Source: Bdellovibrio sp.
Lineage (GTDB): Bacteria > Bdellovibrionota > Bdellovibrionia > Bdellovibrionales > Bdellovibrionaceae
Assembly: GCA_003176075.1 (NCBI GenBank)
Contig: PSRN01000028.1
Location: 1-41,260, forward strand
Reading direction: 5' to 3'
Length of the DNA: 41,260 nucleotides
In this document: positions 1 through 41,260 of the stretch, piece by piece
Layout of the letters: the number at the start of each line of letters is the position of its first letter
Position numbering within the stretch: position 1 is the stretch's first letter
Program-made: the position numbers and the translations under genes
The notes under the pieces: generated by a model
What the model was told of the DNA's origin: nothing
Databases searched by the model: none
The model's input: only the letters and a program-made list of their open reading frames with translations

Positions 1-1017
1 CGACTCCACGGGCCTTGCTTTCGAATCCGACGACCACGCTTGTTGGACGGATACGATAAGAAGAGAAAAGACCAAAAGAACCGCGAGGAAGGGGTGCGTG
101 CCGATCGCTGCTCTGTTATTGGATTTTCCGTTATTGGAGTTTCCGATGCCATCGCTCAGTGCTTCTGAGATCACTTGCAAGCTCTTCAGATGCTTGTTCT
201 CCACCCGGTAAATCAGCTCGATCGAATCGGTCACCACCGGGGCCCCGGCGATTTTTCGCAACTTGCAGTCTTTGAATCCACCGACCACCCGCCCGGGGAT
301 AATTCCAAGACCGCATCCCTCGGCGACAAGCTCCACGATCAGTTCCAAACTGCTGGTCGGCAATATTCGCCGGAAGCGAAAACCTGACTTCGCCATTTTC
401 TTCATAAGGACCTGCGATTGAATCAGGTCAGGGTCACAAACCAGGATGAAGTCTTCTTGGCGCGGCTTGTGCGCCGGTCGCGCATCCGGTCCTGCCCACA
501 GGGTGACCTCGTCACGGCAGAGCCGCCTCATCACCAAATCAGGGTGGCGCACCGGATTGATGACAATGCCCAGGTCAATATCCATGGCAATCACGCGCTC
601 GGTGATCTTGCGCGAAAGATCGTGCTGCAAAATGACTTCCAGTCGGGGGTGTTCGTGGAGCAAGCGGGGCAAAACGCGCGGCAAAGAATATTTCGCCACC
701 GAAGAATGACAACCGATCTTGTAATGGCCTTGAACCTCGTCCGCCGAAGCGAGGGCTTGTCTTTTGACGGCGTCCCAACGCAACACCAAGTCCCGCGCGT
801 GACTCACCAGCTGCTTCCCCGCCTGAGTAAGAGAAACTCCTTTCCGGCTGCGGATGAAAAGCTGTGTCCCCACGCACTGCTCGAGACGCTGAATGGCCAA
901 CGTCACCGAGGGTTGAGTCATTCCCAGCCGTTCGCCGGCCCGCGAGAGGTTCAAGGTCGATGAGACTTCGAGAAAACAACTCAGATCACCGGACGATGGG
1001 ACTGAAGATTTGACCAT
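1..1017 (-). CDS. LysR-family transcriptional regulator, 3' end runs off the window
   Basis: Manual reverse-strand translation from ATG at 1017: MVKSSVPSSGDLSCFLEVSSTLNLSRAGERLGMTQPSVTLAIQRLEQCVGTQLFIRSRKGVSLTQAGKQLV..., a classic LysR HTH. Open to the window edge, so absent from the ORF track. Divergent from the next gene. Confidence 0.9.
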   Translation of the reverse strand, partial: MVKSSVPSSGDLSCFLEVSSTLNLSRAGERLGMTQPSVTLAIQRLEQCVGTQLFIRSRKGVSLTQAGKQLVSHARDLVLRWDAVKRQALASADEVQGHYKIGCHSSVAKYSLPRVLPRLLHEHPRLEVILQHDLSRKITERVIAMDIDLGIVINPVRHPDLVMRRLCRDEVTLWAGPDARPAHKPRQEDFILVCDPDLIQSQVLMKKMAKSGFRFRRILPTSSLELIVELVAEGCGLGIIPGRVVGGFKDCKLRKIAGAPVVTDSIELIYRVENKHLKSLQVISEALSDGIGNSNNGKSNNRAAIGTHPFLAVLLVFSLLIVSVQQAWSSDSKARPVES

Positions 1018-1106
1018 AGGTATCCTTTATAACAATGATCCTTTTGGAATATTTTACTTATCTTAGAAGTACAACTGAAAATTGATTTCAACCTAAGGAG
1101 GGGACC

Positions 1107-1799
1107 ATGAGAAACGAGTCAAATTCACACGGACGGCGACAGTTTTTTAAGAAAGCGGGGTGGGGTGCGATGGGAGCCATGCTCACAGTCTCACGGCTAG
1201 GCCGGGCGCAAACAGCGGCCGGCTGCGGCCTGACGCCCCCGCAGACGGAGGGTCCATTTTATCCGGGCGAATCGAAATTCACCATTGATAACGACCTGAC
1301 GCGACTCCCGGGCAGAAACTCCCGTCCCCTTGGCCAAGTCATTTACATTCAGGGACATATTCTTGGACCAGGCTGCCGGCCCGTCAAGGGCGCATTGGTT
1401 GAGATTTGGCAGGCCTGTTCCTCCGGTCGTTACAACAACAAAAAGGACACAAATCGGGCCAAACTCGACCCCAATTTCAGGTATTGGGGTGAAATGATCA
1501 CGGAAGAGGACGGGGATTACATGTTCAAGACAATTATTCCTGGGGCCTACCCCGCCGACTCGGATTGGACACGTCCGCCGCACATTCACTTCAAGATCGC
1601 GGCGATGGGCTACAAGGAATTGATCACGCAAATGTATTTTGCCGGCCAGTCATTGAACGACCATGACTTGATCTTGCAACAGATTCCAAAGGCGGAGCAA
1701 GGGGCGGTGATCGTGGAATTCGCTCCCGCACCCCAGAACCTTGAACCCGGTTCACTGATCGGGAACTTTGATATCACGATCGAATCCGTGCGAGGTTAA
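1107..1799 (+). CDS. Intradiol ring-cleavage dioxygenase (protocatechuate 3,4-dioxygenase-like) with Tat-type signal
   Basis: GRRQFFKKAGWGAMGAM twin-arginine leader; LTPPQTEGPFYP, GALVEIWQA, GDYMFKTIIPGAYP, RPPHIHFK motifs; SD aaggagg upstream. Confidence 0.9.
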   Translation: MRNESNSHGRRQFFKKAGWGAMGAMLTVSRLGRAQTAAGCGLTPPQTEGPFYPGESKFTIDNDLTRLPGRNSRPLGQVIYIQGHILGPGCRPVKGALVEIWQACSSGRYNNKKDTNRAKLDPNFRYWGEMITEEDGDYMFKTIIPGAYPADSDWTRPPHIHFKIAAMGYKELITQMYFAGQSLNDHDLILQQIPKAEQGAVIVEFAPAPQNLEPGSLIGNFDITIESVRG

Positions 1800-1887
1800 C
1801 TCCCTTCCCAAACCTTGCCCGCGACCTCGGGTATGGCGACGCGGACCCCTGCCACCACGGAAATCGTAAGGTAAGTTAAGTTAAGAC

Positions 1888-1922
1888 TTGAAAAAGTCTA
1901 CTAAAATTAGTAGACTTTAAAT
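1888..1922 (+). promoter_or_regulatory. Palindromic operator/promoter abutting the DUF4160 start codon
   Basis: Perfect 12-bp inverted repeat AAAGTCTACTAA-AA-TTAGTAGACTTT (1893-1918); TTGAAA (1888-1893), 17-bp spacer, TAGACT (1911-1916), ATG at 1923. Confidence 0.6.
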
Positions 1923-2117
1923 ATGGGACGTATTCGCAGAGGCGGCTATATGATCGAATCCTGGATCGGTGATCATGAGCCGAAGCATGTCCATATTTAT
2001 CGAGATGGACGCCTTATTGCGAAGGTGGAGGTTCCTTCACTGTTGATTTTGTCCGGGCATATGAACCGCCGCTTGCGAAGGATTTTGGAAGAACTACTTG
2101 AGGAAGGTAGAATATGA
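1923..2117 (+). CDS. DUF4160 domain protein
   Basis: MGRIRRGGYMIESWIGDHEPKHVHIYRDGRLIAKVEV matches the DUF4160 pattern; overlaps the next ORF by 4 bp. Confidence 0.8.
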   Translation: MGRIRRGGYMIESWIGDHEPKHVHIYRDGRLIAKVEVPSLLILSGHMNRRLRRILEELLEEGRI

Positions 2118-2578
2118 AGAATCAAAAAATTAAATCGGCAAGCTTCAATAACCGGAAGAAAGTGCTGCAAGTCAACTATGTTTCCGGCAAATCGGCGCAG
2201 GTTCATTACCGGCAGCTCGGGCTTAAGAAAAACCTGGCGGAAGTTTGGGTCGATAAAGAGACAGGCGGGTATAGCCTTGGGTTACGTTTTGAGGATCAAA
2301 CAGAAGACTACATGCCGTATGACCAACCCCTCGCGCTTGTCAAAGATCCTGAATACATGCTGCAGAATCATATTGAACTGGTTGTAGCTCACATCAAGGC
2401 AGCCATATCAAGAAAGAAAATTTCAAAGCGTTTTTTGGCCGAGCAACTTCATACTTCGGACAACCAGATCCAACGGTTGCTGAATCCCAAGATCTTGAAT
2501 AAGAATCTGGAGCAGCTATACAGGATCGCCACGCTTCTTGGATTGGAATTTGAATGGCACATCAAGAAGGCAATCTGA
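2114..2578 (+). CDS. DUF2442-like protein with C-terminal XRE-like HTH
   Basis: ATGA overlap with DUF4160 ORF; C-terminal KKISKRFLAEQLHTSDNQIQRLLNPKILNKNLEQLYRIATLLG resembles an HTH. Confidence 0.7.
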   Translation: MKNQKIKSASFNNRKKVLQVNYVSGKSAQVHYRQLGLKKNLAEVWVDKETGGYSLGLRFEDQTEDYMPYDQPLALVKDPEYMLQNHIELVVAHIKAAISRKKISKRFLAEQLHTSDNQIQRLLNPKILNKNLEQLYRIATLLGLEFEWHIKKAI

Positions 2579-2825
2579 TTGAACCGAACTTTGAGATGAG
2601 GAATGAGCGTTTCTGAACCCCGCGAGCCACGTCGGGGTTCAATGATCTCCTCACTCCCTGAACGGCGGACTTGGCCCCTTCCCAAGCCTTGCCATCCATA
2701 TCTGGAATGTTGGTCGGAAGGCCGCGCGTATCAATTCTGCCGTCGAATGAACAGTTGGCCCTTGCCATCCCCGGCTGAAGCCAGACACTCGCGGTGAGGA
2801 GAAGCTCAAACACTTTTTTCGTCAT
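2562..2825 (-). CDS. Small putative secreted protein
   Basis: MTKKVFELLLTASVWLQPGMARANC signal-like N-terminus; follows 2848..3993 on the same strand by 22 bp. Confidence 0.4.
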   Translation of the reverse strand: MTKKVFELLLTASVWLQPGMARANCSFDGRIDTRGLPTNIPDMDGKAWEGAKSAVQGVRRSLNPDVARGVQKRSFLISKFGSIRLPS

Positions 2826-2847
2826 GACTTACAGGATAACTACAACG

Positions 2848-3993
2848 TCATTGTTGGCCGCCATTGGGAAGGTTCACAGGCCCTGGTGAATTCATCGACC
2901 CGCCATTCTCCTTCTTCTGGAGTCGCATCAGCCCCTCGAGCTCAGCATCCGAGAGTTTGTCCAGAGCATCCAGATCTTTGGTATCAAGTACGATCATTCC
3001 GGGATCACCAGGCTGCTTATTGGGTTCACCAACTTGCTGGTTGGGATCTATAGCGATCTGGTTGAGATCAACAGGACTCTTGGGAGCACCCTCCGGCTGA
3101 TCAGGTTTCTGGGTAAAGTCATAGAGAAGCCTTTGCGGAACTCTTATGATCTTTCCATCCTGGTACACTTCCTCGCTATTTCCATAAAAATAGTAAGCCA
3201 CACCGAAGGCGACCATCAGAAGACCGGCCCTTCCCCAACGGACGCCCCTCAAAATATTTCTGATTTTCGAAATTCGCATCGCTTTCTTAAAGGCCGCGTC
3301 GGAAGGTAAAGATTCTATCCTAAACATCCCGCGAACCTTTACTAATTGAGGATTTTCAGCAAGCTTACTAACCAAGAGTCTTTCCATCTCCGGATACCCT
3401 TTCGCATCAGCCAGGGTCAATCTGACCTCTAGAGATGCCAGCTTTTCAGGGTTCGCCTTGAAAAACTGGCGTATTTTATTAGTCTCCTCTAGCTCTGCGG
3501 CAAAACCTTTTTGGGCAGTTGAATCCGTTTTCTGACCCATTCGTTGAAGAGTATTGACTTCTCTTGCTCTAAGAAGGTTCTCTAATTCTGCCGCGTTGGG
3601 TTTGATTCGAAAAGACCATTCCTCGGTGGTAGCGTTGATTTCGCCAACTCCCGCTTTACCTAATGCTTTGCCTAGCTCAATGAGGCGCTGATCCCTTTTC
3701 GGATCCAGAGGCCCGAAGGGCTTCAAATCAAACTTTCTGATCTCTTTAACTTTGAACGTCGTACCAAACTCTTTAGTCCCCTCGCTGCCCGGCGCAGTCA
3801 TCTCTTCCGCCCACGCTAGACCCATCGCCGCGGTCACAAAAATCGTGGTCACTAACAACGCTACTGCCTTGGTCCGCGCCTGGGTCCGCGCACTGGCCCA
3901 CCCAATGGCGATCGCATTGATCAGCCCACTAATCAGCGCAATTGCTTGATTCCTCATAGCACCTCTCCTTGAACAAAAGTTCTCGCCCACCAA
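2848..3993 (-). CDS. Hypothetical exported/membrane protein
   Basis: Long ORF with N-terminal hydrophobic segment and a later TM segment (GRAGLLMVAFGVAYYFYG). Confidence 0.65.
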   Translation of the reverse strand: MVGENFCSRRGAMRNQAIALISGLINAIAIGWASARTQARTKAVALLVTTIFVTAAMGLAWAEEMTAPGSEGTKEFGTTFKVKEIRKFDLKPFGPLDPKRDQRLIELGKALGKAGVGEINATTEEWSFRIKPNAAELENLLRAREVNTLQRMGQKTDSTAQKGFAAELEETNKIRQFFKANPEKLASLEVRLTLADAKGYPEMERLLVSKLAENPQLVKVRGMFRIESLPSDAAFKKAMRISKIRNILRGVRWGRAGLLMVAFGVAYYFYGNSEEVYQDGKIIRVPQRLLYDFTQKPDQPEGAPKSPVDLNQIAIDPNQQVGEPNKQPGDPGMIVLDTKDLDALDKLSDAELEGLMRLQKKENGGSMNSPGPVNLPNGGQQ

Positions 3994-4437
3994 TTGATTT
4001 GCAACGAATGTGCCGTATTCTTTTGGATTTTGCGAACTTCCACTCTTGGTTACGTATTTATTTCAGCCTTATTTCTCAACCCTGGCAGGGTTCGCCTCCC
4101 ACGCGGCCTCGACTGCCACTTGGCTGGCAGGTCGCTCCTGCTTTCACAGGAACAATTTACGCTCAAGTGTAAATTGTCATTGGCATTGGCAAAAGCGTGG
4201 ACGACCCCACGCCCGTGCGGCTTCAAAATGGTTGCGCCAAACACAACACCAGCAAGAACAGGAAGACCAGGGTTGTAACTTGCAGGCGTGTGAGCGGGCG
4301 TGAGAGATATGCAGGCGGATGATGGGGATTCATGAATTGCCTCGTAAAATACTGCTTGAATTCATTGAATACCATCCGATGACGGCGCTTTCAAGCGCCC
4401 ATTAACTGTCTAGAAAGGGCTTCAAGTGAGGTTTTAA

Positions 4438-4815
4438 GTGATTGAAATAACGCTGGAAATTGTAAGAATTACTTTCGGAGCATATATTCTTTTCTGGGGT
4501 CTCAACGGTTGGTTTGGCTGGCTCCCCATTCCCCGCAATGCGATCCGCTTTGAAAGCTTCATGACGGCCTTGGCTGAAACCGGGTACCTTCTAGAGATCG
4601 TAAAAGTGATCGAGGTCCTCAGCGGGGTGCTTCTTCTCGTCGGTTGGCAAGTCCCCTTGGCCCTCCTTGCGCTCGCTCCGGTTGTCTTCGTCATTTGTAG
4701 CGCTCACCTGTGGCTGAATTTTGCAAAAGGCTGGCGGGTTGCAATCATCGTTGGAGTTCCCTATCTCATCCTGTTCGCGCAATTCCTGCCGGTTTTTACA
4801 AAGATCCTTCAGTAA
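4438..4815 (+). CDS. DoxX-like small membrane protein
   Basis: Four hydrophobic segments; LEIVKVIEVLSGVLLLVGWQVPLALLALAPVV is DoxX-like. Confidence 0.6.
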   Translation: MIEITLEIVRITFGAYILFWGLNGWFGWLPIPRNAIRFESFMTALAETGYLLEIVKVIEVLSGVLLLVGWQVPLALLALAPVVFVICSAHLWLNFAKGWRVAIIVGVPYLILFAQFLPVFTKILQ

Positions 4816-4818
4816 AGG

Positions 4819-5514
4819 ATGTTTCCACACATGCGTCCGTTTCATTTGCCCGAACATTTGTTGATCAAAGAGAGCCTCGCTTCGCCAGCGATTTTTTCCC
4901 AAAACCGGCCGGTGGATTTGGAAATCGGCTGCGGCGTCGGTTTCCATTCCATTCAGCGGGCAAAGAAATATCCCGGGCGAAATCTCATCGCCATCGAACA
5001 TACGCGAATCCGCTTTCAGCGTTTTGCTCACCGGGTATCACGACATCCCCCAATGCCAAATTTGTTTCCCGTCCACGCTCATGCGGTCTCCTGGATCACT
5101 AAAAATGTTCCTCGACGGAGCCTTAGCGAGGTCTTTCTTCTTTACCCCAATCCCAATCCCCAAAATCGCAGCCAACGCTGGTTCTTGATGCCCTTTTGGC
5201 AAAGACTCATCGAATGCCTGAAACCCGGAGGGCTCGTTCACTTGGCGACCAATAGTCCAGACTATGCGCGCGAGGCTGAGAAGGCGGCACGTGAACTCTG
5301 GTCGTTGGAGTGTGTCTTCTTTCGCACGCTGCCTTCCGCGTGGAACACGGATTTCGAACCACGAACTCACTTCGAAAAGAAGTACCTGCGGCGGGGTGAA
5401 ACTTGCTTTGATTTGCAGTTTCTCAACCCGAATGGCGAGCGTGGGCGGCGAAGCCGCCACGGGGGAGTTAAGCGGGTCCCCAAACCCGCCTCGATACATA
5501 GGGCGAATCTTTAA
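4819..5514 (+). CDS. trmB: tRNA (guanine-N7-)-methyltransferase TrmB with repeat-derived C-terminal extension
   Basis: VDLEIGCGVGFHSI, EVFLLYPNPNPQNRSQRWFL, LATNSPDYA; TrmB-like sequence ends near FLNPN, followed by ERGRRSRHG from the interspersed repeat. Confidence 0.85.
   Translation: MFPHMRPFHLPEHLLIKESLASPAIFSQNRPVDLEIGCGVGFHSIQRAKKYPGRNLIAIEHTRIRFQRFAHRVSRHPPMPNLFPVHAHAVSWITKNVPRRSLSEVFLLYPNPNPQNRSQRWFLMPFWQRLIECLKPGGLVHLATNSPDYAREAEKAARELWSLECVFFRTLPSAWNTDFEPRTHFEKKYLRRGETCFDLQFLNPNGERGRRSRHGGVKRVPKPASIHRANL
5437..5464 (+). repeat. Interspersed hairpin repeat, copy 1 (in trmB 3' end)
   Basis: GAGCGTGGGCGGCGAAGCCGCCACGGGG; core 5441-5460 identical to copies 2, 3 and 4. Confidence 0.9.
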
Positions 5515-6085
5515 GACAAAAACGAAGCGGCCACGAACGTGCTTCCGGTTGCGCGATGCCGATGCGCTCGCCAGCGACGATTTGGGGCGCGGCAATCCCT
5601 TCCTCAATCCATAGGGGAGGCTGGTGCAGGGGAAGGCCATTCAAACCCCGATCGATGCCCAAAGCCTGACAAAGGCGGCCGGGACCGGCGCACAATATCT
5701 TTTCGTTTTGTGTTCGGCGGAGTTTTTTCATCTTATCGATTCCCTCAAGCGGCTCGAGCGCTCGAATCAATACGGCTTCGGCCTTGTCTTTCTTTTCAGT
5801 GACAACATTGAAACAAAAATACATGCCGTAAATAAAATAAACGTAAGAAAACCCTCCGGCTCGGTACATGACTTCCGTGCGTTCGGTCCGTCGGTTGTTG
5901 TAGGAGTGGCAGGCTGGATCCTCATTGCCCAGGTAAGCTTCCGTCTCGACAATTCGGCCGGCCACGCAATGGCCGGGACGAAGTTCATGGATTAAGACGT
6001 GGCCGAGAAGTTCTTGCGCCACCTGAACCGTGCGTCTGCGATAGAAACTCATCGGCAACACCCGACCCATTTTATTCTTCGACAT
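5468..6085 (-). CDS. mpg: 3-methyladenine DNA glycosylase (Mpg/AAG family)
   Basis: GRIVETEAYLGNEDPACHSYNNRRTERTEVMYRAGGFSYVYFIYGMYFCFNVV is the AAG family signature; overlaps the trmB extension tail to tail. Confidence 0.92.
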   Translation of the reverse strand: MSKNKMGRVLPMSFYRRRTVQVAQELLGHVLIHELRPGHCVAGRIVETEAYLGNEDPACHSYNNRRTERTEVMYRAGGFSYVYFIYGMYFCFNVVTEKKDKAEAVLIRALEPLEGIDKMKKLRRTQNEKILCAGPGRLCQALGIDRGLNGLPLHQPPLWIEEGIAAPQIVAGERIGIAQPEARSWPLRFCLKDSPYVSRRVWGPA

Positions 6086-6283
6086 AAGTTATTTTTATTT
6101 CAGGATTCAGCATGACACAAAGAGTTTGGACCGCGAGCGCCATGTCAGTGCCAAAAGACGAGCTCAAATCCTAAGCTCAATTAATATTCTTGATCGCTGG
6201 CATCCGGACAAAGAATTGGGCTCCGACTCGCTACGGGAGTAATGTTTTCTTAGCCCTTAGGGGAAAAAAGAAGGAGGTTCAGA

Positions 6284-6688
6284 ATGGTCAGAGTCATGTT
6301 CAAAAACTTGCAAGGTTCGGAGTTCATCGCGCAAGCGGTGACAGAAAAAATCGATCATGTCCTCGCTAAGTTTCCAGAGACGCGAAACACCCGTGCCAGT
6401 GCCATTGTGTCGATGGAGAACTCGCAGTTTCATTCGGGACCCGAACTCTATCAAGTGAAGGTGATTCTTGAACTCAAGGGCATGAAGCCCGTGGTTGTCG
6501 AAAAGCAAAGCTCCAATGTTTATCAAGCCTCGGCTCTTTTGGCTGACCGGCTCTTCGAAGCCGTGCACCGTCATCTCGATCGACGTCGTGAACATCATCG
6601 CAGAACCGTGCAACGCCAAAGCCGATGGCTGCGCAGCGGGCTTGTACCCCTGGAGGTGGAACCGAACTGGTACGCTCCCGCCACATGA
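6284..6688 (+). CDS. Ribosome hibernation promoting factor/RaiA-like protein
   Basis: Small HPF/RaiA-like domain (VTEKIDHVLAKFPE...NVYQASALLADRLFEAVHRHLDRRREHHRR); aggagg upstream. Confidence 0.7.
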   Translation: MVRVMFKNLQGSEFIAQAVTEKIDHVLAKFPETRNTRASAIVSMENSQFHSGPELYQVKVILELKGMKPVVVEKQSSNVYQASALLADRLFEAVHRHLDRRREHHRRTVQRQSRWLRSGLVPLEVEPNWYAPAT

Positions 6689-6762
6689 GGATGGAGGTAC
6701 GACTCATTGAGGTAAGGATAATATAAGAATTCAAGGGCACACAATAAGACCCTTGCGAGTCG

Positions 6763-6824
6763 CTGGGTCAGATCTTTCGAGCCGGGATAAGATTGCGGGA
6801 GAAAAACGAAAAGATCTGACCCAG
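6763..6824. repeat. Inverted repeat, 17/18-bp arms, possible MITE-like element
   Basis: CTGGGTCAGATCTTTCG (6763-6779) and CGAAAAGATCTGACCCAG (6807-6824), complementary apart from one extra base. Confidence 0.75.
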
Positions 6825-6838
6825 TTCCATTTTTGCAT

Positions 6839-6863
6839 GCGTGGGCGGCGAAGCCGCCACGGG
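6839..6863 (+). repeat. Interspersed hairpin repeat, copy 2
   Basis: Core GTGGGCGGCGAAGCCGCCAC at 6841-6860 followed by GGG. Confidence 0.9.
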
Positions 6864-6867
6864 CCTG

Positions 6868-7791
6868 CTAAGCGGTCAACTCGCTCACCCTGTAACAACG
6901 ATGAGTCTTGGATCGGTGAAAGTCAGGCGGCACTGAAGCCTTGGAAACATCCGCAATCTTAAATCGACCCAACAAATCTTTGTCGAGGCGAAAATCCGAT
7001 TTGTTGGTGGAAAAGTAAAGATGACCACCACGATGAACCCGGCGAACACAAGCACTGATGAGGCGCGCGTGGTCCCTCTGCACGTCCAAATCCCGCTCCA
7101 TTTTTTTTGAATTTGAAAAGGTTGGCGGATCCAGGATGATCAAATCGTATTTTTCCCTGGTCGGCCCGCTCAATTCACTCACCACATCGGCACCGACAAA
7201 TCGATGGTTCCCCGGTTCCAATTTATTGAGGCGAAAGTTTTCCCGCCCCCACTCCAAATACCGCTCTGACAGATCCACGCTGGTGACCGATCCACCGCCT
7301 TGGGCGGCCGCCACCGATATCGCGCCGGTGTAGCAAAACAGGTTGAGAACTCTCTTTCCCGCCGCCTCCTTCCTGATCCAATGACGGAGCGGTCGATGGT
7401 CGAGAAAGAGTCCCGTGTCCAGGTAGTCTTGCAGATTCACCAAGAACTTCGCCGGCCCTTCCTGGATGATTTTCCAATTTTCATCTTGGCCGAGCCGCTG
7501 ATATTTTTCGGTGCGGGTTTGGATTCGCCGCTTTTTTACATGCACCGGCGCGCCTGGAAATTGTTCTTTAAGAATGAACAAAACTTCTTGGAAGTGAAGG
7601 GCGTCTCGTTCAGAGCCGGCCCGGCCCCGATCGGCGACCACAAGTTCATCTTTATAGAGGTCGACGGAACAGGGATATTCTGGAATGTCCCAATCATAAA
7701 GGCGAAACGCCTGGGTCTGTTGGCGATCCGCCCAGGGCTTGAGCCGGTGATGATTTTTTTGCAAACGGTCTGAAAACATCGACATGACCAC
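6868..7791 (-). CDS. Class I SAM rRNA methyltransferase, RlmK/RlmI-like
   Basis: LNLFCYTGAISVAAAQGGGSVTSVDLSERYLEWGRENFRLN, DLIILDPPTFSNSKKM, YFSTNKSDF; resembles the C-terminal half of RlmKL. Confidence 0.85.
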   Translation of the reverse strand: MVMSMFSDRLQKNHHRLKPWADRQQTQAFRLYDWDIPEYPCSVDLYKDELVVADRGRAGSERDALHFQEVLFILKEQFPGAPVHVKKRRIQTRTEKYQRLGQDENWKIIQEGPAKFLVNLQDYLDTGLFLDHRPLRHWIRKEAAGKRVLNLFCYTGAISVAAAQGGGSVTSVDLSERYLEWGRENFRLNKLEPGNHRFVGADVVSELSGPTREKYDLIILDPPTFSNSKKMERDLDVQRDHARLISACVRRVHRGGHLYFSTNKSDFRLDKDLLGRFKIADVSKASVPPDFHRSKTHRCYRVSELTA

Positions 7792-7802
7792 CCCTTATGA
7801 CA

Positions 7803-7829
7803 CCCGTGGCGGCTTCGCCGCCCACGCTC
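7803..7829 (-). repeat. Interspersed hairpin repeat, copy 3 (5' of the methyltransferase)
   Basis: Reverse complement of the core at 7806-7825; about 14 bp upstream of the ATG at 7791. Confidence 0.9.
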
Positions 7830-7856
7830 CACGAACGGCGACGAAAAGCAATTTTT

Positions 7857-9017
7857 CTATCTCCGTAACCGCCTCCGCACCTTTTCAGCCGCAACATCTA
7901 AGACACGCCCATAGGTCTCTGCAAACTGAAGAAAAGCCTGTTGGGACAAATAAAAATCACCAGTAAGGTCCTTAAGCACCAGCAGCGTTTGAGGGCGAAA
8001 TCTCTGAATCTCCGCCATCGCACCGTTGAGCGCGAATCTCGAGTCCGGATCCTTCACTGGCTCAGTTCCTTTTCTTTCCAGACCAGAACTCTCAGCGGAC
8101 TTCTCTAAGAATTCATTCAAGATTCGATCCACGGCGTGACTGGCATCCCACTGCGCTTTGTAACCTCGCAGTGCCAACACAACGCGAACAAAACTCTCAT
8201 CCACTTCGGGCTTGCCGTCCGCTCCCAGCCGCATGTATTCGGAGAATACGGGAATTTCAAGCAACGCGCTGGGGTTGTTTGTGAGGAAATCACGAATGAG
8301 TGCAAGATCGACAAAACGTGCGGCTTGGTTAAAAAAAGCTCCCACCGCCGTTTGGAAGGAATCAATTTGACTATCCTTCAGCAGGAGAAAATAAGGTGGT
8401 CTGTCCGTCCGCCCATTCGAATCCCTCTTTGCCCATCCGGAATTCTCGCTATTGGCTGGGATTGGATCAATTCGGAAGCCAGGATCGACGATTGTTCTAA
8501 ACCCAACCTCATGAATTGTATTTGACAGATTCCTGAACTGACAATTTCGGGAAAGCACGCAGATCATCAATGTCTTTTCATCCGTGGTCGCTGACTCTAA
8601 ATAGGCTGAAGCCAGGCCGAGGATCGAATCGTTTCCTTTGGATTCAATGGCGATCTTTCGAATCAATAAAGAAATAATCGAAGCCCTTTCGGGAGCCGTT
8701 CCCGCCTCGACCATAAGCCGCTGCAGATCCTTATAAGGTCCAATATTGAATGGACTGCTTGCGGATGAAACGAGCTGCGGAAGCAGTGTCTTTTCGAGGA
8801 TTTGCTCAGCGTCGCGGCGATCCTTTGTTTTCGATGGACTTCCGTCCCCGGTCCCGTACACACGGATACAACTTGGCGGCCAGGGTAACTTGATCACTGA
8901 CGACGCGACAACGGGCACCCCAATGATTGAAGGACAGAACGCAACAAGAGTCGCACAGAAGATCCCATTTCTTTTCCGTATCAATTTGACCTCTTTCCTT
9001 ACCGCAAAGTTCCACAT
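7857..9017 (-). CDS. Hypothetical exported protein
   Basis: Long ORF with hydrophobic N-terminal segment (FCATLVAFCPSIIGVPVVASSVI). Confidence 0.6.
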   Translation of the reverse strand: MWNFAVRKEVKLIRKRNGIFCATLVAFCPSIIGVPVVASSVIKLPWPPSCIRVYGTGDGSPSKTKDRRDAEQILEKTLLPQLVSSASSPFNIGPYKDLQRLMVEAGTAPERASIISLLIRKIAIESKGNDSILGLASAYLESATTDEKTLMICVLSRNCQFRNLSNTIHEVGFRTIVDPGFRIDPIPANSENSGWAKRDSNGRTDRPPYFLLLKDSQIDSFQTAVGAFFNQAARFVDLALIRDFLTNNPSALLEIPVFSEYMRLGADGKPEVDESFVRVVLALRGYKAQWDASHAVDRILNEFLEKSAESSGLERKGTEPVKDPDSRFALNGAMAEIQRFRPQTLLVLKDLTGDFYLSQQAFLQFAETYGRVLDVAAEKVRRRLRR

Positions 9018-9130
9018 TTAAAAGAGTTTCGCGACTTTAGCACGGCGAGAGCAGCAAACTCAATATGCTAACCAGAAGAAAGTGCTTGCAAAATCATCCC
9101 GCTGAATATGACAACCACTAACGAAGACCG

Positions 9131-10447
9131 ATGGCATGGATTTTAATACTGATGACATATAGTCTGGGTCGTCTGGGCGCGACAGACACTGATCAGCTCA
9201 GTGCTCAACGCAACACGGGCCAGATCAGCCTGAACGAGTCTCTTCACCGCAGTCTTGATCATTCACCAGCCCTCTCCACTCTGAAGATCAATCACCAGAA
9301 TGCCTTGCTCAAGGAAAAGAATGCCTGGCGGGTCTTTGCCCCGACGGTTGATGTGCAGGCTCTCCACCAATACAGTCAGACGGGAGGAACGGACCCTTTG
9401 CTGGCCAGCGGGTCGGTGCCGCCTTGGTATGCGCAACTCGGCCTTTCAGTGACGGAGAATCTTTATGACAATGGCGAGAGTTTACGGCAGGCCCAAATGG
9501 CTTCCCTCTCAGTGCGGATCGAGGAACTCAATCTGCGCAGGGGGCGGGGCAAGCTGATCACCGATGTGGCGAAGGCGTTTTACGAATATTCCTCGGCTGC
9601 TGAAGACCTGCAGACCCAGCAAAAACAACTTGCAGCCCTCAAGGTTCAATTTAACAGTATTGAGCGTCGATATATGCAAGGACTGCGAAGCAACCGCGAT
9701 TACATGCAAATCAAAGCTCAGGTCAAAAGTTCTGAAATCTCGCGAATCAATAGCGAGAGTCATTTGCAGGAGATTCGAAGTCAGTTGCTGAATCTGTCGG
9801 GCGAACCGAATTCCGTGGAGTTTGAAGCTTTGAAATCCAAAGAAAATGAAGAACTGCCGGTTATTCCTGAATTTCATGCGGAAGACAGCGTGGATTATCA
9901 GCTTGCGGATTTGCAGGACCGCCTGGCCGAAATGAAAACGCAGACCGCTCGGCGCAATCGGTGGCCCCGCCTGAGCATCAAAGGGAGTTACAGTTACAAC
10001 CTCCCGCAATATTTGGGACCCGCGGCGCCGGGCAATGATCCCTTCTGGAATCTTCAGGCCCAGATCATCCTCGATTATCGGTTGTGGGATTGGGGAATTC
10101 AAGCGCGTGAAGTTGAACTGGCGGATAACCAGGTGCGAGTGGATCAAAATAGCCAGTCGCAGTCGCGCCTGGATACCCTAAAGAACGTGCGAAACTTGAA
10201 AGAAAATATCCAGGCCCTGCAAGAGAGCTTTCGCTTGAGTTTGGTCATCGCGGAAACGCAGGCCTCGGCCTTTGCCAGCATGGCCCGAAGCTATCGGGAA
10301 GGCAAAGTCACTTATTTGGAAATGATGACGGCGCTCAAAGACAATTTTTCCTCCCAACAGCAGCTGACGTCTCTGCGATTCAATCTACTCAAGGCCCAGG
10401 CCGACGCGCTTTACTTTAAAGGAGCCGCTGATGAACTTCTTCGCTAA
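9131..10447 (+). CDS. TolC-family outer membrane efflux protein
   Basis: Repeated helical TolC architecture (ISLNESLHRSLDHSPAL..., RSYREGKVTYLEMMTALKDNFSSQQQLTSLRFNLLKAQADALYFKGA). Confidence 0.85.
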   Translation: MAWILILMTYSLGRLGATDTDQLSAQRNTGQISLNESLHRSLDHSPALSTLKINHQNALLKEKNAWRVFAPTVDVQALHQYSQTGGTDPLLASGSVPPWYAQLGLSVTENLYDNGESLRQAQMASLSVRIEELNLRRGRGKLITDVAKAFYEYSSAAEDLQTQQKQLAALKVQFNSIERRYMQGLRSNRDYMQIKAQVKSSEISRINSESHLQEIRSQLLNLSGEPNSVEFEALKSKENEELPVIPEFHAEDSVDYQLADLQDRLAEMKTQTARRNRWPRLSIKGSYSYNLPQYLGPAAPGNDPFWNLQAQIILDYRLWDWGIQAREVELADNQVRVDQNSQSQSRLDTLKNVRNLKENIQALQESFRLSLVIAETQASAFASMARSYREGKVTYLEMMTALKDNFSSQQQLTSLRFNLLKAQADALYFKGAADELLR

Positions 10448-11357
10448 GCCGGGTTTGATTCGTTCGATCGGTTCTTTCGTGATCGGGGCGCTTTTGGTGG
10501 TGAGCCTCTTGGTTGGCGCGTTTTTCGTTGTTGCGAAACGCGCGACTTGGTGGAGCTCCTCGGGCGTCGCGCCACATTCCGGAGGTTCATTGACGGCGTC
10601 CGTAAAACGTGGGGATCTCTTTCAGCGGGTGCCGATCGCCGGATTCGTGGCCCCCCGCAAGCGTCTCGACGTGAAGGCTCCCTATTCGGGTTATGTGCAG
10701 CGACTCTACGTCAAAGTCGGCGGCTCCGTTCGGACCGGAGATCCGCTCGTGATGTTCAGTCCCAGCCTTGGGCAGGGGGAAACGAATTTTCCTGTCCGCG
10801 CCTCATTTCCTGGCGTGGTCACGCAAGTCTTAAAAACGGAAGGCGAGTATATTCAGGAAACCGGAGAACAAAACCTGGTTTTGCGGGTCGATGATCTGTC
10901 CCAGTTGTTTATTCAAGCGGCCATTGCCGAACTTGACGTGGCCAAAGTAAAGAACGGCCAAAATGCGAAAATTCGCATATCGTCTTTGGGTGACGAGCAA
11001 TTTGAAGCCGAAGTGGAGGAAGTTTCACTTTCCGCCAAAGACAAGGAGAAATGGGGATCGACGAGCGCCGAGTTTCAGTTGAAAGTGAGGATCAAAAACA
11101 AGGATGCGCGATTGCGACCGGGAATGTCGGCCGTGGTCGACATCGAGACCAATGAGGCCCGAAATGTGTTGGTTCTTCCCTTGGAATACATTCAACGATC
11201 GACTGACGGGACCTTTGTGACATTGGTTTCAGGTGAAAAGCGTCCCGTGAAATTGGGCCTGCAAACAGATGAAGCGGTGGAGATTCAATCAGGTCTGGTG
11301 GAACGGGATGAGGTTCGCATTGTTGATTTCTTGAATCTGCCAAAGGTCGACGAATAA
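10431..11357 (+). CDS. Periplasmic adaptor subunit (HlyD/MacA family)
   Basis: Lipoyl/barrel features (APYSGYVQRLYVKVGGSVRTGDPLVMFSPSL; FPGVVTQVLKTEGEYIQETGEQNLVLRVDDLSQLF); overlaps tolC-like gene. Confidence 0.85.
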   Translation: MNFFAKPGLIRSIGSFVIGALLVVSLLVGAFFVVAKRATWWSSSGVAPHSGGSLTASVKRGDLFQRVPIAGFVAPRKRLDVKAPYSGYVQRLYVKVGGSVRTGDPLVMFSPSLGQGETNFPVRASFPGVVTQVLKTEGEYIQETGEQNLVLRVDDLSQLFIQAAIAELDVAKVKNGQNAKIRISSLGDEQFEAEVEEVSLSAKDKEKWGSTSAEFQLKVRIKNKDARLRPGMSAVVDIETNEARNVLVLPLEYIQRSTDGTFVTLVSGEKRPVKLGLQTDEAVEIQSGLVERDEVRIVDFLNLPKVDE

Positions 11358-13393
11358 TGTCTTTGATCGAGGCCAGGGACATCTCAATGAACTACCGGTT
11401 GGAGGGTGGTCGGGTGGTGCCGGTTCTTCGTCACGTCAGCTTCTCGGTTGAACGCGGCGAGATGGTCGCCATCTTAGGACCTTCGGGTTCTGGCAAATCC
11501 ACCTTGTTGTCAATTATCGGATGTTACCTGCGTCCCAGTTCTGGCAGTTATCGCTGGCAAGAAATGGAAGTGACGGAGGCTTCGGATAGCCGTTTGGCGC
11601 GTTTGCGTTCGTCAGAAATCGGTTTTGTCTTTCAGCAATTTCATCTTTTGCCGCGAGCGAATCTGATTGAGAATCTCACCCTTGGTTCGGCTTACCAACA
11701 CGCTTTCGCCAATGGAGGAGCCGAAGAAAAGGCCGCAGAACTCCTGGCTCGAGTCGGCTTGGCGAGCCATCAAAGCCACTTTCCCAATCAGCTTTCGGGC
11801 GGCCAACAGCAACGGGCGGCCATTGCGCGGGCTTTGATGACCAATCCGGCTCTCATTTTGGCCGACGAGCCAACCGGTAATCTCGACTCAAAAAGCGCCG
11901 AGCAAATCATGGGTCTTTTTGAGGAAGTTCATCAAGAGGGCCGTAGCTTGATCTTAATCACTCACAACCAAGAGATTGCAGCGCGCTGCGAGCGGGTCAT
12001 GAGCATCCGTGACGGAGTCCTGCATGAGGAAGGCGCTTTTCCGCGTTCACCTCCGCGCAAGACCCCAACCAGGCCTTTAGCGTCAGTCCAGGTCACTCCC
12101 AATCGGCCTCGCCGGCGGTCCATGGAATGGAGCGTGGGCGGCGAAGCCGCCACGGGAGTTCAAGTGGCATGGCGAAATCTTCAGCGCTATCGATCACGCT
12201 CCTGGTTGACAATGATGGGAGTGATCATTGGCATTGCAGCGGTCCTGTCGACCATCACGCTGGGCTCCTACACGCGAAAGAAAATCATCGAAAGCTACGA
12301 GAGCCTGGGTGTCAATAAGCTGATGGTCAGGGTTTATCCCCGCTGGTATTTCGGGGCGCGGGACAAGAGCCCGGTGACTTTTGAACAGTTGCAAGACAGA
12401 ACGGACCTGACCCCTCTGCGAAAACTTTTTCCGGAAATCCGACTTCTGTCACCGGTTCTGCAAGTTTTCACCGAGTCCATCGAGTTCGGCGGGCGCGCTT
12501 ACAAAGAGGCGAGGATTCTTGGCGTTAACGACGAGTATTTTCAGATCACCCGCCGGCGGCTTCTTTATGGGCGGGGGCTCAATCGTTTTCATGTCGATCA
12601 CAAAAGGCGAGTTTGCGTGTTGGGTTATGAGGTGGCTCGCCAGCTCTTTTCACGCCAGGATCCGCTGGGTCGTATCGTTTCGATCAACGGCAACTCAGTT
12701 CAGTACACCTGTCAGGTGCTAGGTGTCTTGGCCGAGCAGAAGAGCAACAGCGAATGGTTCAATCCCAATCGGCAGATCTTGATGCCGGTTTCCCTCGTCC
12801 AAATGATCGCGCAGCATTTTGAATCACAAGTCCATGAGGTCAATGTGCAAGTTCGTCCCGGCGCTTCGTTGACGGATCTCACCACCAAGATCAAGCAATT
12901 TTTCCATCTTCGCTATGGCCGCTCGGCGGTGGTCAGGGTTGATTCAGACGATTTATTGGTGGAGCAACTGAAGAAGTTTTTGAATCTTTTCACCCTTCTT
13001 TTGACCAGCGTCGCTGTCATTTCACTCATCGTTGGAGGTATTGGAATTGCCAACATGATGTTTATTTCAGTCAACGAGAGGTTGCGCGAAATTGGTTTAC
13101 GGAAAGCCTTGGGGGCGAGAGACTCTGATATTCGCCGCCAGTTCTTTCTGGAAGCCATGCTTTTAAGCGGGGCTGCCGGGATGTTGGGGCTGGTGCTTGG
13201 CGTCGCCGGGTACCATCTGCTCTTGTTCCTGGCTGGAAAGGTCTTCACGCAAGTTCATTTCGAGTGGGTGTTCAACGTGTCAGCGATTGTGATTTCAGTC
13301 GCTTCAATCATCGCCGTGGGGATTCTGAGCGGTCTTTTTCCCGCGTTGCGGGCGGAGAGGCTGCAAATCACTGAAGCTCTCCGGAGTGAATAA
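11357..13393 (+). CDS. MacB-like ABC transporter (ATPase-permease polypeptide)
   Basis: Walker [11 protein letters not shown], signature [15 protein letters not shown], Walker [14 protein letters not shown]-terminal MacB-type periplasmic and FtsX permease domains. Repeat copy 4 is in the interdomain linker. Confidence 0.92.
12130..12156 (+). repeat. Interspersed hairpin repeat, copy 4 (in-frame in macB linker)
   Basis: GAGCGTGGGCGGCGAAGCCGCCACGGG read as SVGGEAATG. Confidence 0.9.
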
Positions 13394-13504
13394 GAATAAG
13401 AGAAGGCACATAAGTGTGTTATTTAGAATGAATATCAACAACCACCAAACTGAGAAATATGGTAATCTTGCTGGCAAACAGTCAATCAAGCGATTGGAGA
13501 AAAA

Positions 13505-14116
13505 GTGATTGAAACCATAAGCATTCTGAGTGCGCTGCTGCTCGGAATCTCCGCGCCAGCCAATTCCCCTCAAATTGCCAAGAAGGAAGCGACCAAGCAG
13601 GATGCGGCGAAAGTTGAAACGGCGACGTTTGCGGCCGGCTGCTTTTGGGGCACCGAAGAGTTTTTCAGGAAAGTTCCAGGAGTTATCGAGACCCGCGTTG
13701 GATTCACGGGCGGAACCACGCCAAAGCCAAAATACGACGAGACTCACGACGGGCATACGGGGCACGCTGAAAGTGTTGAGATCAAGTTTGATCCGGCGGT
13801 CGTCAGCTATGACCAACTTCTCGATCTGTTTTTTAAAATGCATGATCCAACGACTCTCAACCGCCAAGGAAATGACCAAGGAACGCAGTACCGATCGGCC
13901 ATATTTTACCACGGCGACCGGCAGAAGAAGCAGGCCCTAAAATTTAAAGAAAAGGTTGAAAAATCAAAAGCCTGGAAGGCGCCATTAACCACAGAAATTG
14001 CGGAAGCAAAAACTTTCTGGCCGGCGGAGGAAGAACATCAAAAGTATTTGGTGAAGCATCCTGGCGGTTACGACAATCACTTCTTGCGCAATATCTCATT
14101 TGACCACTCGCCTTAA
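13505..14116 (+). CDS. msrA: Peptide-methionine (S)-S-oxide reductase MsrA, exported
   Basis: ATFAAGCFWGTEEFFRKVPGV, GHAESVEIKFDP, NRQGNDQGTQYRSAIFY; N-terminal hydrophobic segment. Confidence 0.95.
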   Translation: MIETISILSALLLGISAPANSPQIAKKEATKQDAAKVETATFAAGCFWGTEEFFRKVPGVIETRVGFTGGTTPKPKYDETHDGHTGHAESVEIKFDPAVVSYDQLLDLFFKMHDPTTLNRQGNDQGTQYRSAIFYHGDRQKKQALKFKEKVEKSKAWKAPLTTEIAEAKTFWPAEEEHQKYLVKHPGGYDNHFLRNISFDHSP

Positions 14117-14270
14117 CATTTGGATTTTTTCTGCAAATGACTTCCAGATTACCGTGAAGGTCAATCTGATGAGCATAACAGATAGGGAGGAGCTGGCGCA
14201 GACCAATGAAAGTTGAGAAAAGCGGGAATTAAAGGTTGTGCAACTTACTTTGCTATCTGGCCTCTATGAT

Positions 14271-14627
14271 CTAGCCAGTCTTATCGGAGAGTTTCTTTTC
14301 TAATCTTTCCACGCGAGCCTCTAAAGGATTTGGAGTCGTCGCCGAATATTCTATCAATTTGCCAATGATATATTGATGAACCAGGCTTGCGAGTAAGGTT
14401 TGATAACCGAGAGCTTTGGTGCTCGCAATATCTTTAAACTTCTCAAGATCCTCCCCGCTGATTCGGAAAGTAACTGTCTGCTCTTTTCTGGCCTTCATGA
14501 CTGCATTCCTAGCTTTAACCTTCTCAATATCCTCATGGCTTGCCGAAACCCAGTCATCAAGTTTAAGGTTTCTTTCGTTGAGCTTTTCTATATTTTGAAT
14601 TCCCTTTTTGCTTTTCTTGACGGCCAC
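14271..14627 (-). CDS. Putative antitoxin (BrnA/CopG-like)
   Basis: KEQTVTFRISGEDLEKFKDIASTKALGYQTLLASLVHQYIIGKL, RHH/BrnA-like; overlaps upstream toxin-like ORF. Confidence 0.65.
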   Translation of the reverse strand: MAVKKSKKGIQNIEKLNERNLKLDDWVSASHEDIEKVKARNAVMKARKEQTVTFRISGEDLEKFKDIASTKALGYQTLLASLVHQYIIGKLIEYSATTPNPLEARVERLEKKLSDKTG

Positions 14628-14854
14628 GTCGTCACCAGCCTTTCTCCCTCGGTCACCACGACCCAGGCATAATTGTTGAACTTGTAGACTTCGAGCTTTT
14701 GATTCGGATTGCCCTTGTGATTTAGAATCGTCACCAGTTCTCCGCCTTGAACAACCTTTTCAGGAGAAAAGCCCTTCTTGCTTTTACTTTTTCGCTCTTT
14801 TTGAGATGGGCTTTCCGGCTCGACATCATGAATATCATACGACGATTCACTCAC
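14588..14854 (-). CDS. Putative BrnT-like toxin, GTG start
   Basis: GFSPEKVVQGGELVTILNHKGNPNQKLEVYKFNNYAWVVVTEGERLVTTWPSRKAKREF resembles BrnT-like toxins (NQK...NNYAWVV...PSRK). Confidence 0.6.
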   Translation of the reverse strand: MSESSYDIHDVEPESPSQKERKSKSKKGFSPEKVVQGGELVTILNHKGNPNQKLEVYKFNNYAWVVVTEGERLVTTWPSRKAKREFKI

Positions 14855-14869
14855 AATGTAAATACATTG
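14854..14869 (-). promoter_or_regulatory. Palindrome abutting the toxin-like start codon
   Basis: CAATGTA-AA-TACATTG, perfect 7-bp arms, directly upstream of (overlapping by 1 nt) the GTG start. Confidence 0.5.
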
Positions 14870-14930
14870 AGGAGCGAACTTTCAGATGAGATTTCAGGCA
14901 CTTGGGGTCACGGCGGGGCAAAGTCATTCT

Positions 14931-15620
14931 TTACGAATTGGCGAGTTTGCCATCGGCGAGACGGATCTGCCGATCCGCGAGATTCGCAAAATCCGGATCG
15001 TGGGTCACCATCACGACAGTGGTCTTCTGATGAACATTGATCTCTTTGATGATTTTCATAACCAAATCCCCATTCAGAGTGTCCAACGACCCGGTGGGTT
15101 CGTCAGCAAAGAGATATTTCGGCTCCATGACAAGGGCCCTGGCGATGGCCACCCGCTGTTGCTCCCCGCCCGAAAGCTGGCGCGGCAGACGGTTCATTTT
15201 TTCTTTAAGGCCCACCTTCTCCAGCAAACTCTCAGCGTATGCTGTTTTCGCATCACGTGAATTGAACTTCAAAGTGGGCATCAGGACGTTGTCCAAAGTG
15301 GTGAGCTCGGCGATCAGATAATGAAACTGAAATACAAACCCCATGTGTTGATTGCGAAATCGATAGAGCTCCTCGTCCGGGATCGACCGGAGGTCCTGAC
15401 CGTCAATTTTAATGACACCTTCGCTGGGTTCATCAAGGCTGCTCAGGATATACATCAAGGTGCTCTTTCCTGAACCCGAACGACCCGTCAGCGCGACAAA
15501 TTCCCCGTCTCGAATTTCAGCATCAATACCAGTAAGAACCCGCAGCGGCGGATCGCCAAAAACTTTTCCAATCCCTTGCGCGACGACCCCCACCTCAGCC
15601 TCCCGAGCGAATGATCTCAA
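14931..15620 (-). CDS. ABC transporter ATP-binding protein (LolD/MacB type)
   Basis: [57 protein letters not shown]. Confidence 0.93.
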
Positions 15621-16845
15621 TCGGTGTTAAACGACCCGCCGCCCGCGCCGGCAAGATGCTCGCCAGGGATGCCGAGATCAACGCCAAAATCGCCGCTTGC
15701 AAATAAATGTGCCAGTCCATCGAAATATGGATGTGCCCATTGGGATTGTTGGGAGCGACAGGCATAAACTGAATCGTTTGCAACCACAAACAGAAGAGAT
15801 AACCGAAAATCACTCCCAGGATCGCCCCGCAAATTCCCACAATCAGGCCCTGGGAAAAAAACAACACGACAATATCGAACGTATCATACCCCATGGAACG
15901 AAGGATGGCGATATCCTGTCGCTTTTGATTCACGGTCATATTCAACACATTGTAAATTCCAAATCCCGCCACAATAAGGATTGAAGCAATCATCACAGCG
16001 CGCAACATGTTCTGCAAAGCGAAGACGGATAAGATATTGGCGTTTTGCTGGTCCCAGCTCTCGACAAGCTCTGGTGAAATCTTCTGCCAGTTCGCCGCCA
16101 TGGCCGCGGCCTGAGAGTAATCTTTCAGTTTCACGGCGATCTCGTTGACGATGTTGGGAGTGCCGTTAATCCGCTGAACATCCACCAGCGAGCCGTAAGC
16201 GTTTTGGTCGGCACCTCGACTGCCTGTCAAATAACGACCGACAACCCGGAACGGCACGCCCGTTCTCGTCCCCACCGAAACCAACACGGTGCTATTGACC
16301 TTGGCCCCGAGCTTCTTCATCAGCTGGTCTCCGAGAATCACCCGATTGCCGCCCACGCCGATGTCCGTAAAGTTACCTTCGATCATATAATTGGCGACGC
16401 TCGTCACCTTCGCTTGTTCAATCGGATTGCAACCGATCAAATTGGCGGAAACTGAAATCTTGGCAAGAGTAAACAAAGCCGGAGCCGCCAGATTCGGTGA
16501 GAATGCCGTCACCCGCGGATCCTCCGCCAGCCGCTGATACCAGGCGATCGGGTTCAGGACCTCGAGATATCCGACCACTCCGGAAGGGGGCGACAGCCAA
16601 AAGACCCGACCCGTCAGATCATGAAAGAAAGAATCATCCAGTTGGTGTTCTTTCAGGTAATCCTGGCGGGCTTGCACATGAACCTGGGCTGAGTTGTTGA
16701 CCAGCTGCTCAACCAAAAAACCTTGAAAGCCCAGGAAGAAACCCGAGACCGCGACATAGGCCATGGTTCCGAAGAACACCCCCAAGAGAGTCAGAAGTGT
16801 TTGTCGCTTTCGCTCAATCAAATATTTAAGAGCTAAAAAAATCAC
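15595..16845 (-). CDS. ABC transporter permease (LolC/FtsX-MacB type)
   Basis: MIFLALKYLIERKRQTLLTLLGVFFGTMAYVAVSGFFLGFQ; C-terminal QDIAILRSMGYDTFDIVVLFFSQGLIVGICGAILGVIFGY. Confidence 0.9.
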   Translation of the reverse strand: MIFLALKYLIERKRQTLLTLLGVFFGTMAYVAVSGFFLGFQGFLVEQLVNNSAQVHVQARQDYLKEHQLDDSFFHDLTGRVFWLSPPSGVVGYLEVLNPIAWYQRLAEDPRVTAFSPNLAAPALFTLAKISVSANLIGCNPIEQAKVTSVANYMIEGNFTDIGVGGNRVILGDQLMKKLGAKVNSTVLVSVGTRTGVPFRVVGRYLTGSRGADQNAYGSLVDVQRINGTPNIVNEIAVKLKDYSQAAAMAANWQKISPELVESWDQQNANILSVFALQNMLRAVMIASILIVAGFGIYNVLNMTVNQKRQDIAILRSMGYDTFDIVVLFFSQGLIVGICGAILGVIFGYLFCLWLQTIQFMPVAPNNPNGHIHISMDWHIYLQAAILALISASLASILPARAAGRLTPIEIIRSGG

Positions 16846-17675
16846 TTCGCCAACCTATTGCGAATGATCAGGCGGTCGCCCGCCTGGACCTCCCCCGATA
16901 TGATTTCAGCCAGCGCGCCATCTGTGATACCCACCCGCACGGGAACAGCCGTTGGCATCCCATGCTCACGTTTGACCCACACCTGTCCACGGTCCAAGGC
17001 CGCCACCGGCACGACGAGAGCATTGTCGTGTTCATCGACAGTGATGGCCACATCAGCGGTCATGCCAGGCAAAATCACTTCCGGAAGGTGTGAGAGGTTG
17101 ATGCGGACCAAGAACAAACCTGACGAACTCGAATAAACGGCGTCGACCTGACCCTCGTAACTTTGATTTCGAATCGTGTCGAAACTCAACCTGGCCTTTT
17201 GTTGCCTCTTAATCTTAATAAGCCCCTGTTGCTCCATGGAGACCAAAAGGTACCGATCACGAAAGTCCACGACCGAGGTCACCATCACTCCCGGAGGGAC
17301 GGTTTCACCGGGTTTAAAGGGAAGGTCTGTCACCGTCCCATCAAAGGGAGCCGTGTACAGTTGACGGTCAATGCGTAAAAGCTTTTGTCCCTTTTTAACC
17401 TCGTCGCCCGCATCCACAAACTCCTCGGCGATGGTGAGCGTGGTGCCCAGCTTGAGTTGCCAGCTTCTTGTCGCCGTCACCGTTCCAATGCCATACACTG
17501 TTTCAATGATCTTGCTTTTTTTGAGGGGCTCGGTCAGCTGACCGTCGGATCGCGCCGAAAGGGTTCTGGCATAGACAGCGCCAGCAACGACGGCCAACAA
17601 ACACAAAAGGGTAACCCACGGATAACGACCGACCGCCCGAATAAGCCTGCGAAGAAGTTCCATTTTCAAAAGCAT
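16842..17675 (-). CDS. HlyD/MacA-like periplasmic adaptor
   Basis: TM anchor then lipoyl/barrel features (EEFVDAGDEVKKGQKLLRIDRQLYTAPFDGTVTDLPFKPGETVPPG); overlaps permease by 4 bp. Confidence 0.85.
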   Translation of the reverse strand: MLLKMELLRRLIRAVGRYPWVTLLCLLAVVAGAVYARTLSARSDGQLTEPLKKSKIIETVYGIGTVTATRSWQLKLGTTLTIAEEFVDAGDEVKKGQKLLRIDRQLYTAPFDGTVTDLPFKPGETVPPGVMVTSVVDFRDRYLLVSMEQQGLIKIKRQQKARLSFDTIRNQSYEGQVDAVYSSSSGLFLVRINLSHLPEVILPGMTADVAITVDEHDNALVVPVAALDRGQVWVKREHGMPTAVPVRVGITDGALAEIISGEVQAGDRLIIRNRLAK

Positions 17676-17804
17676 ACCGAGAAGACATAAGAAAACAAAG
17701 ACTTAATCAATTATTGCGGTGAAGGACTTGAACCGGTGAGTGCGCTGGATTAAGACTCACGAACTGAAGAACTGGAAAACTGGAGAACTAGAAAACAGAT
17801 TGAC

Positions 17805-18545
17805 TTGAATATTGGAGGGGGAAATATGTTACAAAAATCCATGATCCTGAGTTTGATGACGGCGTTTGAACTGGTCTTGGTGACCAGCTCGCCTGCCGAC
17901 GCCGTCGCCAACGCCGTTGCTGTCGGCGCAGATGCCGCCGCGCTCACGGTTGTTACAGACGCCGCCGCAAGGTCGAGGGTGGAAGCTGCGGCGCTTGATC
18001 AGGCCGAAGAAATTGCGGCAAAAATAAGGAACGACTCACCTTACCAAGTCCTGCACGATGCATTCGAGACCGCAAGCAGCGAAATCAATTTGGATGATAT
18101 TCGGACAGCGGAAAAGAAGGAAAAGTGCGCGAGTGCTTCTGCCGATGGCTCGCCCCCAGCTAACGCTGCCGTGGGATTTCGATACTCTGAGCAAGTGATC
18201 GTCCCAGGCCAGCCAGCACATGCTGAATTTGGCCCCTTGCTTCCTGCCAAGCCAGCGGTTCCCCCAAAAGTTGAGAGAAAGAATTTCCCGCTGGCCATCT
18301 TTACGGGGGATTACCAGGAAACGTTGAACGCCCTTTATTCGTCGATTACTCAGCAGGTCGACCAAAATCAAGTGTCTGTTACGATGGAACAAAACGATAA
18401 AATCAAGATCAGCGGGTCTCCGTTGAACTTCTCGTTCCGAAAAAACGACAAGTTGCTTGTCTTCAAGGTCAAGGCCCTCGGCCCCGGGGAAAATGCATTT
18501 GATTATTACGGCTACTGCTGGCCCAAGGGCCGCAGCACCAAGTAA
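17805..18545 (+). CDS. Hypothetical exported protein
   Basis: Signal-like, Ala-rich N-terminus; good coding character. Confidence 0.55.
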   Translation: MNIGGGNMLQKSMILSLMTAFELVLVTSSPADAVANAVAVGADAAALTVVTDAAARSRVEAAALDQAEEIAAKIRNDSPYQVLHDAFETASSEINLDDIRTAEKKEKCASASADGSPPANAAVGFRYSEQVIVPGQPAHAEFGPLLPAKPAVPPKVERKNFPLAIFTGDYQETLNALYSSITQQVDQNQVSVTMEQNDKIKISGSPLNFSFRKNDKLLVFKVKALGPGENAFDYYGYCWPKGRSTK

Positions 18546-18816
18546 AAACTTGGACACTTCTGGCTTGAGCAGGGATGAAATTCTTGCGTTTTGTGCCGCC
18601 CATGAGGCAATGCATGCAGTGCAGCGCCTCGTTCGCGGCGAAAAATTGATAGGTTCAGAATCAAATCAAGATTATGAAATTGATCCTCATGAGCTCCAGG
18701 CAAACACCGAGGCTCTTGATTATCTGAGAAGCGTTTCAACAAAATCTTTCGGACTTTTGAAAGGGGGACAACATTCTCTTGCAGTGCCGGAGTCAAGTTC
18801 ATACAAGACTCACTGA
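18493..18816 (+). CDS. Small protein or fragment with HExxH motif
   Basis: LSRDEILAFCAAHEAMHAVQRLVRGEKLIGSESNQDYEIDPHELQANTEALDYLR; overlaps preceding ORF in another frame and ends at the IstB remnant. Confidence 0.4.
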   Translation: MHLIITATAGPRAAAPSKNLDTSGLSRDEILAFCAAHEAMHAVQRLVRGEKLIGSESNQDYEIDPHELQANTEALDYLRSVSTKSFGLLKGGQHSLAVPESSSYKTH

Positions 18817-19300
18817 CTTGGTGATTGGCACCCGTCGGCTCGTGCCTGCATGAGGGCCGTGAGCAGCTTTGGAAGACGTATGTAAATCACCCGCGGTCCT
18901 GCTCGGCAGGCTCGTTGACCTAGGACTTGCGCGAGATAACTCTTGCCAGCACCTGCTGTACCTGTGAAGGTAATATTTTCCTTGTTGCTCACCCATTTTG
19001 AGCTGACCCAAGTGAAGCATGGTTTGCTTGCTCAGCCCGCTTGTCGCCTTGTAATCGATGCTCTCCATGCAGGCCTCCTTTTCCTTGAACTTCGCACCCC
19101 TGAGACGCGCTTCAAGTCTGGCATTCTCACGCTCGATGGACTCGTCATCATGACAAGCCCGAGTAGTCCTGCACCGACAGATCCCGATGGTCAGGTCGAC
19201 CCAGTCGTTCCTCCAGTGAGCGTGCCATGTGGTGAAGCTTCATGGTCTTCAGCTTGGTGAGTGTTTTTTCCAGTATATGGGTTTTGGACTTTGTTTTCAT
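18815..19300 (-). pseudogene. istB: IS21-family helper ATPase IstB remnant
   Basis: Fragments in several frames: MKTKSKTHILEKTLTKLKTMKLHHMARSLEERL; ACMESIDYKATSGLSKQTMLHLGQL; NITFTGTAGAGKSYLAQVLGQRACRAGPRVIYIRLPKLLTALMQARADG; truncated after ADG. Confidence 0.85.
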
Positions 19301-19510
19301 TGTGACCGGTACCTCCCAGGAACGATTTTGAGTGCGAGGGAGAGCCATGCTTGAGAAAGGAGTTAGCCGTCTCGTAAAGATATAAGCTTGCCGAGGTTCG
19401 GAAGAACTTAGATGAAAATCGGCGAAACCCTGGTTAGACCCCGGCCAGATTCGGCAACCCCTGATCCACTAAGAGTCAGTGAAATCACGAGCTTGGCCCT
19501 TTTGATAAAA

Positions 19511-19563
19511 AAATTAATAAAATTAAGTTGAAAATTAATAAAATCAATTTATGATTTAGTTAT
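19511..19563 (+). promoter_or_regulatory. Direct-repeat promoter region of the DUF2089 operon
   Basis: AAAATTAATAAAAT at 19511-19524 and 19532-19545 (21-bp period); TTGAAA 19529-19534, TATGAT 19551-19556, ATG 19564. Confidence 0.5.
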
Positions 19564-19986
19564 ATGACAACTGATGTAAATTCATGGAAAGAGCTAACTA
19601 AGTTAACGCAGGGCAAAGCCTTCGATATCGAACGGGTGCGATTGCGGGAAAATAGCATTGCCATCGAAGGCCGATTCGAGTCCCCGCCCCTGGCGAGAAT
19701 GACCGAGGAGAACCAAGTCTTCGTTGTCGCTTTCCTCCGCAGTCATGGCTCCATCAAAGAGATGGAGCGCCTGTTTGGAATCAGCTACCCGACCGTAAAG
19801 GCGCGCTTAACTCACATTGCTGAGCAACTTCCATTCGTCGAGACCGTTGATGCTCCCCTGCCCCCCAATGGCGACGAGGTGTTGGATCAACTCGAACAAG
19901 GAACCATCGATGTTGACGAGGCGGCGGAGCTTCTTCGTCGCAGGGGAGGTGCCAAAGGCACCGACTTGGTCAGGGGAGAAAAATGA
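19564..19986 (+). CDS. DUF2089 family protein
   Basis: ESPPLARMTEENQVFVVAFLRSHGSIKEMERLFGISYPTVKARL matches DUF2089/HTH. Confidence 0.8.
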   Translation: MTTDVNSWKELTKLTQGKAFDIERVRLRENSIAIEGRFESPPLARMTEENQVFVVAFLRSHGSIKEMERLFGISYPTVKARLTHIAEQLPFVETVDAPLPPNGDEVLDQLEQGTIDVDEAAELLRRRGGAKGTDLVRGEK

Positions 19987-20240
19987 TTCCGCCAATTTTT
20001 ATCAACGTTCGTGTCCATTGGGTTCTCATTCCACTGCCGGTGGTCTTGCTTTGGCCTCTTCTGGCTCTTCTATGGATCGTCACATGTCTTGTGATCTCAG
20101 TTGCCTTGCTTTCAACCGGAGGTGATCCCCTGGCCATCGGCAGAATCTGGCCGACGAGCTGGCGTTTGATTTGCGCCATGCGCGGCACGCGCGTCGACAT
20201 CGAGCAACCCGACGTGCGAGTTCAAGTAATCATAGTCTAA
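19983..20240 (+). CDS. Small membrane protein
   Basis: Overlaps DUF2089 by 4 bp; hydrophobic central segment. Confidence 0.65.
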   Translation: MIPPIFINVRVHWVLIPLPVVLLWPLLALLWIVTCLVISVALLSTGGDPLAIGRIWPTSWRLICAMRGTRVDIEQPDVRVQVIIV

Positions 20241-20310
20241 TGTGAGTTTCAGGAGTTTGTGTGCTTAGGAATTTGTGAGTTCATAAATCTGTGAAAGGAG
20301 TAAGATCGCC

Positions 20311-20742
20311 ATGACTTCAACCGATGAAAGAAAAAGAATTTTAGAGATGATTGCCTCCGGAAAAGTCAGCGTCACAGAGGGCGAACAGCTTCTCAATGCT
20401 TTGGATCAGGGACAACCCAAGACAACCGCGAGCCCTGGCGGACCTCGCTATTTACGTGTGCTGGTGGAGGGCTTTGAGCGCAACTATCGAACTGGAGAAA
20501 CATCCCCACAAAAGGTCAATATTCGCGTTCCGATCCAGCTCCTTTTTGCTGGCGTGAGGCTTGCCGGCTTGATCCCCGCGGCGGCTCACCGACCCATCAA
20601 CCAGGCGCTGCGCGAGAATGGAATTGATCTAGACGTCTCTCAAATCAAGACAGCCGATCTTGAAGAACTGGTGACGCATCTGAGTGACATGAGGGTCGAT
20701 GTCGATCAAAAGGACCAAAAAGTACAAATTTTCTGCGAATAG
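20311..20742 (+). CDS. SHOCT/YvlB-N-like domain protein
   Basis: TDERKRILEMIASGKVSVTEGEQLLNAL N-terminal motif; ggag RBS. Confidence 0.65.
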   Translation: MTSTDERKRILEMIASGKVSVTEGEQLLNALDQGQPKTTASPGGPRYLRVLVEGFERNYRTGETSPQKVNIRVPIQLLFAGVRLAGLIPAAAHRPINQALRENGIDLDVSQIKTADLEELVTHLSDMRVDVDQKDQKVQIFCE

Positions 20743-20746
20743 TGGG

Positions 20747-20773
20747 GAGCGTGGGCGGCGAGGCCGCCACGTG
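20747..20773 (+). repeat. Interspersed hairpin repeat, copy 5 (between convergent genes)
   Basis: GAGCGTGGGCGGCGAGGCCGCCACGTG; triloop GAG instead of GAA. Confidence 0.85.
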
Positions 20774-20775
20774 CA

Positions 20776-22221
20776 TTAATTCGAATGGTCGTAACTGGCC
20801 TTAAAAATTCCAGCGACCCTCTTGCCCGGTTGCTCGAGGAGCCAAGTGACCGTGCTGCCGTCTTCAAGGGCCTGAACAATCAGTACTGTTCCATCTTTTT
20901 CGCCCGTCAGTGTGACAAACATATACTCCGCGGAAAACCTGACCTCGGTGATCTTAAAGTCCTGACTGGCAAATTTGCCCTCGGAGCCAACTTCAACCTC
21001 GGAGCCAACTTCAATTTTGGAGTCACCTTCACCTTCGGAGTCACCTTTAATTTTGGAGCCACCGTGAAAGAATTTATCTTCAAAGTGAAAAGGGTGGGAA
21101 TCGTCCGATCCAGGGCCCACGCCCGCTTCACTCGCGTCTATTCCTTCTACTTGGAATTGGAGTTTCACCTTGTTCACGTCGCCAGTAAAGTGGTTCGCCG
21201 CTTCATAGGCTTTCTTCTGGGCATGGGTCCGCCCGCTCCCGGCCAATGCGAGAAACGTTTCCGCCGAGGTCAATTCGCGAGGGATGACCCGCGGCAGCCG
21301 TGTTTGATCTTTGGCAATTCGAGTAAGAACGGATTCCAGACCCTCGGCCTCTTCAGCCTTCCCCCGTTTCTTCAGAACTGAAATCCTACCCGCGATTCTT
21401 CTGGCAATTTCAATGGTAGTTAATTGACTGGAAGGTCCTGCAGCCATTTCCTGTCCATTTCGGCCCTGCCCATTATGTGCCGGACCTAACAGGAATTCGA
21501 CCTGACCCAGGCGGCCTGAAACGAACTTGGCGACTTCCACTGAATCTTCGAGAGCCGAGATTTTCCCCGCCAAAAGCTCATGGTCAGGGTCCGAGCCCGA
21601 AGGGGCCCCATTCACCCCGGTCTTGAAGTCACGTTTTGCGAAGACGATCACACTTTCACCCAATTGAGCTGCCCTGTCGACGCCACTCTTTCGCTTACTA
21701 ATAGGAACACCTTCATCATTGGCAAGACTTATCGCCATCGCTAGCTGCTCCTCAGCGATCCTCACAATAGACTTCATCTGGCTATAAAAGTCAGGAACCT
21801 CTTCCGGTTCTGTGACCCAGCTTCCAAAAAGACGGCCAAACCCGGGAACAAATCCGAAATACTGAGCGAAAGTTCGAACAGCCTTAACTCCTGGCCCCGC
21901 CGAATTCGGCGAACCGCTCAAGCCCGACTGATTCCGTGGATTCTTAAGTTCGATGAGAAGGTCAAATCCAGTATTGAACCGCGTGAGTTCAGCTTGGACA
22001 CGGTCGCCGATTTTTCGGGCATTGACATCACTGCAATCGACCGCGGCAGTGAAATCGACGGTAGCAGCGACTTGGGACGAATGCGTGAGGAAGAACAGCA
22101 TGAACGAGAACAGAAAGGACCAAATTCGAACTTTCATCCTAATCCTGGAAGAGGAAGATGGACTCGAAAATAAATCAAAAAATGGACGTGAAACTGAAGG
22201 TATGGATACTTGATTCAACAT
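20776..22221 (-). CDS. Hypothetical exported protein with hexapeptide repeat region
   Basis: Hydrophobic signal (WSFLFSFMLFFLTHSSQVAA) after an extended N-terminus; true start may be an internal ATG. Confidence 0.65.
   Translation of the reverse strand: MLNQVSIPSVSRPFFDLFSSPSSSSRIRMKVRIWSFLFSFMLFFLTHSSQVAATVDFTAAVDCSDVNARKIGDRVQAELTRFNTGFDLLIELKNPRNQSGLSGSPNSAGPGVKAVRTFAQYFGFVPGFGRLFGSWVTEPEEVPDFYSQMKSIVRIAEEQLAMAISLANDEGVPISKRKSGVDRAAQLGESVIVFAKRDFKTGVNGAPSGSDPDHELLAGKISALEDSVEVAKFVSGRLGQVEFLLGPAHNGQGRNGQEMAAGPSSQLTTIEIARRIAGRISVLKKRGKAEEAEGLESVLTRIAKDQTRLPRVIPRELTSAETFLALAGSGRTHAQKKAYEAANHFTGDVNKVKLQFQVEGIDASEAGVGPGSDDSHPFHFEDKFFHGGSKIKGDSEGEGDSKIEVGSEVEVGSEGKFASQDFKITEVRFSAEYMFVTLTGEKDGTVLIVQALEDGSTVTWLLEQPGKRVAGIFKASYDHSN
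20981..21070. repeat. Five 18-bp tandem units, in frame in 20776..22221
   Basis: tcggagccaacttcaacc / tcggagccaacttcaatt / ttggagtcaccttcacct / tcggagtcacctttaatt / ttggagccaccgtgaaag. Confidence 0.9.
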
Positions 22222-22373
22222 AATTTCGGAATTCAGCCTGCGTCCTGAAAGAAATCAAATTAATCCACAACCAGTGAAAAAGATTCGCGGCCACCAACAG
22301 TTGATGCAACAGCCGGGAGTTTTTGCAACTGCCCACCCATTTCAGGCAGGCAAGCTAAATAATTATGCCTCAT

Positions 22374-22535
22374 TTACGAACATATCTTAGATTTAAATTG
22401 GGACAAATTTGGTGAGTCGTTACTCCGACCACACGGTGATGGCGAGCCGTCCACAATTTTCTTGATTTCAGGTGACTTGACGGCAGCGACGAGAGCATCG
22501 CCGAATTGATCGGCCTCGGCCTCGGCTTTGGTCAT
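22374..22535 (-). CDS. Small ORF (53 aa), ATGA-coupled to an upstream ORF
   Basis: MTKAEAEADQFGDALVAAVKSPEIKKIVDGSPSPCGRSNDSPNLSQFKSKICS*; its ATG overlaps the TGA of an ORF ending ...SRFPEPHPYALKKGQ*. Confidence 0.35.
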   Translation of the reverse strand: MTKAEAEADQFGDALVAAVKSPEIKKIVDGSPSPCGRSNDSPNLSQFKSKICS

Positions 22536-22936
22536 TGCCCTTTCTTGAGAGCATAAGGGTGCGGCTCCGGAAATCGAGATAGCAAAGACTTCACAATTCC
22601 GTTGCGGCGGAGCTTAAGAGCTTTGACCATGTAGTTACGGTCAGACTTACGTGAGTATTGTGCCTCATCGACAACTTCTTCAATAAACTGATCGCTGAGC
22701 TTTCGAAATTCCGATACAATTTCAACTGCATCCTGCCGATTAATATTATGCCAAGGATGATCTGGAATGTCTTCACCGTGATAACCTCTAACCTCAAAAG
22801 TATCATGCTATATAACAGAACATCAGAGTTCCCAAATAGCACACCAAATAGCGCTTCATTCCATCCTTCCTTCTTGGGGGAATAGCGATGGTTATAGTAG
22901 TTCATTTGGTGGTACCTTGATAGAACATTGTAGTTT

Positions 22937-23446
22937 CTATAGTTTTTGAGGCGACGGTTTGATCGTTATTGGCAAAGAAACCGATGTGCCGGAAGCCAAA
23001 ATCAATCCAAAGCGGGCGGAGGAAAGGACATTCTGAAGGCACGAGTTGAAGGCATTGAATCCGTCACCAGATTTCCAAGAGATCTTATAATTGGCCCCAG
23101 TGGCGGAATTTTCGGATGGAATTAAGTCAAAAGAAAGAATGAACTCGACCGGAATTTTGATCTTTCCTTTTTCCAGGCAGGTTAACACTGCGGGGGTACA
23201 AATGATGACTCCGCGTTGAATTGCCAATCTATCCACAGCGGTGGGTATCGACTCGCCTGCTCCCCCAACCTCTATGGATCGGCCGGAAAGGGTAAGGATA
23301 TGGGATGCTTTTTCTGCTTCGTTCAGTCTCACTTTTTCCATTAACTGGGGATCGCAGGGGCTTGGTTTGCCTGCTGAAGAAAAGCTGCCCAATACGATCG
23401 CCCAGCAAAGCGCACTTATGGATGTCATCGCTCTTAAGGATTTCAT
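22937..23446 (-). CDS. Hypothetical secreted protein, possibly AgmX/PglI-C-like
   Basis: Signal MKSLRAMTSISALCWAIVLGSFSSAG; C-terminal FNSCLQNVLSSARFGLILASGTSVSLPITIKP resembles the end of AgmX/PglI-C domains. Confidence 0.5.
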   Translation of the reverse strand: MKSLRAMTSISALCWAIVLGSFSSAGKPSPCDPQLMEKVRLNEAEKASHILTLSGRSIEVGGAGESIPTAVDRLAIQRGVIICTPAVLTCLEKGKIKIPVEFILSFDLIPSENSATGANYKISWKSGDGFNAFNSCLQNVLSSARFGLILASGTSVSLPITIKPSPQKL

Positions 23447-23554
23447 GGCAAAAATCTAAGTAAAAAAACAGGGCCAGCAAAGCACTTTTTTGCAAACCTC
23501 TTGCGCTCATCCGGACGCATCCATAAATTGGTTCGCAACGAACGGAGGTGACCT

Positions 23555-24541
23555 ATGCCGCACGCGATCCGCATCTACGAACACGGCGGTCCTGAAAAGT
23601 TGAAATGGGAAGAATTCAATCCAGGTTCACCCGGACCGGGAGAGGTCTTGGTTCAAAATAAAGCTGTAGGGCTAAATTTTCTCGATACCTACCATCGGAG
23701 TGGCCTTTACCCCATTCCCCTACCTAGCATCATTGGGTCCGAGGGCGCTGGCGTGGTCACGGCCTTGGGACCCAAAGTGAAGGATTTGAAAGTGGGTGAT
23801 CGTGTGGCCTACGTCGATCCCATAGGCGCTTACAGCCAAGAATTGATTCGGCCCGCTGATCGTCTGGTCAAGATTCCGACAGGTGTGAGTGAATCACTGG
23901 CGGCGGCGGTTCTCCTCAAAGGCATGACGGCCGAATATCTGCTTCACCGCACCTACAAAGTGAAACGAGGCGAAGTCATTTTGGTTCATGCCGCCGCTGG
24001 TGGCGTTGGACAAATTCTTTGCCAGTGGGCCCGACACAAAGGTGTCGTTGTCATTGGAACAGTTGGCAGCCAGGAGAAAGTCGCCATCGCCAAAAAAGTC
24101 GGATGCCGCCATGTCATCGTCACCGGCCAGGAACCCTTTTCTCCCAAGGTTCGGCAGCTCACCAAAGGCCGCGGGGTTCCCGTCGTTTACGACGGCGTCG
24201 GCAAGGAAACTTTCATGGAATCGCTCGACTGCCTGTCGCCTCGTGGTCTCTTGGTCAGCTTCGGCAACGCCTCAGGCGCCGTTCCCGCCTTCCAAATCGG
24301 AATCCTCTCACAAAAGGGCTCGCTTTTCTTGACCCGGCCGTCTCTTAAAACCCACGTCGAACGACGGGAAGATTTGGTGCAAAGCGCGCGCGCCGTTTTT
24401 TCAGCTGTAAAGAGCGGGGCCGTTAAGGTGTCGATCAACCAAACCTACCCGTTGCAGGAGGCAGCGCGAGCGCATCATGATCTTGAGGCCCGGCGAACGA
24501 TAGGCTCGACCGTGCTGTTGCCGATTATGGAAGGTTCCTAA
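23555..24541 (+). CDS. NADPH:quinone oxidoreductase (zinc-independent MDR)
   Basis: IGSEGAGVVTALGPKVKDLKVGDRVAY, VHAAAGGVGQILCQWARHKGVVVIGTVGS. Confidence 0.95.
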   Translation: MPHAIRIYEHGGPEKLKWEEFNPGSPGPGEVLVQNKAVGLNFLDTYHRSGLYPIPLPSIIGSEGAGVVTALGPKVKDLKVGDRVAYVDPIGAYSQELIRPADRLVKIPTGVSESLAAAVLLKGMTAEYLLHRTYKVKRGEVILVHAAAGGVGQILCQWARHKGVVVIGTVGSQEKVAIAKKVGCRHVIVTGQEPFSPKVRQLTKGRGVPVVYDGVGKETFMESLDCLSPRGLLVSFGNASGAVPAFQIGILSQKGSLFLTRPSLKTHVERREDLVQSARAVFSAVKSGAVKVSINQTYPLQEAARAHHDLEARRTIGSTVLLPIMEGS

Positions 24542-24554
24542 TCAAATAAAGTTT

Positions 24555-25373
24555 GTGAATGATTCTCTGCATTTTATGTTGAGCTGTAGATTCCGTCCAT
24601 CCTACGACTGGGCTTGGGTCACCTACCGAGGAACAATTTACTTTGCTGGCTGCCCGACCGACAGGCCTCTGAACAGCCCGAGCTCCGCCACGGTCAAGCT
24701 ACTGCAGGGAATTTTCGACCGCTTCCAAGATCAGTCATTTTTTATCCTCCGTCAGCGCCTATTCTTGAACCACCAACCTTCAGCAATGGATCTGGGGATG
24801 ATTCGATTGGTCGCCAAGCGATGGACCAACATCGGTTTCTCGAAGGAGAATAATGAGATGAATGAGCCTCAAGACATTACTTCATGGCAAGAGTTCGGCA
24901 AACGCGATGAGCTGTTTGTCGAGTCGAAACTCCCAAGGATCCGTTTCACCTCGTCGGTCGATCACATCGGCTCGCTCGAGGAAGCATCGCAAGCTCTCGT
25001 AGAGCTGGAAAGTCAAATTCCCAGCGCGCCAGCCCGCCACCAGCAAGCCAGACGAATCGCCGCCATTTTGACAGACCACAAGGGTCAGGTTCTGTCACGA
25101 AGCGTGCAGCGAGCCTGGCTGAACAAGACTCTTCACGCGGAAGTTGAACTGATGCAGAACTATTTTCGCCAGCACGGTACGGGGTTGCCGCCCCACTCAA
25201 CGATCTATGTCTCTGAACAGCCTTGCAGGATGTGCGCGGCAATGATCGAGCAGATGAAGCCGCAAGGACAATCCATGCAAGTTCACGTTCCACAGCGGGG
25301 AAGGATCCTTTTGCTTGCCCAAGTCAATCTTGCCGAAATCAACAAAACGAGTGTCAAACCTCATTCACTTTGA
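24555..25373 (+). CDS. Bd3614-like deaminase (cytidine deaminase superfamily)
   Basis: LHAEVELMQNYF (HAE) and SEQPCRMCAAMIEQM (PCxxC) zinc motifs, plus an N-terminal extension. Confidence 0.7.
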   Translation: MNDSLHFMLSCRFRPSYDWAWVTYRGTIYFAGCPTDRPLNSPSSATVKLLQGIFDRFQDQSFFILRQRLFLNHQPSAMDLGMIRLVAKRWTNIGFSKENNEMNEPQDITSWQEFGKRDELFVESKLPRIRFTSSVDHIGSLEEASQALVELESQIPSAPARHQQARRIAAILTDHKGQVLSRSVQRAWLNKTLHAEVELMQNYFRQHGTGLPPHSTIYVSEQPCRMCAAMIEQMKPQGQSMQVHVPQRGRILLLAQVNLAEINKTSVKPHSL

Positions 25374-25457
25374 ACTCAAATCGAAGCTAGGGGGCGACGG
25401 AGCAAGAATTGCTGATTCTGGCAAGAGTCGCTGAGACAGGGGCTGGCCCCCAGAACT

Positions 25458-27590
25458 CTACCGCTGGTCCTTCTCCCCAAACAAATCCACCGCCGCATCC
25501 ACAATGGCCGCGGCGTCCATTTTGTGTTTGCGATAAAGATCGATGGAGTTGTAAGCGCTTTGGCCAAAATGTCCGTGGACCCCGAGAATAACGAAATTCC
25601 TCGTCGTCGGAAGTTGCGCCTTCAAGAATTGACCGTATCCCCCAATCACCTGATGGTCCTCCGCCACGATGACATTTCCTTTTCCCTCTTCCAGGGCCCT
25701 AAGGAATATCGCCCGATCCACTGAGTTCAAGCTGCTGGGATTGACCACGATCGCACCAATACCTTTTTCGCCGAGCTTTGCCTGGGCCATCAGAGCCTGT
25801 GGCAACAATGAGCCAGGCGCAACCAGGCACACGGAACGTTCGCGCCCCTTCGTCGTGTCGGCCAGAATTTGCGCCCCACCCAGGCGGTAAGCTCCACTGG
25901 CGCCAGCGCCATAGGATTTTGGGAAATTCTCGCGGCCCAAAAAGAAGATTGTCGAGGGCGGCGTCACTCCTTGTTTGCGTAGCTGCGCGTATTCTTGCAG
26001 GGCTTGCAGCATCAAGGCTTCAGCTTCTTCACTGCAGGTGAGAGCAATGACTCGCACACGAGGGATCCCACCGGTCATCGCCAAATAGTTCAGTGCCTGG
26101 TGGGAGGCTCCGTCCGCCGCGTCCTGAAACCCGGTGTGGGAGAAAACGGCGATGACCGGTGCATGGGACAGCGACGCCATCAGCAGCGGCAGCGCTCCCT
26201 TGGTCACGCCGAATTGCGCGAAGGTGTCCACGACAGGAATAAATCCTCGGATGGCAAAGCCAGCCCCAATGGAAATCATGTTGCTTTCAGCAACGCCCAC
26301 ATCAATTGACCGGGTCGGAAATTCCTTTCGGAAGCCCGCGGTTCCGGTCGAGCCGGGGAGATCGGCGGCAATGGAAACGACTGGAAGGCCTTCGCGGGCG
26401 GCACACACAAGGGCGGCCGAAATGCCGTTCTGAATTTTCTCCTCAGGACCTGTACCCAGCGGATAGGTCTTCGCGGCGCCCTTGGCTTTCACTTGGTCTT
26501 TCAATTGGGTCTCGCGGGCGACCAGTTCCGCGATCCATTGATGAAACTCCTTCGGCACCGGTCGGCCCACCCTGGAGCCTTGATAGATTTCCTCGATAAA
26601 GGGCGTAAGCTCGGCGGCCGACTTGCATGGAAAGCCATGGCCCCCCGAGGAAGAATCTTGTGTTTTCTGAGTGCCGATGCCCTTGATCGTGCGGGCATGA
26701 ATGGCAATGGGGGTCTGCGGCCGCGCCCGTGCTTCTTCCGCGGCGGCCCGGATCGTGTCATAGCAAGCCTGCAGGTCGTGGCCGTCACGCAACTCCATAA
26801 CCTTCCAGCCCAGGCTGCGGAGAGCTTCGAAACTGGGCTCCATCGAAAAACTCTCTTGGTCAATCCTTCCTGACAGTTTGGTGTTGTTATCGCTGATGAT
26901 CAGAAGAAAGGGACCCACCAGTCTCCGCTTCGCAAGCCCTGGCAACGACGCCATGGCTTCGCGAGCCTCGCCCTCCATGCAAGCGCCATCTGAAATTGCG
27001 GTGACCGTGAGGCGGGGGGCCTGCTGTCGCTCTGCGGAGCCGCTGAAAGCGGCGACTTGGACCATCGCCTCGGCCATGGCGAGCCCCTGGGACTTCGGAA
27101 AGGCCGATCCCAACGGACCGTTGCTGAGGAGAACTCCCTCGGGGAAAAGGTGGGTTTCCCCGTGTCCAGCCAGGCGGCCCTCGATCGAGCGGAACGTTTT
27201 CAACTCGTCAAAGGTCACCCCCGCAACTCCGTAATTGGCTTTCAAGGCGTAGAGGCCGTTTTCACAGTGGCCGGCGTCGTTCACAAAATGAAAGAGTTCG
27301 TGCCATTGCTTTTTCTCGGCGTTGGCGCGCTCGAACATGTAACCGTGAAGCCCAGCCATCAGTTCGGCAAAAGCCGCTGGCCCACCATAGTGACTTGCCG
27401 CGCCGCCAAGGACAGCATGCATATCCATCAGCGCAATCAAAGCCCGCGTGGCCAATGGATCTGCGACTTGCAGCTGACCTTGCGCTCCCCGAATGGTGAC
27501 GGAAAAATGGGGATTCTTTTCAGGGTTACTGAACAAATGAGATTGAGTTTTTAGCGGCTGAGATAGTGGTTGAGAAACTGGTTGAGACAT
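25458..27590 (-). CDS. Transketolase
   Basis: TPP and pyrimidine-binding regions (SNGPLGSAFPKSQGLAMAEAM; DVGVAESNMISIGAGFAIRGFIPVVDTFAQFG); full length with N-terminal SQPVSQPLSQPL. Confidence 0.9.
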   Translation of the reverse strand: MSQPVSQPLSQPLKTQSHLFSNPEKNPHFSVTIRGAQGQLQVADPLATRALIALMDMHAVLGGAASHYGGPAAFAELMAGLHGYMFERANAEKKQWHELFHFVNDAGHCENGLYALKANYGVAGVTFDELKTFRSIEGRLAGHGETHLFPEGVLLSNGPLGSAFPKSQGLAMAEAMVQVAAFSGSAERQQAPRLTVTAISDGACMEGEAREAMASLPGLAKRRLVGPFLLIISDNNTKLSGRIDQESFSMEPSFEALRSLGWKVMELRDGHDLQACYDTIRAAAEEARARPQTPIAIHARTIKGIGTQKTQDSSSGGHGFPCKSAAELTPFIEEIYQGSRVGRPVPKEFHQWIAELVARETQLKDQVKAKGAAKTYPLGTGPEEKIQNGISAALVCAAREGLPVVSIAADLPGSTGTAGFRKEFPTRSIDVGVAESNMISIGAGFAIRGFIPVVDTFAQFGVTKGALPLLMASLSHAPVIAVFSHTGFQDAADGASHQALNYLAMTGGIPRVRVIALTCSEEAEALMLQALQEYAQLRKQGVTPPSTIFFLGRENFPKSYGAGASGAYRLGGAQILADTTKGRERSVCLVAPGSLLPQALMAQAKLGEKGIGAIVVNPSSLNSVDRAIFLRALEEGKGNVIVAEDHQVIGGYGQFLKAQLPTTRNFVILGVHGHFGQSAYNSIDLYRKHKMDAAAIVDAAVDLFGEKDQR

Positions 27591-27656
27591 GGGATCTCCT
27601 CGGAATATTGTTTATCTATTTCTTTCCGCACACGGTCAAACGAGTTGAGGTGCACC

Positions 27657-28604
27657 ATGCGAGAATTTTATCCTGAAATCGAGCCTTTCATGACCGGCCG
27701 GTTGAAGGTTTCGAGCCTGCATGAGATTTATTACGAGCAGGTAGGCAACCCGAAAGGGGATCCAATTGTTTTCTTACACGGCGGCCCCGGTGGCGGGCTT
27801 TCAGACGACTATCGCCGCTATTTCGACCCTAGCCATTACCGGGTTGTTTTGCTGGACCAGAGGGGTTGCGGGCAAAGCACGCCCTATGCCGAGCTCAAGG
27901 AAAACACCACTTGGGACCTGGTCAAAGACATTGAAAAGCTGCGAGAGCACCTAAAGATCGAAAAATGGAAAGTTTTCGGGGGCAGTTGGGGCTCCACCCT
28001 GTCTCTCACCTATGCGGTCACCCATCCCGATCGTGTTACGGCTCTGGTTTTGCGCGGTATTTTTCTTTGCCGGCCTTCCGAACTGCGCTGGTTTTACCAA
28101 GAGGGCGCCAATCAGGTTTTTCCCGATTTCTGGGAGCCTTACCGTGATTTTATCCCGCCCAATGAGCGCCATGATTTCATGGGGGCATACCACCGGCGGC
28201 TCATATCGCCGGACGAAAAACTTCGCCTTGAAGCCGCCCGCATTTGGAGTATTTGGGAAGGTTCCACCTCGCACCTTTACTTCAAGCAAGAATACGCCGA
28301 CGATTATGGCGATCCCGTGAAAGCCGTCGCCTTTGCCCGCATCGAATGCCATTACTTTATGAACAATGCCTTTTTCCCATCGGAGAATTACCTGATGGAA
28401 AATATTGGCCGGATTCGCCATATCCCAGGCACCATTGTGCAGGGCCGCTATGACATGGTCTGCCCCGCCCGCTCAGCCTGGGATCTCCATCGTGGCTGGC
28501 CTGAATCGAAGTTGGTTATGGTTCCCGATGCAGGCCACGCCGCTTCGGAGCCCGGCACGCGCTCAGCGCTGATTGAAGCGACGGACTCCTTGCGCGGGAA
28601 GTGA
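27657..28604 (+). CDS. pip: Proline iminopeptidase (alpha/beta hydrolase)
   Basis: VFLHGGPGGG, LDQRGCGQSTP, VFGGSWGSTLSLTYAVTHPD, AGHAASEPG; ATG at 27657 preferred over the longer ORF start. Confidence 0.93.
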   Translation: MREFYPEIEPFMTGRLKVSSLHEIYYEQVGNPKGDPIVFLHGGPGGGLSDDYRRYFDPSHYRVVLLDQRGCGQSTPYAELKENTTWDLVKDIEKLREHLKIEKWKVFGGSWGSTLSLTYAVTHPDRVTALVLRGIFLCRPSELRWFYQEGANQVFPDFWEPYRDFIPPNERHDFMGAYHRRLISPDEKLRLEAARIWSIWEGSTSHLYFKQEYADDYGDPVKAVAFARIECHYFMNNAFFPSENYLMENIGRIRHIPGTIVQGRYDMVCPARSAWDLHRGWPESKLVMVPDAGHAASEPGTRSALIEATDSLRGK

Positions 28605-28734
28605 GGAGATCGGGGCCACGACTGGGAATTTGGCCTCAATCAAATCGCAAAAACGGGACTGGAGTCGGCCCAATCGCTCCGGGAGTGGGTACTGCCTTTG
28701 CAACATGAGCAAGGGAGCAAGGCGAGCAGGGCAT

Positions 28735-29805
28735 ATGAAGATCGCACAGGTCGCTCCACTGTTTGAAAGCGTTCCGCCGCGCTTCTACGGAGGCACGGAG
28801 CGGATAGTTTCTTATTTGACAGAGGAGCTTGTCGGGCGGGGTCATGAGGTCACCTTGTTTGCCACCGGCGACTCGAAAACGGCCGGAAAGCTTGTGGCCT
28901 GTTGGCCGGAAGGCCTGCGTCTGATGCGCGCGACGGACCCCATCCTTCCGCACGTCCTGGCTCTCGAACAGGTTTACGGGCGTGCCGAAGAATTTGATAT
29001 TATTCATTTCCATGTCGAATATTTGCATTTTCTTTCGCTGCGAAATGCATCCGTCCCCCACCTCACAACGGTGCACAACCGGTTGGACCTGCCTTTGTCC
29101 CGTTCGCTTTACCATTGCTTTAACGGCTCACCCCTTGTTTCCATTTCGCGGGACCAGCGAAACCATCTCCCGTTCGTGAACTGGTTCGGATCCGTTCATC
29201 ATGGGCTTCCCGAAAACCTGCTGCCATTTCAGCTCCGCGGCGATGGGTACCTGGCTTTCCTTGGACGTGCGTCTCCCGAGAAAGGTCTTGATCGGGCGAT
29301 CGAGATCGCCAGACGAACACGCCACAAAATTCGCGTCGCCGCGAAAATTGATCAGGTCGATCTGGAGTATTTTTACCGGCACGTTCAACCCCTGCTGGCC
29401 GAAGCACATGTCGATTTCATTGGCGAGATCAGTGAATCGCAGAAACCGGAATTTTTGGGCCGGGCCAAGGCACTCCTTTTTCCTGTGGATTGGCCGGAGC
29501 CATTTGGGTTGGTGATGATCGAGGCGATGGCCTGCGGCACTCCGGTCATTGCCTTCGACCGGGGATCGGTTCGCGAAATCGTTTTGCACGGTCACACCGG
29601 TTATATCGTTGACAGCGTGGAGGAAGCGGCTCATGCGGTCAACCGTCTCGGAGCGATCGATCGGTGGCGATGCCGCCGGCACTTCATGGAAAACTTCCTG
29701 GCAAGTCACATGGCCGACAATTATCTGAACATTTTTAAGAAGGTCATAAAGTGGAAGAAAAATTGGATAGAGCCATCACGATTAAGGGCCAGCGGTACAT
29801 CTTAG
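28735..29805 (+). CDS. Glycosyltransferase family 4
   Basis: MKIAQVAPLFESVPPRFYGGTERIVSYLTEELVGRGHEVTLFATGDS; WPEPFGLVMIEAMACGTPVIAFDRGSVREIV. Confidence 0.9.
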   Translation: MKIAQVAPLFESVPPRFYGGTERIVSYLTEELVGRGHEVTLFATGDSKTAGKLVACWPEGLRLMRATDPILPHVLALEQVYGRAEEFDIIHFHVEYLHFLSLRNASVPHLTTVHNRLDLPLSRSLYHCFNGSPLVSISRDQRNHLPFVNWFGSVHHGLPENLLPFQLRGDGYLAFLGRASPEKGLDRAIEIARRTRHKIRVAAKIDQVDLEYFYRHVQPLLAEAHVDFIGEISESQKPEFLGRAKALLFPVDWPEPFGLVMIEAMACGTPVIAFDRGSVREIVLHGHTGYIVDSVEEAAHAVNRLGAIDRWRCRRHFMENFLASHMADNYLNIFKKVIKWKKNWIEPSRLRASGTS

Positions 29806-31943
29806 CCAGTTCATTGCTCGCGGAGGAGCGGCTGCGAGTATTAAAGCACCAGGAAACTTTCGGGATTTTCGATCGCTTCGGTGAGATCTCGACCAACGGC
29901 GAGGGCGAGGAGGGAATTTTCTTTGAAGGCACGCGCTTTCTTTCCCGCCTTGATTTTCTCATCGGGAATTTCAGACCTTTGTTGTTGAACTCCAACATTC
30001 GCAATGACAATCAAGCTTTCGCCGTCGATTTGACCAATCCGGATTTTCGAACCGATCAGGGGCAACAGATTCCCCGCGGTTCCGTTCATATCCGCCGGCG
30101 AATATTTGTTTGTGACCATGCCTTGTTCGAAAAAGTAGAACTTAAGAATTTCTTTTCTTCGCGGATACCTCTGACCATAAAATACAACTTTGACGCGGAT
30201 TTCGCCGGAATTTTTGAGGTGCGGGGATACAAACGAAAGAAAACAGGGCTTATTCTGCCGGCCCGGTGGGATCAAAACAAGATCCTGTTGAGTTATGAAG
30301 GGCTGGACCATGTCTTAAGAAGAACGCGAATCTCATTTGATCACTCGCCCACCGACCAGGGTCCCGGATCGGCTTTGTTCAGCTTCAACCTGAACCGGGA
30401 GGAACAATCGGGTCTTCATCTGCGCATCGAGTTTTCTTCCTCGGATCGAACACAAAATGAAATGGGTGAGGGGGAAGACGGATACAAATGTTGTCAGCAT
30501 CAAATCGAAACGGAACTCAGTCAGTTCCGCAGGTCAGTTTGTCAAATTGAATCCTCGAACGACCAATTCAACGACTGGCTCAACCGCAGCTTATCCGATT
30601 TGAACATGCTCATGACGACCACACCGCATGGTATTTATCCGTACGCCGGCGTTCCTTGGTTCAGCACGACGTTTGGCCGGGACGGAATCATCACGGCCTT
30701 GCAGATGTTGTGGATTTACCCTGAAGTCGCGAAGGGAGTTCTGTGTTACCTCGCCCACACGCAAGCCAACGAGCTCGACCCCAGCCGTGACTCCGCGCCG
30801 GGGAAGATTCTTCACGAAAGCCGCAAAGGCGAGATGGCGACGCTGAAGGAAATTCCCTTTCAACAATACTACGGCTCAGTCGATTCGACGCCGCTTTTTC
30901 TTGTTTTGGCTGGCGAATACTTGCGGGTGACGGGGGACTTGCAGTTCATCCACTCGATTTGGCCGCAGATTCGGGAATCCCTGGGTTGGATTGATAATTT
31001 TGGAGATTTGGACGGCGACGGATTTGTCGAATACGCGAGACAGTCAAAGGACGGTCTGATCCATCAGGGTTGGAAAGATTCCCACGATTCAATCTTTCAC
31101 GGGGACGGTTCTGACGCGAGTTCTCCGGTCGCCCTCTGTGAAGTGCAAGGTTATGTGTACCAGGGCAAGTTGGAGGCTTCCTTTTTGGCCGAGGCGCTTG
31201 GAGAGCGTGAGCTTTCCCAACAGCTGATCGAACAAGCCTACGGTCTAAAGGAGAATTTCCATCAAAAATTTTGGTGCGAAGATCTCGGCACTTTCGCCTT
31301 GGCTCTTGATGCCAACAAGGCCCGCTGCAGAGTGATCGCCTCCAATGCCGGCCACTGCCTTTTTTCTGGAATCGTCAAACCGGAATATTCCGAGGTCCTC
31401 ATTCAGACTTTGGTGAGCAAAAAATTGTTCTGCGGCTGGGGCATTCGCACCTTGAGTCAGGACGAGATCCGTTACAACCCCATGTCTTATCACAACGGAT
31501 CCATCTGGCCTCACGACAACGCGCTCATCGCCGCGGGCGCGGCTCGCTATGGCCGGCGCGATGTGGCCACGCAAATCCTGACCGGTCTCTTCGAAGCCAG
31601 CCGCTATTTGGATCTCAACCGCCTGCCCGAGCTGTTTTGCGGATTTGAGCAGGTGCGGGGCGAGGGGCCAACCCTTTATCCCCTTTCCTGCGCGCCCCAG
31701 GCCTGGTCCGCCGCCGCCGTATTTCTGATTCTGCAATCTTGCCTCGGTCTGACCATCGATGCGAACAGGCGCCAAATTGTGTTCGACAGACCCAGTTTGC
31801 CGGAGTTTCTAAAAATCCTTCGCATTAAGAATTTGCGAATTCACCACATGACCGTCGATCTTGAAATCGTCCGTCTGGGCTTCGATACCGGAGTCAACAT
31901 TCTCGACCGTCAAGGGTCGATCAATGTGGTGGTGTTGAAATAG
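29751..31943 (+). CDS. Glycogen debranching enzyme/amylo-alpha-1,6-glucosidase family
   Basis: N-terminal GDE domain (EGIFFEGTRFLSRLDFLIG), catalytic TPHGIYPYAGVPWFSTTFGRDGIITALQMLW, GWKDSHDSIFHGDG. Confidence 0.9.
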   Translation: MEEKLDRAITIKGQRYILASSLLAEERLRVLKHQETFGIFDRFGEISTNGEGEEGIFFEGTRFLSRLDFLIGNFRPLLLNSNIRNDNQAFAVDLTNPDFRTDQGQQIPRGSVHIRRRIFVCDHALFEKVELKNFFSSRIPLTIKYNFDADFAGIFEVRGYKRKKTGLILPARWDQNKILLSYEGLDHVLRRTRISFDHSPTDQGPGSALFSFNLNREEQSGLHLRIEFSSSDRTQNEMGEGEDGYKCCQHQIETELSQFRRSVCQIESSNDQFNDWLNRSLSDLNMLMTTTPHGIYPYAGVPWFSTTFGRDGIITALQMLWIYPEVAKGVLCYLAHTQANELDPSRDSAPGKILHESRKGEMATLKEIPFQQYYGSVDSTPLFLVLAGEYLRVTGDLQFIHSIWPQIRESLGWIDNFGDLDGDGFVEYARQSKDGLIHQGWKDSHDSIFHGDGSDASSPVALCEVQGYVYQGKLEASFLAEALGERELSQQLIEQAYGLKENFHQKFWCEDLGTFALALDANKARCRVIASNAGHCLFSGIVKPEYSEVLIQTLVSKKLFCGWGIRTLSQDEIRYNPMSYHNGSIWPHDNALIAAGAARYGRRDVATQILTGLFEASRYLDLNRLPELFCGFEQVRGEGPTLYPLSCAPQAWSAAAVFLILQSCLGLTIDANRRQIVFDRPSLPEFLKILRIKNLRIHHMTVDLEIVRLGFDTGVNILDRQGSINVVVLK

Positions 31944-31944
31944 C

Positions 31945-33084
31945 CTACCATCCCAGATCTTTGAATCCCTTGGCCCAGGGCTGGCACCAAATTCCATCGA
32001 TCTTTACTTCCTTTTTTCCGAAATGAAAGAGAAGACATTCGCACCTCTTGCCAGCATGCTGCTGAAAATTCCGCAGACCTTTCACATCGGTGGAACTGAG
32101 GTGGTCGTTGCTTTTCACTTCGATGGCCCACATGTCTTTTTTACCGGAAATCACAAAGTCGACCTCCGCACCTCCCCTCGTGCGAAAGAATGAAATCTCC
32201 GCCGGGATTTCCCGATAGCGCAGAGCGGCCCTCAACTGATTGTAAATTATCGTTTCCGTGATCACGCCGCGAAGAGAACCTGAAACATCGAAATCCCTCG
32301 CCAGGCCGTTCATCACACCGTTGTCGAAAAAATAAAATTTCGGATGCTTAACGACGTCAGCTCCCGCGAAACCGGAATAGGAAAAAATTCTGTGGCCAAC
32401 CATTGTTTCTTCAATGATTTCAAAAAACCGGTGAACCGCGAACCGGTTCAGCTTGTACTTCTGGCTGATTTTTGAATAGTCGACGGGCAAACCGACGTAT
32501 TCAAGAAGGGCGCTCAGAAACCGGGTGAAGCCTTGAAGATTTCTCGTGAGGGCCTCTTGCTGGATCTCCTCCTTAAGGTAGTTCGCTGAATAGGACTCCA
32601 GGATTGATCTCTTGATGTCCTCATCATCCTCGGTCAAGATCCCAGGAAGAAATCCCCACTTTAAGATCTTAGGGGTATCGATTTGGTAGTTGAGTTCACG
32701 GGCGGTCAGCGGAAAAATTTCCTTGTTGATAATGCGGCCGGGAAGCAAGTTGGCTCCCCCACGTTTGAGCTTCCGGGCACTTGAGCCAGTGATCAAAAAG
32801 CGGAGTTTCTTCTCGTCAATGAGAACCTGAATGCTGTTCAGAAGGGAAGGAAAGCGCTGAATTTCGTCGACAAAAACTGTCCTTGGATTTTGTCGCTCAA
32901 TCTGGTCAAACAGTCGCCCCGGATCGGTGAGGAAATCCTGGTATTGGCGTTCATCGGCAAGGTTGACGGTGAGGTCTGGCGCAAGGGCTTTGAGCAAAGT
33001 TGTTTTTCCAGTTTGCCGGGGGCCTAGGAGAAGAATCGACTGCCGGATTCGCCCAATCTGCTCCTTTAAAATTCGTTCGATCAT
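31945..33084 (-). CDS. AAA_14/DUF4143 ATPase
   Basis: LLLGPRQTGKTTLLKAL, TVFVDEIQRFPSLLNSIQ, FLITGSSARKLKRGGANLLPGR, C-terminal DUF4143 with RGGAEVDFVI...AIEVKS. Confidence 0.95.
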   Translation of the reverse strand: MIERILKEQIGRIRQSILLLGPRQTGKTTLLKALAPDLTVNLADERQYQDFLTDPGRLFDQIERQNPRTVFVDEIQRFPSLLNSIQVLIDEKKLRFLITGSSARKLKRGGANLLPGRIINKEIFPLTARELNYQIDTPKILKWGFLPGILTEDDEDIKRSILESYSANYLKEEIQQEALTRNLQGFTRFLSALLEYVGLPVDYSKISQKYKLNRFAVHRFFEIIEETMVGHRIFSYSGFAGADVVKHPKFYFFDNGVMNGLARDFDVSGSLRGVITETIIYNQLRAALRYREIPAEISFFRTRGGAEVDFVISGKKDMWAIEVKSNDHLSSTDVKGLRNFQQHAGKRCECLLFHFGKKEVKIDGIWCQPWAKGFKDLGW

Positions 33085-33121
33085 ATGCTCAAATTTACAT
33101 GCAAATTGAGCATATGGTCAA
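33082..33121 (-). promoter_or_regulatory. Palindromic promoter containing the ATPase start codon
   Basis: CATATGCTCAAATTTACATGCAAATTGAGCATATG (33082-33116); on minus strand TTGACC, 18-bp spacer, TAAATT, 7 nt, ATG. Confidence 0.65.
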
Positions 33122-33132
33122 CCACGAGCGGC

Positions 33133-33337
33133 GGGGGAAAACTTCGCCTGCATCAAAAGCCCAACACTAAGGAAGTGAAGGCCTGTCGCCCCTGGCTTGA
33201 ACGCGAAATAGCCCTGGTCAAGCCGGCAGTTGTGATGGTCTTGGGGACCACAGCTGCCGGTTCCGTCTGCGGCCGAGCTGCGTGAAGACCTGGAAAGAGC
33301 CTGGCACAAAGCGCGTGAACGAAAGAGCACTCAATGA
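33133..33337 (+). pseudogene. Uracil-DNA glycosylase (UdgX/family 4-like) remnant with internal deletion
   Basis: GGKLRLHQKPNTKEVKACRPWLEREIALVKPAVVMVLGTTAAGSV resembles the UDG-family KRxxHxxP...ACRPWLExE...P.vvv.LG.tAA core; after a frame change, VPSAAELREDLERAWHKARERKSTQ* resembles the C-terminus. Confidence 0.75.
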
Positions 33338-33511
33338 CGCGGTCCTGCTGTGGCATGCAACCTCGAGACGTCCGCGCGGTGGGGCGAATCTGGCTGCGAA
33401 TTCAACATCGGGAGCTCCCTCAACAAAACAGCCCTATGGAAAGGGTTTTGCATTCTGGGTGCACAGGGTGCCTAAGGTACCTAAGTTCAAATTCCGCCGT
33501 AAGGAGGTTGT

Positions 33512-34042
33512 ATGATGATTTATGATACGTTAGCTGCAGACCATCGTGCCGTGATGCAACTGGTTGATGAACTTATCGCGACTCCGGAAGGAGACGAGTT
33601 TCGTGATGATTTGGTCAACCAGATTCGCGATGAATTAATTCCGCATTCGCGGGCTGAAGAGGCTGTTTTTTACAACTCGTTGAGAGCGCTTGATGTCGAA
33701 AAAGATCGACTCATGCATAGCTTCCGTGAGCACCTCGAAGCGGAGACCTTATTGAGGACCCTGCAGGCCAAAAGCAAAATGGATCTCGAGACTCAAAAAA
33801 CGGCAAGAAAATTGCGCGAGGCTCTTCACCACCATATCAGAGAAGAAGAAGGACCTATATTCACGGCGGCCCAGGAAACTTTCACTAAGGAAGAAGCCGA
33901 AATGCTTGGCGATGCATTTGACCAACTCAAGGGAGAGGTGAAACCAAAAGGAATCATGAAAACCACGATTGAATTCGTGGCGAATTTGATGCCAGCACGT
34001 TTGGTTGACACCTTTCGCAAGGGCCACGACCAAGCCAGTTGA
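33512..34042 (+). CDS. Hemerythrin HHE-domain protein
   Basis: LAADHRAVMQLVDEL, IPHSRAEEAVFY, REALHHHIREEEGPIF. Confidence 0.9.
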   Translation: MMIYDTLAADHRAVMQLVDELIATPEGDEFRDDLVNQIRDELIPHSRAEEAVFYNSLRALDVEKDRLMHSFREHLEAETLLRTLQAKSKMDLETQKTARKLREALHHHIREEEGPIFTAAQETFTKEEAEMLGDAFDQLKGEVKPKGIMKTTIEFVANLMPARLVDTFRKGHDQAS

Positions 34043-34080
34043 TGGACACAACCGAGCCCGCAGACTGGGTGGCGCGGCTC

Positions 34081-35658
34081 TCAGTGTGCTTCGTCGCCGC
34101 GCTCAGTTCGTACCAATTCTCCTGCGGCTTCCAGCTCCTTGAGTCTTGTGATGACCTGCTCGAGCTGCTTTTCGGTCTTGGCGACAACGATAATTTCAGC
34201 CACCATGGTCTCTAAATTGATCGACTTGTTAAGGAGTTGACCTCCTTTATCTTTAAACCGGCTCACGAAACCCGCATAGTTGTCCCCAAGCAAAGACTTA
34301 AGATGTTCCTCAAAGTCTTCACGCATGATGGCCTTAGGGTCGATGTTGGCCACGTGAAAGGTCGCGACAAATTTGTCCGTCGGAAATTTCCCTACGGGCC
34401 TCAACCGACGTCCTTTCTCGATCGCCAATAAGTTTTCCACGTACATTTCCACCGAAGTTTTTCCGATCAGCACTTTCTGCGCTGGCTCGAACGCGCCACC
34501 GGCTGGCCGAAATCCCATATCGATGACCGTCGCAACTCCCTCGGAGTTGAGCATGACTTCGGCATGAACAACGCCGTTTTTGAATCCCACCGCTCGTGCC
34601 GCTTCCAGGGCCGCTTTTACAAATTCCGGATGTTTCGTTGGGTCCCTGAATCGATTGACCCAATACAATTTATACTTATCCTTGTCGACCTCAACCTCAC
34701 GCTTGTCATACTCAATCAATGAATCAACAAAGAACTCACCATCCACGACTCGAAAGTTGACGGCAAACTCGCGGTCCTGCATCTTTTCTTGGATAAGGAC
34801 TTCCTCGACGAGCTTCCCTTCATGCGTGCGGTGATTGAAAATCTCCGCAAAATATTCTCCGATGGCTTGTATGCTCTCAAGGACTTTATTTCCCCTTGCC
34901 CCCGCATCGTCGAGGGGTTTTCCCACCACCGGACGTCGCCCGTTAGCAATGAAAAAAGCAATGGCATCTTCAACAAATCTCACAACTCTTCCACGAGGGA
35001 AAGGCAGGCCGGCCTTTTCGAGCACCTTCGCTAACACAGCCTTATCTTGCAACGCCTTTAAGATCACATCCTGGTTCGCGGTTACGGAATAGATTTTTTG
35101 ACCAACGATCTGAGCGACTTCACCGTGCGTCTCAGTCCCGGAAACAACGTGTTTGACTCCGAGTTTAAGGAGGTGATCCGCGAGTAGATCGAGATCGCCG
35201 TTAAAATCAGGCAAGAATACGTAGTGTCCCTCGGGGAACGGGTTTCCCTGGTTCTTTCCTTCAGGCTGGTCCTTTCCTTCAGGCTGGCCTTTTCCTCCGA
35301 GCCGGAAAAATCGCCCCCATTCTGAAAATCGCCGCCTTAACAGACCCGGACGCTCACGTTGAGGGTATTCGTTTATCTTCACCATGCTTTTTGCGACCAT
35401 TTCGAACATGCTCTCCAAGCGATCGGTAACGACAACAATTGGGTCAAAACCCGCGTCCGATAAAACTTGAACATAGTGTCGTCCAGCGGAGGCAGGGTTA
35501 AAAACGGCCACTCGAATTCGCTCCGGCTGGCTGGGCTTCAACCGCCAATTTTCTTCCACCACCAATTCGCGAGGCTTGGTTCGATGGACCTCCCCACAAA
35601 CCAAGGCAAGACCGGTTTGCGAAAAGCACAAAATGAGAATTGCGAATAGATTCTTCAA
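34081..35658 (-). CDS. ATP-grasp domain protein with predicted signal peptide (TTG start)
   Basis: AGGAGG upstream of TTG at 35658; MKNLFAILILCFSQTGLALVCG; ATP-grasp core PVVGKPLDDAGARG, EVLIQEKMQDREFAVNF, NGVVHAEVMLNSEGVATVIDMGFRPAGGAFEP. Confidence 0.75.
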   Translation of the reverse strand: MKNLFAILILCFSQTGLALVCGEVHRTKPRELVVEENWRLKPSQPERIRVAVFNPASAGRHYVQVLSDAGFDPIVVVTDRLESMFEMVAKSMVKINEYPQRERPGLLRRRFSEWGRFFRLGGKGQPEGKDQPEGKNQGNPFPEGHYVFLPDFNGDLDLLADHLLKLGVKHVVSGTETHGEVAQIVGQKIYSVTANQDVILKALQDKAVLAKVLEKAGLPFPRGRVVRFVEDAIAFFIANGRRPVVGKPLDDAGARGNKVLESIQAIGEYFAEIFNHRTHEGKLVEEVLIQEKMQDREFAVNFRVVDGEFFVDSLIEYDKREVEVDKDKYKLYWVNRFRDPTKHPEFVKAALEAARAVGFKNGVVHAEVMLNSEGVATVIDMGFRPAGGAFEPAQKVLIGKTSVEMYVENLLAIEKGRRLRPVGKFPTDKFVATFHVANIDPKAIMREDFEEHLKSLLGDNYAGFVSRFKDKGGQLLNKSINLETMVAEIIVVAKTEKQLEQVITRLKELEAAGELVRTERGDEAH

Positions 35659-35944
35659 GTGACCCGCCTCCTTTTGGCGTAAAGTTAGAGCACAACTGAC
35701 TCGCGAAAAGCAGACACAGAGAACCGTGCTCAATTTTTTCATAGAGTGCTTTTTATAAAGCGACCTCCGCTGTAAAAAACCTACCTAATTCTTGTTTGTA
35801 AAAATTACAATTGATTTTAATCAGTCCTGACAGCAACTTGCCCGCCTGCTTGATTAAATTTTGGTCATGTCCTAGTGGCTCTTATCTTGTGAATAAATGA
35901 ACCTTTGGCGAAAGCATGATGGGCGCGCCTTCTCATGCCTCGGT

Positions 35945-37406
35945 CTATTCATGATGATGGCTGACGTTGTCCCCATCCGTGTCGGTCAACTCGGAAAATC
36001 CGATGCCGGAAAAGATCGTCAGAATCCCGATCACCAGAAACCCACGGTGCAGGCCGAGGATCATTTCCTGGGGGCTGGCTGTGAACCGGTCGGGAAGAAA
36101 GAGCGCCGCCACCAAAGACGAAGTGGCCACGCCAAAACTCAATGACATTTGCTGAACCGTACTCAAGATCGTGCTCGCCATGCTCGAATCATTCTCGCCA
36201 ACGTCGGCGTAGGCCAGCGTATTCATACTGGTGTACTGCAAAGTGGAGAACAGGCCAAAACTGATGGCCTGGAAAACAATCAACCAAGCAGGTGTTTGCT
36301 CATCAATCGTTGAAAAGAGCATCATGCTCACACCCATTAGAATAGTGTTTGCGAGCAGGACCTGGCGGTAGCCGAACTTTTTTAAAACACCCGGAATAAA
36401 TAAACGAAAAGCAATGGCCGCCAGAGGCTGGGGCATGATCAACAGTCCGGATTGAATGGGCGTGTAGCCAAGTCCAACCTGATATAGAAGCGGCAGCAAA
36501 AAGGGCATGCCCCCAGCGCCCAAACGAGTGAAGAAATTGCCACCAACTGAGGCTCTGAACGTGCGGATACGAAACAGCCCCAATCGCAATAGGGGTCGCG
36601 CCATTTGGCTGGCGTGCAGGCCGTAAGCGGCGAGCAGCGCGAGTGAGAGGGCCAGCAAGCCGACGATTTCACGACCGGACAACGCGGTTTCGCCAAAAAC
36701 CTCCAGCACGTAAGACAAAAGCGCGATGCCGCTGCCAAAAAATTACAAGCCCAATCAAATCCAAAGCGTCATCCGTCTCCACCCGGTAGTCCGGCAAAAA
36801 GCGCCGAACCAGGTAAAGACCGAAAACCCCGACCGGCAAGTTGACAAAAAAGATCATCCGCCAGTGCGACAACCCCACGATTAGGCCACCCGCCAAAGGA
36901 CCGATCATGGGGCCAATCAAGGCCGGAATGGCGACAAAACCAATGGCCCGCACCAACTCGGACTTGGCGAAAGTTCGCACCAGGGTGAGCCGGCCGACCG
37001 GAATCATCATGGCTCCGCCGCATCCCTGGAGGACGCGGAAGAAAACCATGGCGTGGATGCTGGTGGACAGACCACACAGCAGGGAGCCCAGGGTGAAGAT
37101 GCCAATGGCCGTGGAAAAAACCCGCCTCGTGCCGTAGCGGTCCGCCACCCAACTGCTGATGGGAATGAACACCGCCAGGCTGAGCGTATAACTGCTGAGG
37201 ACCGACTTCATGCTCAAGGGCGCCACTTCCAGAGCTTTGGCCATGATCGGCACGGCGGTGTTGAGGATGGTGGTGTCCAGGGCCTCCATGAAAAAAGCAA
37301 TTGCGACCAGCCAAGGGACTAATGATTTGGGCGCGGAGTCGGGTGTGAAATTCGGCGTGGAATTGGGCGTGAAATTCGGCGTGGAGTTGGGTCTATCAAC
37401 CGACAA
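35945..37406 (-). pseudogene. DHA2-family MFS drug transporter split by a frameshift
   Basis: Two adjacent ORFs (36669..37406 and 35945..36718) give one EmrB-like protein if one base is removed from the T6 run (plus-strand A6, 36737-36742): DLIGLVIFGSGIALLSYVLEVFGETALSG. Confidence 0.85.
37329..37388. repeat. Five 12-bp tandem units encoding the MFS N-terminus
   Basis: gggcgcggagtc gggtgtgaaatt cggcgtggaatt gggcgtgaaatt cggcgtggagtt, encoding NSTPNFTPNSTPNFTPDSAP. Confidence 0.9.
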
Positions 37407-38481
37407 TGTTGGTCCCAGGCTTCAACTGCGCCAGCACAAAAAGCTCGGTGCCTTGCCGGCCCTGGGGCGAATTTCGCCAACGCCCCCAAAAAAGAAAATC
37501 AAACCGTCGCCGCAAACGCTCGCGGACTTCCCATTCGCTGCCGCCAAAGGGCGGGCCCATGGGCTTGTCGTGGACAAAGAAAACACCCATCAAATGCCCG
37601 CGCGGAGCCAGGGATCGCAACCAAACTTTGACCAGCTCCTGGCGGCGGGAAGGCTCGATGGCACAGTAACAGGTGTGCTCGAAAACAATATCAAAGGCAT
37701 GGCTCAATTCAGCAGGCAATTGAAAAGCATCGGCTTGCAGCCACGTCAGCCCTGGTCGATCCCCATAATTTTTTCGAGCGGCTGATATCGCCTCAGCTGA
37801 AAAATCCACCCCTGTGACGAGGTGGCCGTGCTCGGCGAAAAAAGCCGCATCATGTCCGGCGCCGCAACCCAACACCAGAACGCGGGAGCGCGGCCACTTC
37901 ATGCGGGGAAGCATGTCCACCAGGGCGGGAGCGGCACTTTGCAGATCAAAGGCCGTGTCCTTGTTTTGGTAGCGATGGCTCCAGTAGGTCGAACTGTCAA
38001 CGGCGGCAAAAGACCCCAGCCAGGGGCGAAGATTTATCCGCTCGCCCGCGATGGTCACCGAATCGTCGTCAAACTCATCCACCAGATCAAAAAACCGTGC
38101 CTGTGCGGCTCGCGAAAGAACGAAAGGAATGCCATCAGGCGTACGACCATGGAAGCGATCCCATTCATCCTGGATGACCTCTGTGAATTGATGTTCGATC
38201 GTGTGGTGATAAGGAAAGTGAAGAAGCCATCGGTCATCACGATGCCCGTGGCGGCTCTGCCGCCCACGCTCCTCAAGAGTTCTGACAACGAGAGGATCGT
38301 CAAAATTCTCGACCCGATAGCTTTCTTCATTGAGGAAAGTTTCGAAGGTTCCGTTGTCGTGCCGTTTGAGGTTTTTTAGCAGCGCCAGACCGACTTCTTG
38401 ATCCGTGACGCGCGTTTCTCCGAAGTAAGGGTAACCCTCCTCATCAATCGGCAGCCATTTGATGGCAGGACGCACAGTCAA
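37396..38481 (-). CDS. DUF1285-like N-domain fused to TPMT-like class I methyltransferase
   Basis: N-terminal IKWLPIDEEGYPYFGETRVTDQEVG...; C-terminal SSTYWSHRYQNKDTAFDLQSAAPALVDML...VLVLGCGAGHDAAFFAEHGHLVTGVDFSAEAI. Carries repeat copy 6 in frame. Confidence 0.8.
   Translation of the reverse strand: MTVRPAIKWLPIDEEGYPYFGETRVTDQEVGLALLKNLKRHDNGTFETFLNEESYRVENFDDPLVVRTLEERGRQSRHGHRDDRWLLHFPYHHTIEHQFTEVIQDEWDRFHGRTPDGIPFVLSRAAQARFFDLVDEFDDDSVTIAGERINLRPWLGSFAAVDSSTYWSHRYQNKDTAFDLQSAAPALVDMLPRMKWPRSRVLVLGCGAGHDAAFFAEHGHLVTGVDFSAEAISAARKNYGDRPGLTWLQADAFQLPAELSHAFDIVFEHTCYCAIEPSRRQELVKVWLRSLAPRGHLMGVFFVHDKPMGPPFGGSEWEVRERLRRRFDFLFWGRWRNSPQGRQGTELFVLAQLKPGTNIVG
38245..38271 (-). repeat. Interspersed hairpin repeat, copy 6 (in-frame in methyltransferase N-domain)
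   Basis: Minus strand GAGCGTGGGCGGCAGAGCCGCCACGGG, triloop AGA; read as ERGRQSRHG. Confidence 0.9.
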
Positions 38482-39404
38482 TCCCCTTCAGCCTTTGGAG
38501 CTTCCGCGGCCGGAGGAGCTTCTGCGGCCGGAGGGGCTTCTTTGGCCTCAGGAGAGCTTTGGGGCGAGCGAGGTTCAGAAGTTGAGCCTGAAGGTGAGTC
38601 TGAAGATGAGCCCGAAGGCGATTCTGAGGGTGACTTCGAAGCTGGCTCTGCGGCACGTTCTGCGGCAGATTCCGCAGCCCGTTCTGAACCCGATTTCGGT
38701 TCAGATTTTGGAACCCGCTTGGAATCTGGCTCCGCCTGCCCCGACTGCGGATCCGCCGAAGGCGACGACTTGGCCGGCGGCTGAGGCGGCTGAGGTGACT
38801 GAGGTGGTTGTGGCTTGGGCGTGGCGGGCTTCCCTGCTGCGGGCTTCGGACTTGGATGCTTTGGAATTGCAGCCTTTCCAGGCGCCTCGGCTGGAGGATT
38901 TTTCGGCGCCGCCAGGTTGGCCGGATTCGCCGGCACATCAGCGGGCGCTTCCGGCGTCGCGCCTTCGTCCGCCCGATCTTCCGGGCCGACCGTAATCACT
39001 AAACCTTCCTCGAACTGAATGTCGTCGGCTTCCGTCTTAATCTCGTTGATCTTCCAGCTCTGTGGAGCGCCCTCTTTTTGCTCCTTTGATTTTTCGAGAA
39101 TGGCCGCGCCTGAAATATGATTGGTGATCAAAGAACCATTTTCCTTGCCTTTGTCCTCAAGTTCCTTAAATGAGTATTCGAAGAAAACGCGAACGCGATG
39201 ATCATCCAGTTCTTCAGTTCGCAGGCTTTGAATCACAAAATCCTTGGATTTCGGCTTCTTAGTGACGACCGATGAACGAATCATACGCGCCATGGCTGAT
39301 TGAATGCCAGAGTGCGTCTGAGAGGCAATGGTGGCCTCGCTATTGATCAGCGACCAAGTCCAAGCCATTGCCGCTGCAAAGAACAACACGCTGAGATATT
39401 TCAT
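38478..39404 (-). CDS. Hypothetical exported protein with long low-complexity tail
   Basis: Signal MKYLSVLFFAAAMAWTWS; tail rich in Pro/Ala/Ser/Glu with 18-bp-type repeats (EAPPAAEAPPAAEA; SESPSGSSSDSPSGSTSE). Confidence 0.65.
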   Translation of the reverse strand: MKYLSVLFFAAAMAWTWSLINSEATIASQTHSGIQSAMARMIRSSVVTKKPKSKDFVIQSLRTEELDDHRVRVFFEYSFKELEDKGKENGSLITNHISGAAILEKSKEQKEGAPQSWKINEIKTEADDIQFEEGLVITVGPEDRADEGATPEAPADVPANPANLAAPKNPPAEAPGKAAIPKHPSPKPAAGKPATPKPQPPQSPQPPQPPAKSSPSADPQSGQAEPDSKRVPKSEPKSGSERAAESAAERAAEPASKSPSESPSGSSSDSPSGSTSEPRSPQSSPEAKEAPPAAEAPPAAEAPKAEGD

Positions 39405-39455
39405 AAGCTCAACCCTTGAATAAACTGCGAAAGTTCGATTTGATGCCTATCAATC

Positions 39456-40100
39456 ATGAGATTGCGAGACTTTCAGCGGGACTTCAATAAGAACTTTGAA
39501 CTCAATTTCAAAAAGATGACCGAACTTTTTTCGGAAGTCTCTGATAGCTTGCGGAGTCCGCAAGCTCGCGCCTTGTTCGCCTCCGCGTTAGAGTTCTTGA
39601 AACCTCATCACCTGGCGCTTGGTTTGCGAGTGGCGAAACTCAGTCGAACGCGCCTTGAAGTTGTGGTCCCGCACCGCTGGCGGAATCAGTTGGAGGCCGA
39701 GGAACTGGACCCCGGCATCCTCACCACCGCTTCCGCCATGGGAGCCCAGCTCCTGATGCGACGGATGGATCTTCCGGATTTAGGTCCGATGACAATTGAA
39801 GAAATTCATTTTTTCCGCCATTCAAAACTGGCTGGCGACCTGCGCGGCCGCTTGGAATTTTCCAAACTCGCGCAGGAGGCCTTTCGCGCCGAACTGAAAA
39901 AGAAAACCAAAACCAAGCTTGAACTGCTGATGATCTTTTTTGATCAGTTCGATCGGCGCGTGGCGGATTGCCAGATCGTCTGCCATTGCACGGCTGTTCA
40001 GTCGCTTGGTTGGTCGGAAGAGCCCCAAGCCGGTGCCTTCGACAGGAGGTTCGCCGAGCGAACCTCCCTTGACCCCTCCGCAGTCGGAAAATCAGAATGA
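39456..40100 (+). CDS. DUF4442/hotdog-fold-like protein
   Basis: [57 protein letters not shown]; overlaps the next gene start. Confidence 0.5.
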
Positions 40101-41260
40101 GCGTCTTGGCCAACGAGATCAACTCCCGCTCCGCCGAATTTGTCGCCAACCGCGAGCACATGAATCAGCTTCTGCGCTCCTGGCGGCAGCGCCTGGAGCA
40201 GGTGAAAGCGGGCGGCGGCGTCGAGGCCGTCAACAAACACAAGTCCCGCGGCAAGCTGACGGCGCGCGAGCGGGTGGCGGCCCTCGTTGATCCCGGGAGC
40301 GCCTTTCTTGAATTCTCCACTCTCGCGGCTTGGGACATGTATGACAACCAAGCGCCCGGCGCGGGCTTGGTCACGGGCATCGGCTCGATCAGCAGTGGCA
40401 ACAATCAAAACAATCAAAACAATCAAACCAGTCAAACCGTCGAGTGCATGATTGTCGCCAACGACGCCACAGTCAAGGGCGGCACCTATTACCCGATGAC
40501 GGTGAAGAAGCACCTGCGCGCGCAGGAAATCGCCGCCGAAAACGGTCTTCCTTGCATTTACCTGGTGGATTCCGGCGGTGCCTATTTGCCTCTGCAGTCG
40601 GAAGTATTTCCCGATCGCGACCATTTCGGCCGCATTTTCTATAATCAAGCGCAAATGTCGGCCTTGGGCATCCCGCAGATCGCCGTCGTGCTCGGCAGTT
40701 GCACCGCCGGCGGAGCCTACGTCCCGGCCATGGCCGATGAAAATGTCATCGTCAAAGAAAGAGGGACAATTTTTCTTGGCGGTCCACCGCTGGTGAAGGC
40801 CGCGACCGGCGAAGTCGTCAGCGCTGAACAATTGGGCGGAGCCCTCGTTCATTGCCAAACCAGCGGCGTCACCGACCACTTCGCCGAAGACGACGAGCAT
40901 GCGATCGAAATCACCCGTCACATTGTCGCCAGCCTCAATCATCGCCGATCGGTCCCTTTGGCGGTCAGAGAAATCGAGGAACCCCTGTACCCGGCCGAAG
41001 ACATTTACGGGATTATTTCCAAGGACAGCAAAATCCCCTACGACGTCCGCCAAGTGATCGCAAGGCTGGTGGATGGTTCTTTTTTGCAGGAGTTCAAAGC
41101 CAATTACGGTTCAACCCTGGTGTGTGGATTTGCCCACCTTTGGGGATATCCCGTCGGCGTGATCGCCAATAACGGCGTTCTTTTCAGCGAAAGCGCCCTT
41201 AAGGGGGCTCACTTTATCGAACTCTGTGACCAACGGGGCATTCCGCTGATTTTCCTGCAA
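40097..41260 (+). CDS. Acyl-CoA carboxylase carboxyltransferase (methylcrotonyl-CoA carboxylase beta-like), partial
   Basis: Manual translation from ATG at 40097: [71 protein letters not shown]; open to window end. Confidence 0.92.

Follow-up and report, generated by a model that had tools for sequence, protein, structure and literature searches.

We propose, at a probability of about 0.85, that a palindrome overlapping the start of a DUF4143 ATPase gene is the autoregulatory operator of this gene, the encoded protein repressing its own leaderless promoter. The gene (31945..33084, minus strand; an ORF of 379 residues) lies in a 41,260-nucleotide contig of a Bdellovibrio sp., referred to here as the window, and belongs to the PDC-S01 family of PADLOC according to Pfam and PADLOC profiles. 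The proposal is based on sequence comparisons, which reveal a family-wide operator, its conservation together with the ORF, a coupling between operator bases and protein residues, the overlap with the promoter and the lack of a Shine-Dalgarno sequence.

A preliminary description of the window had reported a 35-bp palindrome over the start codon. The sequence matches this exactly, the true extent being slightly larger. The predicted operator is a 41-bp inverted repeat (33079..33119, minus strand, dyad at about 33099; minus-strand sequence TTGACCATATGCTCAATTTGCATGTAAATTTGAGCATATGATC). Its arms (33079-33095 and 33103-33119) are 17 nt each, 88% complementary and separated by a 7-nt spacer, and the inner 35-mer has perfect arms of 11 bp. 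The ATG start codon (33084-33082) is located in the right arm. The promoter TTGACC-N18-TAAATT, which had been claimed to overlap the palindrome on the minus strand, is likewise present, and the promoter scan found it once against an expectation of 0.1. Its −35-like box TTGACC (33116..33121, minus strand) partly mirrors the first codons (TTGACCAT / ATGATCGA), and the −10-like box TAAATT (33092..33097, minus strand) ends 7 nt before the start codon. A further, GC-rich inverted repeat is found upstream of the gene at 33223-33260 (CCGGCAGTTGTG / CACAGCTGCCGG).

The palindrome is the strongest inverted repeat of the window and the only one with a score of at least 12; three Markov-1 random windows contained one, none and none of this score. 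The full pattern occurs a single time in the source genome, a 3.29-Mb Bdellovibrionota draft which is 73% complete. Taken alone, the palindrome is unusual, yet a chance origin is not impossible. Chance is excluded by the comparison across DUF4143 genes, not by the window itself.

For this comparison we collected the upstream regions of 110 DUF4143 genes from the source genome and its family, and those of 142 other genes of the same genome, taken from 20 stretches, as controls. An inverted repeat with a score of at least 9 between −60 and +12 was found in 51 DUF4143 genes (46%) but in only one control gene (0.7%). As the G+C content of the DUF4143 upstream regions is 33% compared with 48% in the controls, shuffles of the same sequences were used to allow for the A+T bias; the same score was reached by 0.6% of them. 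The excess of repeats at the start codon extends to other members of the phylum. At loci of many other phyla, 27% have a repeat at the same threshold, compared with 1.3% of 76 genes at generic AAA loci. Inspection by eye also revealed such repeats on plasmids of Spirosoma, Dinoroseobacter and Pseudooceanicola and on two gut contigs deposited as phage. PF01637 was considered as a sister family and rejected, since in this phylum it gives mainly weak generic AAA matches; its loci served as control only.

The preliminary description had made conservation of the palindrome upstream of close homologues its test. The idea withstands this test in a modified form: the layout is shared by many DUF4143 genes, whereas the arms are hypervariable in sequence and common to fairly close homologues only. 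Operator arms differ greatly from gene to gene, some being near-perfect over 25–30 bp (L035, L094 and L016), and several operators are located entirely upstream of the start codon. With the strict threshold, about half of the DUF4143 genes have no strong repeat near the called start. Start codons were picked by program and some are wrong, and many of the compared genomes are metagenome assemblies; wrong starts and divergent operators explain a part of the repeat-less genes, although not provably all of them.

Several operator types recur among the compared loci. One type, CGTCATTT-gtcatgat-AAATGACG or near variants, is found upstream of L212, L219, L174, L213 and L201, on contigs labelled Acidobacteria, Gemmatimonadetes, Bdellovibrionota, Gammaproteobacteria and Nitrospirae; L219 and L201 also have the recognition helix VPRTTVYEYFEI in common. 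The Rhodobacterales loci L252, L257, L414 and L415, on chromosomes and plasmids, have a common CCTTGCAAATCTTCCA...TGCAAGGT directly before the start codon. Composite operators made of nested or tandem palindromes (e.g. AATATCCTAGTAGTACTAGGATATT, or repeated ATCGGCAAC..GTTGCCGAT) occur at L094, L076, L029, L117, L059 and L037 and suggest several bound dimers. In L075, L119, L123, L346, L378 and L385, the −35 box mirrors the first codons (TTGACCAT...ATGGTCAA), so that the symmetry of the operator would constrain codons 2–3 of the protein.

Promoter statistics would fit promoters of the leaderless type. TTGAC is present at −48 to −28 in 59% of the A3 and 30% of the A2 subfamily genes, compared with 4% of controls, and among the 37 genes of two subfamilies with a recognizable promoter the −10 box ends at a median of 7 nt from the start codon. 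Shine-Dalgarno-like 4-mers precede 2–4% of the genes of two subfamilies and 40% of the control genes.

The protein itself is best read as an AAA+ ATPase with a winged helix and a predicted PD-(D/E)XK nuclease domain. It matches PF13635 with 95.9 bits (cut-off 28.1) and PF13173 with 86 bits (cut-off 27), as well as the PADLOC PDC-S01 profile PDLC04790 (E-value 9.2e-57) and six more profiles; its relatives match the PDC-S01 profiles as well. Residues 15-131 form the AAA_14 ATPase domain (32692..33042, minus strand), in which G26 and K27 are invariant and D73 and E74 nearly so. The structural model (mean pLDDT 94.1, pTM 0.92) has this AAA+ domain at the N-terminus, a winged helix in the middle and, at the C-terminus, an alpha/beta domain carrying E307, D309, E322 and K324. 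According to the conservation pattern, these four residues correspond to a PD-(D/E)XK-type active-site motif (32113..32166, minus strand): among 64 proteins D309 is invariant and each of the other three is at least 90% conserved, and in the predicted structure they are placed on the expected strands (307-313 and 318-324).

The preliminary description stated that the protein has no obvious helix-turn-helix. This is wrong, as both the sequence pattern and the structural model (pLDDT 94) show a clear winged helix-turn-helix in the DUF4143 region, at residues 203-233 (32386..32478, minus strand; helices 203-209 and 214-226, strand 230-233). A Foldseek search with the model gave Cdc6/Orc1 bound to origin DNA (2qby_B), Avs5 (9jap_A), DnaA and RuvB as top neighbours and the nucleases Can1/Can2 at lower rank. 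TM-scores are low for all of these (0.24–0.37 for Cdc6/Orc1 and Avs5), and there is no close solved relative. Like the window protein, Cdc6/Orc1 and the STAND protein Avs5 have an AAA+ domain followed by a winged helix, but they do not have its nuclease domain.

Binding of each protein to its own operator should leave correlated changes in the residues of the helix-turn-helix and the bases of the operator. Taken over the full set of strong repeats, a Mantel test yielded a weak correlation (r about 0.09, P = 0.04–0.08), as the arms diverge too fast for a global test, and the analysis was therefore performed on subfamilies with a fixed operator frame, relatedness being handled by regression on pairwise identity. 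The window subfamily (56 genes) has the layout TTGACATGTG-NNN-A ... TAAAAT-NNN-CACATG, where the last ATG is usually the start codon. The triplet frame was first spotted by eye and then extracted by program. In the window gene, the left copy of the variable half-site triplet is CTC (GAG on the other strand; 33108..33110, minus strand), as delineated by subfamily comparison and column scan, and the right copy, from column scans, is GAG at −6 to −4 from the ATG (33088..33090, minus strand); their centres are 20 bp apart. Other triplets of the subfamily include AAC, GAA, GGG, GCA, GGA and GAT.

After regression on identity, the best partners of the triplet among 328 protein columns are residues 215, 218 and 213, which are located in the recognition helix. 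The result holds upon stricter triplet extraction, where residue 167 also rises. Conversely, the triplet is a stronger partner for residues 215 and 218 than any of about 305 distant protein columns, and in this subfamily the triplet scan is stronger than the single-base scans. Column scans thus assign the putative specificity residues of the window protein to positions 213-219 (N R F A V H R; 32428..32448, minus strand). The triplet AAC is paired with R-Q/E-S/T in ten proteins. Most of the GAG class have R-H-A/S, and a separate clade combines GAG with E-R-T/S-T/S. Proteins which are not neighbours in the tree agree as well: GGG with ERTSARR in L269 and L279, and GAA with RV[ST]A[KQ]R in L012 and L267.

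A second subfamily (57 genes, 332 protein columns) was collected as a replicate. Here, the best partners are base −6 with residue 214 (z = 10.5), −5 with 215 (z = 5.6), −4 with 213 (z = 6.7) and −3 with 216 (z = 5.1). At residue 214, Asp goes with C at base −6 in 16 of 17 cases, His with G in eight of eight, Tyr with A in four of four and Thr with T in five of five. In leave-one-out prediction of base −6, residue 214 gave the correct base in 81% of the genes; prediction from the nearest protein relative reached 66%, and always choosing the commonest base 33%. For bases −5 and −4 the helix residues were slightly better than the closest relative; for base −3 residue 216 was worse than the nearest relative. 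In the remaining mixed subfamilies, where the column scan used alignment scores of the operators instead of a fixed frame, the recognition helix was not picked out. The coupling in the two subfamilies is good, if indirect, support for a site specificity set by the protein's own recognition helix. Whether the palindrome is recognized by the ATPase or by a host factor was undecided in the preliminary description; the coupling of bases and residues points to the ATPase.

According to our model, the ATPase-winged helix-nuclease protein would bind the palindrome as a dimer via its own recognition helix, contacting two half-sites which are 20–21 bp apart on one face of the DNA. The bound dimer would cover the −35/−10 region and the transcription start of the leaderless mRNA, and in this way the gene is proposed to repress itself. 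Operator sequences would differ among paralogues, each fitting the recognition helix of the protein which it controls, and operator and ORF would travel as one cassette. We suggest that the ATPase senses a signal from an invader and thereby releases the operator, and that the protein is nuclease-silent while operator-bound. The simplest model would then be a self-repressed single-gene module.

In principle, a promoter-overlapping palindrome might also mediate activation. Repression is nevertheless the likely effect, since the promoter and the 5′ end of the predicted leaderless transcript would be masked by the bound protein. In a broader form of this alternative, the site would serve positive autoregulation or buffering, or mark the protein's real DNA target, with repression as a side effect. 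The same bases would then be conserved, the nuclease motif is apparently intact, and the fold is nearest to origin-binding Cdc6/Orc1 and STAND proteins. We consider this unlikely, because the half-sites overlap the −10 region and the start, which is the typical position for a repressor, and because the window operator pattern is found in its own genome at two DUF4143 promoters and three other places, the latter number being about the chance expectation.

It is similarly doubtful, though conceivable, that the operator is more than a thermostat, the ATPase-nuclease being off while its operator is occupied, and that the hypervariable palindrome acts as an identity tag, by which cassettes or elements carrying the protein's own operator are recognized and possibly attacked. 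If so, competition between modules and avoidance of cross-talk between paralogues would both drive the diversification of operator and helix. Insulation of paralogues was examined in 11 within-genome pairs of the second subfamily. None have the −6 to −4 core in common, but the rate seen between genomes (7.6%) would predict only 0.8 such pairs, which leaves the comparison without power. L336, a paralogue of the window gene in the source genome with 46% identity, has the same half-site TGCTCA-N15-TGAGCA (33086-33112 in the window, G000:C218:14612-14638 for L336), so that the two genes may cross-regulate.

Comparison of gene pairs indicates that operator-promoter and ORF, rather than a larger region, stay together. 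When the proteins are 60–75% identical, the start region (63 nt) is alike in about 75% of the pairs, but the region 200 nt upstream is alike in only 0–3% and that just past the stop codon in 0–4%. For 52 in-register pairs, identity is 0.57–0.82 over −40 to −1 and drops to the random level (about 0.25) upstream of −50. Start-region identity is thus kept while the flanks are unrelated, as expected for a unit in changing surroundings. The source genome has 32 DUF4143 matches. In a wider collection of genome contigs, relatives of the window protein were confirmed by an alignment-based scan, while a single-sequence scan with the window protein did not confirm any; the named relatives are Bdellovibrionales and allied lineages, which points to a bdellovibriont as the source. 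Copy number is extremely patchy, with about 30 in several genomes of the family and zero in most members of a related genus.

This patchiness (32 copies in the source genome against zero in most close relatives from another genus) and the unrelated flanks of operator plus ORF would also fit a mobile element which carries the gene and has the palindrome as its end or target site. We regard this as very unlikely. In 42 DUF4143 genes, the 300 nt following the stop codon never contained a copy of an arm, which speaks against transposon ends, and the repeat coincides with the promoter and has bases which track the recognition helix. That a host transcription factor rather than the ATPase binds the palindrome is highly improbable. 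Palindromic operators for other regulators are common at bacterial promoters, but the DUF4143 operators vary among paralogues of one genome and track the encoded recognition helix, in distant phyla too, so that no single host factor could read all of them. Least probable is an RNA hairpin hiding the start codon. The 41-mer folds as RNA at −15.3 kcal/mol (z = −5.3), but with a −10 box placed within the palindrome and ending 7 nt ahead of the ATG, transcription should not include the left arm. Moreover, a hairpin is not expected to show coupling of single bases to helix-turn-helix residues, and several operators are entirely upstream of the start codon.

The proposed self-repression resembles that of the autorepressing antitoxins of toxin–antitoxin systems, where the DNA-binding protein of a defence-type module also sits on a palindrome over its own promoter. 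In contrast to these, the DUF4143 protein carries DNA-binding, ATPase and nuclease domains by itself and needs no partner gene, and the start codon is part of its operator frame. Controller (C) proteins of type II restriction–modification systems likewise use small promoter-proximal operators which restrain a nuclease gene. A C protein is a distinct, lambda-cI-like regulator whose gene precedes that of the nuclease (PMC12255303), whereas in the proposed reading the DUF4143 nuclease-domain protein would be its own regulator. Transcriptional repression of phage defence genes is also exerted by BrxR/CapW, CapR (WYL) and RptR of defence islands, which are encoded by separate dedicated repressor genes (PMC12255303) and, unlike the DUF4143 protein, lack AAA+ and nuclease domains.

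According to PMC12988326, PDC-S01 combines an ATPase with a fused PD-(D/E)XK domain and ranks fourth among the most common defence systems across prokaryotes, experimental validation being pending for most such phage defence candidates. In the literature searched, we found no report of an operator or autoregulation for PDC-S01. The DUF4143 gene TT_P0211 on plasmid pTT27 of Thermus thermophilus is among the few genes induced by the presence of a plasmid in an Argonaute-positive strain (6.6-fold by RNA-seq; PMC4406477), and is a possible laboratory entry point. A DUF4143 gene on pTT27, TT_RS11170 (L409), which may or may not be TT_P0211, has a 9-bp perfect inverted repeat at about −58 to −36.

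The window palindrome is apparently one of a large, fast-changing set of operators, each read by the helix-turn-helix of the protein which it controls. DUF4143/PDC-S01 is a very common candidate defence family, and the term DUF4143 is nearly absent from the literature searched. If our reading is right, sequence-specific binding of the own promoter would be the first concrete biochemical activity for the family. It would provide a handle on DUF4143 expression in experiments, and the matched protein–operator pairs would be a natural library from which a winged-helix recognition code may be derived, nearly base by base. A genome may be able to accommodate 30 or more copies because each module brings its own switch. 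What switches PDC-S01 on becomes a testable question, and the operators suggest how a very common candidate anti-virus family is held in check.
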